A program made the position numbers and the translations under genes. From a virus, in IMG/VR virus record IMGVR_UViG_3300011116_000636, positions 1 to 44,380 of that record: DNA of 44,380 bases. One strand, written 5' to 3'. Positions 1 through 44,380 of the stretch are shown here, piece by piece. The stretch's first letter is position 1. Each line of letters opens with the position of its first letter. The notes below the pieces were generated by a model. It saw only the letters and a program-made list of their open reading frames with translations. It ran no database searches and had not been told where the DNA came from.

Positions 1-312
1 ATTAAACCTTAAAAAATCACCGTTTGAAGGTGTTGGCGCTGTGACATCTGTAAGAGAATCCAAGGTAGACGCAGCGGCTCCAGGAACAAACTTTGAACCG
101 TTGTACACAAGAGTTTGATTACTTACTGCTCCACTGACATCAATTTGTGCATAAGTTACATAATTATATGTAAGGCTAGTCCAAGTAGCAGAACCATTAC
201 CGATCTTAGTTTTTCCAGTGTCCGATTCTAAACCAAACTCTCCTGCGTCAAGAATCGGGTTTTCAGAAGTCCATGCAGCAGCAATTCCACGACGTATTTG
301 AATTAAAGCCAT
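1..312 (-). CDS. Tail fibre / receptor-binding protein, N-terminal part (3' end cut by window)
   Basis: I read 104 codons from the ATG at 312; the frame is still open at base 1, so the C-terminus lies outside. The start (MALIQIRRGIAAAW, then NPILDAGEFGLESDTGK and KIGNG) matches the short N-terminal domain of major-tropism-determinant and hyaluronidase-type phage fibres, whose usual pattern is IQLRRG..A.W...NP.L..GE.G.E.DTGK.K.GDG. This domain attaches fibres to the virion. The upstream gene's stop (TAA) directly abuts this ATG, and a GGAGAAGG sequence lies about 8 bases before it. The receptor-binding part is not visible. Family assignment is good; host specificity is unknown. Confidence 0.8.
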   Translation of the reverse strand, partial: MALIQIRRGIAAAWTSENPILDAGEFGLESDTGKTKIGNGSATWTSLTYNYVTYAQIDVSGAVSNQTLVYNGSKFVPGAAASTLDSLTDVTAPTPSNGDFLRFN

Positions 313-462
313 TTAATTTACACCTTCTCCATCAATTGAAAGTTTTGGGTCATAATTAATGCTTGCTGGTGTAAGACCACCAACGACACCACCATCAACT
401 GCGCTTGCTTGAGTTACTACTTCTGTATCTTGAATTAATAAGGTACCAACTACTTGGGGCAT
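313..462 (-). CDS. Small conserved tail-cassette protein (49 aa)
   Basis: The ATG at 462 opens a 49-residue frame that starts MPQVVGTLLIQDTEVV and ends DPKLSIDGEGVN. Its TAA is immediately followed by the ATG of the next fibre gene, so the two are translationally coupled. No known domain is recognised. Its place between two fibre genes suggests a tail component, perhaps a fibre connector or assembly peptide; this is inferred from position only. Confidence 0.6.
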   Translation of the reverse strand: MPQVVGTLLIQDTEVVTQASAVDGGVVGGLTPASINYDPKLSIDGEGVN

Positions 463-464
463 TT

Positions 465-1487
465 TTAACCAACCACCACTACACGGTATTGGTTAGTTGT
501 TGGGGCTGCAGCAAAAGCTACAGTAACTGTGTTTGCAGTCGCTGCTGATACGTCAGCAATAACAACGTCGTATGGACTCACTACTCTAAGAACTTGCACT
601 AGTACGTCTCTTGTATTTAAGTTGTGTGTAACAGTATAAGAAGTTGCTGCACCATCACCAACAGATGCGGAAACTTTCTGTAAACCTGAACCTACTGCGG
701 CTGTAACAAATGCTGTCGTGGCAACAGCAGTGGTGTTGTTACCAGCAGTTTGTGTGGTAGCGATAGTGCCAGTCGGAAGTGTTGGTGTTCCTGTAAATGT
801 TGGCGACGCAAGCGGAGCCTTTAATGCAAGATTGTTTGTAACTGTTGTTGAAAAAGAAGCATCATTACCTAACGCCGAAGCCAATTCATTTAACGTGTCT
901 AATGCACCTGGTGCACTGTTAATAAGAGCCGTGATTTCTCCGCGAACAAACGCAGTCGTAGCAACTTTAGTGGAACTGTCCAAAGCAGTTTGTGTGGTAG
1001 CAATTGTTCCCGTAGGAAGGGTTGGTGTTCCTGTAAATGTTGGTGACGCCAAGTTTGCTTTGAGAGCATCCGCAGTATCCACATATGCTGTGGTAGCAAC
1101 TGCCGTGGTGTTATTAGAAGCGGATTGTGTTGTAGCGATAGTACCAGTTGGTAGGGTTGGTGTACCAGTGAAAGTTGGAGAAGCGAGTGGCGCTTTGGTG
1201 TTTATCTGCGTTTGGATAGCAGAGGTAACACCATCTACATAGTTGAGTTCAGTTGTAGAGAGTATTGCGCCATCAAGAATATTAATTTCAGCAGCATCGG
1301 CGGTAACGCCGTTAAGACCTACTGGTTCCCAAATAGTTCCGTTATATACACGTAGTTCATTTGCCGTTGTATTGTAATATATTTTACCAACTTCTGCACC
1401 AGATGCTGGGTCAGAAGCAAGATTTTGAATGACAGCATTTTGAAGTTCATTGCTGGCTAAGTCAATATTATTTAGAAAAAGAGGCAC
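465..1487 (-). CDS. Tail fibre protein with three tandem repeats (340 aa)
   Basis: A fibre protein starting at GTG 1487, with AGGA seven bases upstream. Residues 1-100 contain a [20 protein letters not shown] element typical of phage fibre N-regions and an AEINILDG...LNYVDGVTS segment. [21 protein letters not shown] unit starts near residues 101, 146 and 226, each followed by a short variable stretch and an A.ATTA(F/Y)V motif; such repeats form trimeric beta-helical shafts. The last ~70 residues ([17 protein letters not shown]...) form a beta tip domain also seen, more diverged, in the gene at 1500-1826. It probably reaches the host surface as part of the tail. The repeats are also nearly identical at DNA level, so copy number could change by recombination. 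Confidence 0.85.
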
Positions 1488-1499
1488 TAATAATCCTGT

Positions 1500-1826
1500 C
1501 TATGATATATATACTTTCCCACCAAAACCTGCAGTAAAGTTTATCACAAGTTGATTAACACTAGTATGAGTAACATCACCGTATACCTTGCTACCAGCAC
1601 TATCTACTACAGATACCCCACCTGGAAAATACCCTAAATTATGAATTACTGTCCAAGTTGCTGACGCTGAAGATTGTGTGTGTACATAAGTACCACCTCC
1701 AGCACCAGCAGGACCAGCAGGACCAGCAGGACCTGTAGCACCCGCAGGACCAGCATTTCCAACATCTGCAACTTTTACAGTGGTTTTTTTCTTAGCACCA
1801 GAAACTATTACGGTTTTATTTGTCAC
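1500..1826 (-). CDS. Collagen-like tail fibre / tip protein
   Basis: A short fibre protein with a collagen-like Gly-X-Y run (about seven triplets rich in Pro/Ala, near AGPAGATGPAGPAG) followed by a beta domain, WTVIHNLGYFPGGVSVVDSAG, related to the tip domain of the 465-1487 protein. Collagen runs trimerise phage fibres. I chose the GTG at 1826 because it overlaps the upstream stop as GTGA, the junction style used elsewhere here; it gives 108 residues. A longer frame from TTG 1883 (127 residues) would overlap the upstream gene by 61 bases and is less likely. Confidence 0.75.
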   Translation of the reverse strand: MTNKTVIVSGAKKKTTVKVADVGNAGPAGATGPAGPAGPAGAGGGTYVHTQSSASATWTVIHNLGYFPGGVSVVDSAGSKVYGDVTHTSVNQLVINFTAGFGGKVYIS

Positions 1827-2545
1827 GGTGGAGCCGAAATAGAAGTTTCCACAACAATCGTTCCTTGAACCAAACATTCCCAATCGCCAACAGAATCTTT
1901 AACGAACAATTCAAAAGGGTATGAACCAGCAGCAATATTATTAGTGTCAGAAATGTGCATTTCTAAACTTGCACCAGTACTTGGGGCAAGATACCCACGT
2001 TTGTTTGCTGGACTTAAAGCAATAACTGTTGCTTCTGAAGGTTTAGATGCATACCAGCGTAAGTCAAGAACTGTCGTTCCATTTGAGTCATCTGCTTGCA
2101 AATATGCGTCTTGGATAGTAAGAATGTCTCCAGCGTCATCTTGCCAAGTAAATACACGACGATAGTCTGTGTGCTGTTTGTAGCGAATTTCCATTACGCT
2201 TGTATCCTCCAATGGGGTAACATTATCATATGAACTAACCGTAATAGTGCCTTTTGCAACTGGTTGGTACACACTTTCGTTTACACCAATTGTAACATCA
2301 GCCCACACATCATAGTTAAGAGCGCCTACTGGTAAGTCCCTAGTTTCTTCTCCGTCTAGCGACAGTTTTATAATTCCTTCTGGAGTTACTTCAGTTGCTA
2401 TTTGTTTTTTGTTACTACTGCTAATAGCAATATACGCTTTTGGATTATCAATATTAACCCTATAATGGGTTAGTTTACTTTTTACACAGATATGACGTGT
2501 CCAAGGCAACCCACGTGTAATACTGTACTGAACGTTAGTTGTCAT
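1823..2545 (-). CDS. Tail-associated protein with two tandem beta-sandwich-like halves (240 aa)
   Basis: No named family is recognised with certainty. Two halves of about 115 residues look like a tandem duplication: each starts with an R...W..D or RGLPWTR element, has a LSL or LEM strand, and ends in a matching segment (LPVGALNYDVWADV...VAKGTITV versus IAAGSYPFELFV...LVQGTIVV). This pattern of (A)G.Y.(F/V)...V....G.I.V resembles upper-baseplate domains of siphophages. It sits between fibre genes and the lysis-like pair, so a baseplate or fibre-attachment role is inferred. ATG at 2545, no overlap with the gene upstream. Confidence 0.65.
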   Translation of the reverse strand: MTTNVQYSITRGLPWTRHICVKSKLTHYRVNIDNPKAYIAISSSNKKQIATEVTPEGIIKLSLDGEETRDLPVGALNYDVWADVTIGVNESVYQPVAKGTITVSSYDNVTPLEDTSVMEIRYKQHTDYRRVFTWQDDAGDILTIQDAYLQADDSNGTTVLDLRWYASKPSEATVIALSPANKRGYLAPSTGASLEMHISDTNNIAAGSYPFELFVKDSVGDWECLVQGTIVVETSISAPP

Positions 2546-2559
2546 GGGTTAATTTTACC

Positions 2560-2727
2560 TTATTCTGACTTCTTAAGTGCGGTGCCTACCATGTGAAACA
2601 CTAAAGAAAGGGAGGCTATCCGTAAACCCCATTTTAAAGTATCTCCACTAAGCGTAATTAGAACCATGGCAGTTCCACCCAATGTCCATGACAGGGCAAG
2701 AATCTCATCTACATATTTTTTCATCAT
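2560..2727 (-). CDS. Holin-like small membrane protein (55 aa)
   Basis: A 55-residue frame starting MMKKYVDEILALSW at 2727 and ending TALKKSE. It has two hydrophobic segments, about residues 9-27 and 34-51, separated by a short polar turn, with charged ends. This is the profile of a class II holin or a small phage membrane protein. The ATG overlaps the stop of the 635-residue gene (TAATG), so the two are co-translated. No recognisable endolysin lies beside it; the only muralytic domain in the window is at 31.7-32.2 kb, so the holin role is inferred from topology alone. Confidence 0.6.
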   Translation of the reverse strand: MMKKYVDEILALSWTLGGTAMVLITLSGDTLKWGLRIASLSLVFHMVGTALKKSE

Positions 2728-4634
2728 TATCCTTTTTTGCGAGATGCAGCAGATTGTGACGAACTAGTTGTAGGAATAGGTAAAGGTGCTATAAATAATA
2801 CAGCAGTTGCGGCTATCACTGCACGACGTGCTGAAATGGAAATACTAGAACCAGTAGGAACGTATTCGTCAAAAACTCCTTCAAATACGTTTATTTCTTC
2901 TTCAAAGGCTTTTTTTACCTCTTCTGGTGCGTTTTGAACGGCGTTTACGATGGCAGCCCCATCCTCTGGCGACACCTCTGACGAAACCACGGCATCAAAC
3001 ACTTCCGTTGCTTGTTCTCCGCTAATACTTTCTAACACCTTTGAACTTGTTGCAAGTTCTGTTGCCTGTTCTGCATTAACTCCGTTTTTTTGTTTAATAA
3101 TCAAAGTGACTACTTCATAAACTTGTTCTTTAGAGATAACATCTGATTCAAGAACGTTAACTATTGCCTCAAACTTCTCTTTGTCAAGTTTGGTTTCCAA
3201 CACAGCCGTAAACGTTTCAATCAAAACTTTGTCTGTTACTACCTCATTAAAAATAGCGTCAACAACGGTTTTAAATTCTTCAGCGTCAAGTTCTCCGCTT
3301 AGTATTTCTTGGGCTAATTCAATGGTTTTGTCATCTGATATATTATCATTAAATACAGCATTAAAAACTGCCGCTAATTCTTCGTTTGAAAGTTCTTGTT
3401 CAAGCAGACTGTCAACATCACTCAACAATTCTTCAACGGTGTTATTTTCTAGGTTTTTAATAAAATCTAATACTTGCTCATTTTTAACAATTGGTGGTAA
3501 AGTAATAGGTAATGAACTCTCTACTGGTGGTACTTCTGTTTGTGTTGTTTGTACTTGTGGCTGTACTGGTGCTGTTTGCTGCGTTGTTTCAACGGGAAGA
3601 ATTGTCTGAGGAACAGTCAAAGTTCGGTCAGTCGTATTGGGACGAGGAACGAAAGGAACGGTTATAGATGTTGGTGGTGCAGTTGTTTCAAGTGGTGGTG
3701 GCACTGTTTCAGGTAGTCGCGTATCTGTTGTCAGAGGTATATCAATTTTTGGCTTTAGTTCTACTGTTGTTGGTGGACTGGTCGTTTCAATGGGTCGCAC
3801 TTCTATTGGTTGCGCTATTGTCCCCGTGGGTACTGTTAAAACGGGTTCTATTACGATTGGAGAAGGGGGAATGGTAACAGGTGCGACATAGACGGAAGTT
3901 GTTGTTTGTTCTATCGGTGGGGCTATTGTGGTCGTCATGGCAATGGTGGTCAACGTTGTGGTCGTTGCTGGTTGAGTTGTTGATGTTGTTGTGGAAGTTT
4001 CTTCAGGAAGGATTGATGTAGATGTTGATGCAGGCAATAGCGTTGTCGTATTTTGGTTTAGTGTTGTGGTGGTTGTGGCGGTGGTTGAAGTTGTAGTCGT
4101 TGGTACTACCTGAGTAGTAAACGCAACATCAGGAACTATCTGCCATCCTGTGTTGTTAATATTCCATGCCAACATGTAACACGCGCCACCAGTTGCTTCA
4201 AAATGCCAACCGTTTAAAGAGTATTGCCCTTCTGGTAACACGAAGTTTGTTGGTGCTGACCATGAGCATCCTTTGAGATTCCATGTGCCGAACTCTGCTG
4301 TGTCACCAATCCTGACTGTGCCACCGTCATCGGCTGCGACCATGAAACTGATTGTCTGATTCTCTGGAATCGTGATCGCGCCAGAGTAATGAACCATAAA
4401 GTAATCGTTTGGGCATTGTTGAAATGGTTCGCTGCTAAAGTTACGGTTTATGTTGTTTTCTAACTCCGAGCCACAAGTCTGGTACGCAGTGTCTGACCGT
4501 GTTGGCGGTATATTAGAAATGACATAGTAGGTCGCTTGCAAACCAGATTCGTAAGTTGCTTTAACAGTGCTAGGTGCAAACCATGAAAACATGGCAATGA
4601 CCCAGAATATCCAAGCACCTTTGTGGCGACGCAT
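2727..4634 (-). CDS. Secreted PA14-like protein with Thr-rich linker, helical repeats and C-terminal membrane anchor (635 aa)
   Basis: Residues 1-27 form a signal peptide (MRRHKGAWIFWVIAMFSWFA, cleavage near VKA). Residues ~30-178 look like a PA14 carbohydrate-binding domain: GLQATYYV start, HYSGAITIPENQTISFMVAADDGGTVRIGD core and an EGQYSLNGWHFEATGGACYML end. Residues ~179-395 are a Thr/Pro-rich, stalk-like linker. Residues ~410-590 are acidic helices in ~27-residue repeats (EELLSDVDSLLEQEL, EEFKTVVDAIFNE, EKFEAIVNVLES). A hydrophobic segment near 598-615 and a basic tail (AASRKKG) anchor the end. Such proteins occur in Acidimicrobiia. It could sit in the host envelope, or be a virion-surface sugar-binding protein. 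It follows a TATACT box and a strong leader hairpin. Confidence 0.7.
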   Translation of the reverse strand: MRRHKGAWIFWVIAMFSWFAPSTVKATYESGLQATYYVISNIPPTRSDTAYQTCGSELENNINRNFSSEPFQQCPNDYFMVHYSGAITIPENQTISFMVAADDGGTVRIGDTAEFGTWNLKGCSWSAPTNFVLPEGQYSLNGWHFEATGGACYMLAWNINNTGWQIVPDVAFTTQVVPTTTTSTTATTTTTLNQNTTTLLPASTSTSILPEETSTTTSTTQPATTTTLTTIAMTTTIAPPIEQTTTSVYVAPVTIPPSPIVIEPVLTVPTGTIAQPIEVRPIETTSPPTTVELKPKIDIPLTTDTRLPETVPPPLETTAPPTSITVPFVPRPNTTDRTLTVPQTILPVETTQQTAPVQPQVQTTQTEVPPVESSLPITLPPIVKNEQVLDFIKNLENNTVEELLSDVDSLLEQELSNEELAAVFNAVFNDNISDDKTIELAQEILSGELDAEEFKTVVDAIFNEVVTDKVLIETFTAVLETKLDKEKFEAIVNVLESDVISKEQVYEVVTLIIKQKNGVNAEQATELATSSKVLESISGEQATEVFDAVVSSEVSPEDGAAIVNAVQNAPEEVKKAFEEEINVFEGVFDEYVPTGSSISISARRAVIAATAVLFIAPLPIPTTSSSQSAASRKKG

Positions 4635-4650
4635 ATTGTCAGAGACCCAA

Positions 4651-4676
4651 AACGGGCAACCCGCAGGTCACCCGTT
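4651..4676 (-). terminator. Strong hairpin in leader of the PA14 gene (terminator or attenuator)
   Basis: On the minus strand AACGGGTGACC and GGTTGCCCGTT pair along 11 positions (two G-T wobbles) around a TGCG loop, followed by TTTTGGG. It lies after the stop of the 4716-5207 gene and between a TATACT box (4698-4703) and the start of the PA14 gene. It can end transcription from upstream or act as a 5' leader structure for the PA14 message. The T-run is short, so termination strength is uncertain. Confidence 0.6.
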
Positions 4677-4697
4677 CGGTGAGAACACTCGTTTTAC

Positions 4698-4703
4698 AGT
4701 ATA
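4698..4703 (-). promoter_or_regulatory. TATACT -10-like box before PA14 gene
   Basis: TATACT on the minus strand, in the gap between the 4716-5207 gene and the PA14 gene. The predicted start of transcription near 4690 gives a leader of roughly 57 bases that contains the hairpin at 4651-4676. The same hexamer precedes several other units in the window. Confidence 0.45.
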
Positions 4704-4715
4704 ACATAACAAACA

Positions 4716-5207
4716 TCATGCGTAATGTTCGTTGTACTGTTCCCCGTTTTCTGTCACCCATTCATGCAAATCTTGATGTACTTTTTGTGGAGAAGGCCAT
4801 TCTTCTGATTTCATTGGGCTAAGTATGCCATGTTTTTCATAGTCAACATAAGATATTAAATCAACTGCACCGTGTTTAGGGTGGTGGATATCCATGCTGG
4901 CTCCTCTGTGAATACCGTAATAACCAGATGGATGAGATACTCGGTAATGGAAACCCTCTCCCATATCTGGGTCAATGGTTAATTTTCCAGGACCTTCTTT
5001 ATACTTTTGTGCAAACGCTTCTTCTGTTTTATTTTTTTCTGTTAAAAACATATGCTCAGCATCGTGAAAACCTGACAACTCAGCAAAAGAATTTAATATA
5101 CCTTCGGCAAGCGCTTCTCCTCTTTCTTGTGCGGATGCGCGTTTAATGCGTTCGTTGGCAATGCGTTCGTTATTATGCCCAGCATCAAAATGTTCGTTAC
5201 GTCCCAT
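4716..5207 (-). CDS. Unknown protein, possible tagged effector (163 aa)
   Basis: Not recognised. I chose the ATG at 5207 (MGRNEHFDAGHNNERIANER), which overlaps the upstream stop; a TTG at 5231 would add eight residues but run deeper into the upstream gene. The protein is soluble and His-rich, with a helical N-terminal half (AQERGEALAEGILNSFAEL) and a C-terminal part containing GEGFHYRVSHPSGYYGIHRG and HHPKHGAVDLI. The NEHFDAGH start loosely resembles the AHEHLN tags on other proteins in this cassette. It is the last gene of its run before the PA14 unit. Confidence 0.6.
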   Translation of the reverse strand: MGRNEHFDAGHNNERIANERIKRASAQERGEALAEGILNSFAELSGFHDAEHMFLTEKNKTEEAFAQKYKEGPGKLTIDPDMGEGFHYRVSHPSGYYGIHRGASMDIHHPKHGAVDLISYVDYEKHGILSPMKSEEWPSPQKVHQDLHEWVTENGEQYNEHYA

Positions 5208-5361
5208 AAACACTCTTGGTCTTGTCAACAATGTATTTTACTCTAATTTTCTTTGCGTTTTCAACAGGCTCTAATGACAATTTAGGCACCAGCACTTCTT
5301 TTCCTTTTTCATTTATTTCTTTTTCGTTGTATTCCCACATCCATTGCATGCCATTACCCAT
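5197..5361 (-). CDS. Small unknown protein (54 aa)
   Basis: The frame from ATG 5361 reads MGNGMQWMWEYNEKEINEKG and ends DKTKSVYGT. It overlaps the gene upstream by eight bases (ATGGGTAA) and the gene downstream by eleven, matching the junctions of its neighbours. Charged and short; no domain recognised. Support for coding comes from the coupling and the lack of any competing frame. Confidence 0.55.
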   Translation of the reverse strand: MGNGMQWMWEYNEKEINEKGKEVLVPKLSLEPVENAKKIRVKYIVDKTKSVYGT

Positions 5362-5695
5362 TTTTTTTATTCTCCATTCTGCGCTGAAATTGTTTTAAAC
5401 TTTCTGCTTTTCGCGGAAAATCAGAGCCAACAGACCTGTGGGCGCGACGTAGTTCGGATTCAAAATTTTGAGTTCCTCTATTTCCCCCACTTCCTGAACC
5501 AGAAGTAGTTACTGAACCGTCATCTTTAATGTGTATTGTGACATGTCCATTTCTTGTTTGTTGAGCAATCATTGGATAACCACTATCTATAGCACGCATT
5601 AATACATCTTTTTTGTCTTTATCTGTTGACAAGGAACGAACGTGTCCAGCATGCATTACATGTTGCTCCCAATTAAGGTTTGACGGTGATACCAT
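5354..5695 (-). CDS. Unknown basic protein with NWEQH start motif (113 aa)
   Basis: Start at ATG 5695, fixed by TAATG overlap with the zinc-ribbon gene. The N-terminus MVSPSNLNWEQHVMHAGH shares (L/I)NWEQH with the otherwise unrelated 14100-14390 protein (MAAHEHINWEQHHGK). The middle carries YPMIAQQTRNGHVTIHIKDDGS, a two-strand element, then a Gly/Ser linker and a basic C-terminal helix (RRAHRSVGSDFPRKAESLKQF). Function unknown; the shared start suggests a common sorting signal or a common ancestral domain. Confidence 0.6.
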   Translation of the reverse strand: MVSPSNLNWEQHVMHAGHVRSLSTDKDKKDVLMRAIDSGYPMIAQQTRNGHVTIHIKDDGSVTTSGSGSGGNRGTQNFESELRRAHRSVGSDFPRKAESLKQFQRRMENKKNG

Positions 5696-5856
5696 TAATA
5701 GACACCTTCGCAACAAGAATCCCGCTCACCACAGTTATAGCAACGGTAATGAGCATGTTCTGGGGTCATTTCAGAACCACAACGAATACATTGGGTAGAT
5801 GTATCTGGAACTTTGATAGAACAACAGAGTTCTGGCTTTTCAACATTAATGTTCAT
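5695..5856 (-). CDS. Small zinc-ribbon protein (53 aa)
   Basis: ATG 5856 overlaps the stop of the preceding gene (TAATG). The sequence has two CxxC knuckles, CIRC and CYNC, 17 residues apart, within TQCIRCGSEMTPEHAHYRCY, plus extra cysteines at CC near both ends. This is a typical zinc ribbon, which would bind nucleic acid or stabilise a protein contact. No further family is recognised. Confidence 0.65.
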   Translation of the reverse strand: MNINVEKPELCCSIKVPDTSTQCIRCGSEMTPEHAHYRCYNCGERDSCCEGVY

Positions 5857-6014
5857 TACGCGCTCAACCTCATGGTTATCTCCCAAGCACCATTTCCTAC
5901 TTTGTCAACTTTTACAAGATACACGTTTTTGTACCCTTGTGCAGCCGCTTGAGATTTTGCCATAGAAATAGCATCAGCCATAGATTGGGTGTAGATTGGG
6001 AACTTAACAACCAT
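5856..6014 (-). CDS. Small unknown protein (52 aa)
   Basis: Start at ATG 6014 (MVVKFPIYTQSMADAISMAK). An upstream extension to 6095 would run across the divergent gene and is rejected. The sequence reads as strand-helix-strand (VVKFPIY, SMADAISMAKSQAAAQGY, VYLVKVDKVGNGAWEITMRL), a compact alpha/beta fold of a kind common in small phage proteins. It is the first gene of a minus-strand run facing the plus-strand glycosyltransferase, with only 37 bases between them. Confidence 0.55.
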   Translation of the reverse strand: MVVKFPIYTQSMADAISMAKSQAAAQGYKNVYLVKVDKVGNGAWEITMRLSA

Positions 6015-6020
6015 TATACT
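6015..6020 (+). promoter_or_regulatory. TATACT box for plus-strand glycosylation genes
   Basis: TATACTTAAGT on the plus strand, followed by AAGGAG six bases before the ATG at 6052. The same 11 bases recur before the 37523-37756 gene. ACTTAAGT is itself a palindrome, so a dimeric regulator could bind here between the divergent units. Confidence 0.45.
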
Positions 6021-6051
6021 TAAGTTTACACCAAATATACAAGGAGAAAAC

Positions 6052-6762
6052 ATGATAGTAGTTGGCACAACATTACATGCGTTTGTTATGGACAACGAGG
6101 ACCATTGGGGTTCATGGATGAGAAATGCGGAAAAAGTAAAGGAAGAATATCAGCATTTTGGAAATTGGACTGATGTAAAATACTTTGCTGCAATTCAAAT
6201 TGACTCTCGTGGTTTAGAGCCGTTTGGTCCATTTCTTAAAAGGCTTGAGGAAGTTGGAGGAGAGTTTTGGACATACTCTCTTGATGATGGTCGTACAGAA
6301 GTAACCACCAAAAACAGAATTCGCCACATTACTGTTGGTCAAAACCTTGTAAATGATTTTGCAATGTCAATACCGTCATGTACGCACATGTTGTTTATGG
6401 CTGCAGACACAATGCCACCAAACGACATTTTGCCTAAAATGTTAGAAATGAACCATCCTTTATGCGCTCCATATATCACTACATACGGACTGCGTGGACC
6501 AAGGGTTGATAAGTACTCATTTCCCGTAATGAACGCAATGGCTTCTGCTGCTGCAATTTTTATTGCTCGTGAGGTGTTTTCTGGAATTAGGTGGAGATGG
6601 GATATGGATAAAAACATGTCTGATGACCCATGCTTTCACCATGATGCTTTGCATTACTTAAAGATTCCAACCTACGTGCGCGAGGACTGTAAGGCTCAAC
6701 ATTTCCCAATATCAGTTGGGGCAATTGAAACCCGTGGTCATGATATGAAGGTACACAGGTGA
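6052..6762 (+). CDS. GT-A-type glycosyltransferase-like protein (236 aa)
   Basis: One of only three plus-strand genes. Residues 1-120 have the alternating strands and helices of a nucleotide-sugar-binding fold, and TRYxLFMAADTMPP-like text at about 113-123 (HMLFMAADTMPPNDIL) fits the metal-binding DxD region of family 2-type glycosyltransferases, followed by a typical PKMLEMNHPLCAPYITTYG segment. It would transfer a sugar to a protein, DNA base or surface glycan; the acceptor is unknown. An ideal AAGGAG precedes the ATG. It overlaps the epimerase gene by four bases (GTGA), so the pair probably makes and transfers a modified sugar. Confidence 0.65.
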   Translation: MIVVGTTLHAFVMDNEDHWGSWMRNAEKVKEEYQHFGNWTDVKYFAAIQIDSRGLEPFGPFLKRLEEVGGEFWTYSLDDGRTEVTTKNRIRHITVGQNLVNDFAMSIPSCTHMLFMAADTMPPNDILPKMLEMNHPLCAPYITTYGLRGPRVDKYSFPVMNAMASAAAIFIAREVFSGIRWRWDMDKNMSDDPCFHHDALHYLKIPTYVREDCKAQHFPISVGAIETRGHDMKVHR

Positions 6763-7622
6763 AAGTTTTAATTACTGGAGATGCAGGGTTTGTTGGAACC
6801 CATTTTAGAAAAGCACTGTCTGAACATGAAATTGTTGGAGTAGACATTAAAAATGGGCTAGATGCTAGGCATTTTTTTGCAACCGACAATACATATTTTG
6901 ATTTAGTGATTCACCTTGCCGCAATAGTTGGTGGACGAGCAACAATTGAAGGTTCTCCACTTTCTGTAGCGGTAGATTTAGCAATAGATTCTGATATGTT
7001 CCAATGGGCGTTAAAAACACGTCCAGGGAGAGTTGTTTACTTTTCTTCTTCGGCAGCATACCCAATTTATCTACAAAACCATAATTCAACTCATAAACTT
7101 ATTGAGTCTAATATAAATCTAGATGACGTTAATTCTCCAGATTTAACTTATGGTTGGGCAAAGTTAACAGGTGAAATGCTTGCTAAACATGCGGAAGATA
7201 AGGGTTTAAGAGTACACGTATTTAGACCATTCTCAGGGTATGGTGAAGACCAATCTCTTGATTACCCTTTTCCATCATTTATTGAACGGGGAGCAAAAAA
7301 AGAAAATCCATTCAAAATATGGGGAACTGGGAATCAAGTTAGAGACTTTATACATATTAGTGATGTTGTTAACGCAACCCTTGAAGCAGTGAAAAATGAT
7401 ATTGAAGGTCCTGTAAACCTTGGAACTGGTGTTCCTTGTTCTTTTAACCAATTGGCAGAAATGGTTACAAGGATTGCTGGCTACAACCCAGAGTTTGAAA
7501 GGATTATTGGTGCACCAGAAGGTGTTCAATACCGTGTGTGTAACCCATCAAAAATGCTTAGTTTTTATAAACCTAAGATATCGCTTGAGCAAGGTATAGA
7601 ATTGTCTTTAAAGAACAGATAA
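6759..7622 (+). CDS. NAD-dependent sugar epimerase/dehydratase (287 aa)
   Basis: An extended short-chain dehydrogenase. The nucleotide-binding motif is TGDAGFVG (residues 6-13), the DLVIHLAA strand follows at 48-55, the SSSAAY active-site serine region at 96-101, and the catalytic YGWAK at 131-135. RDFIHISDVVNATLEA and NLGTG in the C-terminal half are also typical. Length is close to GDP-fucose synthase or UDP-glucose 4-epimerase relatives (~300). It converts a nucleotide sugar; the exact substrate cannot be read. The GTG start overlaps the glycosyltransferase stop. Confidence 0.88.
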   Translation: MKVLITGDAGFVGTHFRKALSEHEIVGVDIKNGLDARHFFATDNTYFDLVIHLAAIVGGRATIEGSPLSVAVDLAIDSDMFQWALKTRPGRVVYFSSSAAYPIYLQNHNSTHKLIESNINLDDVNSPDLTYGWAKLTGEMLAKHAEDKGLRVHVFRPFSGYGEDQSLDYPFPSFIERGAKKENPFKIWGTGNQVRDFIHISDVVNATLEAVKNDIEGPVNLGTGVPCSFNQLAEMVTRIAGYNPEFERIIGAPEGVQYRVCNPSKMLSFYKPKISLEQGIELSLKNR

Positions 7623-7643
7623 TCAGTAATATTAAAAATTATA

Positions 7644-7667
7644 CCCGTGCTTATCTTTTAAAACGGG
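7644..7667. terminator. Possible bidirectional hairpin between converging genes
   Basis: CCCGT (7644-7648) and ACGGG (7663-7667) can pair around a 14-base AT-rich loop, lying between the converging epimerase gene and the 7651-8061 gene (it covers the latter's last codons). T-rich sequence follows on the minus strand. The stem is only five pairs, so this is weak. Confidence 0.35.
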
Positions 7668-8061
7668 CTTGAGACAATTTAATTAAATTACGAACATAAT
7701 CTGCAGACCTACCGTCAGTTACGTCATTAGTATCTCGGTTGTTACTTTGTAAGTTTTCTACCAGTTCAGTCATTTTTGCAGAAGTAAACTGCGAAGAAAG
7801 GTGTGGAGGAAGTTTTAAAAGGTTCATTGCTACTGCTTTTAAAGCCTGGTCGTCAGGATGTTCACTAAACTTACCTGCATTCCAGTCAAATGAAGACATT
7901 AAAGCAAACAGGCCACGATGAAAGTCTGCAGGGTTATCTTGCATGCGAGTTGAAGGGACTACAATACCCCCTGAACCGATACCACCCATTTTCCCAGTAT
8001 TAGACTCATTTTGCAATTCTATGTTAGAGGAGTCTCCATCAATTGGTCTTTCAAATCCCAT
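7651..8061 (-). CDS. Unknown protein (136 aa)
   Basis: Not recognised. ATG 8061 lies seven bases after a TATACT box, so its message is probably leaderless. The first ~40 residues are Gly/Ser-rich and disordered (GKMGGIGSGGIVVPSTRMQD); the rest is helical (DFHRGLFALMSSFDW, DDQALKAVAMNLLKLPPHL, AKMTELVENLQ, ADYVRNLIKLSQARFKR). The basic end may contact nucleic acid or another protein. Confidence 0.55.
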   Translation of the reverse strand: MGFERPIDGDSSNIELQNESNTGKMGGIGSGGIVVPSTRMQDNPADFHRGLFALMSSFDWNAGKFSEHPDDQALKAVAMNLLKLPPHLSSQFTSAKMTELVENLQSNNRDTNDVTDGRSADYVRNLIKLSQARFKR

Positions 8062-8068
8062 ACAGTTA

Positions 8069-8074
8069 AGTATA
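8069..8074 (-). promoter_or_regulatory. TATACT box, leaderless-type promoter
   Basis: TATACTTAACTGT runs straight into the ATG of the 7651-8061 gene with a seven-base gap, so transcription should start at or beside the start codon. It falls in the gap after the stop of the 8077-8691 gene. Confidence 0.5.
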
Positions 8075-8076
8075 CA

Positions 8077-8691
8077 TCATGCGGTAGTGTCATTGATTGT
8101 CAAGTCAAACTGCGGTTGTTGGTCAAAGTCTTCTGGATACCAGTATTGAGTATTGACTTTATATTTTGGCCTGTTTCCCCATTCAGGCATGTCAACCGTA
8201 AATGACGGGTCATGGACAAGTAAACGATTTCCTGGAAGAGACGCAAGATGACCACACTCCAACCATACAAAGTTAAAATGTTTGTGTTGGTCGGGCGTGC
8301 GCGAGTATGTATCGTCGTATGGCGCAGCAGTAAACCAATAATGACCTTTTTCCCACGAACCTTTTAAGTAAGTGCGAACAGACAGTTCTGATAGTGCACT
8401 GTATTCTTCAACGCCAAAATCTTGTCCGTAACAAGACCAAACCTGTAATTCTCCCAATTCGTGGTTATGGTCACTTTTACCGTCTTTAAGAAAAGCATGA
8501 ACGGGTAAATGCTGAACAAGTGCGCCATTTGATAATAGTGCTGATATACCCCATGCTCTATTTGGTAACGCTGATATACCGTATAACAACGCTGGTGTTA
8601 CTTCGCCATACCCTTCTTGCATGTCATATAAAAACTCATTTTTAACATATGCATACATTGGACGAGGAATACTCGTAATGTGGTGGGGCAT
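8077..8691 (-). CDS. Unknown conserved-looking protein (204 aa)
   Basis: Starts MPHHITSIPRPMYAYVKNEF at ATG 8691 (TAATG overlap). The sequence is rich in aromatic residues and has a strongly structured core (TPALLYGISALPNRAWGISALLSNGALVQHLPVHAFL...LQVWSCYGQDF), with HKHFNFVWLECGHLASLPGN and a HDPSFTVDMPEW end. There is no signal peptide. I recognise no enzyme motif with certainty; single-domain, likely beta-rich. It lies in the unknown-effector cassette, between a helical protein and the 7651-8061 gene. Confidence 0.6.
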   Translation of the reverse strand: MPHHITSIPRPMYAYVKNEFLYDMQEGYGEVTPALLYGISALPNRAWGISALLSNGALVQHLPVHAFLKDGKSDHNHELGELQVWSCYGQDFGVEEYSALSELSVRTYLKGSWEKGHYWFTAAPYDDTYSRTPDQHKHFNFVWLECGHLASLPGNRLLVHDPSFTVDMPEWGNRPKYKVNTQYWYPEDFDQQPQFDLTINDTTA

Positions 8692-9200
8692 TAAGATGGT
8701 CTGTATATGTCACTAGTGTTTTTGGCATCTGGGTCAAGAGTATAACTACCGTCACCAAATAGGTCATTTAACATATCTACTGCGTTTTCTGCGTGCATTC
8801 TTTCAACAGAACGTTTCAAATTACCCATTGCAACCTTATCAAGTTCTTCATGAAATTGTTGTCGTTGTAATTTTTGTAATTGTTCTTCTTTAGGTGTCCG
8901 TTGCCTCATGTCCATTAATCCCATACTTCTTGCAGCACGTGGAGAATAAACATTAATAATATGCTTATCTTCTTCTTGCGTCATCTGTACATGGGTTCCA
9001 TGTCTCCTACCAGCCTCGGTTGCGTAATGGTTTATTCTCTGTTCAAAATCGTCACGCCAACCGTTTGGGTTTTTAGCAACCAATTCTTGCTGTACATCAT
9101 TTAAATGGGATAGATATTTTTTATACATATTCCCAGAATCCCCTTCAAAGTGTTCGTCTGATGGGTCTTCTTCTACGTGACTTTTGATATGTAAGTTCAT
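8691..9200 (-). CDS. Unknown charged helical protein (169 aa)
   Basis: Not recognised. ATG 9200 is fixed by TAATG overlap. Predicted mostly helical and highly charged (MYKKYLSHLNDVQQELVAKN, RTPKEEQLQKLQRQQFHEEL, ERMHAENAVDMLNDLF) with one possible strand region (HVQMTQEEDKHIINVYSP). The EEQLQKLQRQQFHEELDKV run could form a coiled coil. Coupled to small gene 9200-9355 upstream. Confidence 0.6.
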   Translation of the reverse strand: MNLHIKSHVEEDPSDEHFEGDSGNMYKKYLSHLNDVQQELVAKNPNGWRDDFEQRINHYATEAGRRHGTHVQMTQEEDKHIINVYSPRAARSMGLMDMRQRTPKEEQLQKLQRQQFHEELDKVAMGNLKRSVERMHAENAVDMLNDLFGDGSYTLDPDAKNTSDIYRPS

Positions 9201-9355
9201 TAATCGTTCCAGTCTTCAAATAAGTATTGAATGTACTTATCTTTGTGGTCTATTTTGGGTAGAGTTACACCCATTTTAACTAAAGCGCTTTCTTCATAGT
9301 TTGCCGCTGCATATGGGCTTTCTACAAGGAATTGTTCTGCGTTTAAATCTGCCAT
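9200..9355 (-). CDS. Small unknown protein (51 aa)
   Basis: ATG 9355 opens MADLNAEQFLVESPYAAANY and closes FEDWND, ending in TAATG shared with the next gene. It lies seven bases after the ParB-fold gene. Acidic and short, no domain seen; kept because the coupling and lack of a gap-filling alternative support it. Confidence 0.55.
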   Translation of the reverse strand: MADLNAEQFLVESPYAAANYEESALVKMGVTLPKIDHKDKYIQYLFEDWND

Positions 9356-9362
9356 AAGTCTA

Positions 9363-9746
9363 TTATCTCACATCTGGGTCATATTGCTTGTTTTCAGTTT
9401 CGTCCCAATGCCAATCGTATACAACTGGTACGTAGTATTCTTTTCCTGTTGCGTATTCTGCATATTCGGCTGATTTTACACGATGGTGACCTTGGCCCAT
9501 TGTAAAATCTTTGTAATGACCGTGATTTAACATTATTGTTATAGGACGTTTAACCCCTTCTTCTAAAACACTATCTACTAAATCATTGTACGACCCGTCC
9601 TTTATTTCAGATTCTTTATTTACCCACGTATCTTCTAAAGTTTCTCCATCTGCTCTGTCAATAGAGTCAACAGTAAGGTCGTATATTTCCTGTGGTCGCA
9701 TAAACATGCGTAATTGGTCTTTATTTAAATGTTCGTGTGCGGGCAT
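9363..9746 (-). CDS. ParB/sulfiredoxin-fold protein with AHEHLN tag (127 aa)
   Basis: Residues 1-8, MPAHEHLN, are almost the same as the starts of the ADP-ribosyltransferase and the 96-residue protein at 14.1-15.0 kb. The rest matches the ParB-like N-terminal (Srx) domain: YNDLVDSVLEEGVKRPITIMLN, then FTMGQGHHRVKSAEYA with the hallmark GHHR at 86-89, and a VPVVYDW strand. In this superfamily the GxHR loop binds nucleotide (CTP in ParB). There is no DNA-binding helix-turn-helix, so it is not a full ParB. ATG 9746 is six bases after a TATCCT box. Confidence 0.65.
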   Translation of the reverse strand: MPAHEHLNKDQLRMFMRPQEIYDLTVDSIDRADGETLEDTWVNKESEIKDGSYNDLVDSVLEEGVKRPITIMLNHGHYKDFTMGQGHHRVKSAEYAEYATGKEYYVPVVYDWHWDETENKQYDPDVR

Positions 9747-9752
9747 AATACA

Positions 9753-9758
9753 AGGATA
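9753..9758 (-). promoter_or_regulatory. TATCCT box, leaderless-type promoter
   Basis: TATCCT on the minus strand lies six bases before the ATG at 9746, the same geometry as the TATACT boxes elsewhere. It would start the ParB-fold / 9200 / 8691 / 8077 run. Confidence 0.4.
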
Positions 9759-9771
9759 CAATAATGTGGGA

Positions 9772-9777
9772 TAATAT
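9772..9777 (+). promoter_or_regulatory. TAATAT box for plus-strand gene
   Basis: TAATAT within GGGATAATATGTAG lies five bases before the ATG at 9783 on the plus strand and back to back with the minus-strand box at 9753-9758. Again a leaderless geometry. Confidence 0.35.
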
Positions 9778-9782
9778 GTAGT

Positions 9783-10235
9783 ATGAGCGAGAACGAATAC
9801 GAAGACCTACACCCTCACGATTACGAGGGTCAAGAACAAGAACGTAGGGAAATACTAGACGAACATGGACCTGCACTTGCCATTAGTCACGCTCTACACT
9901 ACATGACAATGAGGTTGGACCATAATGGTGAACAATTCCCACATCGTGGATGGCCTATCGTTACTCACTATTTAGAAAAGTATGCTGACGCTTTACAACA
10001 GCACGACTATTTAGCAAATGCAAGTTATGTTAAAAATAGAGGAGGTGGTGGAAGTCAGGCTGAAACTAGAGACCATTTTGAAATGATAAGAAAAAACGTT
10101 AATGACATGCATCAAGTTGTGCATTACAATTTAGGAGAAGACCATCCGATAACGCAAGGAATTGCTAGAGATGCGGAAAGAATTAACCACCACATCAATA
10201 TGTTTCAGTGGTCTAGCCAAATGGATGAAGGATAA
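9783..10235 (+). CDS. Unknown helical, His-rich protein (150 aa)
   Basis: A lone plus-strand gene starting MSENEYEDLHPHDYEGQEQE. It is helical throughout (ALAISHALHYMTMRLDH, IVTHYLEKYADALQQHDYL, DHFEMIRKNVNDMHQVVHYN, RDAERINHHINMFQW), giving a likely four-helix bundle with many histidines. No family is recognised. It converges with the 10238-10597 gene, the stop codons being two bases apart. The orientation against the surrounding units suggests separate control or later acquisition. Confidence 0.6.
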   Translation: MSENEYEDLHPHDYEGQEQERREILDEHGPALAISHALHYMTMRLDHNGEQFPHRGWPIVTHYLEKYADALQQHDYLANASYVKNRGGGGSQAETRDHFEMIRKNVNDMHQVVHYNLGEDHPITQGIARDAERINHHINMFQWSSQMDEG

Positions 10236-10237
10236 CT

Positions 10238-10597
10238 TTAGTCAAAATCCAGTTGTTCTAGTGCCTTCTTACCTGCAACACCTCTTGCAAAGTCATCACC
10301 AGAAATTGGAATTGACATGTCTTCATCTACACCCAGTGTTTTTCCCATTGCATTCATAATGTTGTTTTGTAACGTATGCTGTCCTACAGTTACGTCTTCT
10401 AATCCTGCTTCATATGCTATTTGGCGAGCAATGTCTTCTTTCATAAAATCTGATGCCTGAACCTTTTTTATAATACTTTCATCGCTTTTGTTTAGACTTT
10501 CTACAGACTTTTTTCTGTCCATTTCTCGTCTATTTTGTCCAAGACGTGCACTTTCGTGCAATCCAAATTGGTTTTCTCCCTTACGATAAATAGCCAT
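10238..10597 (-). CDS. Unknown helical protein (119 aa)
   Basis: MAIYRKGENQFGLHESARLG start at ATG 10597 (TAATG overlap). The charged middle (NRREMDRKKSVESLNKSDES) is followed by helices (ASDFMKEDIARQIAYEAGLEDV, LQNNIMNAMGKTLG). No domain recognised. Second gene of the leaderless unit that starts at 10860. Confidence 0.55.
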   Translation of the reverse strand: MAIYRKGENQFGLHESARLGQNRREMDRKKSVESLNKSDESIIKKVQASDFMKEDIARQIAYEAGLEDVTVGQHTLQNNIMNAMGKTLGVDEDMSIPISGDDFARGVAGKKALEQLDFD

Positions 10598-10860
10598 TAG
10601 TAAGAACTCTTGTCTTGGTTGTAACGTTCGTCATGTATTTCACTAGTTCTTTTAGAACGTTCTCGGCGGGAACCTTCTAGGAATTCCGCACCGTCTAGAA
10701 TTTTTAATAGGTCTGTTGAACCTATACCTTGTGGTATTCCAGACAAACGTCGCATTTCTTTTTCTTCTTTCCTGATTGGAGAATCTAACGGAACAAACAA
10801 CCCTGGTGGTCTTGGTGGTCTGCGTTTAGGGTTGTTCTCTTCAGGTTTGCCTTTAGCCAT
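10597..10860 (-). CDS. Small basic protein with MAKG..NPKRRP start (87 aa)
   Basis: The N-terminus MAKGKPEENNPKRRPPRPPG is shared with the 37381-37530 protein (MAKGTSEEYNPKRRPRKP); the rest differs. The C-terminal half is charged and helical (IRKEEKEMRRLSGIPQGIG, DGAEFLEGSRRERSKRTS). The basic Pro-rich start may be a nucleic-acid or capsid-contact tag. ATG 10860 is six bases after TATACT. Confidence 0.55.
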   Translation of the reverse strand: MAKGKPEENNPKRRPPRPPGLFVPLDSPIRKEEKEMRRLSGIPQGIGSTDLLKILDGAEFLEGSRRERSKRTSEIHDERYNQDKSSY

Positions 10861-10866
10861 TGTTCA

Positions 10867-10872
10867 AGTATA
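10867..10872 (-). promoter_or_regulatory. TATACT box, leaderless-type promoter
   Basis: GTGTATACTTGAACA places TATACT six bases from the ATG at 10860, in the 17-base gap after the ferredoxin stop. Confidence 0.5.
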
Positions 10873-10877
10873 CACTT

Positions 10878-11123
10878 TTATGGTTCTATGAAAATACACT
10901 CACCTGGACACTCTTCGGCAGACTCTATTACGTCACCAAGGCGGTCTTCTGCGAAAGAGGCTAAACCGCTTGCGCCTTCTGGATTGCCTCGCAGTTTGGA
11001 AAACACTTTCCCATTCTCTTGGACGTACGCCAACCCATCCTCCAGCATGATGAATACATCTGGTGCTATCTCCGCGCATAGGCCATCTCCAGTACATAAG
11101 TCTTGGTCAATCCATACTCTCAT
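10878..11123 (-). CDS. Ferredoxin, single cluster (81 aa)
   Basis: A small electron carrier. The cysteines are C10 and C16 in CTGDGLC, and C72 and C76 in ECPGEC, with IDQDLC at the start and GLAYVQENGK in the middle, the pattern of actinobacterial [3Fe-4S]/[4Fe-4S] ferredoxins that serve cytochromes P450. C76 is an alanine in many relatives, so the cluster type is unsure. The ATG overlaps the stop of the last of four consecutive paralogues (TAATG). Its codons look richer in G+C than its neighbours, suggesting capture from a host genome. Its redox partner is not visible. Confidence 0.88.
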   Translation of the reverse strand: MRVWIDQDLCTGDGLCAEIAPDVFIMLEDGLAYVQENGKVFSKLRGNPEGASGLASFAEDRLGDVIESAEECPGECIFIEP

Positions 11124-11860
11124 TAATAATGTATCTGGTTCATTAACTGCTCGGTGTTTAAATCATAATTCCATTCCGATTTGCCAGAACCTTCAAATTG
11201 TCCCATTCTTATAACGTGTGGCTTATGGTGTTTATTATTTTTATCAGTACTAATATTTACGCTATGATTCATGTAATCACTTGGGTTCATTGCATATGAT
11301 TCTCTGTCTACAACTTTTTTTCCAAAAGACGCCATTTTTGAAAATTCTGCAATCTGCTTGTGCAAAGAGTCCCAATCTGTATTATTGTTTATTTGTGGAA
11401 CTTTAATGATATGTTCTCCATTTGGAGGGTCACCCATGTATATAGGATGCGAGTCCTTGTCATGTTCAGTACCATAACTATACAAACCTTGTTTGGCAGA
11501 AGAACTGCCGTAACCATACTCCCAACTTTCAAGCGCTGTATAAGACGTTTTGTACATCAATGGGTGTTTTAAATATAAACTTGTTGAAGTTTTGTTATCA
11601 TCTAGAAAATCGTGTTCTATGAAAGCCACATTTCCACTTTCAAACGGAATATGTGCCTCAAGTCTAGTATTATGCAATACACTACGATAATGTTTTGTTG
11701 ACTTAAAACCTGCATTTTCTGCTGTTGCAAGTTCTAATTGTTTAAAGTTTGCTGGGAATAACTTACCACCAAGCACTATTCCACGATTATTAGATATATC
11801 AAAACCAGCGTCAGCAAACTTTCTAAGTGTTTCATTGATTTCTGTTATTTTAGACGACAT
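11123..11860 (-). CDS. Paralogue family member 1 (245 aa), unknown function
   Basis: One of five related genes (others start at 12590, 13382, 14100 and 16453). The shared N-terminal pattern reads here as INETLRKFADAGFDISNNRG then IVLGGKLFPANFKQLELA; the middle has HIPFESGNVAFIEH; the C-terminus ends WNYDLNTEQLMNQIHY, matching the (Y)NYD..TEQL ending of the others. No signal peptide or membrane segment and no known catalytic motif. Start ATG 11860 overlaps the upstream stop by eleven bases; a TTG at 11866 is the alternative. It is the most diverged member. Confidence 0.65.
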   Translation of the reverse strand: MSSKITEINETLRKFADAGFDISNNRGIVLGGKLFPANFKQLELATAENAGFKSTKHYRSVLHNTRLEAHIPFESGNVAFIEHDFLDDNKTSTSLYLKHPLMYKTSYTALESWEYGYGSSSAKQGLYSYGTEHDKDSHPIYMGDPPNGEHIIKVPQINNNTDWDSLHKQIAEFSKMASFGKKVVDRESYAMNPSDYMNHSVNISTDKNNKHHKPHVIRMGQFEGSGKSEWNYDLNTEQLMNQIHY

Positions 11861-12590
11861 TGCCAAGTCTTCGCAGTTGTTCAGTTTTGATGTCGTATGC
11901 GTGTTCTATTACGTTGTAATTAGAACTAGGAGTAGCACTATGAATTTTTGTATATACCATATGTGGTGGGTCAGCATTCTTACTCCCTAAACCACCACCC
12001 AAATGTTTGTATTTGTGAAATTCAGAAAAATCATCTTTATTCATTATCTCATCTGGATTGTCACGCATTTGTTTAGAATTTTTAGAATTATTCCAACTTC
12101 GTTTATAACCTTTTGTAGGAACAGAACTTACTCGTTGTATAAAGTCTGAAAACTCTTTGGGACTTTTGGGGTTTAAGTTATCTGTTTTAAACATCTCTTC
12201 ATCGTTTGTTGGAGGAAGGATACTGGTATCCTTTGGATAATAAGAATACCCTTCTGTACGTCCATCATTCCAACTATTATCTGGTCCTAGGTCTGTCCAT
12301 TTATGTGGATAGTTTACTTCAAATGATGCATTTAAAACTCCTTCAGGATGGTGTAAACCATGTCCAAACACAAACAATCTGTGCCCGTTTTCAAGAGGAA
12401 TATTAAAACTTACCATACCAGATTCTTTGCTGTTTGTTGTTGAAAACTCAATTTGTTTATTATAAGCGGGATATGTTTTGCCGTGGATTGAAACACCACT
12501 TGGGTGTAACATATCAATGCCCAACTCTTGTTTAAGGTTACGCATGTGCCCGTGAAGGCGTTCAAAGTTAGATGGTTCGTTTTTAGGCAT
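11850..12590 (-). CDS. Paralogue family member 2 (246 aa), unknown function
   Basis: Family pattern: LHGHMRNLKQELGIDMLHPS followed by GVSIHGKTYPAYNKQIEFST, FNIPLENGHRLFVFGHGLHH in the second quarter, and IEHAYDIKTEQLRRLGNVV at the end. The middle is polar and Trp-containing (SFEVNYPHKWTDLGPDNSW). The ATG at 12590 follows TATACT by five bases, so this starts a second unit (12590 to 10878, with member 1 and the ferredoxin). Confidence 0.65.
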   Translation of the reverse strand: MPKNEPSNFERLHGHMRNLKQELGIDMLHPSGVSIHGKTYPAYNKQIEFSTTNSKESGMVSFNIPLENGHRLFVFGHGLHHPEGVLNASFEVNYPHKWTDLGPDNSWNDGRTEGYSYYPKDTSILPPTNDEEMFKTDNLNPKSPKEFSDFIQRVSSVPTKGYKRSWNNSKNSKQMRDNPDEIMNKDDFSEFHKYKHLGGGLGSKNADPPHMVYTKIHSATPSSNYNVIEHAYDIKTEQLRRLGNVV

Positions 12591-12595
12591 TACAC

Positions 12596-12601
12596 AGTAT
12601 A
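12596..12601 (-). promoter_or_regulatory. TATACT box, leaderless-type promoter
   Basis: CGTTTATACTGTGTA precedes the ATG at 12590 with a five-base gap. It splits the paralogue array into two transcription units. Confidence 0.5.
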
Positions 12602-12611
12602 AACGATTGGA

Positions 12612-13382
12612 TTAAGATTCATTAGATGGAGTTCCAAAAACGTCTTGATATGGACGTAATTGTTCAGTTTTAGTATTGTAGTTATAGAAAGCATGTTCTG
12701 TATCAACACCATAAACTGTTACGTTATGCGGATGCTCTGCTGGATGAAGTTTAAAGTTTTGACGATGTTCGTTTAATTCATCTTCAGTTAGTTCAAGGTC
12801 ATCTCGGTCAGCCCATGAAATTTCTGCATAAGGTTTTATTTTTTTAAAGTGTTGTAAACCTTCTTTACCTTCAAAATCATATGTTCCTTGATAAGGTTCT
12901 TTTCCCCACATACTTAAAACTTCATGAGCAACAGAAATTGGACCCCTACTGCTGTGTAAACTCATATGCTCTTCATAAAATGGGTTAGGACGTTGTTTGT
13001 CAAAATTGTTTAGATTTTCACCAAAACTTGCACTGTAAGCATCTTCACTTTTATGAAGAGCAGGCCCATTCCTATATGTTTTTTTACCTTCTTTATTTAG
13101 ATGTATGGTAGGTACATGCATTTGCATGCTAAGAGTATTGTCTCTTCCTACATAAGTGGATGCATGAACTTTTAAACCATTTTCAATAGGAATATAAAAA
13201 CGAGATTCCGTGGCTTCAGCATCAAGATTAGGATTACGTGAACGTCCTATAGTAATAAGTTTATGCGTTGCTGGATAAACCCTTCCGCCAATCTCTACTC
13301 CGTGTGGAACTGTTAAGTCAACACCGTGTGTTTCTTTTAAAAACCGAAAGTGTTCATGTAGTCGTGAGAATGCTTCACTCAT
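12612..13382 (-). CDS. Paralogue family member 3 (256 aa), unknown function
   Basis: Start ATG 13382 (MSEAFSRLHEHFRFLKETHG) is chosen because the MS(E/D)xF opening is shared with the members at 14100 and 16453, and it overlaps the upstream stop by eight bases; a GTG at 13391 is possible. Family pattern: GVDLTVPHGVEIGGRVYPAT, FYIPIENGLKVHASTYVGRD and EHAFYNYNTKTEQLRPYQD. The longest member, with an extra C-terminal tail (VFGTPSNES). Last gene of the long unit from 16998. Confidence 0.65.
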   Translation of the reverse strand: MSEAFSRLHEHFRFLKETHGVDLTVPHGVEIGGRVYPATHKLITIGRSRNPNLDAEATESRFYIPIENGLKVHASTYVGRDNTLSMQMHVPTIHLNKEGKKTYRNGPALHKSEDAYSASFGENLNNFDKQRPNPFYEEHMSLHSSRGPISVAHEVLSMWGKEPYQGTYDFEGKEGLQHFKKIKPYAEISWADRDDLELTEDELNEHRQNFKLHPAEHPHNVTVYGVDTEHAFYNYNTKTEQLRPYQDVFGTPSNES

Positions 13383-14100
13383 CTTTGTCACCCCAAATGT
13401 GTTTGTTTTTCCAATTGTATTCCATAGGTTTCAATGATTCTGTTTCTATATCATAAGAATACACTCCAAAACCACCGTCAGGTGTGTGATGAATTACTGA
13501 TAGCGTGTCTGGGTTGTGTGTTGGCTCAGTAACAAAAGCGCGATGTTTTGATTTTTCACTATCTGTCATAGGACGTGAGTCATCTCCGTACTCACTGTGT
13601 ATAGATTTGGATATAAAACTCTCACCTGGCTCATTATTCCAGTTTTTTAACTGTGCGTGTAAATGTTCCCAATTTGTTTTACCATTTTTGGGTGGGACGA
13701 TAGTCCAAGACTTATGGTTGAAAAGTGCTTCTCTGTTAGTTGTCCCTTCTCCATAACTATGTAAAATCTTAGTTCTGTAGCCATTTATAAGAAGAGTTTC
13801 GTAATCACCTATTCTTGCATTATTGTTTTGGTAACCACTTGGGTTTGCTAACGATACATTAAGTTTTTTACTTCCTGAAGCGTTAACTTGGTGATAAACT
13901 TTTGCTACGTTTTCACTTTCATACGGAATATCTAAATATGCTGCCCTATTATCACCAGCATTTTTTGGTATGGTTAATCCCTTTTGTTTCGCTGGGTATA
14001 GTTTGTCGTTTAAAACAACACCACGAGGGTTTGTAAGGTCTATGCCGTGGCTTTTGTGAAAGCGCAACTCTTCTTGAAGTTTTGAAAAAAGGTCAGACAT
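13375..14100 (-). CDS. Paralogue family member 4 (241 aa), unknown function
   Basis: MSDLFSKLQEELRFHKSHGI opening, GIDLTNPRGVVLNDKLYPAK, LDIPYESENVAKVYHQVNAS and a GVYSYDIETESLKPMEY ending; the usual TEQL is TESL here. ATG 14100 overlaps the stop of the upstream gene (TAATG). The N-terminal helix, the (I/V)DLT.P.GV element and the Asn/Glu-containing second strand are what tie the family together; the central ~120 residues are much more variable. Confidence 0.65.
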   Translation of the reverse strand: MSDLFSKLQEELRFHKSHGIDLTNPRGVVLNDKLYPAKQKGLTIPKNAGDNRAAYLDIPYESENVAKVYHQVNASGSKKLNVSLANPSGYQNNNARIGDYETLLINGYRTKILHSYGEGTTNREALFNHKSWTIVPPKNGKTNWEHLHAQLKNWNNEPGESFISKSIHSEYGDDSRPMTDSEKSKHRAFVTEPTHNPDTLSVIHHTPDGGFGVYSYDIETESLKPMEYNWKNKHIWGDKDE

Positions 14101-14390
14101 TACTTCATGCTCCTACGAATTTGGTCCATCTTGTATTGTGATTGTGGGTCCTTTTGAATGGTGTCCCAGTTTTCTTTGGCTTGCGCTACATGCTTATCAG
14201 AAGCAGCAGGCCAGTCCGTCCATGCTTCTTTATTTTCTGGAGTAACAATAGACCAACGGTCAGGGTCGTCAGAAAGAGGGGCATCTCCTTCTTTGGCACC
14301 ATGTGCATAGGCAGAACCTGAAGGAGTTTGGGCAATACGAAATGCTTTACCATGATGCTGTTCCCAGTTGATGTGTTCGTGTGCAGCCAT
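14100..14390 (-). CDS. Unknown small protein with AHEHIN/NWEQH tag (96 aa)
   Basis: MAAHEHINWEQHHGKAFRIA start: the first eight residues match the start of the next gene (ART) and of the ParB-fold protein, and INWEQH matches the 5354-5695 protein. The body is short and Trp-rich (DDPDRWSIVTPENKEAWTDW, ENWDTIQKDP). TAATG overlaps on both sides place it inside a tightly coupled block. It links the two tag variants and may be a minimal carrier of the tag. Confidence 0.6.
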   Translation of the reverse strand: MAAHEHINWEQHHGKAFRIAQTPSGSAYAHGAKEGDAPLSDDPDRWSIVTPENKEAWTDWPAASDKHVAQAKENWDTIQKDPQSQYKMDQIRRSMK

Positions 14391-15019
14391 TACTTTTCAG
14401 GCCATTTCTCAGGAATAGATTCAGGTAAGACAAACCACTCTGACTCAAGACGCTTGTTTCTACCAACTGTTCTAGGTATACCACCTATCTCAGCCAAAGG
14501 TACTCCACGAACCGTGTTTGGTTTTGCTTTATATATTTGTCTTTTGTTTATAGTTCCAAGGGCTGTAAATGAACGAGCGACATGCCTGTCATCGGTAAAT
14601 GACAACGGACTAGTTTTTTGCTTACCAATATCTTCTGAAGGGCTACGTCCAGCACTTCTATACAATGCGGTAGGGTTTGGTCTGCTATTGTCACGAACTA
14701 CTTTTGTTAAGTCTCGTAATGTTGCGGCTACTTGAGTTTCATTACCAATTAAATGGCTACTCCAGTTACCTTGGTAATCCTTTAAAAATCTAGAAACATT
14801 ACCTTCTGTAAGTTTTTGAGCGTGGCTTTCAGCAAAAGGAACATGCTCGTGTCTACGATTTGTAAATGATTTATCAAATTCATCCATTTCTTCTGGAGTC
14901 ACTAATGTGCTATTAATCTTTGCTACCTTGCCAGAAAGAGCCTGGTCTACAGTCATTCCGTGTAGATTCTCAAATTGTTCTGCAAATAAATAATTGTTTA
15001 AATGTTCGTGTGCAGCCAT
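14390..15019 (-). CDS. Putative ADP-ribosyltransferase, R-S-ExE class (209 aa)
   Basis: Would transfer ADP-ribose from NAD to host proteins, usually on arginine. The three signature parts are in order in the C-terminal half: R121 in ALYRSAG, the STS-like SPLSFTDDRHVARSF at 138-151, and the ExE of LESEWFVLP (E192, E194), with the IYKAKPNTVRG strand between. The N-terminal half is helical and starts with MAAHEHLNN. Phage enzymes of this class include Alt, ModA and ModB of T4; Alt is packaged in the head and injected. TAATG overlaps fix the start. Weak points: no experimental support, and the RG of the usual YRG is RS. Confidence 0.7.
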   Translation of the reverse strand: MAAHEHLNNYLFAEQFENLHGMTVDQALSGKVAKINSTLVTPEEMDEFDKSFTNRRHEHVPFAESHAQKLTEGNVSRFLKDYQGNWSSHLIGNETQVAATLRDLTKVVRDNSRPNPTALYRSAGRSPSEDIGKQKTSPLSFTDDRHVARSFTALGTINKRQIYKAKPNTVRGVPLAEIGGIPRTVGRNKRLESEWFVLPESIPEKWPEK

Positions 15020-15564
15020 TACTTAGCCTTCTTCTTAGCATTTTTAGTAAGGGTGTCTCTATTTAAATAAATGTCATCTGTTCGGATGTTGAATTGTTGA
15101 GTGCTTAGATGCTTTACAGCCCCCGTTCGCATCAGGTGGTGAGGTATCACATATGATATGGAACCTGGGTCCTCCCACCTGTTTCTGTATTTATTTACTT
15201 TGTCTTGACGATTTTCTTTTACTTGCATTGCCTCAACATAATCATTTGGGACGTCTTGATGTTCCGAATAACCTTGTTCGTGAGGGTCTTCATAAGTCAT
15301 TAATGATAAATGTTTTTTTGGAATTTCGTAAGCATGCATATACGCTTTAGTTTCTGGTTCTTCGTCGTCAAGATAAGCGTTACCATCTCTGTCACTTTGT
15401 TGAACACCAACCCTTTCCAAGGCGGCATTTATTGTTCCAGCGTGGAACCCTAACTCGGTATTGTGTCCAGCCCCCCAAATGTGTGTAATATCTTCATGTG
15501 CTTCATGTGGAGGCTCTTCATTAAGACTTCCGTGATAAACAATTATACTCTTAGACTTTTTCAT
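15019..15564 (-). CDS. Possible second ADP-ribosyltransferase-like protein (181 aa)
   Basis: Residues 7-12 read IIVYHGS and a GFHAGTINAALERVG segment follows near 40-52, then AYMHAYEIPKKHLSLMTY. A YHG(S/T) start plus (F/H)HAGT..AA..R and an aromatic-rich strand is the pattern I associate with H-Y-x class ADP-ribosyltransferase-like folds found in phages and polymorphic toxins. The third catalytic residue cannot be placed. It ends in a Lys-rich tail (LTKNAKKKAK) like the 59-residue protein next to it. Coupling to the R-S-ExE enzyme supports a shared role. Confidence 0.45.
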   Translation of the reverse strand: MKKSKSIIVYHGSLNEEPPHEAHEDITHIWGAGHNTELGFHAGTINAALERVGVQQSDRDGNAYLDDEEPETKAYMHAYEIPKKHLSLMTYEDPHEQGYSEHQDVPNDYVEAMQVKENRQDKVNKYRNRWEDPGSISYVIPHHLMRTGAVKHLSTQQFNIRTDDIYLNRDTLTKNAKKKAK

Positions 15565-15743
15565 TACTTAGCCTTCTTTGCTTTATGCTTCTTTAATAAA
15601 TAAGCAGGGTCACGTTCAACAAATCCTACATTTTTATGTATTTCATCTATGTCAATGGCTTCATCATCTATGTAAGTGTGCCCTTTAGGGTTTTCGTCAG
15701 TTTTCCAACGAAACTGAGGTCCAAGATGCCTAGGGTCAGTCAT
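15564..15743 (-). CDS. Small basic protein (59 aa)
   Basis: Frame from ATG 15743, MTDPRHLGPQFRWKTDENPK, to KKHKAKKAK. Both ends overlap neighbours as TAATG. HLGPQF is also the last six residues of the 17016-17357 protein (DRSHLGPQF), an unexplained shared peptide. The Lys-rich tail resembles that of the preceding ART-like protein. No domain recognised. Confidence 0.6.
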   Translation of the reverse strand: MTDPRHLGPQFRWKTDENPKGHTYIDDEAIDIDEIHKNVGFVERDPAYLLKKHKAKKAK

Positions 15744-16453
15744 TATCGTTCCCTCAACTGTTCTGTCAACACATCATAATTATAAAATTTAGAGTTACCA
15801 TATGCGGGATGTGAGTGATTATATGAAATGTTTTTTGGAAATTCGTTAGGTTCAAGTTTGCTATTTTCTTTGTGTTCAGTAAGTTCTTCGTTATTTAAAT
15901 TACGATATCCTCCACCTTGCATATATCTATCATTAGTAGCAAATCCATGATAAGGACGTTTAGAAAAATGTGCTATTGCATCATATGGATTTTTATGGTT
16001 AGAGTCAATAGATATCCATTCTTCGGAATGGTTTTTTTTAAAAATAGCCTCGTAATCTTCTTTGGGTGCTTTGTATTCAGGCAAGCCAAACTGAACCAAT
16101 TCTGTTGTGCTAGGTGAGTGTTGATAACCATAAGAAACTTTTTCAGTCCCCATTCGGTGTATTACAGGAGCCATAACACTTAAGTGCAGAATGTTATTAT
16201 GCCCCCTACCCCCATTCAAGTGTGTTCCACCGTGTGAGTATAACCCCCCTCTTACGTGTAGTCCATTTTCAAGAGGAATATGAAAACTACCATTATAACC
16301 ATCAGTTTCTTTTGGGTTGTCTGTAGTTAAGTTTTTACCAATTGCTGGGTATATTTTTGTGCCAATTTTTACACCATGTGGGTGAGTAAGGTCAACTCCA
16401 TTTTCTTTAATCCTACGCAATGTGTTTTGAAGGGTAATAAAATGCTCAGACAT
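15743..16453 (-). CDS. Paralogue family member 5 (236 aa), unknown function
   Basis: MSEHFITLQNTLRRIKENGV opening, GVDLTHPHGVKIGTKIYPAI, FHIPLENGLHVRGGLYSHGG and a KFYNYDVLTEQLRER ending. Separated from the other four by the ART genes, so the family has either spread or been split by insertion. His- and Gly-rich middle (GGTHLNGGRGHNN). TAATG overlaps on both sides. Confidence 0.65.
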   Translation of the reverse strand: MSEHFITLQNTLRRIKENGVDLTHPHGVKIGTKIYPAIGKNLTTDNPKETDGYNGSFHIPLENGLHVRGGLYSHGGTHLNGGRGHNNILHLSVMAPVIHRMGTEKVSYGYQHSPSTTELVQFGLPEYKAPKEDYEAIFKKNHSEEWISIDSNHKNPYDAIAHFSKRPYHGFATNDRYMQGGGYRNLNNEELTEHKENSKLEPNEFPKNISYNHSHPAYGNSKFYNYDVLTEQLRER

Positions 16454-16998
16454 TACTGCTTCCTACGCCTGGGAGTAAGTGGAATACCTGCATCACGCCT
16501 TTTAATCAATGTTTCAGCCACAAATTGTGCGCGGCTCAGCGACGGAAAAGATTTTGGAAACCCTGGACGTTTTTCATACAAGTTTTTTACCAAATCATCA
16601 ACTTCAATGGTTGCTCCAATGTCTTCTGGCAGGGAATCTACACGGTCTACTCCCCTCTCTTCCATAAAATCAACGGAATTGCCAATAAAATCAGCCATTT
16701 CCTTCAATCCAGAGTATTCTTGAACGTGGTCTAAAAAATAACGCCTGACATTGGAGTCGTTTCTGGCAATTTGGGCTTTGATTGACGCTCCATACTCACG
16801 ACCAGTCGCTGGGGAAGTGATTATATTAGGGTCAGAACCCATTTTGTAGTTACTTTTTCCTTCATTTCCCTCTATTGGCTGGGCATGAAAGAAGGCTCTA
16901 GCAAAATTTGGGTTTCTATCTGGAACAGTTCCATAAGCATCTTCCATAGAGTGCCAAGCAGGCCATCTAATCCACTGAGGTCCGTTTGGTTTAGGCAC
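16453..16998 (-). CDS. Unknown protein, first gene of the effector-like operon (181 aa)
   Basis: GTG 16998 start, six bases after TATACT; protein begins MPKPNGPQWIRWPAWHSMED. The C-terminal half is helical (LKEMADFIGNSVDFMEERGV, SRAQFVAETLIKRRDAGIPL) and ends in a basic TPRRRKQ. No family recognised. It leads a nine-gene, end-to-end coupled run (16998 to 12612). Confidence 0.6.
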   Translation of the reverse strand: MPKPNGPQWIRWPAWHSMEDAYGTVPDRNPNFARAFFHAQPIEGNEGKSNYKMGSDPNIITSPATGREYGASIKAQIARNDSNVRRYFLDHVQEYSGLKEMADFIGNSVDFMEERGVDRVDSLPEDIGATIEVDDLVKNLYEKRPGFPKSFPSLSRAQFVAETLIKRRDAGIPLTPRRRKQ

Positions 16999-17004
16999 TC
17001 ACAT

Positions 17005-17010
17005 AGTATA
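17005..17010 (-). promoter_or_regulatory. TATACT box of the long effector-like operon
   Basis: GTCTATACTATGTGA leads into GTG 16998 with a six-base gap. It sits in the 17-base space after the stop of the 17016-17357 gene. Confidence 0.5.
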
Positions 17011-17015
17011 GACTA

Positions 17016-17357
17016 TTAAAACTGTGGTCCCAAGTGAGAGCGGTCCTCTAACTGCTTCATACGCCATAAGCGCTCTTGTCGTTCGTAATCGGCATCATGA
17101 GAGGTATTCTCCATTGGAGAGGCCCTATGACCCTTAAAAGGGTGGTCTGTGGCACGTGGGTCATCATGACGCCATTGACCGATGTTTACATTCATTGGAT
17201 AGGGTAGTCCATGCACATAACGATTTTCTCGTTGCCCTGGTGAACCTTGTTCAAAACTATGAGTTGTCTCTTTTAATTGGAAATTCTCAGAACGAATGTT
17301 TAATCCACATTCCGCGCATGTGGGTTGAGTTATCGTTGGGTCGTTAATATCTGACAT
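17016..17357 (-). CDS. Unknown protein with CxxC knuckle (113 aa)
   Basis: MSDINDPTITQPTCAECGLN start with a CAEC knuckle near residue 14; there is no clear second pair, so a zinc site would need a partner. Polar, His-rich middle (PMNVNIGQWRHDDPRATDHP) and the end LEDRSHLGPQF. ATG 17357 is six bases after TATACT. First gene of the low-GC cassette, next to the GC-rich block. Confidence 0.6.
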   Translation of the reverse strand: MSDINDPTITQPTCAECGLNIRSENFQLKETTHSFEQGSPGQRENRYVHGLPYPMNVNIGQWRHDDPRATDHPFKGHRASPMENTSHDADYERQERLWRMKQLEDRSHLGPQF

Positions 17358-17562
17358 AAACCTAGTATAGGGCTATTTGCCCGTTTACGCTGTAACCTGG
17401 AATAGGGCTATTGAAGGTAGTGGATGTAAGCGAGGAATCGGCCCTACCCCCCAGTCCCGAAAAAACGTCGGCTTAAGGGTGGGGGGGCTTCGCCAGTCCC
17501 TGCCTCCCCTACCCTCAGCCTACCACACCGACCACCTGCTTAGTCAAGTGGCGTGTGTCACA
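17358..17562. other. Intergenic junction with C-run/G-run and ATAGGGCTATT repeats
   Basis: No gene seen. ATAGGGCTATT occurs at 17367-17377 and 17402-17412, and TAGGGCTAT again at 18532-18540. A CCCCCC run near 17450 and a G7 run near 17484-17490 could pair around AAAAAACG. The segment marks the switch from AT-rich cassette to GC-rich early region. Confidence 0.5.
17364..17369 (-). promoter_or_regulatory. TATACT box, leaderless-type promoter
   Basis: CCCTATACTAGGTTT precedes ATG 17357 with six bases between. The box overlaps the first ATAGGGCTATT repeat, so a factor that binds the repeat could control it. Confidence 0.5.
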
Positions 17563-17739
17563 TCACGTTCTGAGTGCCTCCACCTCCTTGTCAAGCCATG
17601 CCATGCACCTGTTCACCCATGCCAACTGCTCGCCGTCCATTGCGTACCCTGCGCCCTCCAGCCAGTCGTGAAGCCCAGCCAAGTCTGCATAGAGAAGCAC
17701 ACGAGCGTTCTCCTCTGCGAGTGTGTAGAGGCTCGCCAT
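17563..17739 (-). CDS. Small unknown protein (58 aa)
   Basis: ATG 17739 overlaps the upstream stop (TAATG). MASLYTLAEENARVLLYADL start; two helices with Trp (LHDWLEGAGYAMDG, LAWVNRCMAWLDKEVEALRT). Amphipathic, no domain recognised. Base composition is GC-rich like the rest of this block. Confidence 0.6.
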   Translation of the reverse strand: MASLYTLAEENARVLLYADLAGLHDWLEGAGYAMDGEQLAWVNRCMAWLDKEVEALRT

Positions 17740-18155
17740 TAGATTACCTCCCATGACTTGTCGTTGGTTGCCTCTGTCGGGACTGCATGCCAGCCTGCAG
17801 GTACGAAGCCATGACTGACCAGTACCGTGACGATTGCCTGCATGGTTGCCTTTAACTGCGCTGTGGTCGCCTTGAGGTCGTCCATTGTTTCACGTGAAAC
17901 ATTGCGCTCGTCCATCTCCTCCTGCACAATCTCACGAACTCCGTCGTCAGTGATTGCGTTGTCGTCCGTCACGTAGTCCGACATGTCAAAGTAGTCAGTC
18001 GGGTCTGCGTAACCTGAGAAGTGGTCACTAATCTTGTCTGAGATGTCGTCAGACTTTACGTACTCGTCAAGGTCTACCGTGACGTTCTCCGCCACAATCT
18101 CCTTGATGTAATCGGCAAGACTATCGTCAAACCGTGCTGTGAACTCTACTGTCAT
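17739..18155 (-). CDS. Acidic unknown protein; coding region carries a perfect parS (138 aa)
   Basis: Strongly acidic N-terminal part (FDDSLADYIKEIVAENVTVD, YFDMSDYVTDDNAITDDG), then a helix (DDLKATTAQLKATMQAIVTVL) and a HGFVPAGWHAVPTE end. The peptide NVSRET is encoded by the parS palindrome at 17886-17901. GGAGG precedes the ATG. A DNA-mimic or structural role could be guessed from acidity but nothing proves it. Confidence 0.65.
   Translation of the reverse strand: MTVEFTARFDDSLADYIKEIVAENVTVDLDEYVKSDDISDKISDHFSGYADPTDYFDMSDYVTDDNAITDDGVREIVQEEMDERNVSRETMDDLKATTAQLKATMQAIVTVLVSHGFVPAGWHAVPTEATNDKSWEVI
17886..17901. other. Perfect parS site
   Basis: TGTTTCACGTGAAACA, the exact 16-base palindrome bound by bacterial chromosomal ParB proteins (Bacillus, Streptomyces and mycobacterial sites share the TTTCACGTGAAA core). 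It lies inside a coding region. A chance 16-base match in a window this size is very unlikely. Confidence 0.85.
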
Positions 18156-18228
18156 TGTTGCCTCCCTAAAGGCTCTAAGTGCTTGGCTGATTGCCTCGCT
18201 AACTCCAGTCTTGCATATGCACCCCCCT

Positions 18229-18238
18229 GATTGTCAAG
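18229..18238 (-). promoter_or_regulatory. Operator/stoperator-like motif
   Basis: CTTGACAATC in the direction of transcription. No good -10 at the usual distance, so it may be an operator only. It lies in the leader of the 17739-18155 gene. Confidence 0.45.
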
Positions 18239-18295
18239 TGAAACAGTGTGACATAGGTCACTCGTTTACTGGGCAATCAACTGGGTCGTAATCCC

Positions 18296-18327
18296 AGCCT
18301 ATCACACCACCCCCCTCAACTGTCAAG
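18296..18327 (-). promoter_or_regulatory. Promoter with operator-like -35 (18.3 kb)
   Basis: TTGACA at 18321-18326, nineteen bases, TAGGCT at 18296-18301. It would drive the parS-bearing gene 17739-18155 through a ~135-base leader that contains the second motif. Confidence 0.5.
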
Positions 18328-18469
18328 TGACGTTGGTCACACTGTTACAGGTTGCGACGACCTCCTGACCTGATAACGTGGGGATTGGACTGCATGCCAT
18401 TTGACTCGGCACGCTGTCACAACTGGAGGACATAAGGATAGTAGAGCCGATACTATACACACGGCGTAC

Positions 18470-18515
18470 ACACGTACATGCGTTCGTGCGTACATGCGTA
18501 CATGCGTACATGCGT
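18470..18515. repeat. Tandem 8-base repeat (GCGTACAT)n
   Basis: Three exact head-to-tail GCGTACAT units at 18488-18511, with imperfect CGTACATGCGTTCG copies on the left and GCGTTCG on the right. Alternating purine-pyrimidine throughout. Non-coding, just downstream of the His-rich gene. Confidence 0.75.
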
Positions 18516-18536
18516 TCGCTCATGCCTATATTAGGG

Positions 18537-19046
18537 CTATGAGTTCGTGACATGAGTAGTATCGCGCCTATGGGTAGGCTGTGGGTCATCTCCCCCTACC
18601 GTATCATTACTATCCCCCTCGTGCGCGTGCATATGCTCGTGCGCGTGCGTGCTTGCAGAGGCGTCCACGAGTGCGCTCATGAGTGAGTGTGTCTCGCGCC
18701 TGTATGCGTGCGCGTATGCGCGTGCCCATGCGTACGTGCGTGTGTGGTCGTCGTGCGCGTGGTCGTGTGTGTGGTCGCTATAGACCTCCTCCCACACCTC
18801 CAATGGGTTAGGCATGTCGTACAACCACTGCTCTACTGAGTGGTCGTATGCTGTCAGCCATGCTCGGCACTCCTCTACCGTGTGGTCGCTCTCAAACTCA
18901 AAGGATTGATAAGCATGCGCCTCTGCCAACCATGTTGCTACCTCCTCTGCCTTGTCTCTATCTTGTGCCCACTTCTCGTAGTACTTGTATCTCGGCGTGG
19001 TCGTGGTCGTGTTGATTGTTTCACGTGGAACATTGTTCTCAGCCAT
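18537..19046 (-). CDS. His-rich low-complexity protein (169 aa)
   Basis: Start ATG 19046 (MAENNVPRETINTTTTTPRY) is set by an eight-base overlap, ATGGCTGA, with the upstream gene. The N-terminal part is normal and Trp/Glu-rich (YKYYEKWAQDRDKAEEVATW, AWLTAYDHSVEQWLYDMP). From about residue 95 the sequence becomes His/Asp/Ala repeats (DHTHDHAHDDHTRTYAWARA, ASTHAHEHMHAHEG), possibly metal-binding. The DNA here is almost pure alternating GC/GT/AT, so the repeat may serve the DNA rather than the protein. NVPRET is encoded by the second parS. Confidence 0.6.
   Translation of the reverse strand: MAENNVPRETINTTTTTPRYKYYEKWAQDRDKAEEVATWLAEAHAYQSFEFESDHTVEECRAWLTAYDHSVEQWLYDMPNPLEVWEEVYSDHTHDHAHDDHTRTYAWARAYAHAYRRETHSLMSALVDASASTHAHEHMHAHEGDSNDTVGGDDPQPTHRRDTTHVTNS
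18619..18777. repeat. Alternating purine-pyrimidine tract
   Basis: Long runs such as GTGCGCGTGCATATGC, GCGTGCGTGC, TATGCGTGCGCGTATGCGCG and ACGTGCGTGTGTGG, broken by short interruptions. Together with 18470-18515 this gives ~300 bases prone to left-handed or unwound DNA, lying within 1 kb of both parS-like sites. Confidence 0.6.
19017..19032. other. Second parS-like site, one mismatch
   Basis: TGTTTCACGTGGAACA differs from the parS palindrome at one base (A to G in the right half). It lies 1.13 kb from the perfect site, just inside the start of the His-rich gene, also in coding DNA. Confidence 0.7.
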
Positions 19047-19398
19047 GAGTGTCTCCTTCACACATGGCACACAACACGCTACCGTCAGGGTAGATATGTC
19101 CACCCTCTCCGTACTCACTCATGTCCAGTGTCTCTTGGCACTTGGCGCAATTAGTTGAGGGACAATCCTCGTGCATGTCGTCAAGTGCTCTCTCGCAATC
19201 GCAGAGGTCTCTCTCTCCGTGTTTCAAGTGTCCAAGTCTCGCGCAAAGTTGTTTATATGCAGGCATATCGTCAATAACCTCATTATCGTCTGCGTCTCTG
19301 CCCTCTAACTCCCACATGGCAAGATGAGTAGTGCAGAATATCAACTCGCGCACTTGTCTCACCTTATCGTGCTCTAAACAACGTTCACACTCAGCCAT
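19039..19398 (-). CDS. Multi-zinc-finger protein (119 aa)
   Basis: Starts MAECERCLEHDKVRQVRELI at ATG 19398 (eight-base ATGGCTGA overlap). Three cysteine clusters: CERC with CTTH at about residues 3-25, a DLCDCE region near 66, and CAKC with CAMC near the end. This spacing suggests two or three zinc ribbons. Phage small zinc proteins often contact RNA polymerase or DNA; no specific target can be read. Confidence 0.65.
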   Translation of the reverse strand: MAECERCLEHDKVRQVRELIFCTTHLAMWELEGRDADDNEVIDDMPAYKQLCARLGHLKHGERDLCDCERALDDMHEDCPSTNCAKCQETLDMSEYGEGGHIYPDGSVLCAMCEGDTHG

Positions 19399-19804
19399 AA
19401 CGTACCTCACCTAACAAGATGAGTTGCACTACGGCGTCGTAGTCAATCGCGTCCCAGTCCAAGTCGTAATCGTCCAACACGTTGAGGACAATAATATCCT
19501 TAACCATGTCGTCTCTCAACTGCTCTTTGAGTGTTTTGACACCCTCTGGAGTTGTGCCCATTAATTTGAGCCAGTCGGCTACGATTGTCTCATTGATAAA
19601 GAGAGGCTTGCCGTCAGTCCAAGCCTCCTCGTCTGACAAGTCGTCGCCTCGCTCGTAGAGCGTGACGCTCGCTGTTTCTGTCTCGTCTGACCACGTATAG
19701 TCACCTTTGCCAACTGCCCAGCATGAGGTGAAACCACCCTCGTACATGCCTGAGACAATATCTGCACCGTGTGACTTGATTGTCTTACCTGTCATTGTTG
19801 TCAT
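19391..19804 (-). CDS. Unknown acidic protein (137 aa)
   Basis: MTTMTGKTIKSHGADIVSGM, a beta-rich N-terminal half (GGFTSCWAVGKGDYTWSDET, ASVTLYERGDD) and a helical C-terminus (VKTLKEQLRDDMVKDIIVLN). ATG 19804 has an ideal AGGAGG seven bases upstream and its own promoter at 19823-19853. No family recognised. Confidence 0.65.
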   Translation of the reverse strand: MTTMTGKTIKSHGADIVSGMYEGGFTSCWAVGKGDYTWSDETETASVTLYERGDDLSDEEAWTDGKPLFINETIVADWLKLMGTTPEGVKTLKEQLRDDMVKDIIVLNVLDDYDLDWDAIDYDAVVQLILLGEVRYG

Positions 19805-20175
19805 TATTTACCTCCTGTGGTAATACTAGCATTGTCAGTAGTAGTATTGTCAAGTGCCTTCAAGGCTCTCGCAATATGCCAGTCGCCTCGTGCTTCGTGA
19901 CCTTCTGCGAGCATTTTGACGTACTCAGGGTACTCACTCTTAGACTTCACTTCACGAACACCAAGAAACTGCCCTGTGGTATTCTCAATTACGTGAACAG
20001 ATAAAGTGCCGTCCTCTTTGAGCCTCAATCGTACAGTAATTAACTCGTTCAGGCTAATACCTGACATGTCGGTACTGATAGTTACCAGCACCCCACTGTC
20101 TCCTCCAGCCTTTAAGTCACCTTGTGTAACCGTGACTTCAATCCCTGTCTCTTGGCTAATACCTTTAGTCCTCAT
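19804..20175 (-). CDS. Unknown protein (123 aa), promoter of next gene in its 3' end
   Basis: MRTKGISQETGIEVTVTQGD, beta-rich (GVLVTISTDMSGISLNELIT, GTLSVHVIENTTGQFLG) then a helix (YPEYVKMLAEGHEARGDWHI). The last residues, ALDNTTTDNASITTGG, are the translation of the next gene's promoter repeat; the same happens in the gene upstream. AGGAGG before ATG 20175. No family recognised. Confidence 0.65.
   Translation of the reverse strand: MRTKGISQETGIEVTVTQGDLKAGGDSGVLVTISTDMSGISLNELITVRLRLKEDGTLSVHVIENTTGQFLGVREVKSKSEYPEYVKMLAEGHEARGDWHIARALKALDNTTTDNASITTGGK
19811..19854 (-). promoter_or_regulatory. Early promoter repeat P1
   Basis: TTGACA (19848-19853), 19-base gap, TAGTAT (19823-19828) preceded by TGC (extended -10), then AGGAGG (19811-19816). 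One of three near-identical copies; it drives the 19391-19804 gene. Confidence 0.7.
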
Positions 20176-20719
20176 TGTTGTTACCTCCTGTACTCAGACT
20201 AGCATTGTCAGTAGTAGTATTGTCAAGTCCTAACGTGTGACACTTGTCAAGTGCCTCCAGTGTTCTTGTGCCGAGAGCATAGAGGTCGTAAGGGTCAATC
20301 CCTGCCCGACTTGCGATACGCTTGCGTAAGACCTCTTGGCGAGTATTGTCACTTGCCTTGCGTTCTTGGCTCTCGCGCTCGTAGACAGTGCGCTCGTCGC
20401 ACAATGTCTCAAGTGTCTTTGAGGTGGAGTAGACTCCTTCAATCTCTCGCGCCGACAATGGGACGAGGGACTTAGTAATCTCATATGTCACTGGCTCTGT
20501 ACTATTGAACCTGACACGAGCCTTACTAATGAACTCTACCGAGTACGTTGTGACAGTGCGTGGAGTAATGCGAGAGCCATATCGGTCTCTCTCCACTTGT
20601 GCAACGTGTACCTCAGTGATACGTCCTAAGTGTGAAGCCTTATACGAGTATCGTGGTCTGACATTGAACAACGCCGTTGGATTAGCGTCCAGCACTCCTT
20701 TGATATCTGAGGCGTTCAT
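20165..20719 (-). CDS. Unknown protein (184 aa)
   Basis: ATG 20719 overlaps the upstream stop as ATGA; upstream extensions to 20806 are rejected. Starts MNASDIKGVLDANPTALFNV. Beta-rich middle (GRITEVHVAQVERDRYGSRI, TYSVEFISKARVRFNSTEPV), Arg-rich helical end (QEVLRKRIASRAGIDPYDLY). The tail LDNTTTDNASLSTGG is translated promoter sequence (P2). Function unknown. Confidence 0.65.
   Translation of the reverse strand: MNASDIKGVLDANPTALFNVRPRYSYKASHLGRITEVHVAQVERDRYGSRITPRTVTTYSVEFISKARVRFNSTEPVTYEITKSLVPLSAREIEGVYSTSKTLETLCDERTVYERESQERKASDNTRQEVLRKRIASRAGIDPYDLYALGTRTLEALDKCHTLGLDNTTTDNASLSTGGNNNED
20191..20227 (-). promoter_or_regulatory. Early promoter repeat P2
   Basis: TTGACA (20221-20226), 19-base gap, TGC-TAGTCT (20196-20201), AGGAGG just after. 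Almost the same as P1 and P3. A further ACTTGTCAAG lies next to it at 20242-20251, inside the coding region. Confidence 0.7.
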
Positions 20720-20853
20720 CTCCTTGTCGCCTTCTTGTGTGCCTTGCGTACACACTTGCCACACGGCGTGTTCGTGAAGTATCCGAGTGAGTCCTCGTGA
20801 CCACACTTTGCAATATGCTTAACTGGCTCTGTACTTGTGGTTGTGGTTGTCAT
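20716..20853 (-). CDS. Small zinc-knuckle protein (45 aa)
   Basis: ATG 20853 follows AGGAGG at a good distance; a longer frame to 20922 would run through promoter P3. MTTTTTSTEPVKHIAKCGHE, then CGH and CGKC knuckles and a basic end (VRKAHKKATRR). Probably one zinc site and nucleic-acid contact. Confidence 0.65.
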   Translation of the reverse strand: MTTTTTSTEPVKHIAKCGHEDSLGYFTNTPCGKCVRKAHKKATRR

Positions 20854-20867
20854 CTTATTACCTCCTG

Positions 20868-20904
20868 TACTCAGACTAGCATTAACGATAGTAGTATTGT
20901 CAAG
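20868..20904 (-). promoter_or_regulatory. Early promoter repeat P3
   Basis: TTGACA (20898-20903), 19-base gap, TAGTCT (20873-20878), AGGAGG following. Third copy of the P1/P2 repeat; it drives the zinc-knuckle / 184-residue pair. Confidence 0.7.
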
Positions 20905-20909
20905 TGACA

Positions 20910-21641
20910 TTATTCCCACCACACCATGTCTGTCACAACGCCATTAACGTCGTACTTGCGTGGTTGGCTGTCACACTCAATCCAGTCCAATGCAGACCTC
21001 GCGCTTGTCATGTCGTCCATGACTTGATAGCCCACTCTCTCGCAGTCCTTTGAGAGTTGTCGCAGTGTCTTGTTGATGTCAGTCATGCACTGCCACATTG
21101 CCAGTTGCCCAGCAGTCATATTGCCCTTGTCGGACGTGCCTGCATAACTTGAGGACATATCCTCTTTGAGATATACCACAATGTCATTACGCGAGCCTCC
21201 GTCAGTGCCAATGAGGTCTCCGTTCTCGTTATAGAACTCCAAATTAAAGGAATTATAGTGCGAGTAATGATTACTAATACTACTGCGAACAAGACGTACT
21301 TCGTTCAGACTCCACCCATGCAAGAAGTAGTTTGCACCCCAGTTGAGTTTATGCGCCTCGTCACGATAGAGACGTCCGTAGAACGCCACTCCGTCGCCCT
21401 GACAATGGTTAAGTGAGAACTCTACTTTGAGGTCGCTAAACTTGTCCCATGTCGTTTCGTCAGTAAGCACACTGAGAACGTGGTCTTGGATTGTCTCCTC
21501 AACTTCGTAGTCGTTGATACACTCGTACTCAACTTCGCGCACTCGCTGTACTACTGCCTTCTTTACCTCGTCCGACAACTCGTCGTAGGTATAAACTACC
21601 TTAGTCCGAGTTACCTCTTTGCCATTAATGATTGTGTCCAT
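20910..21641 (-). CDS. Conserved-looking phage protein (243 aa)
   Basis: MDTIINGKEVTRTKVVYTYD with a helix (ELSDEVKKAVVQRVREVEYE) and a core LKVEFSLNHCQGDGVAFYGR, a CQGDGVAF motif I have seen in other phage early proteins of unknown function. Acidic; ends DWIECDSQPRKYDVNGVV. GGAGG precedes ATG 21641. The message begins with the long hairpin at 21664-21726. Confidence 0.65.
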   Translation of the reverse strand: MDTIINGKEVTRTKVVYTYDELSDEVKKAVVQRVREVEYECINDYEVEETIQDHVLSVLTDETTWDKFSDLKVEFSLNHCQGDGVAFYGRLYRDEAHKLNWGANYFLHGWSLNEVRLVRSSISNHYSHYNSFNLEFYNENGDLIGTDGGSRNDIVVYLKEDMSSSYAGTSDKGNMTAGQLAMWQCMTDINKTLRQLSKDCERVGYQVMDDMTSARSALDWIECDSQPRKYDVNGVVTDMVWWE

Positions 21642-21663
21642 TGTGTCCTCCCTAGTTGTTGTG

Positions 21664-21726
21664 ATAAGTAGAGGTGCTACCGACTACGGTAGTCTTACTC
21701 GTTTATCATTGCGAACCTCTACTTAT
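21664..21726 (-). ncRNA. Structured 5' leader (long stem plus inner hairpin)
   Basis: ATAAGTAGAGGT (21664-21675) is perfectly complementary to ACCTCTACTTAT (21715-21726). Inside, CTACCG and CGGTAG (21677-21692) pair around ACTA. The promoter at 21732-21761 would start transcription at the edge of the stem, so the message of the 20910-21641 gene has this at its extreme 5' end. It could stabilise the mRNA, bind a regulator or work as a small RNA. Confidence 0.6.
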
Positions 21727-21731
21727 TACTA

Positions 21732-21761
21732 ACCTTATCAGACGAAGTGTAGGATTGTCAA
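21732..21761 (-). promoter_or_regulatory. Early promoter (21.7 kb)
   Basis: TTGACA (21756-21761), 18-base gap, TAAGGT (21732-21737). Drives the 20910-21641 gene with its structured leader. Confidence 0.6.
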
Positions 21762-21782
21762 GAGGGGGGGTCTTGACAATCC
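21751..21782. repeat. Inverted pair of operator motifs around G7
   Basis: GGATTGTCAAGA, seven G, TCTTGACAATCC: a perfect inverted repeat of the operator-like motif. The right half also has TAAGTT nineteen bases away on the plus strand, so an outward promoter is possible. This is the only place where the motif occurs in both directions. Confidence 0.7.
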
Positions 21783-22003
21783 AACGTACTCGGCTGATAA
21801 GTTGTGGTTGCCCACTCAATCGGAGGAGGAGGAGGAGTTGCACCATAGTCGTCGTATAACTCGGCGTACTCAACAATCATTGTATCGTTCCAGTTGCCCA
21901 TCTCGTTATAGTCGTTGGCAGTCCATGTACTATCGTCTATGAAGGCAATAGAGTCGGGCGAGCAACCTCCCCATGAGCCATTGTTCTTGTCAATGTAAAT
22001 CAT
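21758..22003 (-). CDS. Unknown acidic Trp/Asp-rich protein (81 aa)
   Basis: MIYIDKNNGSWGGCSPDSIA start at ATG 22003 (ATGA overlap). Rich in Trp, Asp and Tyr (DSTWTANDYNEMGNWNDT), then a Pro run (ATPPPPPIEW). Its last residues (STLDCQDPPS) run through the operator inverted repeat, so its end is shared with regulatory DNA. No family recognised. Confidence 0.55.
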   Translation of the reverse strand: MIYIDKNNGSWGGCSPDSIAFIDDSTWTANDYNEMGNWNDTMIVEYAELYDDYGATPPPPPIEWATTTYQPSTLDCQDPPS

Positions 22004-22254
22004 GAGATAGGAGACTTCAATGAGGCTAATTCGCGCTGTAATCCTGAGCCTTCGCAGTTGTCAATGAGCATAAACAGTTCGTTTATCCATTTTGCAACTT
22101 TTACTGGCAGTGGAGTGGTGCTGAGATAAGTCTCATACTCGTTTGCGATTTCGTTAATCTCTGAAACTAATCCTGACCCCTCGCAGTTGCGAGTAATGTC
22201 AAGAACTTCTTTGATAAACATTTTGTAATCTTTTGTGGTCGTTTTTGTTGTCAT
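22000..22254 (-). CDS. Small protein with duplicated NCEGSGL unit (84 aa)
   Basis: Contains the unit twice: DITRNCEGSGLVSEINEI and LIDNCEGSGLQRELASL, each with helices around it, so it is a tandem duplication of a ~35-residue element. ATG 22254 lies six bases after TAGGAT. Function unknown. Confidence 0.6.
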   Translation of the reverse strand: MTTKTTTKDYKMFIKEVLDITRNCEGSGLVSEINEIANEYETYLSTTPLPVKVAKWINELFMLIDNCEGSGLQRELASLKSPIS

Positions 22255-22260
22255 ATCCTT

Positions 22261-22291
22261 ATCCTAGTATATTTGTTGTTGTTTTGTCAAG
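22261..22291 (-). promoter_or_regulatory. Early promoter (22.3 kb)
   Basis: TTGACA (22285-22290), 18-base gap, TAGGAT (22261-22266), then six bases to ATG 22254, giving a leaderless or near-leaderless message. A TATACT overlaps the -10. Confidence 0.55.
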
Positions 22292-22300
22292 TGGTCGTAG

Positions 22301-22576
22301 TCAGTGTGTGGCACACCACCAGCACACTACGTTGTCGTGGTCGTCACTCCACGTTGGCACGTAATTGCAGTGGTCGTACGTCATGTGGTCGCCACATGCA
22401 GGGCATTTGCTAATGTCAATGTCCTCTATGGCTACGTCGTCGTATCCTTTCAGTGAATACTTTTGAGCAAGTGCCAGTGCTTCATTGTGGTCGGTAATGT
22501 AGTGGTCGTTTATTTCCACGCCACCTACCCACACCGAGTACATGGTCAATGGATACATGTTGGTTAAGTTACTCAC
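22301..22576 (-). CDS. Small zinc-binding protein (91 aa)
   Basis: GTG 22576 is chosen: GGAGGA lies five bases upstream and it overlaps the stop of the 46-residue gene; a longer frame would run through that gene. Reads SNLTNMYPLTMYSVWVGGVE, then NEALALAQKYSLKGYDDVAI (a helix seen in small phage proteins), and CPACGDH ... CWWCATH, a two-knuckle zinc site. Confidence 0.6.
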   Translation of the reverse strand: MSNLTNMYPLTMYSVWVGGVEINDHYITDHNEALALAQKYSLKGYDDVAIEDIDISKCPACGDHMTYDHCNYVPTWSDDHDNVVCWWCATH

Positions 22577-22709
22577 TATGTTCCTCCTCCCACTCACAAA
22601 ATGAGCAAGTACCGTCGTCGTTGTTCCAGTTCGCGCAAACGCATCTGCGATAAGGATTGGTTGTTTCAATCTCAATTTTCAAATCAAGATACTCTTGTTC
22701 AGTCATCAT
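22569..22709 (-). CDS. Small Cys-rich protein (46 aa)
   Basis: MMTEQEYLDLKIEIETTNPY start at 22709 (ATGA overlap), then CVCANWNNDDGTCSFCEWEE: four cysteines in CxC and CxxC pairs, a compact zinc knuckle. Ends EEEHSE. Overlaps the next start by eight bases. Confidence 0.6.
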   Translation of the reverse strand: MMTEQEYLDLKIEIETTNPYRRCVCANWNNDDGTCSFCEWEEEHSE

Positions 22710-22993
22710 TGTTCAAACTTCTCGTATGGGATTTCAATGTGGGCGTCAGTCCACTCCACTTCGGTCACAAAATAGCCAATGCGATTAACAAAATGCCAAC
22801 CAGCAAGTATGTATGTTCCACCCTCACCGTCTACCCATGTCCACACTTTATTAAAAGGTGCGTTTTTTACAAACTCATATTCGTCACCGAACGTCTCAAA
22901 AATAATACTCTCGCCATTACTATCGGCAATAGTATTGTTAATTGGTTTGTACCAATCCTCCCATATTTCAACTGAGTCGCAAATAGTTGTCAT
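22706..22993 (-). CDS. Unknown small protein (95 aa)
   Basis: MTTICDSVEIWEDWYKPINN; beta-rich with many Trp (FNKVWTWVDGEGGTYILAGW, VNRIGYFVTEVEWTDAHIEI). AGGAGG before ATG 22993. Shape suggests a small beta barrel. Function unknown. Confidence 0.6.
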   Translation of the reverse strand: MTTICDSVEIWEDWYKPINNTIADSNGESIIFETFGDEYEFVKNAPFNKVWTWVDGEGGTYILAGWHFVNRIGYFVTEVEWTDAHIEIPYEKFEQ

Positions 22994-23166
22994 TGTGTTA
23001 CCTCCTCAATGCCTGTGATTTCGCACTCGTTGTCCTCTACCACTCTTTTGTCGCTTTCATACCCATTTACGTCTGCCCATATTCTTTTGGCTTCTGTCTC
23101 GTTTGTAGCGTCTACATAGTAAGCGACATAATCAGTTTCAGTAACCATAATTTTGTAAGTTGTCAT
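22990..23166 (-). CDS. Unknown small protein (58 aa)
   Basis: MTTYKIMVTETDYVAYYVDA, then TNETEAKRIWADVNGYESDK, ending EITGIEEVTQ. A strand-helix pattern with (A/D)ATNETEA is typical of small phage proteins that pair with similar neighbours (for example NEALALAQ in the 91-residue protein). ATGA overlaps on both sides; it also encodes the ribosome site of the next gene. Confidence 0.6.
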   Translation of the reverse strand: MTTYKIMVTETDYVAYYVDATNETEAKRIWADVNGYESDKRVVEDNECEITGIEEVTQ

Positions 23167-23345
23167 TGTGTTTTCTCCAAATCATCAGTTCCAATGTATA
23201 ACATTTCTGCTTCGGTTAAATCCCAACCGTAATACTCATGGATAAGTTCTGTTGCGTCAGAAACTGCGCTCTCCTTGTCTTTAGACGAAACTGTTGTGGT
23301 CATGCACATATGTACGCCAACAAATTGAACGTTATAGTCAGGCAT
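23163..23345 (-). CDS. Unknown small protein (60 aa)
   Basis: Start ATG 23345 (MPDYNVQFVGVHMCMTTTVS), five bases after the preceding stop; a longer hydrophobic extension is rejected because it overlaps that gene. Strand-helix form: VQFVGVHMCMTTTV then KESAVSDATELIHEYYGWDL. Function unknown. Confidence 0.55.
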   Translation of the reverse strand: MPDYNVQFVGVHMCMTTTVSSKDKESAVSDATELIHEYYGWDLTEAEMLYIGTDDLEKTQ

Positions 23346-23350
23346 GCTAA

Positions 23351-23812
23351 TCACCAAGACGACGAGTATACAAATGACCACTCGTCTCCCATTTTTCCAA
23401 TTTTGTCAATAACGCTAATTGTGTCTTTTAATTGTTCAAAGTACCATTCGTCGTATTCGTTTCCTCCAAAAAAGAAACCTTCAAAAACTGGTAACAACTC
23501 CATAGCCTGTGTAGGCTCTGCTAAAACTAATTCACACAACTCTTTAAGTGTGTAGAGACGTTCCAAATCAACATAAGAGTCTCTGCAATCGTCCTCTCCA
23601 TTTTGACAAATGTCCACAAACCATTTATGGATTTGATTGGCTTTGCGCCATTGCGCCACTTTTACGCGAATAATCGCAGTTGGCATGTCTACATCAACAA
23701 AATCAACTGCGTCAGCAACCTCAATAAGTTTATTAAGTGTTTCCGAGTTGTCCTTATTGTTAGTATACGTGGAGTAATACTTCTCTGCGTATAAAAATTG
23801 GTCTAATCCCAT
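23351..23812 (-). CDS. Conserved phage protein of the W(R)KANQIHKWFV family (153 aa)
   Basis: The start MGLDQFLYAEKYY, the central VAQWRKANQIHKWFVDICQN, a GEDDCRDSYV stretch and LLPVFEGFFFGGNEYDEWYF near the end match a family of small early proteins I recognise from many phages. No biochemical role is known to me. Strong AGGAGG before ATG 23812, and its own promoter at 23845-23874. Confidence 0.75.
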   Translation of the reverse strand: MGLDQFLYAEKYYSTYTNNKDNSETLNKLIEVADAVDFVDVDMPTAIIRVKVAQWRKANQIHKWFVDICQNGEDDCRDSYVDLERLYTLKELCELVLAEPTQAMELLPVFEGFFFGGNEYDEWYFEQLKDTISVIDKIGKMGDEWSFVYSSSW

Positions 23813-23844
23813 TATGTTATCCTCCTGTTTGTTGTCTTAATGTA

Positions 23845-23875
23845 AATCTATCATAAAGTATGTTGGATTGTCAAG
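23845..23875 (-). promoter_or_regulatory. Early promoter (23.86 kb)
   Basis: TTGACA (23869-23874), 18-base gap, TAGATT (23845-23850). The -35 overlaps the stop codon of the upstream gene. Confidence 0.6.
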
Positions 23876-24215
23876 GGGTAGTTAAATCAAATACCTCGCA
23901 CACAATAAAACTTTGATATGCGTCAGTTGGAGAGTCTCCCCAACTCATGCCTCCAGTAATAAAAAACGTGCGTTTGCCTTTGTCTAATTGAAAAGAGCCA
24001 GTGTCTCGTCTACCAACAGATGAGTACACTTCGTCAATACACTCTTTAAGATGAGCATTAACGTCACTGTCCTCAAGTTCAATTCCACACTGCTCTGCTA
24101 AAAATGTTGCAGTTTCAGTTACGTTGTCTGCTTTAGTTAATTCGTCTGCTTTCGTGTACGCTTGCTCTTTGGTTAATACCATTTCGCAAAGTGAAAAAAT
24201 AAGGTCTGCACCCAT
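23871..24215 (-). CDS. Conserved phage protein with GGMSWGDSPT motif (114 aa)
   Basis: MGADLIFSLCEMVLTKEQAY, a helical first half (EQCGIELEDSDVNAHLKECI) and KRTFFITGGMSWGDSPTDAY, a motif I recognise from actinophage early proteins of unknown function. Stop codon lies in the downstream operator. Preceded by two bases and the 24218-24478 gene. Confidence 0.65.
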   Translation of the reverse strand: MGADLIFSLCEMVLTKEQAYTKADELTKADNVTETATFLAEQCGIELEDSDVNAHLKECIDEVYSSVGRRDTGSFQLDKGKRTFFITGGMSWGDSPTDAYQSFIVCEVFDLTTP

Positions 24216-24217
24216 AA

Positions 24218-24478
24218 CTATTCTCCTCCTGTTGTAGTGTGTTGATTTTCATATACCAGTTCATATTCAATAATTCCAAACTCGTTATTTAACGAGTCCC
24301 ATTCAACTAACTCTTTGACGTTCTCAAAATAATAAAAAATAGAATTATCATCTACTCCATAACTATCTACTTCGTTTACTTCGTCGTACTCACCAAAAGA
24401 CACGTAAACTGTTTTGCTAAAATCCTCGTCGTTAAACTGCATGATTACCCATGCCCCTATCGGCATTTCATTAATCAT
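24218..24478 (-). CDS. Unknown protein, paralogue of 27956-28411 (86 aa)
   Basis: MPIGAWVIMQFNDEDFSKTV, YVSFGEYDEVNEVDSYGVDD and ENVKELVEWDSLNNEFGII align with KPIGAHCLVQFDHDTKPSSE, YVSFGYYEGMTDTDKYGVFA and GEHELVKYCIETYHDATFII in the 151-residue protein, so the two arose by duplication. Function unknown; the fold is probably a small beta-rich domain. Confidence 0.6.
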   Translation of the reverse strand: MINEMPIGAWVIMQFNDEDFSKTVYVSFGEYDEVNEVDSYGVDDNSIFYYFENVKELVEWDSLNNEFGIIEYELVYENQHTTTGGE

Positions 24479-24665
24479 TGTCTACGCTCAGAATATCTCG
24501 GAGAGGCAAAATGTAATCAGTGCTGTTGCCTGCTGAGTCATAGCCCTCAATGTAAACATTCTCGTTATCTACTTTAGTAACAGTAACGTCGTCGTGATAT
24601 GTCCACTCAGTATCAATGGTTACTATTTGACCGATTGAGTTTTTTAATTTAGTGATGTTGTCCAT
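24471..24665 (-). CDS. Small unknown protein (64 aa)
   Basis: MDNITKLKNSIGQIVTIDTE; beta-rich (VTVTKVDNENVYIEGYDSAG) and acid ending (LPLRDILSVDND). ATG 24665 is six bases from TAACAT, a leaderless geometry. It overlaps the next gene by eight bases. Function unknown. Confidence 0.55.
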   Translation of the reverse strand: MDNITKLKNSIGQIVTIDTEWTYHDDVTVTKVDNENVYIEGYDSAGNSTDYILPLRDILSVDND

Positions 24666-24671
24666 AACTGT

Positions 24672-24703
24672 ATGTTAGCAAATGACTATGTAGGATTGTC
24701 AAG
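24672..24703 (-). promoter_or_regulatory. Early promoter (24.7 kb)
   Basis: TTGACA (24697-24702), 19-base gap, TGC-TAACAT (24672-24677), six bases to the ATG. Confidence 0.6.
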
Positions 24704-25270
24704 TGGAATTGTAAGTTGATTTTTAAGAAGTGTTTTAGTTAAATACTCATTTACTTGTGAAGGATTGTATGAATACTCTGCCAATGCTTGTCCAATCAAA
24801 TCAAGTTCCATGTAACCAAAGTCAGGCATTGGAATTGCTTTTTTAGTTTTATATGTAGTGTCATTCCAACCAACCATGTCTAAAAACAAAGTTAATGGTG
24901 TTGGATACGTGTAGTAATCACTCCACCAATACAATCGTGGTGTATGTACCAACTCTGTTTCAATTACAGGCATTTCAATTTCGTCGTTACTACTGCCATT
25001 AAAATTATATTGGTTTAATTCAATATACTTAGAGGTGATAGTTTCAATGTTTCCGTCTCCACGCATTTCTTGTGGATATGCAGTTGCATACAAAACTCCT
25101 TCCTCAGAACAAGCATGGAAGTTGATATCCCAGTAGTTGTTGTAGGAGTAAAACTCGTCGCAACCTTGATAAATCTTGTCGTGTTGTGCCAATGCTTTTA
25201 CATAACCGTTTGCCCACACTTTGAGCGTGTTTAATTCTTGTCTCGTAATCTTTGGTGTTGTGTTATCCAC
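24686..25270 (-). CDS. Unknown protein (194 aa)
   Basis: GTG 25270 with AAGGAA seven bases upstream. MDNTTPKITRQELNTLKVWA, aromatic-rich core (DEFYSYNNYWDINFHACSEE, PRLYWWSDYYTYPTPLTLFL) and a helical end (ALAEYSYNPSQVNEYLTKTL). No family recognised. The stop lies within the next operator. Confidence 0.6.
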   Translation of the reverse strand: MDNTTPKITRQELNTLKVWANGYVKALAQHDKIYQGCDEFYSYNNYWDINFHACSEEGVLYATAYPQEMRGDGNIETITSKYIELNQYNFNGSSNDEIEMPVIETELVHTPRLYWWSDYYTYPTPLTLFLDMVGWNDTTYKTKKAIPMPDFGYMELDLIGQALAEYSYNPSQVNEYLTKTLLKNQLTIPLDNPT

Positions 25271-25484
25271 TAAATGTTCCTTATAGTTGTTTGTTGATAT
25301 TACTATTATTACTTGTCAAGTAACTTACTACCCATAACAAAACAAAATTATTGTTTGTAAATGTTGCCTAAAAACTTATACAAACTTCATTTCTTTTCAA
25401 ACCAACGTATGTTTTATACAGTTAGGGACTGTTTAGGATAAAACGTGTGTTGTTCTGTTGTTATGAGTAGTAAATCACTTAACC
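25271..25484. other. Intergenic region with operator motif and hairpin
   Basis: 214 bases without a gene. It holds ACTTGTCAAG (25311-25320), with only a poor TATCAA -10 near it, and the hairpin at 25411-25444. The rest is AT-rich and featureless. Confidence 0.5.
25411..25444 (-). terminator. Bulged hairpin after 25485-25763 gene
   Basis: GTTTTATACAGT pairs with ACTGT and ATAAAAC (five-base bulge between them, TAGGG loop). It lies 41 bases past the stop of the 25485-25763 gene and may end the transcript. No long T-run follows, so it could also be a structural element. Confidence 0.45.
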
Positions 25485-25763
25485 TTATTTTGTAGCCCAT
25501 TGAGAACGTGGAAGTTGTTTTTCTACTTTCTCCAACCAATCATTGTAAGATGTCGGAGTGACTACAAAAGAATGTGCGTCGCTAGGAGGTGTAACTGGGC
25601 AAGCGTTTCCCTCCATTACTGTTGTAATCTTGTGAGTTGGTTGTCTGTTGTCGGCAACTACATTGCTTCCACCTGCCGACAAATACACAATTTGTATCCT
25701 ACGTGGATTGCCTTCGGGGTCAGGTTTTGTACACGTAAGATGAATTACATAACGGGTAATCAT
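25485..25763 (-). CDS. Unknown protein (92 aa)
   Basis: MITRYVIHLTCTKPDPEGNP, beta-rich (RRIQIVYLSAGGSNVVADNR) with a Trp-containing helix (SYNDWLEKVEKQLPRSQWAT). ATGA overlap with the upstream gene. Function unknown. Confidence 0.55.
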   Translation of the reverse strand: MITRYVIHLTCTKPDPEGNPRRIQIVYLSAGGSNVVADNRQPTHKITTVMEGNACPVTPPSDAHSFVVTPTSYNDWLEKVEKQLPRSQWATK

Positions 25764-26071
25764 TTCTTTTTCCCCTCTTTAATGTTGATTGTTACACTTG
25801 GCGCATATGTCACGCTTTGGTCTACGTTAATAATGTTGTTAATTTGTTGTGGCTCGCTCAATGCAATGTCAGAGGTGATAAGACTCACACTGCCAGTTGA
25901 GATGTCCTCAACAATAAACACGTTTGCCCCCTCGCCAACATTACGCAATGCGTCGTCAAGGTCTGCCAGTGCAATTCTGACTGCTTCGTTGGCTGTTTCT
26001 ACGGTTGTATCGTAAATGTTAATCCACGATACAACCCAACGGTCTTTGTTTTTAGACAGTTTATTTTTCAT
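25760..26071 (-). CDS. Unknown protein (103 aa)
   Basis: MKNKLSKNKDRWVVSWINIY then a helix (TANEAVRIALADLDDALRNV), strand (GANVFIVEDISTGSVSLITS) and a second helix-strand with basic end (VTINIKEGKKK). Small alpha/beta fold, no family recognised. It overlaps the upstream gene by eleven bases. Confidence 0.55.
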   Translation of the reverse strand: MKNKLSKNKDRWVVSWINIYDTTVETANEAVRIALADLDDALRNVGEGANVFIVEDISTGSVSLITSDIALSEPQQINNIINVDQSVTYAPSVTINIKEGKKK

Positions 26072-26282
26072 AAATGCTTTCTAATGTGCTTGGATAATGG
26101 TCAGGCAAAATGCGTGGTACTCCTGCTTTGCGAGCATATGGACGAAACTCAGGGTACTGGTCTGTAATGTTCCCAATCTCTGAAAACAACGTCAAACGTT
26201 CTTTTTCGTTGTATGTCATGGACATACGAATTAACAACGTGTTGAACCAGTCCAAAGTATCCCAAAGTTTTAAGTTGTTCAT
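26061..26282 (-). CDS. Unknown protein (73 aa)
   Basis: ATG 26282 overlaps the upstream stop as ATGA; longer frames are rejected. MNNLKLWDTLDWFNTLLIRM, helical, then RLTLFSEIGNITDQYPEFRP and a PYARKAGVPRILPDHYPS end. No family recognised. Confidence 0.55.
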   Translation of the reverse strand: MNNLKLWDTLDWFNTLLIRMSMTYNEKERLTLFSEIGNITDQYPEFRPYARKAGVPRILPDHYPSTLESIYEK

Positions 26283-26527
26283 ACTGCTTCGTCTGTGTCG
26301 CACAAATAAGTTCTGACGACCATTGCTGAGGGGAAAAACACATGATGAATTGACCAGTGTTGGAGAACCCAACCTTGTCGTGACGCCCCATTCAACTTGT
26401 GAACAAGCGTTTCTTTTTTCCACGCGCAGATAAGGCGATAACGATTGTACGTTTTGACATACTTTCCATCACCCACGTATTTCTCAGTAAAAATTACATT
26501 GCTTTTTTCTAATGTACTTGTTGTCAT
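26279..26527 (-). CDS. Unknown protein (82 aa)
   Basis: ATG 26527 with GGAGG four bases away; a longer frame would run through the promoter. MTTSTLEKSNVIFTEKYVGD, beta-rich (NRYRLICAWKKETLVHKLNG) with an ASRQGWVLQHWSIHHVFF segment and DTDEAV end. The GW(V/E)L.HWS pattern occurs in small phage beta proteins. Function unknown. Confidence 0.6.
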   Translation of the reverse strand: MTTSTLEKSNVIFTEKYVGDGKYVKTYNRYRLICAWKKETLVHKLNGASRQGWVLQHWSIHHVFFPSAMVVRTYLCDTDEAV

Positions 26528-26555
26528 GACTACCTCCAATGGTGTCTCTAATTCC

Positions 26556-26587
26556 AGTTTAGTATATTGTGTACCTTGATTGTCAAG
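26556..26587 (-). promoter_or_regulatory. Early promoter (26.6 kb)
   Basis: TTGACA (26581-26586), 19-base gap, TAAACT (26556-26561), with a TATACT overlapping. Lies just after the WhiB stop. Confidence 0.6.
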
Positions 26588-26591
26588 TGTT

Positions 26592-26909
26592 TTACGCATT
26601 TTGTTTCTCCTTTTGTTCTTTAATAAAGTTGTTTCTGTCATCAATCAATCTTTTATCACGCGCACGTTTACCGTATTTACTACGACCTGTAAAGTTTACT
26701 CCTCCCCACATTCCGTACTCCTCTGAATTATTAATGGCAAAGTCGTAGCACTCTGCAGAGACAGTGCAGTCCAAACAAACGCTACGCGCTTTGCTGTAGT
26801 TTTTCTTGTAAGAATATCTTTTACCAACACCTATGACTGGGAAAAACAAATTGGTTGGTTTCCCAGCGCAATTTGCTTTCCCCTGCCAAGCAACAGATGT
26901 AACATTCAC
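26592..26909 (-). CDS. WhiB-family iron-sulfur transcription factor (105 aa)
   Basis: Four cluster cysteines: C14 (KANC), C45 and C48 (VCLDC), C54 (AEC), followed by the WhiB turn YGMWGG at 65-70 and a basic C-terminus (TGRSKYGKRARDKRLIDDRN). WhiB proteins bind a [4Fe-4S] cluster and the sigma factor's region 4 to alter promoter choice; phage versions such as WhiBTM4 shut off host WhiB genes. The GTG start overlaps the DUF932 stop. The gap from C14 to C45 is longer than usual, with a KRYSYKKNY insertion. Confidence 0.9.
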   Translation of the reverse strand: MNVTSVAWQGKANCAGKPTNLFFPVIGVGKRYSYKKNYSKARSVCLDCTVSAECYDFAINNSEEYGMWGGVNFTGRSKYGKRARDKRLIDDRNNFIKEQKEKQNA

Positions 26910-27913
26910 AACAGAACCAACTTGTCAATGGCTTCCATTACTGAACGGTCTTGTGTCGTGACCTTGCCTGTCAAGGCGTTCATCATGTTACGTTCAACAC
27001 GGTTTTCATCTTTGCCAACAATATGTTGGTTATAGGTGTTGAAGGCTTGAATTACTCCGAGTGCTGTTCCCTGAAACGGTGCAACACGAGGGTCATTCCG
27101 ATACATGTCTTTAATGCGCTCTTGTTTGTTCTCAACGCGAGAGATTGCTTGCTTTGCGACGTTTACGTCAGCATTGACTGGCATAAGCCTCTCAACGATT
27201 GCTTGCCATTCACGGTCAGACACTTTGATATTGACATACTTCGTCACCTCAGCAACAATGTCATCTGTCATTTGATGTACGAAACCAAGTGCGTCACGTA
27301 CGCTTTGGAGACGGAAGTTGCTGTTCTTGCTGTGACGTGCGCGAAACTCCTCTGTCTTTTCACCCAATGCACGAGCCAACAAGTTGTCACACTCAACGCG
27401 AGTGCTTACCTGTTTGAACGTTGTACTAATTGAACCGTTGTGACTTGTAGTTGCGAGCAACATAGGGCGCACTGAGAAACCGTCAAGGATTTTGATAGTC
27501 TCAGGCATTTCAACACTAACGAAACTAATAGCACCATTTTTTAAGATGCCTGCGCTTCCAATGTTCAAGTCGTCGTCCAACAAGTGCGACACGCTCTCAA
27601 TAAGCCACTGCTTGTATTGGTGAATAGCGTAACTGTCCTTAAACATACCGAGTACGTCTCCACTATCGGAACGCACAATGGCTTTACGGTCAGTTTCCAA
27701 ACGATAGTTGTCGTTCCATTTAACAAACACTGGGGCTTCTTGTGCTTCCCATGAGAACAAACGACGAATTACGTCGTCCACTGGAATTGCCTTTTCGTAG
27801 TGATTTGGCTCACCACTTTGCTCGTCCTTGCGATAATGCCACGCATTACCACGCTGTCCTGTATAGCCAATAAGACAATACTTATTTAACCATTCGTAAG
27901 TTTCTTTACTCAT
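26906..27913 (-). CDS. DUF932 / TIGR03299-type phage-plasmid protein (335 aa)
   Basis: Start MSKETYEWLNKYCLIGYTGQ (GTGQRGNAWHY near residue 20 is typical), IPVDDVIRRLFSWEA, KAIVRSDSGDVLGMFKDSYA near 80, then GSAGILKNGAISFVSVEM and TTSHNGSISTTFKQVSTRVE-CDN, the most conserved run in this family. Length agrees with relatives (~330). The role is unknown; it is found on phages and mobile plasmids. GGAG before ATG, promoter at 27946-27975. Confidence 0.85.
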   Translation of the reverse strand: MSKETYEWLNKYCLIGYTGQRGNAWHYRKDEQSGEPNHYEKAIPVDDVIRRLFSWEAQEAPVFVKWNDNYRLETDRKAIVRSDSGDVLGMFKDSYAIHQYKQWLIESVSHLLDDDLNIGSAGILKNGAISFVSVEMPETIKILDGFSVRPMLLATTSHNGSISTTFKQVSTRVECDNLLARALGEKTEEFRARHSKNSNFRLQSVRDALGFVHQMTDDIVAEVTKYVNIKVSDREWQAIVERLMPVNADVNVAKQAISRVENKQERIKDMYRNDPRVAPFQGTALGVIQAFNTYNQHIVGKDENRVERNMMNALTGKVTTQDRSVMEAIDKLVLL

Positions 27914-27945
27914 GTTATTCTCCTTTTATTTTGGTTGTTATTCTT

Positions 27946-27976
27946 AGTTTAACAATTAGGTTGTAGTTTTGTCAAG
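27946..27976 (-). promoter_or_regulatory. Early promoter (27.97 kb)
   Basis: TTGACA (27970-27975), 18-base gap, TAAACT (27946-27951); drives the DUF932 and WhiB genes. The motif is TTTTGTCAAGG here. Confidence 0.6.
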
Positions 27977-28411
27977 GGCACGTTCTGTAGCCTCGTCAAT
28001 GTATTTAAGGGAATACGATAAAATAATAAATGTCGCGTCATGGTAAGTTTCAATACAATACTTAACTAATTCGTGTTCTCCGTCTAAAAACTGCCATGTG
28101 TCATACGCAAACACACCATATTTATCTGTGTCAGTCATGCCTTCGTAATATCCAAACGAAACGTACTCAGATGACGGTTTAGTATCGTGGTCAAACTGAA
28201 CTAAACAATGTGCGCCGATTGGTTTTCTATCATACTTAACATCAATGTCGTCGCAAGGAGGAGTTTCATAAAACAAGTTTAATTGTGAGTTGTCAATAGA
28301 GAGAACATGCTTATCTACAATTTTGTAAGCCTCGTACAGCGTGTTCGCCTCTACTTCGTGATAATACATTGTTGATAACAATAAGTTTACTGAGTATTTA
28401 TTTGTAGTCAT
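27956..28411 (-). CDS. Unknown protein, paralogue of 24218-24478 (151 aa)
   Basis: N-terminal domain (MTTNKYSVNLLLSTMYYHEV, ANTLYEAYKIVDKHVLSIDN) of the small-phage-protein type, then a C-terminal domain, KPIGAHCLVQFDHDTKPSSE and YVSFGYYEGMTDTDKYGVFA, that is related to the whole 86-residue protein. Its N-terminal VEANTLYEAYKIV recalls the (D/E)A(T/N).(N/L)EA helix of other small proteins here. Overlaps the helicase gene by 14 bases. Confidence 0.6.
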   Translation of the reverse strand: MTTNKYSVNLLLSTMYYHEVEANTLYEAYKIVDKHVLSIDNSQLNLFYETPPCDDIDVKYDRKPIGAHCLVQFDHDTKPSSEYVSFGYYEGMTDTDKYGVFAYDTWQFLDGEHELVKYCIETYHDATFIILSYSLKYIDEATERALDKTTT

Positions 28412-30305
28412 TTAACATGTCCTTTAATAATTGTGCTGTGATTGTACCTGCGTCTGCATTAAGGTTTTCTGCCCAACCGTCCATAATTGCTGACGTAACT
28501 TCTGCTTTCATGTTGAGCAAATCCCATAACCTCATGTCAATAGTATGGTTATCAGTGTCTACAGCAGTAATCCACCACGCGACAACTGGATTGACTTGAC
28601 CAATTCTGTGACACCTATCCTCTGCCTGTTGTCCAGTTGAGGGACTGTATGGCATTTCTGCGAGTACCACGTGTGAGGCTGAGGTTAAGTTCAAGCCACT
28701 ACCTGCACTTTCGTACTGTCCAATAAAAACCTTTGCTTGTTTATTGTTAAACATTTCTACGTAACGTTGTTTGGCTTCGGGCGTAGAGCCACCAGCAACC
28801 ATTACGACACCATGCTCTTGCAACTTATCTCTCAAGGCGTTCAAAACTTTACGGTGGTATCCAAACACCACTACTTGCTCTCCCTCGCTCAACAAAGAAT
28901 TAATATGTTCAACAACGGTGCGTACCTTTGCGATACCCAAGATTTCGCGTAACTTGTTCATGCGCGTAATTACCTCTGCTTTGCCAGCGCGTTCGTGTGC
29001 GTCTTTACCGTAGGTTTCCAAAACCCACTTCAAGAAGTCGCGTTCGGCAGTGCGATACACGGACATTTCTGCTTCTTGAAGTTCTACGTCAATCTGTGCG
29101 CGACGCTTCAATGGCAAGTCTTTGAGTACGTCCTCTTTGCGACGACGAACCATGCAAGTTCCACGCAAGAGGGTGTTGAGTTCTGTTGTGTTGCTCGCGC
29201 CATTACGATTTGGAAAACCACTAGGCAAGATTTGGTAATCACAATACTTGACCAAAAACTCTTTACGAGAACCAAAAATGTTGTTCAAGCGTCCAATAAC
29301 TTTAAGTGGACTAAGCAATTCACTTGGACGATTAGGCGTCATAGTGCCCGACATTAAGGCAATAATACCGTCAGACGGAATACTATTGGCAATGTAACTA
29401 ACTCCTTTGGTGCGCCCAGCCTTTTCGTTTTTAATGCTGTGCGCTTCGTCTACGATTAAAGTGTCAAACTTTCCCTCTAACTTAGTTGCCCAAGAGTTAA
29501 TTACGCTGTCACCAACGACCAGTACGTCATGTTTTGGTAATGCGTATGGCTTGCGTCCAGTTACAGTTGCAACCATTAACTTTGGCGCAAAACGGCGACA
29601 CTCTTTAATCCACTGAAGGCGCAAATGTGGAGGCACAACAACAAGAGTTTTACCGTTACGAAGTTTGGTATCAACTGCAAGGGCAATGCCTTGACAAGTT
29701 TTACCCAACCCCATGCTGTCTGCGAGCAAAACGCGACGTGTCTCCAGCGCGTACTTCACTCCAGCGCGTTGAAACGGAAGTAACGGAAGTTCTAAATCAA
29801 AAGACAGAGTTGCGTCGTGTGCTTGTGACAACTCCAATAACTCAGGTGACATTGAAACAATACTAGGCATGCGCTCTAACTCAAAGATAAACATTTCTAA
29901 ATCGGTCATCAAAGACACACTGTCCCATTTCAATTCAGGCAACTCAGTGACAGCAGTGCAATCTTGGCTGTTGTGGTACGTGTGCCACACGCTGTCATGA
30001 AACACGTATAATCCCAAACCTGCCAACACTGACTCGCCACAAAGAACGCAGTCGTCCTTACGTTTATTTACAAGAATACGACTAGCCTTTAATGGCAAGT
30101 GCGCCTGCGAGGAGGGGCGAGTCACTGGCAATACACCTAAGTAATCCAACAAGTCGTTGGCAGTCTCATAGGTCAATTCGTCTAAAGAATTAGTTTTAAT
30201 CCAATCGTCCACGTCTGCCTCGTGCAGACCCAAAGGCAGACTACGAATAATAAGTGCTTGTCTAATTTGAACTTGTTGTTTTGTAAGTATCGCAAGATTA
30301 GACAT
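28398..30305 (-). CDS. SNF2-family DNA helicase/ATPase (635 aa)
   Basis: Translocase on double-stranded DNA. N-terminal ~170 residues hold a zinc-like cluster (C86-x2-C89 ... H103, H108, C116). Motor: Q-like LPLLPFQRAGVKYALETR at 174-190, Walker A DSMGLGKT at 196-203, DEAH at 286-289, LMSGTMTPNRPSEL motif III, then the second RecA domain with GGSTPEAKQRYVEMF and motif VI QAEDRCHRIGQ. Resembles SMARCAL1-like phage helicases used in replication or repair. ATG 30305 has GGAG six bases away; an upstream frame to 30350 would cross the promoter. Confidence 0.92.
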   Translation of the reverse strand: MSNLAILTKQQVQIRQALIIRSLPLGLHEADVDDWIKTNSLDELTYETANDLLDYLGVLPVTRPSSQAHLPLKASRILVNKRKDDCVLCGESVLAGLGLYVFHDSVWHTYHNSQDCTAVTELPELKWDSVSLMTDLEMFIFELERMPSIVSMSPELLELSQAHDATLSFDLELPLLPFQRAGVKYALETRRVLLADSMGLGKTCQGIALAVDTKLRNGKTLVVVPPHLRLQWIKECRRFAPKLMVATVTGRKPYALPKHDVLVVGDSVINSWATKLEGKFDTLIVDEAHSIKNEKAGRTKGVSYIANSIPSDGIIALMSGTMTPNRPSELLSPLKVIGRLNNIFGSRKEFLVKYCDYQILPSGFPNRNGASNTTELNTLLRGTCMVRRRKEDVLKDLPLKRRAQIDVELQEAEMSVYRTAERDFLKWVLETYGKDAHERAGKAEVITRMNKLREILGIAKVRTVVEHINSLLSEGEQVVVFGYHRKVLNALRDKLQEHGVVMVAGGSTPEAKQRYVEMFNNKQAKVFIGQYESAGSGLNLTSASHVVLAEMPYSPSTGQQAEDRCHRIGQVNPVVAWWITAVDTDNHTIDMRLWDLLNMKAEVTSAIMDGWAENLNADAGTITAQLLKDMLNDYK

Positions 30306-30332
30306 GGTGCTCCTTTCGTGTGTCCTAATCCC

Positions 30333-30364
30333 AGCATAGCAAATGACCATGTAGGATTGTCAAG
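30333..30364 (-). promoter_or_regulatory. Early promoter (30.35 kb)
   Basis: TTGACA (30358-30363), 19-base gap, TGC-TATGCT (30333-30338). First and leftmost-reading copy of the series; the motif is not found upstream of any gene beyond this point. Confidence 0.65.
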
Positions 30365-30380
30365 TCCTGCAAATAAATTA

Positions 30381-31451
30381 TTACGTAGAGAACTGGGAGA
30401 GAACCTCTTGCCACTTCGCGCCACCAACGGACACATCACGTTTTTTGATTAACTCGTACAAACGTTCTCCCTCCTCTTGCCTCAACGTGCGCGAAGCAAC
30501 AAGTTGTCTTAGGTTTCGTATCCAGTCATGGGGACGTTTGGCAGTGCGCCCCATACTAAACTCTTTAACTAATGATGTATACGAAGGCAACGCCGACGCA
30601 ACCCACGGGATACCACTGGCAGAGTATTCCAATAGTTTGATTTCAGATTTTGCGTGATTAAAAGGACAGTCTCTTAATGGAGCAATCCCAATATCCATTT
30701 GCAACATTGACGGATAGTCTTGTGGGTCGCAAATAGGTAAAGTTTTTACTTTTTCTTTTGGCAGACCTATCTCATCTGCAAAATGTGGGGAGTCTTTGTA
30801 GTGTCCAGCATGTAAATACGATATTTGTGTGGTCGTATCATTAACAGAGTTCAAGACACCATTGAGAACTTGTAAATCCTTACTTCTGTGGGCAGTAGAC
30901 CCTGACCAACCTATAACTACATCACTGTTTATTGTGTGGTCGTGCTTTATAAATGTTTTAGTGTCTACCGTATTTGGCAACAACATAACATTTTTATTCC
31001 ACGTTTTTATTTTCTCATACAAAAAAGGTGTAGACGTAGTGACCAACGAACTTGCGCCAATGACTGACCTATAAAAATTAGTGTTTTCTTTTTTGTTGTG
31101 TTTTGGGTGAGATGCATGGTACGCACCATTAGATGGGTCAAGTCCCCAGTACCAATCGTCCACATCATTGATGACTACCTGTCCAGCCTGCCTAGCCAAT
31201 TTAACGTGTTCAGTTAAGCCTTCGTGCATTAAACGTTGCATAATAACAATGTCTACGTCATGCATTTGTTTTAAAGTGTCCATGATTTTTAACTCTGTTT
31301 TATGCCATACTAAAGTTCCGACAATTACATCGTTACCAAAATATGGCAAGTATTGACCAAGACGAACCCAACCAGCACCTCCCCAATGCTCTTTACCATC
31401 AGGTGATATTGAAGGATTTATTCGGTCTGCCGAAACAATCCCAATCCTCAT
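30381..31451 (-). CDS. GT-B-type glycosyltransferase (356 aa)
   Basis: MRIGIVSADRINPSISPDGK start at ATG 31451 (TAATG overlap). N-terminal Rossmann domain with GGAGWVRLGQYLP near 25-37 and DVDIVIMQR; C-terminal domain with VVIGWSGSTAHRSKDLQVL and an SEIKLLEYSASGIPWVAS segment, the E-x7-E type donor-binding region of family 4 enzymes. Transfers a sugar to an unknown acceptor. An unlinked second glycosyltransferase in the window (6.05 kb) has a different fold. Confidence 0.8.
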   Translation of the reverse strand: MRIGIVSADRINPSISPDGKEHWGGAGWVRLGQYLPYFGNDVIVGTLVWHKTELKIMDTLKQMHDVDIVIMQRLMHEGLTEHVKLARQAGQVVINDVDDWYWGLDPSNGAYHASHPKHNKKENTNFYRSVIGASSLVTTSTPFLYEKIKTWNKNVMLLPNTVDTKTFIKHDHTINSDVVIGWSGSTAHRSKDLQVLNGVLNSVNDTTTQISYLHAGHYKDSPHFADEIGLPKEKVKTLPICDPQDYPSMLQMDIGIAPLRDCPFNHAKSEIKLLEYSASGIPWVASALPSYTSLVKEFSMGRTAKRPHDWIRNLRQLVASRTLRQEEGERLYELIKKRDVSVGGAKWQEVLSQFST

Positions 31452-31675
31452 TATTCTGTAATAACTACTTCTTGGGTGGTCGGTTTTTTCCAAGCAGCCT
31501 TAAAGTCTAACAATGCTTGTTTGTCCCAAATTGGTGTGGCTGACAAAACAATGACTGGCATTGGAAAGTCTGGTCGTTTTCGCAACGTGTGAATACGTTG
31601 TTTTAGCACTCCAAGAACAACTGCTGCCTCTGCTGTACCACAAAGGTTGTTTACGTCTATCAATTGGTTAGTCAT
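31451..31675 (-). CDS. Helix-turn-helix DNA-binding protein, AlpA/excisionase-like (74 aa)
   Basis: LCGTAEAAVVLGVLKQRIHT then LRKRPDFPMPVIVLSATPIW and DKQALLDFKAAWKK. This T.EAA..LGV...R...L....FP.P......IWD...L..F order is the winged helix found in AlpA/Xis regulators and in actinobacterial transcription factors. It could regulate transcription or act in recombination; no integrase is present here. AGGAG before ATG. Confidence 0.7.
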   Translation of the reverse strand: MTNQLIDVNNLCGTAEAAVVLGVLKQRIHTLRKRPDFPMPVIVLSATPIWDKQALLDFKAAWKKPTTQEVVITE

Positions 31676-31713
31676 CTTATTCTCCTGTTTGTTTTGTTAA
31701 CTTGACTACAATG

Positions 31714-32241
31714 TTACATGCCCCAATGACCTAATCCACCATCGTCAAGAAGGTATTTGGCAACCCTTAAGTTGCAATCTAAGGTGAATAAAACGTCCAT
31801 ATCGTTGAAGTCTGACTTACAGACTTTAGAAGTCACGGTTTTCCACGAAGAGTTAATTTGCAACAAACCACGGTCAATTGAACCGTTTTTATTCAATGTC
31901 CATGTTACGTTGCCATTCTTATCCCATGTAGCGTTTACTGCTTTAGGTCGGCACCTGGACTCTCGCCAAGCAATATACGAAAAGGTCTTTACGGGTGTCA
32001 ATCCGTACTCTTTAAACAGTTCCTCAAACTGTGGGCAACTGTTTTCTTCATTCTTATAACTGGTTTTTTTAACCAATATTGTTGTGGTCGTAGTTTTTAA
32101 TTCTTCTAACAGGTGTTCATATGCATATTCTTGTGTTTTTAAGTCTTCTTCATAAATTACTGTAACTTCATTATTTATTGGTTCTTGTTCATAATTAGGT
32201 GTTGTAATTGATGCAATTAACATTGTACATAAAAATATCAA
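31714..32241 (-). CDS. Secreted lytic transglycosylase/lysozyme-like protein
   Basis: Cuts peptidoglycan. The catalytic part reads YIAWRESRCRPKAVNA (Glu in WRES near residue 94), GSIDRGLLQINSSW at 120-133 and CNLRVAKYLLDDGGLGHWGM, the SLT-type order E..., G.xD.GLxQIN..., N...A...L. The N-terminus is hydrophobic (IFLCTMLIASITT). The frame as given starts at TTG 32241; an ATT at 32253 with ideal GGAG spacing would add a lysine and improve the signal peptide. Possible roles: release, infection or exclusion. It is followed by no holin. Confidence 0.75.
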   Translation of the reverse strand: MIFLCTMLIASITTPNYEQEPINNEVTVIYEEDLKTQEYAYEHLLEELKTTTTTILVKKTSYKNEENSCPQFEELFKEYGLTPVKTFSYIAWRESRCRPKAVNATWDKNGNVTWTLNKNGSIDRGLLQINSSWKTVTSKVCKSDFNDMDVLFTLDCNLRVAKYLLDDGGLGHWGM

Positions 32242-32281
32242 CTTAGTTATAATAAATTTCTCCTTTGTCCATGGATAAAAA

Positions 32282-32323
32282 AAGCCGTAACTTTCCGATG
32301 ACGAGCATCTTGGGTTACGGCTT
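32282..32323 (-). terminator. Rho-independent terminator
   Basis: AAGCCGTAAC and GTTACGGCTT form a perfect ten-base stem on the minus strand, with a smaller GATG/CATC pairing inside the loop, followed by T7. It separates the 32344-32742 WhiB unit from the transglycosylase gene. It is the clearest terminator in the window. Confidence 0.88.
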
Positions 32324-32343
32324 ACATTAAAGCATAGCAGTAA

Positions 32344-32742
32344 TTACTGAAGGAGTTGGTACAAAATAGTAAATAAATCAAAGTCTTTGTCCCCAATATT
32401 AGGTACAACATCAATATTTTTACTCTGTTTTATAACGTTTGTATGAACAGTAATGCATTCTTCACAACGACAACCTTGTCTATACCTTGTTGGTGTGCCG
32501 TGCGGTCTCAATGCAGTTTTTTTTGGTTTACTTTTAAATACACTTCTTTCTAATGTAGTTAATCCGCCCCACATACCCCAATTTTCACCAATACCATCTA
32601 TGAGGCACTCTTTCCACACAGGACAAATGTTACAAACTTCACGAGCAACTGCGTGATATTGTTCTTGATTTTCCGCATCTAATGGCGGATACCAAATGTC
32701 TACAAGTTTCCCTTTACAACGAGCGTATTCACGCCATTCCAT
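32344..32742 (-). CDS. WhiB-family protein with Cys-rich C-terminal extension (132 aa)
   Basis: Cluster cysteines C9 (YARC), C37 and C40 (VCNIC), C46 (KEC), then WGMWGG at 55-60, all with normal spacing. After the usual basic stretch (FKSKPKKTALRP) comes HGTPTRYRQGCRCEECITVH, a Cys-rich element common in actinobacterial proteins and often fused to WhiB in phages. A second sigma-binding regulator beside the 26.6 kb copy. It lies just upstream of the terminator and is the last gene of the 36.7-32.3 kb run. Confidence 0.9.
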   Translation of the reverse strand: MEWREYARCKGKLVDIWYPPLDAENQEQYHAVAREVCNICPVWKECLIDGIGENWGMWGGLTTLERSVFKSKPKKTALRPHGTPTRYRQGCRCEECITVHTNVIKQSKNIDVVPNIGDKDFDLFTILYQLLQ

Positions 32743-32745
32743 GTA

Positions 32746-33108
32746 TTACTCGTCAGAGTTTCTATTAGAAAACTCTCTATACAATTGAACTATGTTTTGT
32801 GAGGTTTTTTCAACAAAGATTACTAAATCTCTCATTTTTTCATCTTGAGTTACTAATTTGTTTTTTGCGTTTAATAACTGTTTTTCAAGGTCACGCACGT
32901 ATTTGTATAAACTTTCCCAATTACCAAAACGAAGTTCAGTTAAAGACAAATCAGAAAGTTCAGATATTGCTTCTAAATTAAATTCTGGTCTTTGTAGCAA
33001 AATGGGCAATACATTTAAAGCGTTGTCCAAACGTCTTACTTCAGGAGCAAGTACATGCTTTGGAACAGATGATGGGAACTTGTCAAAACTATGTAGGTAA
33101 TCGTTCAT
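32746..33108 (-). CDS. Unknown coiled-coil protein (120 aa)
   Basis: ATG 33108 (MNDYLHSFDKFPSSVPKHVL), 20 bases inside the upstream gene. The C-terminal half is a long helix with heptads (SLYKYVRDLEKQLLNAKNKL, EKMRDLVIFVEKTSQNIVQL). No domain recognised; likely oligomeric. Confidence 0.6.
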   Translation of the reverse strand: MNDYLHSFDKFPSSVPKHVLAPEVRRLDNALNVLPILLQRPEFNLEAISELSDLSLTELRFGNWESLYKYVRDLEKQLLNAKNKLVTQDEKMRDLVIFVEKTSQNIVQLYREFSNRNSDE

Positions 33109-33430
33109 CGGCAGACCTCGTTGTTGAAGGATAATCTCTTGTAATGCAATCCCACCCACAGCCAATATATCCAGCAATGTCTACCCAATGGTCTTTCTTG
33201 CTTGGAGTCCATGACAAACGACTTATTTTAACTAACGCCATTAGAATGGCAACATCATGGGGTTCAATGAGTATGCCATCACGTCGTTCAGTAATACGTG
33301 TTATGTAACTTTGCCATAGGCTGGCAGTAAGGCTAAAATCTTCGTAAGGGTCTCCGTAATCTACATTACGGTCTCCTACAATTAATGTCATTGCTTCGCG
33401 TAGTACCTGTTCACGTTCGTATTCTGCCAC
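33089..33430 (-). CDS. DUF6378-like protein (113 aa)
   Basis: VGDRNVDYGDPYEDFSLTAS, LWQSYITRITERRDGILIEP, HDVAILMALVKISRLSWTPS and DHWVDIAGYIGCGWDCI follow the pattern of DUF6378, a small helical family common in phages whose MazG-like look suggests nucleotide handling, though no activity is proven. Overlaps the HAD gene by 43 bases. Confidence 0.75.
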   Translation of the reverse strand: MAEYEREQVLREAMTLIVGDRNVDYGDPYEDFSLTASLWQSYITRITERRDGILIEPHDVAILMALVKISRLSWTPSKKDHWVDIAGYIGCGWDCITRDYPSTTRSADERLPT

Positions 33431-34014
33431 GGTATCTCCCTGTTGTTTACATCTTTAACGAGCCTAGCAAAGTCTAGCAGTGAATTAACGCGAAAAGGCA
33501 CATTATATTGTCTATTCCAAGGATGGTCGTGTAATACTGACAATATTCCAACTTTTTGCATTTCTTGTTGGTACGTGTAGTTGTCGTCAATGGATGCCGA
33601 ATGACCTTTAGACGTGTACGCCAAAACAGTTTTGTCATGGGTAAAGTGAAGATGGTCTGGAACAAGTTCGTGGTCGTGTAACCAATCCGCAGTTTGAGAC
33701 CATGCTGTATTGGGTCTTGCTGTAATTACGTGTATTTTTACGTCCAATTCACGCAATAGTTTCCAAGCCAATGTTACGTTTTCCATTGGAGATTCAGAAG
33801 CAAACAAACGGTGTGATATTGGCGCAGTTTGCATCATTGTTTCAAACGTTTGTTTACTAATTCCCCAATCCTCATAAAACTCCCATTTTTTAGGTTCTGG
33901 AAAAGCAGTTTCTTTTAATACGTCAATGCAGTATTTTTTAAACGCGCTGATAAAAGGGTATACAACTCCATCCATATCAATGCCTACGTCAGTTATTAGT
34001 TTTTGGTCGTACAT
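33388..34014 (-). CDS. HAD-superfamily phosphatase, 5'-nucleotidase-like (208 aa)
   Basis: Motif I GIDMDGVVYPF with the Asp pair D13/D15, motif II VITARPN (T98), a lysine-containing HFTHDKTVL motif III and motif IV SIDDNYTYQQEM. The cap between residues 20 and 85 fits deoxy(ribo)nucleotidase-type enzymes (NT5C). It would dephosphorylate a nucleotide, in line with phage pool control next to a DUF6378 gene. ATG 34014. Confidence 0.82.
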   Translation of the reverse strand: MYDQKLITDVGIDMDGVVYPFISAFKKYCIDVLKETAFPEPKKWEFYEDWGISKQTFETMMQTAPISHRLFASESPMENVTLAWKLLRELDVKIHVITARPNTAWSQTADWLHDHELVPDHLHFTHDKTVLAYTSKGHSASIDDNYTYQQEMQKVGILSVLHDHPWNRQYNVPFRVNSLLDFARLVKDVNNREIPWQNTNVNRYYAKQ

Positions 34015-34030
34015 TTTATAACTCCATTTT

Positions 34031-35464
34031 TTAGTTTTGTTCTGAATCTATGATGTCATCGTAAAATGAATCTGTTTCTGCTGGTCCTAATCCTCCATAT
34101 GGTAATGGGTTTGCAGCATCTGCCGCTTTTTGACCAAACAGTCTAGATAAAACACCACTTGACCCACGAGCCTCAACATGGAATTTAAGCATGTCACGGG
34201 TGTCGTTTATTTCTTTAAACTTTTCAACCATTTCAAACACCCTATCCATTTCGGATGAAAGTGAACTGTCTAAACCTTGACCTTCTAACTCTTCTGCAAA
34301 TCGGGCAAACATAACGCGACTTACTTGCATCTCCAACATTGCTCTTAAGGCTGCTTGAAGTTGGTCTTTGGTGCGAATCTCAATCGGTAACTTAAATGCA
34401 CATTCTGTATGTTCCTTAAATGCAGGACATTTTGAGGCGAGATAACAATTATCACACTGTCTTAAAAGTGCTCCAGAATACTTAATTATGTCGGTTTGTT
34501 GTGGGGCAATTTCAATAGATTCTCCAGTAGAATCAATGGTTTGAGACCCCATAGTGGTTATTGTTTCTACACCCATTACAGGTAACAATATCCGTTCGCT
34601 TTCGTGCCGCTTTTCTGGAGGTGGGATAGCAATACTTGTACCTATGTTTTCCACATTTGAGGGGGTACGTGTTTGGTGTGAGGCAATAATTATGTCACTG
34701 TTTTCAGACCCGTCGTCACTCTTGATTTGTGGTGTTGCAGAAGGGTCATAGCCCCCAAAAACACGCTCTTCGTAACTCTTCCAAGAACGTATAGCAAGTG
34801 TTCCAACTGCATCTACTTCGTCAGCCATAACTTGTTCGTAAGACACTTGTAACCGTTCAATGTCATTTCTATGTCGTTTACGAGCGCTGTCTTTTTGTTG
34901 TGCGGGGTAACGACGTAAACTATGTCCAGTCCAAACCTGTGTTTCCCCATAACGTATAGCGCTAGTCCAAGAATTTACTAATACGGAATCCCAACTAACA
35001 TTTTCAATGTGTTCGGGTTTAGATGTAATGCCAACCATTGTTGCGTTCCATCTAATAGCAATAGCATTAATCCTATTGTGTGGATGTTTAGCCAATGCTT
35101 TGTCACTAATGGCAACTCGTCCGTGTCTTTGGCAAATCCAATTAAGACGTTCTAAATCGTCTCCATCATTCCAGATAGGCACGTATTTTTCGTTAAGCCA
35201 TGCTCCATCATAATCTGGTCTACCAATTACCACTGTTAGGTCATCAGCATAGGTTCGCAAAAACAAGTCGTAGCGACTTATGTCTTCGTCCCCTTCAGAC
35301 GTATAAACTAACAATTCAGAACCATTAAACTTCTCTGAAAGGTTTAACACTTTCTTTTTTGGAATAGACAAGTGGGTTAAATTTATACCTAATCGTGATA
35401 CTTTGGCAGACAGCAGCATTGACGCATACATGCCCTTCTCTGCTCCACCAAAGTATATTTTCAC
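34031..35464 (-). CDS. Unknown two-part protein with Cys cluster (477 aa)
   Basis: GTG 35464 (VKIYFGGAEKGMYASMLLSA) is chosen because it overlaps the upstream stop as GTGA. Residues 1-200 look like an alpha/beta domain with strands (DLTVVIGRPDYDGAW, HGRVAISDKALAKHPHN, KPEHIENVSWDSVLVNSW), possibly an amidoligase- or phosphoesterase-like fold. Around 330-365 is QCDNCYLASKCPAFKEHTEC, a four-cysteine cluster, followed by RTKDQLQAALRAMLEMQVSR and a GVLSRLFG end. The C-terminal half is a type I associate with phage DNA-handling proteins, but I cannot name the family. Confidence 0.6.
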   Translation of the reverse strand: MKIYFGGAEKGMYASMLLSAKVSRLGINLTHLSIPKKKVLNLSEKFNGSELLVYTSEGDEDISRYDLFLRTYADDLTVVIGRPDYDGAWLNEKYVPIWNDGDDLERLNWICQRHGRVAISDKALAKHPHNRINAIAIRWNATMVGITSKPEHIENVSWDSVLVNSWTSAIRYGETQVWTGHSLRRYPAQQKDSARKRHRNDIERLQVSYEQVMADEVDAVGTLAIRSWKSYEERVFGGYDPSATPQIKSDDGSENSDIIIASHQTRTPSNVENIGTSIAIPPPEKRHESERILLPVMGVETITTMGSQTIDSTGESIEIAPQQTDIIKYSGALLRQCDNCYLASKCPAFKEHTECAFKLPIEIRTKDQLQAALRAMLEMQVSRVMFARFAEELEGQGLDSSLSSEMDRVFEMVEKFKEINDTRDMLKFHVEARGSSGVLSRLFGQKAADAANPLPYGGLGPAETDSFYDDIIDSEQN

Positions 35465-35730
35465 AATGGCATTACAATTATTGGGGTTTGTTCTCCAACC
35501 CATGCGCCAAGACAATTATAATCAATGTAGTCCATTGCCTCTACATCTGACATACCATCTCGTACCATGCAAACTTCTAACATCTTTTCCCAAGAATAAA
35601 CAGCCAACACTGGTTCGTTAATTCTTTGAGAATACCCAATAAACGCTTCTTCAAAACCGTCCATCAATAGAACGTTTTCTCCCATTTCTTCAAAGTTTGT
35701 TGATATCTCATCTCTTAAGTTCTTTGTCAT
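35461..35730 (-). CDS. Conserved small phage protein (89 aa)
   Basis: MTKNLRDEISTNFEEMGENV, helix (SWEKMLEVCMVRDGMSDVEA) and the ending MDYIDYNCLGAWVGEQTPII. The (Y/F)N.(L/I)GA(W/Y)VGE.TP motif recurs in phage proteins of unknown role. Coupled at both ends. Confidence 0.65.
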   Translation of the reverse strand: MTKNLRDEISTNFEEMGENVLLMDGFEEAFIGYSQRINEPVLAVYSWEKMLEVCMVRDGMSDVEAMDYIDYNCLGAWVGEQTPIIVMPL

Positions 35731-36206
35731 TACTCTTTAAACTCCCTTTCTGCTTTTTTAAGTGCTTGTGCTTCAATCTTATCTGTCAACTCACTCCACC
35801 CTACTATTTTACGATTTTCTTCCCATTCAGGGCGAACTATATATGGAATTGTAACTAGTATTGTTGGTATACCTTCCGCAATTACTTTAGATACGGTAAC
35901 AGGGTCTGTGTCTAAGTACCAATCAATTTTACTATGTGCCGCATGTATAGCGCGAACTCTTTCAAGACGATTGTCAGGACCAATTTCGCAATGAAAATCA
36001 ATGGAACCTGGTTTAAAGTTTTCTTTTTTTAACCATGCCATAACCAATTCTTGTTGGTGTTTTTCTACACCATCAGCAAGCAGACAAATGCGTCCGTTAT
36101 ATGTTCCAAACATCATTGCCCACAGTCTTCTTCCGTGATTGTTTGGCTGACTTGAACCAATCTCTTTGGCTCTGTTTGCAATAACGTCAAACGTTACAAT
36201 AATCAT
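35730..36206 (-). CDS. HAD-like or related phosphatase-fold protein (158 aa)
   Basis: MIIVTFDVIANRAKEIGSSQ, then DWYLDTDPVTVSKVIAEGIP, TILVTIPYIVRPEWEENRK and WSELTDKIEAQALKKAEREF. The (D/Y)LDTDP...V...GIPT.L...P...RPEW order is one I have seen in small HAD-like phage proteins. The N-terminal DxD is missing (TFDV), so catalysis may be lost. Moderate support only. Confidence 0.5.
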   Translation of the reverse strand: MIIVTFDVIANRAKEIGSSQPNNHGRRLWAMMFGTYNGRICLLADGVEKHQQELVMAWLKKENFKPGSIDFHCEIGPDNRLERVRAIHAAHSKIDWYLDTDPVTVSKVIAEGIPTILVTIPYIVRPEWEENRKIVGWSELTDKIEAQALKKAEREFKE

Positions 36207-36689
36207 TTATTTGTAAAGTCCTAGTTTTAACCGTTCCTTGTATGTTGGGTATTCGGCTGCTGGACAATACATGCACAAATACTGACGCTTGTTAACAGGT
36301 ACTCCAGTTTTGCGACCAATTGTTTTAGATTCGTCACACCAATCAGGACAACCCTTGGTTGGTCTATTGTGCCTATTAAAGCAACGTATGGCGTCTACCT
36401 TTAACTCGTCACGATAGTCTTTAATATATATGTCGTGATTTTTTAGTTCGTTTTTAAGGGCAGTTTCAGCGTCCATTTTGCTCGCTGTTTCTTGGTCAGT
36501 GCGGAAAATAAGAGCACGCCAACTTTCGTAATCAGGATTTTTTGCCTTATGTCTTTCCAAAAGGTCAAGCAATTCCATGTCGTATTCGGCAGGTCCGTCA
36601 TACGGGTTCATTTTATAAATGATTCCATCTGTTTTTTTACCATTGACAACGCGCCAACAAACTAACAAACGATTAAATACTTCTGACAT
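36207..36689 (-). CDS. Unknown Cys-rich protein (160 aa)
   Basis: ATG 36689 (MSEVFNRLLVCWRVVNGKKT) with GGAGC six bases away; TTG 36701 is a weaker alternative. CFNRHNRPTKGCPDWCDE and CMYCPAAEYPTYKE give a Cys-rich zinc or iron-sulfur-type site near the C-terminus. Helical, charged middle. Function unknown. Its TATACT box is at 36715-36720. Confidence 0.6.
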   Translation of the reverse strand: MSEVFNRLLVCWRVVNGKKTDGIIYKMNPYDGPAEYDMELLDLLERHKAKNPDYESWRALIFRTDQETASKMDAETALKNELKNHDIYIKDYRDELKVDAIRCFNRHNRPTKGCPDWCDESKTIGRKTGVPVNKRQYLCMYCPAAEYPTYKERLKLGLYK

Positions 36690-36714
36690 ATTGTGCTCCA
36701 AACGTTACGTTGTT

Positions 36715-36720
36715 AGTATA
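36715..36720 (-). promoter_or_regulatory. TATACT box
   Basis: GCGTATACTAACAACG; gives a ~20-base leader with a ribosome site for the 36207-36689 gene, so this one is not leaderless. It starts the 36.7-32.3 kb run. Confidence 0.45.
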
Positions 36721-36722
36721 CG

Positions 36723-37016
36723 CTATTCTTCTGGCATTTCCTCTTGGGTGTACTTACGTAATTGTAAACTATCATCTAAAGCCATGCCCAAAAACTCACC
36801 AGTGTTTGGGTCTTCTAAATAGGTAAACGGATGAGGCAACCTACCTTTAACCCCTGCTTGACTTCCCTTTGCTACACGAACTAGTGCGCCTTTATCGCGT
36901 TTTATTTTAGAAACAAAAGCGTCTAACCCAGTAGGATTCCATTCGTACACTCCACCAACACGAGGTCTTTGTGGTTGTCTCCTAATGTCCTTAGAAGTGT
37001 CATCATTCCTAGCCAT
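36723..37016 (-). CDS. Unknown small protein (97 aa)
   Basis: MARNDDTSKDIRRQPQRPRV, basic start, then GVYEWNPTGLDAFVSKIKRD, KGALVRVAKGSQAGVKGRLP and PFTYLEDPNTGEFLGMALDD. A KGRLP-FTYLEDP beta unit suggests a small nucleic-acid-binding barrel. ATG 37016 is six bases from TATACT. Confidence 0.55.
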   Translation of the reverse strand: MARNDDTSKDIRRQPQRPRVGGVYEWNPTGLDAFVSKIKRDKGALVRVAKGSQAGVKGRLPHPFTYLEDPNTGEFLGMALDDSLQLRKYTQEEMPEE

Positions 37017-37022
37017 ATTATT

Positions 37023-37028
37023 AGTATA
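37023..37028 (-). promoter_or_regulatory. TATACT box, leaderless-type promoter
   Basis: ACAGTATACTAATAAT ends at ATG 37016 with six bases between. Sits in the 24-base gap after the DUF6321-like gene. Confidence 0.5.
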
Positions 37029-37040
37029 CTGTAAAACTTA

Positions 37041-37301
37041 TTAACAATCCCATTTACGTAATGCTAATGCTTTACGTGTTGGCTCACCGTTTGGTTTCTT
37101 CATAGGACCTTCCATGCCACCCATACGTGCACAGAATGATTTGCGACGAGCAGCCGCTTTAGGTGATTTCTTTGCCGGTTTAGCAGATACAGGTGGTTTA
37201 AGGTTATGACCTTCTTTTTTAGCAGAAGCACGACCTTTAGCATTCAAACCACCTTCAGGGTTTTTACCCTCTTTGCGTTGCCATGCAGGTGATTTAGCCA
37301 C
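37041..37301 (-). CDS. DUF6321-like basic protein (86 aa)
   Basis: MAKSPAWQRKEGKNPEGGLN, AKGRASAKKEGHNLKPPVSA, and RRKSFCARMGGMEGPMKKPN with ALRKWDC end. WQRKEGKNPEGGLN.KGR and the RRKSFCARM stretch are what I recall for DUF6321, a family of short phage proteins. It is very basic and would bind DNA. The GTG start overlaps a tiny upstream frame as TAGTG. Confidence 0.75.
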   Translation of the reverse strand: MAKSPAWQRKEGKNPEGGLNAKGRASAKKEGHNLKPPVSAKPAKKSPKAAARRKSFCARMGGMEGPMKKPNGEPTRKALALRKWDC

Positions 37302-37363
37302 TACTTCTTTTTCTTTTTAAGATTATTTTTATCCCAAACTTTATTTTCTTTTTTCTTAGTCAT
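37301..37363 (-). CDS. Possible Lys-rich mini-protein (20 aa)
   Basis: MTKKKENKVWDKNNLKKKKK from ATG 37363 to a TAG that overlaps the next GTG (TAGTG). Very basic and too short to judge by itself; the stop/start overlap, the normal junction in this region, is the main evidence. Confidence 0.35.
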   Translation of the reverse strand: MTKKKENKVWDKNNLKKKKK

Positions 37364-37380
37364 AATCCATGTTGTCACTT

Positions 37381-37530
37381 TCAGTTAATGGGGTTTCCGT
37401 TTTCATCTACTTCTACTGCACCTGGAAATAACCTTTTTAACTCATCCATAAGTTCATCTGGTGGGATTGGGTCGGTTGGTTTACGAGGACGTCGCTTTGG
37501 ATTATATTCTTCAGAAGTTCCTTTAGCCAT
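37381..37530 (-). CDS. Small protein with MAKG..NPKRRP start (49 aa)
   Basis: ATG 37530, eight-base overlap with the upstream gene. MAKGTSEEYNPKRRPRKPTD start is nearly that of the 10597-10860 protein; the rest is an acidic helix (PPDELMDELKRLFPGAVEVD). The shared start on two otherwise different proteins suggests a functional tag. Confidence 0.6.
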   Translation of the reverse strand: MAKGTSEEYNPKRRPRKPTDPIPPDELMDELKRLFPGAVEVDENGNPIN

Positions 37531-37756
37531 AACTTCCGCCTCCAGTTTTAAAACGGTAACCCCATTGGGCTGCTGGCATATCAGCAATTTCAGAACGGTC
37601 AACTACGTTGTACTGAAGTTGAAGTTCATGTGCCCTTACTGCTGAAGAGGTTGGGTCTAATTCTCCACCACGGTCTGGTGTAAGGTTTTTAAATTTACCG
37701 TCTGTAGCGCCAAGAACTAAGTCTCGGTTGCAAGAACGTGATTCGTTTACTGCCAT
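37523..37756 (-). CDS. Small unknown protein (77 aa)
   Basis: MAVNESRSCNRDLVLGATDG, then KNLTPDRGGELDPTSSAVRA and YNVVDRSEIADMPAAQWGYR. An AGGAG lies six bases from ATG 37756. No family recognised; ends GGGSYG. Confidence 0.6.
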   Translation of the reverse strand: MAVNESRSCNRDLVLGATDGKFKNLTPDRGGELDPTSSAVRAHELQLQYNVVDRSEIADMPAAQWGYRFKTGGGSYG

Positions 37757-37784
37757 AGTTTCTCCTGTAATTACTTGTTACTTA

Positions 37785-37790
37785 AGTATA
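37785..37790 (-). promoter_or_regulatory. TATACTTAAGT promoter box
   Basis: TATACTTAAGT, identical over 11 bases to the plus-strand box at 6015. It gives a leader of ~20 bases with AGGAG for the 37523-37756 gene. Confidence 0.45.
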
Positions 37791-37792
37791 TA

Positions 37793-38098
37793 TTAATAGT
37801 TGGGTTCTCCCTTGTCATCGTCTATATCGTTTTCAATCATTTCGTCTTTGCCGTAAGTTCTATCTGATACGGGTCTATAGTACTTTTCCATTTCTCTCAT
37901 ATATGATTGCGATTTTCTTTCGGCTATTTCTTCTTCTTCTGGTGACATGTCTAAATCGGCAAGATATTGCATTTCTGCATCCATCAACTGTGCGTCAGTC
38001 ATGCCTGTTGTGCTGTCACCCATTGCAATAAAACGCTCTTCATTGGTTTTAGCAAGATTGTTTTCGTTAATTGGATTTCCGCGATGGTCAGTAGCCAT
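37793..38098 (-). CDS. Unknown acidic protein with MATDHRG tag (101 aa)
   Basis: MATDHRGNPINENNLAKTNE start; the same MATDHRG.P...N..AKTN.ER opens the 41604-42113 protein. The rest is acidic and helical (LMDAEMQYLADLDMSPEEEE, RKSQSYMREMEKYYRPVSDR) and differs. Overlaps the low-complexity gene as TAATG. Confidence 0.6.
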   Translation of the reverse strand: MATDHRGNPINENNLAKTNEERFIAMGDSTTGMTDAQLMDAEMQYLADLDMSPEEEEIAERKSQSYMREMEKYYRPVSDRTYGKDEMIENDIDDDKGEPNY

Positions 38099-39156
38099 TA
38101 TTCTTCCTCTTCTTCTTTAGTTTTGGAAGCAGTTTTTACTGCTCTAATTTTTTTATCTTTAGTTGCTGAAGAAGTTGCTTTTTTTGCAACCTTTGTAGCG
38201 CTCTTTGCCACTGCCTTCTTTGCTTTTTCTTTAACTGTTTCTTTTCCTATCGCCTCTGCTTTTGGTTCTTCTTTAGTTGCAGGGGAAGTTACAGCAGCCT
38301 CTGTAACAGGTTTTTTTACATCTTTAGATTTTGCTGGAGTAACTTTACGAGCGTCTTTAGAGTCGGCGCTTGCTGTGGCTGAACCAGACGCACGAACATC
38401 TGTACTAGTGGTTTTAGTTCTGCGACTAACATTGTCGCTGTCAATTCGGTTTCTACCAATGTTTAAAGTTGGGCTACCCATTTTTTGACCACTCATGTTA
38501 GTATTCATGCTTCCTGTATCGCCGCCACGGGCAGCATTACCGCCTGCTCCTCCGCGACCTGCTGCTCCTGCACCTGCTGCTCCAGAACCTTCGCCAGCCT
38601 TTCTTCCTCCTGCGCCACCTTTACCTGCTGCTCCTGCACCACCACGTGATGAGCCAGCCTTAGCAGTAGTACTTGGGGAATAAGTTTGTGATTGGTCAAT
38701 ATCACCTGAGTTACTGTCTGAAATTTTAGCATTATGTCCCAAAGCAAGACCGCGAGCACCAGACAAATCAGCACCACGAAAATCAGTTTTACCAGTGCTG
38801 AAGTCTTGCCTTAAATCAAAAGTCATGTTTCCACCAGCAGTCATTCCACTGCCTCCGCCTTTGGTTGCGCCTGCACCCATTCCACCAAAAGACGCCAAAC
38901 GACCATTCCTTTGAGGTTGTTGTTGACTTCCATAATCTGGACGTTTGATATTTGCATTACCTTGTGGCATATTGCCTCCTGCTTTAGGTGTAGGTTTTAA
39001 AGTGTTTTCGGTTGGTGCCTGCATGTTGGCACGGCTTGCATAACCTTTTTCAATTCCTCCACCAAGACGACCACCAACTACTCCTGCGTTTTGTTTCTGA
39101 GTGCTATAACCACCCCACGACATTTCGGCGGTTGTTTGAAATGGATTAATTGGCAT
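38098..39156 (-). CDS. Low-complexity Gly/Ala-rich protein with histone-H1-like tail (352 aa)
   Basis: Residues 1-120 are Gly/Gln-rich with short motifs (MPINPFQTTAEMSWGGYSTQ), 120-165 contain a compact FDLRQDFSTGKTDFRGADLS-GARG unit, 165-215 are almost only Gly, Ala and Ser. From ~250 on the chain is Lys/Ala/Thr-rich (VKEKAKKAVAKSATKVAKKA), like bacterial histone-H1-like proteins, and ends EEEEE. Such a tail binds DNA. With no fold in the rest it may package or protect phage DNA, or scaffold. Translation and composition are unusual for the region. Confidence 0.65.
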   Translation of the reverse strand: MPINPFQTTAEMSWGGYSTQKQNAGVVGGRLGGGIEKGYASRANMQAPTENTLKPTPKAGGNMPQGNANIKRPDYGSQQQPQRNGRLASFGGMGAGATKGGGSGMTAGGNMTFDLRQDFSTGKTDFRGADLSGARGLALGHNAKISDSNSGDIDQSQTYSPSTTAKAGSSRGGAGAAGKGGAGGRKAGEGSGAAGAGAAGRGGAGGNAARGGDTGSMNTNMSGQKMGSPTLNIGRNRIDSDNVSRRTKTTSTDVRASGSATASADSKDARKVTPAKSKDVKKPVTEAAVTSPATKEEPKAEAIGKETVKEKAKKAVAKSATKVAKKATSSATKDKKIRAVKTASKTKEEEEE

Positions 39157-39456
39157 TTATACCCACAGACTTTGCATTGAATAACGACTAGAACCTTCAA
39201 AACTGTCATCAACAAAACCATTACGAAACATAACTGGCGCTCCTGAAACCCAGGAACGATAAGTCGGATTGTGACGTTCTAGCGATAACACATCCATTAT
39301 ACCTGATTCGCGTTTTGCAAACCCGTTACGCTCTGGCATTAACTGTTGGGGAACTACTGGTCTAATCTGGCGAATAGTTTCTGGGTCTGAGATGGCTGAC
39401 TCCAGAGCAATGTCAACCAACATTTCTTGTCTGGAAGCCCAAGGTTTAGATGCCAT
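39157..39456 (-). CDS. Unknown protein (99 aa)
   Basis: ATG 39456 (MASKPWASRQEMLVDIALES), one base after the upstream stop. Helical start, then PQQLMPERNGFAKRESGIMD and SLERHNPTYRSWVSGAPVMF. Its TAA or its neighbours' ends abut as in the rest of this run. Function unknown. Confidence 0.55.
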   Translation of the reverse strand: MASKPWASRQEMLVDIALESAISDPETIRQIRPVVPQQLMPERNGFAKRESGIMDVLSLERHNPTYRSWVSGAPVMFRNGFVDDSFEGSSRYSMQSLWV

Positions 39457-39457
39457 A

Positions 39458-40750
39458 TTATGCAATACCGCCTTCTAAAGGTAGTTGAGGTTGATTTTGT
39501 CTTTGATTTTGCTGTCTTTGAAAACTAGGACTGTTGCGACGTCGTTCAATGGCTGGGTTTATAACTCGTTGAACATGGTCTTGTACAATTCTGTCAATCA
39601 TACCCTCTGACGGTGGTCCAGGGTGAAAGGTTTCAAAACCTACATTAAGTTCATAGTTTTTTGAAGGAAGGTTTATCCCTTGTTCACGATGTGTTTGTCG
39701 TAAATCAGAAATTCTATAACCTGCTTCTGCAATAGGAGAATGGTATGAGTTACTCAATGCTCTTCTAAGGGCACTTTGGTGTCTTTGAGTAGTTCTAGAA
39801 TAATTAATGTTTGGAACTTCCCAATGACCTTCAGTTGACCTCCAAGCAATTGGTGTGCCGTATGAGTAAACAGTAAAATCAGTTTCAATGTTACGAAGTG
39901 ATGGGTTTAATTGCCTTGGCAACCTTCCACCACCTGTTGTAGGTTCTGCTCTTCCTCTAAAACTGTGTCTTCCTCCTGAATTACCACCAGCGCGTGCTGG
40001 GTTTCCTTGAGCCATTAATTGTGCAGCAGTTCGTGTGTCTCTAACTGGACCTGCTTCAGGGTTTCTACCCCTTCTAATGGCTCTACTTCCAGTTCCTGAA
40101 GTGTTAATTGAAGTTCTGGGAGTGGCATGTCTTAAGTATTGGTGGACAGAAGCGTTGGCTCTGTGATGCGAGGTCATCTCGTCAATATCATTCCAATATT
40201 CTTCTGAACCTATAGGATGGGAAGGTGGGTCTGCGGTATAAAAACCTGCGTAATCTCGCTCAGTTCTTTCCGTACCAAAGTCTGGCGTATCTGAATCTTC
40301 GTCACTAAGTCGTTTTTGTTGTTGTTCTCTGTTTCGCGGAATATTTGAATCTCTAGTTCCAGTTCCTTCGTCATAATGGAATTGTGATTTTGGAAACATT
40401 TTAAGTTGTTGGTCGTATGTTAATTCGTGGGAAAGAAACTCAGATACTTGGTTATAATCAGGTCGTACAGGTCTATAGACATTTTCACCAAGAGGATAGT
40501 TGTGAAGGGCTGGTTCGTACATTCCAGAAAGGGTTTTTTCGTCTTCTTCAACACCTGGAAATATTCTTTCTAATCCCGCATTAGTTTTTGCTTTTTGAGT
40601 TTCTAGCAAGAAATCACTGTCTGCGTTTTCTTTTAAGGCGTCATCAATATTCTTTAGAAAATCAGAACCTCTTCTTGGAGTATTACGTTGACGTTGAGCA
40701 GCACTTAGTCGTCCAAGGTCGCGTCTTTCTGGTGGTGGTGCTGCAGGCAT
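39458..40750 (-). CDS. DUF8033-like protein with disordered arms (430 aa)
   Basis: ATG 40750 has AGGAG at seven bases. The C-terminal ~290-345 region, TVYSYGTPIAWRSTEGHWEV followed by YSRTTQRHQSALRRAL, fits DUF8033: a VYSYGTPIAW strand pair and a YS.TT.RHQ element that I know from phage and plasmid proteins. The rest is polar, Arg- and Gln-rich (FQRQQNQRQNQPQLP) and likely disordered, with Gly-rich linkers. Could be a DNA- or head-associated protein; role unknown. Confidence 0.65.
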   Translation of the reverse strand: MPAAPPPERRDLGRLSAAQRQRNTPRRGSDFLKNIDDALKENADSDFLLETQKAKTNAGLERIFPGVEEDEKTLSGMYEPALHNYPLGENVYRPVRPDYNQVSEFLSHELTYDQQLKMFPKSQFHYDEGTGTRDSNIPRNREQQQKRLSDEDSDTPDFGTERTERDYAGFYTADPPSHPIGSEEYWNDIDEMTSHHRANASVHQYLRHATPRTSINTSGTGSRAIRRGRNPEAGPVRDTRTAAQLMAQGNPARAGGNSGGRHSFRGRAEPTTGGGRLPRQLNPSLRNIETDFTVYSYGTPIAWRSTEGHWEVPNINYSRTTQRHQSALRRALSNSYHSPIAEAGYRISDLRQTHREQGINLPSKNYELNVGFETFHPGPPSEGMIDRIVQDHVQRVINPAIERRRNSPSFQRQQNQRQNQPQLPLEGGIA

Positions 40751-40753
40751 CAA

Positions 40754-40957
40754 CTACTCCTGTTCTTCATCAGAAATAACTGGTCTTTTAATGCCGTATG
40801 GAGATGCATCGTCGGAAACTTCGTAATGACGTTTAATAGCATCTTTGCGAGTTACCTTACGAACAGGGTGATTAGATGTGTCTTTTCCTTTTTCTTTTTT
40901 AATTCTTGCAGTTTTCCTTGCTCGGTATTCGTCAAGGTTATAAATTTTGGCTTCCAT
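40754..40957 (-). CDS. Small basic protein (67 aa)
   Basis: MEAKIYNLDEYRARKTARIK, a charged helix, then a KDAIKRHYEVSDDASPYGIK stretch and acidic end. Start at ATG 40957; its AGGAG tail serves the next gene. Perhaps nucleic-acid binding. Not recognised. Confidence 0.55.
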   Translation of the reverse strand: MEAKIYNLDEYRARKTARIKKEKGKDTSNHPVRKVTRKDAIKRHYEVSDDASPYGIKRPVISDEEQE

Positions 40958-40972
40958 ATTTACCGTTAATCG

Positions 40973-41461
40973 TTATTTCCACGCTGGTGCAAGACCTTTT
41001 AGTTTTGCACGACGTTCTGGATTAGTACGATTTTCTGGTTTTTCTTGGTCACGAGGAATGCCACGTGGAGCGTAGTTACCATCGCGCATCAAACGAACTG
41101 GGTCTGCTCCTGGTGGTGCAAACTTAAGACCTTTTTCTTGAAGTTGTAATGCAGTCCACTTATTAAACTCATCGGGCCACAAGTAATCTCCTGCGTTAAT
41201 TCTTTCGCCTTTATGAACTCCACGTGAGTATTGACGAGCATTCATCCTGCTCAATGTTCCTAAAACTTTATCTTGTCGTCGGTTAGAAGACATTGTGCCA
41301 AGGTATCCGTCTGGATACTGTGCATCTGGTGTCCCTCTGTAACCCGAAAGCATCTTGTCTTTATTATTTCGGAATACAGGTGCGTTTCCAAACTGAACTG
41401 AAGTGCCTAACCCTGGTGGTTCAGAAGGATTACTCCAAGATGTAAAAGTATTTGCTGGCAT
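40973..41461 (-). CDS. Unknown protein (162 aa)
   Basis: MPANTFTSWSNPSEPPGLGT; polar with Arg/Asn motifs (NNKDKMLSGYRGTPDAQYPD, RQDKVLGTLSRMNARQYSRG) and a basic end (RRAKLKGLAPAWK). TAATG overlap with the 46-residue gene upstream. Low-complexity-like; likely part of a nucleoprotein or virion-inner group. Confidence 0.55.
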   Translation of the reverse strand: MPANTFTSWSNPSEPPGLGTSVQFGNAPVFRNNKDKMLSGYRGTPDAQYPDGYLGTMSSNRRQDKVLGTLSRMNARQYSRGVHKGERINAGDYLWPDEFNKWTALQLQEKGLKFAPPGADPVRLMRDGNYAPRGIPRDQEKPENRTNPERRAKLKGLAPAWK

Positions 41462-41601
41462 TATTGCATTCCGTTTGAAGTAGGTCCACTTAAAAAACCA
41501 CCAGCGGCTCCACCAAATGGTGAAACGGGACGCACTTGTCCCTTCTTTCGGTAATAACGAGTCTTGTTACGAGACCCTGGTTTGCGACGACCTTCAGACA
41601 T
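41461..41601 (-). CDS. Small basic protein (46 aa)
   Basis: MSEGRRKPGSRNKTRYYRKK start and a Gly-rich end (GAAGGFLSGPTSNGMQ). The TAATG overlap with the next gene supports it. The basic N-terminal 20 residues would bind nucleic acid. No family recognised. Confidence 0.6.
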   Translation of the reverse strand: MSEGRRKPGSRNKTRYYRKKGQVRPVSPFGGAAGGFLSGPTSNGMQ

Positions 41602-41603
41602 AA

Positions 41604-42113
41604 TTACAGCACGTTCTCCCCGCTGTAGTCTTGAGATAATGTTTTTTGACGAACTACACCATCACTATTTAACGCTTGCGTACGTGAAGCATCAGGACTA
41701 AGCCCAGACTTACGAGATTGCCTATAATTTGATTTAACGGTGTTCATAGTTGTTCCGTATGGTTTCATTGAATCATTAGCAACTTTATACGCCGCTTTAC
41801 TACCTCTTGCAGTGTCTGGAGATTGTCCAGATTTAATACTAGAACGATATTCGTCACCTGTTACTGGTGCAGAATTACGTGTTTTAGCAGAATAGGCATA
41901 AACACTTCCACCACCAGCGCCATCGCGACCTCCTGGTTGGTTTCCTGACGCATAAACATCTGTACGTGGTATTGATTGACCACCTATGGTTTTAGCAGAA
42001 CCAGAACCATACTCACCTGTTGTAGGTCTAGTAGTACTAAATCCTGCACGTTCTGCATTTGTTTTTGCTGCGTTGTTACTTCCCGTTGGGGTTCCTCGGT
42101 GGTCAGTAGCCAT
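41604..42113 (-). CDS. Low-complexity Ser/Gly/Tyr-rich protein with MATDHRG tag (169 aa)
   Basis: ATG 42113 is set by TAATG overlap. Opens MATDHRGTPTGSNNAAKTNA, the tag it shares with the 37793-38098 protein. Two short repeats: EYRSSIKSGQSPDTARGSKA and NYRQSRKSGLSPDASRTQAL share (Y)R.S.KSG.SPD.(A/S)R. No folded domain is visible. It is probably disordered and packs with other low-complexity proteins of this cluster. Confidence 0.6.
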   Translation of the reverse strand: MATDHRGTPTGSNNAAKTNAERAGFSTTRPTTGEYGSGSAKTIGGQSIPRTDVYASGNQPGGRDGAGGGSVYAYSAKTRNSAPVTGDEYRSSIKSGQSPDTARGSKAAYKVANDSMKPYGTTMNTVKSNYRQSRKSGLSPDASRTQALNSDGVVRQKTLSQDYSGENVL

Positions 42114-42403
42114 TATATTTCTTTCTCCCAATCAAATAATTCTGGTTTAGTTTTTATTAATTTTACACTTTCATTTTGACGCTTAACAATGTCACTTTGG
42201 CGTTTGGTAGGTGGTATTTCACTACCTATTAAATCACTACCTATTAAACGCATATTAGGATTTTTTTTATTTCCATGAATAATCCATGTAAAAGCATCAA
42301 CATATTCAACAGGTTTTAATATATCCATGGGTTGTAATTTGCTTATGGGATATTGTTTTTTGTAACCACCATAAACTTGTCGTTTTCGTTTAAACAAACC
42401 CAT
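42113..42403 (-). CDS. Unknown small protein (96 aa)
   Basis: MGLFKRKRQVYGGYKKQYPI, basic start, then PMDILKPVEYVDAFTWIIHG and an ending with charged repeats (RLIGSDLIGSEIPPTKRQSD). An IGSDLIGSE duplication is visible. Function unknown. Confidence 0.55.
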   Translation of the reverse strand: MGLFKRKRQVYGGYKKQYPISKLQPMDILKPVEYVDAFTWIIHGNKKNPNMRLIGSDLIGSEIPPTKRQSDIVKRQNESVKLIKTKPELFDWEKEI

Positions 42404-42405
42404 AA

Positions 42406-42696
42406 TTACCTCACTACTGGTTTAAACGATATTGCTGATATGTTTTCCCCGTTCTCTCCAATAATATCATCAAATCCAATGATGTATACGAGGTCAATGC
42501 CTCGTGGGGCAACAAAGCCACGTGCGATGGCGCATGCTTTTACTGCTTGGTTTACTGCGCCAGCACCAATAGCGCGAATCTTAGGGTACTGACCTGAATT
42601 GACAGCACGAGCAATAATAGAACCAACACTTTGTGGGCTACTACTTCCAGATACTTTTAAAAAGTCGTCAATGTTTGCGTTTAATTCTTGAGTCAT
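42406..42696 (-). CDS. spoVS: SpoVS-like (stage V sporulation protein S) Alba-type protein (96 aa)
   Basis: DDFLKVSGSSSPQSVGSIIA, AVNSGQYPKIRAIGAGAVNQ, AVKACAIARGFVAPRGIDLV and an AISFKPVV end follow SpoVS nearly throughout: the LKVS..S.P..VA..I opening, the RAIGAGAVNQAVKA(I/C)AIARG signature and the PRGIDL.....F motif. SpoVS is a small Alba-fold protein, proposed to bind nucleic acid, that helps septation and coat assembly in Bacillus and occurs in other phyla. In a phage it may act on DNA condensation or host development. Length is close to the normal ~86. Confidence 0.9.
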   Translation of the reverse strand: MTQELNANIDDFLKVSGSSSPQSVGSIIARAVNSGQYPKIRAIGAGAVNQAVKACAIARGFVAPRGIDLVYIIGFDDIIGENGENISAISFKPVVR

Positions 42697-42732
42697 AATA
42701 CTCCTAGTTAATCAAATTGTTACTTAACTAGG

Positions 42733-43098
42733 TTACTTGTATTTAGCCTCTTGTAGTAGTTCTACAAAGTCATCCAACCTCATCACGACATATGAATCGC
42801 CAACTGCCTTTGCCCCTTTTCCAGAACGTTTTACAACTAAAACTGGAAGAGCATTTTTTAAACGTCGTGCTTGTTCAACGGTAGCATCTAACCAACCGCT
42901 TATATCCCATTTCTTTTGATTCTTACATTGTAAACAGGCATTACGAAGTGTCGTTTCTTGTTGTATTCCGTGTATGTCACCCGTGTCGTTTTCGCCTGCT
43001 AAAACTGCTCTACGTGCTTCTGTAAAGTTTTTAGATATTAAATAATCTTTAATCAACGTTTCAAAGGCTGTTCCTTTGGCTTTGTGTTTATTACCCAT
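42733..43098 (-). CDS. Holliday-junction-resolvase-like PD-(D/E)xK nuclease (121 aa)
   Basis: MGNKHKAKGTAFETLIKDYL carries the KGT.FE (E13) helix; GENDTGDIHGI gives the catalytic Asp (D41); CLQCKNQKKWDISGWL gives QxK (K59) and the conserved W. This is the Hjc/phage resolvase-like arrangement. It would cut branched DNA during replication or packaging. Only an eight-base overlap (ATGGGTAA) with the upstream gene. Confidence 0.78.
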   Translation of the reverse strand: MGNKHKAKGTAFETLIKDYLISKNFTEARRAVLAGENDTGDIHGIQQETTLRNACLQCKNQKKWDISGWLDATVEQARRLKNALPVLVVKRSGKGAKAVGDSYVVMRLDDFVELLQEAKYK

Positions 43099-43285
43099 TT
43101 AAAGTACTTTGTTCCATCTCAAATTTTGCAACCCATTTTGATTGACTAAAACCTTTTACAGTTCCATCTCGTTCAATATAACACCACGTTGGAGAGTCTG
43201 GGTCGCACCCACAACCAATTATTTGTCGCGGATTATGAAAGAAAGTTTCTTTACAATTTGCACAAATAACATTAATTGTTTTCAC
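43091..43285 (-). CDS. Small zinc-binding protein (64 aa)
   Basis: GTG 43285 start (KTINVICANCKETFFHNPRQ). CANC near residue 8 and CGCDPDSPTWC later give four to five cysteines, a rubredoxin- or ribbon-like zinc site. Ends WVAKFEMEQSTLNG. GTGA overlap with the read-through frame above it. Confidence 0.6.
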   Translation of the reverse strand: MKTINVICANCKETFFHNPRQIIGCGCDPDSPTWCYIERDGTVKGFSQSKWVAKFEMEQSTLNG

Positions 43286-43431
43286 GGTTGATACCTAGCC
43301 AAACGTCTTTCTTGGGGTGCAACGCTAATGCGACGACTTAATTCTCGTGACAATATCTGAGCACCACGTTCACAACGTTCAAAAACAGATTCTACTAATT
43401 TTCTATACGCTCTTGAATTAAGGTGTAACTC
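43282..43431 (-). other. Open extension past an amber stop (49 codons, no usual start)
   Basis: Directly after the TAG of the 43432-43773 gene, in the same frame, 49 codons stay open (ELHLNSRAYRKLVESVFERC ... ERRLARYQP) and end in a TGA that overlaps the next start as GTGA. The frame has no ATG, GTG or TTG near its beginning. It looks like real coding sequence, so either the TAG is read through, the gene was split by a nonsense mutation, or a rare start codon is used. Confidence 0.55.
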
Positions 43432-43773
43432 CTACAAACTTACAACGTTCTCGTCAGTGTCACGACGAGCCTTAGCCAAGGTAACGGTGTCATTTTTGTC
43501 CCCACTCCATTGTAAAATTAAAGTCCTTGCTTCTATTAACTTAACATCGTTGGCACAACGTTCTTCCGTAATCTCAGCAGTAACTAATTCTGTTTTAGAG
43601 TATGTCATCCACGCCATAAACTCAGAATAATGCTCCATTAAGTCTGCATCTGACAAATCGTCAAGATGCTTTGGTATCTCTGGTAAGTTTCCTGTCGGTC
43701 TGTCTGGAAGAGAAAACTTCTCCAGAAAGTTCTTCATTGCTTGACTGTTCGCCAGTCTGTCGTCTATCAGCAT
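43432..43773 (-). CDS. Unknown protein, overlaps the nuclease gene (113 aa)
   Basis: ATG 43773 has an ideal GGAGGA five bases upstream but lies 113 bases inside the nuclease gene, in another frame. MLIDDRLANSQAMKNFLEKF, LPEIPKHLDDLSDADLMEHY, helical EFMAWMTYSKTELVTAEITE. Ends ENVVSL at a TAG followed by an open in-frame extension. Function unknown. Confidence 0.6.
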   Translation of the reverse strand: MLIDDRLANSQAMKNFLEKFSLPDRPTGNLPEIPKHLDDLSDADLMEHYSEFMAWMTYSKTELVTAEITEERCANDVKLIEARTLILQWSGDKNDTVTLAKARRDTDENVVSL

Positions 43774-44380
43774 TATTCCTCCAACATGTTGTTTTGTACG
43801 GACATTGTTTACAAGTTTTATGGTCTTCTGTTGCCCAAGCAGGACGGTCAATTATAGTACCTTGATCTAGGTGTTGTTTTACAACTTGAGCAGCCGCAAG
43901 AATGTGTTGAATCAATGCTGGTTGATAAGTTACATCAAACTCTTTAATTGATTGAGTTGGTTTCCATTCGTATAACATAATACCTTGATGAACACCTGTT
44001 GCGTACATGTACAAATTAATTTGGCGAAGATGTGTGCTAAAAGGTTGCCTTACCCTTTTCCACAACTCGTCCATAGTTATACTTCCAGAGTCATACTCTT
44101 TGTATAAATCTAAGTTCTCCATACGAATAGTTCCAACACCTACACTTTTAATTTCTAGTATTGCCTCTCCCTGTGAATCTTGAATTAAACCGTCTGCGTT
44201 TCCTTTAATGTGGCATTCTTCATTAAAAATGGCTAACTCTGATTGTTTCATCAATCCAGAACGTTCTAACCATCCTTGCCATTTTTCATGGATGTCGTGA
44301 CCTGTTCTAAAAATGTTTAAAGTTTGAAAAGAAAAAGATTTAACTTTATCTGCAGGTTCTTTGTTTATTTCGTACATTGA
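43661..44380 (-). CDS. Cas4/RecB-like PD-(D/E)xK exonuclease (5' end cut by window)
   Basis: The frame is open to the window edge, and the normal N-terminal region of this family is missing, so the true start is probably outside (an ATG occurs at 44377). Visible: TGHDIHEKWQGW (His of motif near the start), HIKGNADGLI with catalytic Asp, AILEIKS with E-x-K, HLRQINLYMYATG (QxxxY motif) and C-terminal CKQCPYKTTCW, cysteines of the Cas4-type iron-sulfur cluster. A 5'-3' exonuclease of the phage recombination type. The C-terminal ~40 residues overlap the next gene. Confidence 0.8.
   Translation of the reverse strand, partial: SMYEINKEPADKVKSFSFQTLNIFRTGHDIHEKWQGWLERSGLMKQSELAIFNEECHIKGNADGLIQDSQGEAILEIKSVGVGTIRMENLDLYKEYDSGSITMDELWKRVRQPFSTHLRQINLYMYATGVHQGIMLYEWKPTQSIKEFDVTYQPALIQHILAAAQVVKQHLDQGTIIDRPAWATEDHKTCKQCPYKTTCWRNNADRRQTGEQSSNEELSGEVFSSRQTDRKLTRDTKAS

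Follow-up and report, generated by a model that had tools for sequence, protein, structure and literature searches.

Capture of a host ParB protein by a phage is described for phi29, whose genome Spo0J, the ParB of its host, is reported to entrap in the spore (Meijer et al. 2005, according to PMC9437464). In the searchable literature, such capture is documented only for this phage and for sporulation. The phi29 genome carries four parS-type sites, some of them inside coding genes. The DNA analyzed here, a 44,380-base IMG/VR virus record that represents a partial phage genome (the window), resembles phi29 in having several host-consensus parS sites and no HTH_ParB domain, and the second of its two sites has the same sequence as each of the four in phi29. 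As in phi29, no phage-encoded ParA or ParB was found within the available sequence. As to the non-integrating way of life of the phi29 type, a search directed at tyrosine integrases found none in the window, which is partial, or in its relatives, and one relative, G002, has genes of a virulent type. The two phages differ in host and build. phi29 infects an endospore former in which the sites reportedly serve spore entrapment, whereas the window phage has a presumed actinobacterial host and is a larger tailed phage with its two sites in small variable genes.

The integrative mobilizable element SGI1 carries parS mimics that hijack the parABS system of IncC plasmids, and ParB binding, stabilization and displacement of a competitor have been reported for it (PMC10954446). 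SGI1 is a mobile element whose stolen parS sites depend on ParB supplied in trans, as those of the window phage would; it exploits a plasmid rather than the chromosomal system. Mycobacteriophage RedRock (PMC7157519) is, as the window phage is presumed to be, an actinobacteriophage with centromere sites and no integrase. However, RedRock encodes both ParA and ParB, neither of which was found in the window sequence, and its parS consists of arrays of 8-bp direct repeats, whereas the window holds single 16-bp chromosomal palindromes. The chromosomal parS sites of Actinobacteria (i.e., Corynebacterium and Mycobacterium) share the 16-bp sequence of the window sites and also occur more than once within about 1 kb, although the window sites are on a phage, lie within coding sequence and have no linked parAB. 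A survey of host-type parS across phages was not found in the searchable literature, which was mostly without subscription papers. The window locus is a presumed actinobacterial variant that extends the phi29 case, and the breadth across phages is the new part.

Two parS-type sites in a partial phage genome

The window contains two 16-bp sites of the parS type:

17886..17901, no strand assigned: parS site 1, TGTTTCACGTGAAACA, a perfect 16-bp palindrome
19017..19032, no strand assigned: parS site 2, TGTTTCACGTGGAACA, which reads TGTTCCACGTGAAACA on the minus strand

Both TGTTTCACGTGAAACA and TGTTTCACGTGGAACA are exact fits to TGTTNCACGTGAAACA, the Bacillus/Corynebacterium parS consensus, which is listed for both B. 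subtilis and C. glutamicum in a review (PMC7022226); the perfect palindrome is given as the mycobacterial parS (PMC2346475). The first-pass annotation reported the exact consensus at 17886-17901, and its sequence and coordinates were correct. It also placed the second site correctly at 19017-19032, but described it as one base off, whereas the site fits the published consensus (PMC7022226) exactly and is identical to the sites of phi29. The two sites lie 1.13 kb apart; such close spacing of several sites is expected of chromosomal-type parS, as is the 16-bp match to TGTTNCACGTGAAACA that both have.

No further site at up to 3 mismatches was found in the 44,380-base window besides these two, and shuffled versions of the window gave a mean of 0.46 matches at this loose threshold. 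Under Markov models of order 1-3, the window would be expected to contain 3-7e-5 exact copies of TGTTTCACGTGAAACA and 2-3e-4 copies of other TGTTNCACGTGAAACA forms, which puts the joint probability of finding both at about 6e-9 to 2e-8 if independence is assumed. The earlier assertion that these 16-base matches are beyond chance in 44 kb is supported by this joint chance of about 1e-8, and the identity of the two sites as parS-type sequences is secure. About 21 bases are common to sites 1 and 2, and one site could therefore be a copy of the other.

The phage, its relatives and the genes holding the sites

One gene of the window bears on the identity of the host:

32344..32742, minus strand: WhiB-family gene (PF02467, E 5e-12)

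Because the phage carries this gene, we infer an actinobacterial host, whose ParB specificity is assumed. Host assignment by means of the epimerase gene gave just two weak matches, to unrelated bacteria. Nucleotide relatives of the site region were not found among catalogued phages, and none were confirmed by a scan with the site-1 protein; a gene adjoining the site region led to G002 and G001 only. G002 (87,101 bases) encodes a terminase, portal, major head protein, tape measure, helicase, DNA polymerase and UvsX, a gene set that is virulent-type, and most window genes match its right half in collinear order.

HTH_ParB and ParA-type ATPases were not found in the window (a partial genome), in G001 or in the 87-kb G002, in agreement with the earlier statement that no parA or full parB is visible. 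A 132-aa protein at 9363-9761 (minus strand) gave a sub-threshold ParB_N-like match (E 0.11) and is not a ParB by these tests. A phage-borne ParABS was rejected, as HTH_ParB and ParA were not found in the sequence available for the window and relatives, and an extrachromosomal lysogen with its own partition system is unsupported. The proposal that the sites segregate a lysogen is likewise not supported: a search confined to tyrosine integrases found none in the known part of the window or in its relatives, and the gene set of the 87-kb G002 is of the virulent type.

Elsewhere in the window, a 4Fe-4S ferredoxin-like protein (10878-11123, minus strand; Fer4_15, E 6e-16) is 94% identical in G002. 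A two-gene cassette opposing the main gene direction (6052-7622, plus strand) pairs an NAD-dependent epimerase gene with a gene whose product is 97% identical in G002, and a series of paralogous proteins of about 240 aa with no assigned function (11123-16453, minus strand) cross-match one another in G002. Positions 16900-21700 form a GC-rich module of small unassigned genes (50% vs 41%), and the same module is rich in GC in G002 as well (53% vs 41%).

The sites lie in two genes, each with a segment that differs from G002:

17739..18155, minus strand: site-1 gene, 138 aa, reading NVSRET at the site, no assigned function, G002 orthologue 51% identical
17884..17907, minus strand: 24-nt in-frame segment with site 1, which the G002 orthologue lacks (12 residues of the protein alignment)
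18537..19046, minus strand: site-2 gene, 169 aa, His-rich, reading NVPRET, no assigned function, orthologues in G002 and G001
19011..19046, minus strand: 12-codon N-terminal extension MAENNVPRETIN with site 2, missing from the G002 orthologue

The minus-strand reading of genes 17739-18155 and 18537-19046 reproduced the NVSRET and NVPRET peptides noted by the first-pass annotation. Site 2 corresponds to codons 5-10 of the 169-aa gene, the G002 orthologue of which is 40% identical, and the existence of orthologues in a relative indicates that the site-bearing genes are both real. No site at up to 2 mismatches occurs in G002 or G001, and as these closest relatives lack the sites, the phage group can do without them. 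Loss of the sites with the peptides kept, which had been named as evidence against ParB recruitment, is not the pattern observed: in G002 the site and the peptide are both gone, with the remainder of each protein kept. Since both segments are missing from the G002 orthologues, the peptides NVSRET and NVPRET fall outside what is conserved in the two proteins. The comparison points to short DNA segments, consisting of little more than parS, that may have been gained in the window or lost in G002; it is based on one relative, G002, the sole one covering both genes.

Between the site-bearing genes lies a 381-bp non-coding stretch (18156..18536) with 8-bp repeats, partly conserved in G002, which might be guessed to be an origin or regulatory region. 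The gene at 18537-19046 (minus strand) also contains a His/Thr/Asp-rich repeat stretch, DHTHDHAHDDHTRTY, kept in kind and expanded in G002. A further non-coding stretch, at 17362-17440, has TAGCCCTAT-type repeats, is near-identical to G002 while the neighboring genes diverge, and is likely regulatory.

parS-type sites across viral collections

Scans of 2.9 million IMG/VR viral contigs located the exact consensus at 120 or more loci and a longer variant at 119 or more; combined, the two scans place the exact parS palindrome at 191 distinct loci at least. Extrapolation from the overlap of the two scans, assuming the same scan order, gives an estimate of about 600 parS loci in all. In the whole collection, a scrambled control palindrome was found at 5 loci and a control palindrome of identical dinucleotide make-up at 11. 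Within loci selected for one parS, there were 67 further parS sites vs 0 control sites. Among catalogued phages, at least 578 parS places were found in at least 198 of 50,697 records, by a query that accepts 17-18-base matches and counts palindromes on both strands; both control palindromes were found in none of the 50,697 records. Among the records behind these parS counts are GenBank/RefSeq duplicates, relatives that cluster together and Listeria virome contigs lacking annotation, so the counts are not numbers of independent events.

Matches were found in phages of Microbacterium, Listeria, Gordonia, Arthrobacter, Bacillus, Lactobacillus and Enterococcus, in Microviridae phages and in others. 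Escherichia and Salmonella phages were not among the parS matches listed, an observation that is suggestive only, as per-host denominators were not available; E. coli belongs to a small set of lineages that lack parS (PMC7083940). Phages of Mycobacterium and Streptomyces were also unseen among the matches listed (the ten most frequent names plus sampled rows) even though the consensus of their hosts is similar, which suggests that the parS strategy is not universal. The variants look partly host-matched, with TCC forms in Pseudomonas and Bacillus phages: TGTTCCACGTGAAACA is found mainly in these two groups, and the TGTTCCACGTGGAACA form in Pseudomonas phages. The latter also occurs in ten Klebsiella phage records, those listed being jumbo phages, which indicates some background.

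A search for HTH_ParB (PF17762) that was positive in 9 of 14 control genomes gave no match in 50 large IMG/VR contigs bearing parS or in 18 records of catalogued phages that carry parS-type sites. A Terminase_6N match was obtained for 15 of the 50 parS-bearing contigs tested, and the remainder may be fragments, carry other terminases, or be partly host DNA or prophage.

Several phage groups provided signs of selection on the sites. In B103 and Chedec 11, the site lies within a fully conserved block of 22 nt in a gene that is 68% identical over about 500 nt. One gene of Microbacterium phages carries the perfect palindrome in Quhwahvirus, a TCC/GAA form in RobsFeet and a TCC/GGA form in Tyrumbra, i.e., the peptide varies while parS is kept. 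At codon level, Microbacterium phages show 6/6 identity vs 0.69-0.76 elsewhere for the three distinct phages, a result that favors selection but is weak by itself. Two Gordonia phage genera have sites near the right end, and their differing, poorly alignable places suggest independent gain. The inovirus bajarodino virus 3 (PQ006097.1) has six copies of the exact parS palindrome within 6.2 kb and was without an HTH_ParB match, and the Pseudomonas syringae phage phiPsa374 (KJ409772.2) has one TGTTCCACGTGAAACA close to each end, in its direct terminal repeats. The Butyrivibrio phages Arian (MN882551.2) and Bo-Finn (MN882552.2) have six parS places each, corresponding to three sites counted on both strands, and the place listed is annotated as a promoter.

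Proposed recruitment of host ParB and competing explanations

It is likely, and we hold this with considerable confidence, that the window sites were selected to bind host ParB, a binding that we infer from the sequence. If the two sites are functional host-type parS, the chromosomal ParB of the host would load at them after infection and slide onto the adjoining phage DNA, making the phage genome a decoy centromere. Phage DNA might then be treated like a chromosome origin, kept at the nucleoid or origin pole, and inherited by the two daughter cells under delayed lysis, as reported for phi29 and Spo0J. We lean slightly towards a phage that would load host ParB and benefit by positioning or segregation with the host nucleoid in a delayed or carrier infection. 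Recruitment of host ParB, as proposed in the first-pass annotation, stands as the best reading of parS-type, non-chance sites with no known ParA or ParB, while the lysogen route attached to it is unsupported. The reading is strengthened by the collection-wide enrichment over matched controls and by the phi29 precedent.

The same ParB loading could benefit the phage through harm to the host cycle rather than carriage of its DNA, with replicating phage DNA multiplying parS, titrating host ParB and disturbing origin segregation and division. parS and copy number would suffice for this, it would fit a virulent phage, neither a tyrosine integrase nor partition genes were found in the available sequence, and the parS copies of SGI1 destabilize a competitor likewise (PMC10954446). 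However, two sites per genome are few unless the copy number is high, and parB is non-essential in several actinobacteria (PMC7022226), so that titration may gain little; we consider this explanation rather unlikely. It is distinctly improbable that the main role of ParB on phage parS would be to recruit host SMC-ScpAB and organize phage DNA for replication or packaging. ParB does load SMC at parS in C. glutamicum (PMC7083940), and the terminal-repeat sites hint at a genome-end role in phiPsa374, but site position varies widely among phages. Segregation, ParB titration and SMC recruitment are not mutually exclusive, and the latter two are live rivals.

Palindromes of 16 bp are typical operators, and the sites could serve a transcription regulator of phage or host origin that has no relation to ParB, as the promoter annotation of one Butyrivibrio phage parS place might suggest. 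This is very doubtful, as both window sites lie within coding sequence and enrichment of the exact chromosomal parS word extends over phages of unrelated gene content, whereas palindromes of equal composition are not enriched. Chance, or the passive capture of a functionless scrap of a host parAB region, draws on the lack of sites in the closest relatives and on the VSRET-type parS readings that occur in host parA genes. Nevertheless, a joint chance of about 1e-8, the placement of two sites in two genes with no other host sequence adjoining, and the conservation of the motif within other phage groups, with multiple copies per genome, leave it the least probable of these explanations.

On balance, host-consensus parS without ParB is probably a widespread, convergently evolved strategy, shared by tailed phages, phi29-like phages, ssDNA inoviruses and microviruses of hosts with chromosomal ParABS. 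If this is true, ParB of the host would commonly serve phages as a cofactor, non-sporulating hosts included, and the window would be a presumed actinobacterial case with parS placed in frame within genes. The enrichment suggests that ParB capture is common and extends to phages whose hosts do not sporulate and to filamentous phages persisting in the cell. Phage use of bacterial centromere machinery can be tested with isolated phages of Gordonia, Microbacterium and Bacillus, and parS, which is easy to scan for, provides a DNA feature by which phages can be linked to hosts that have ParB.
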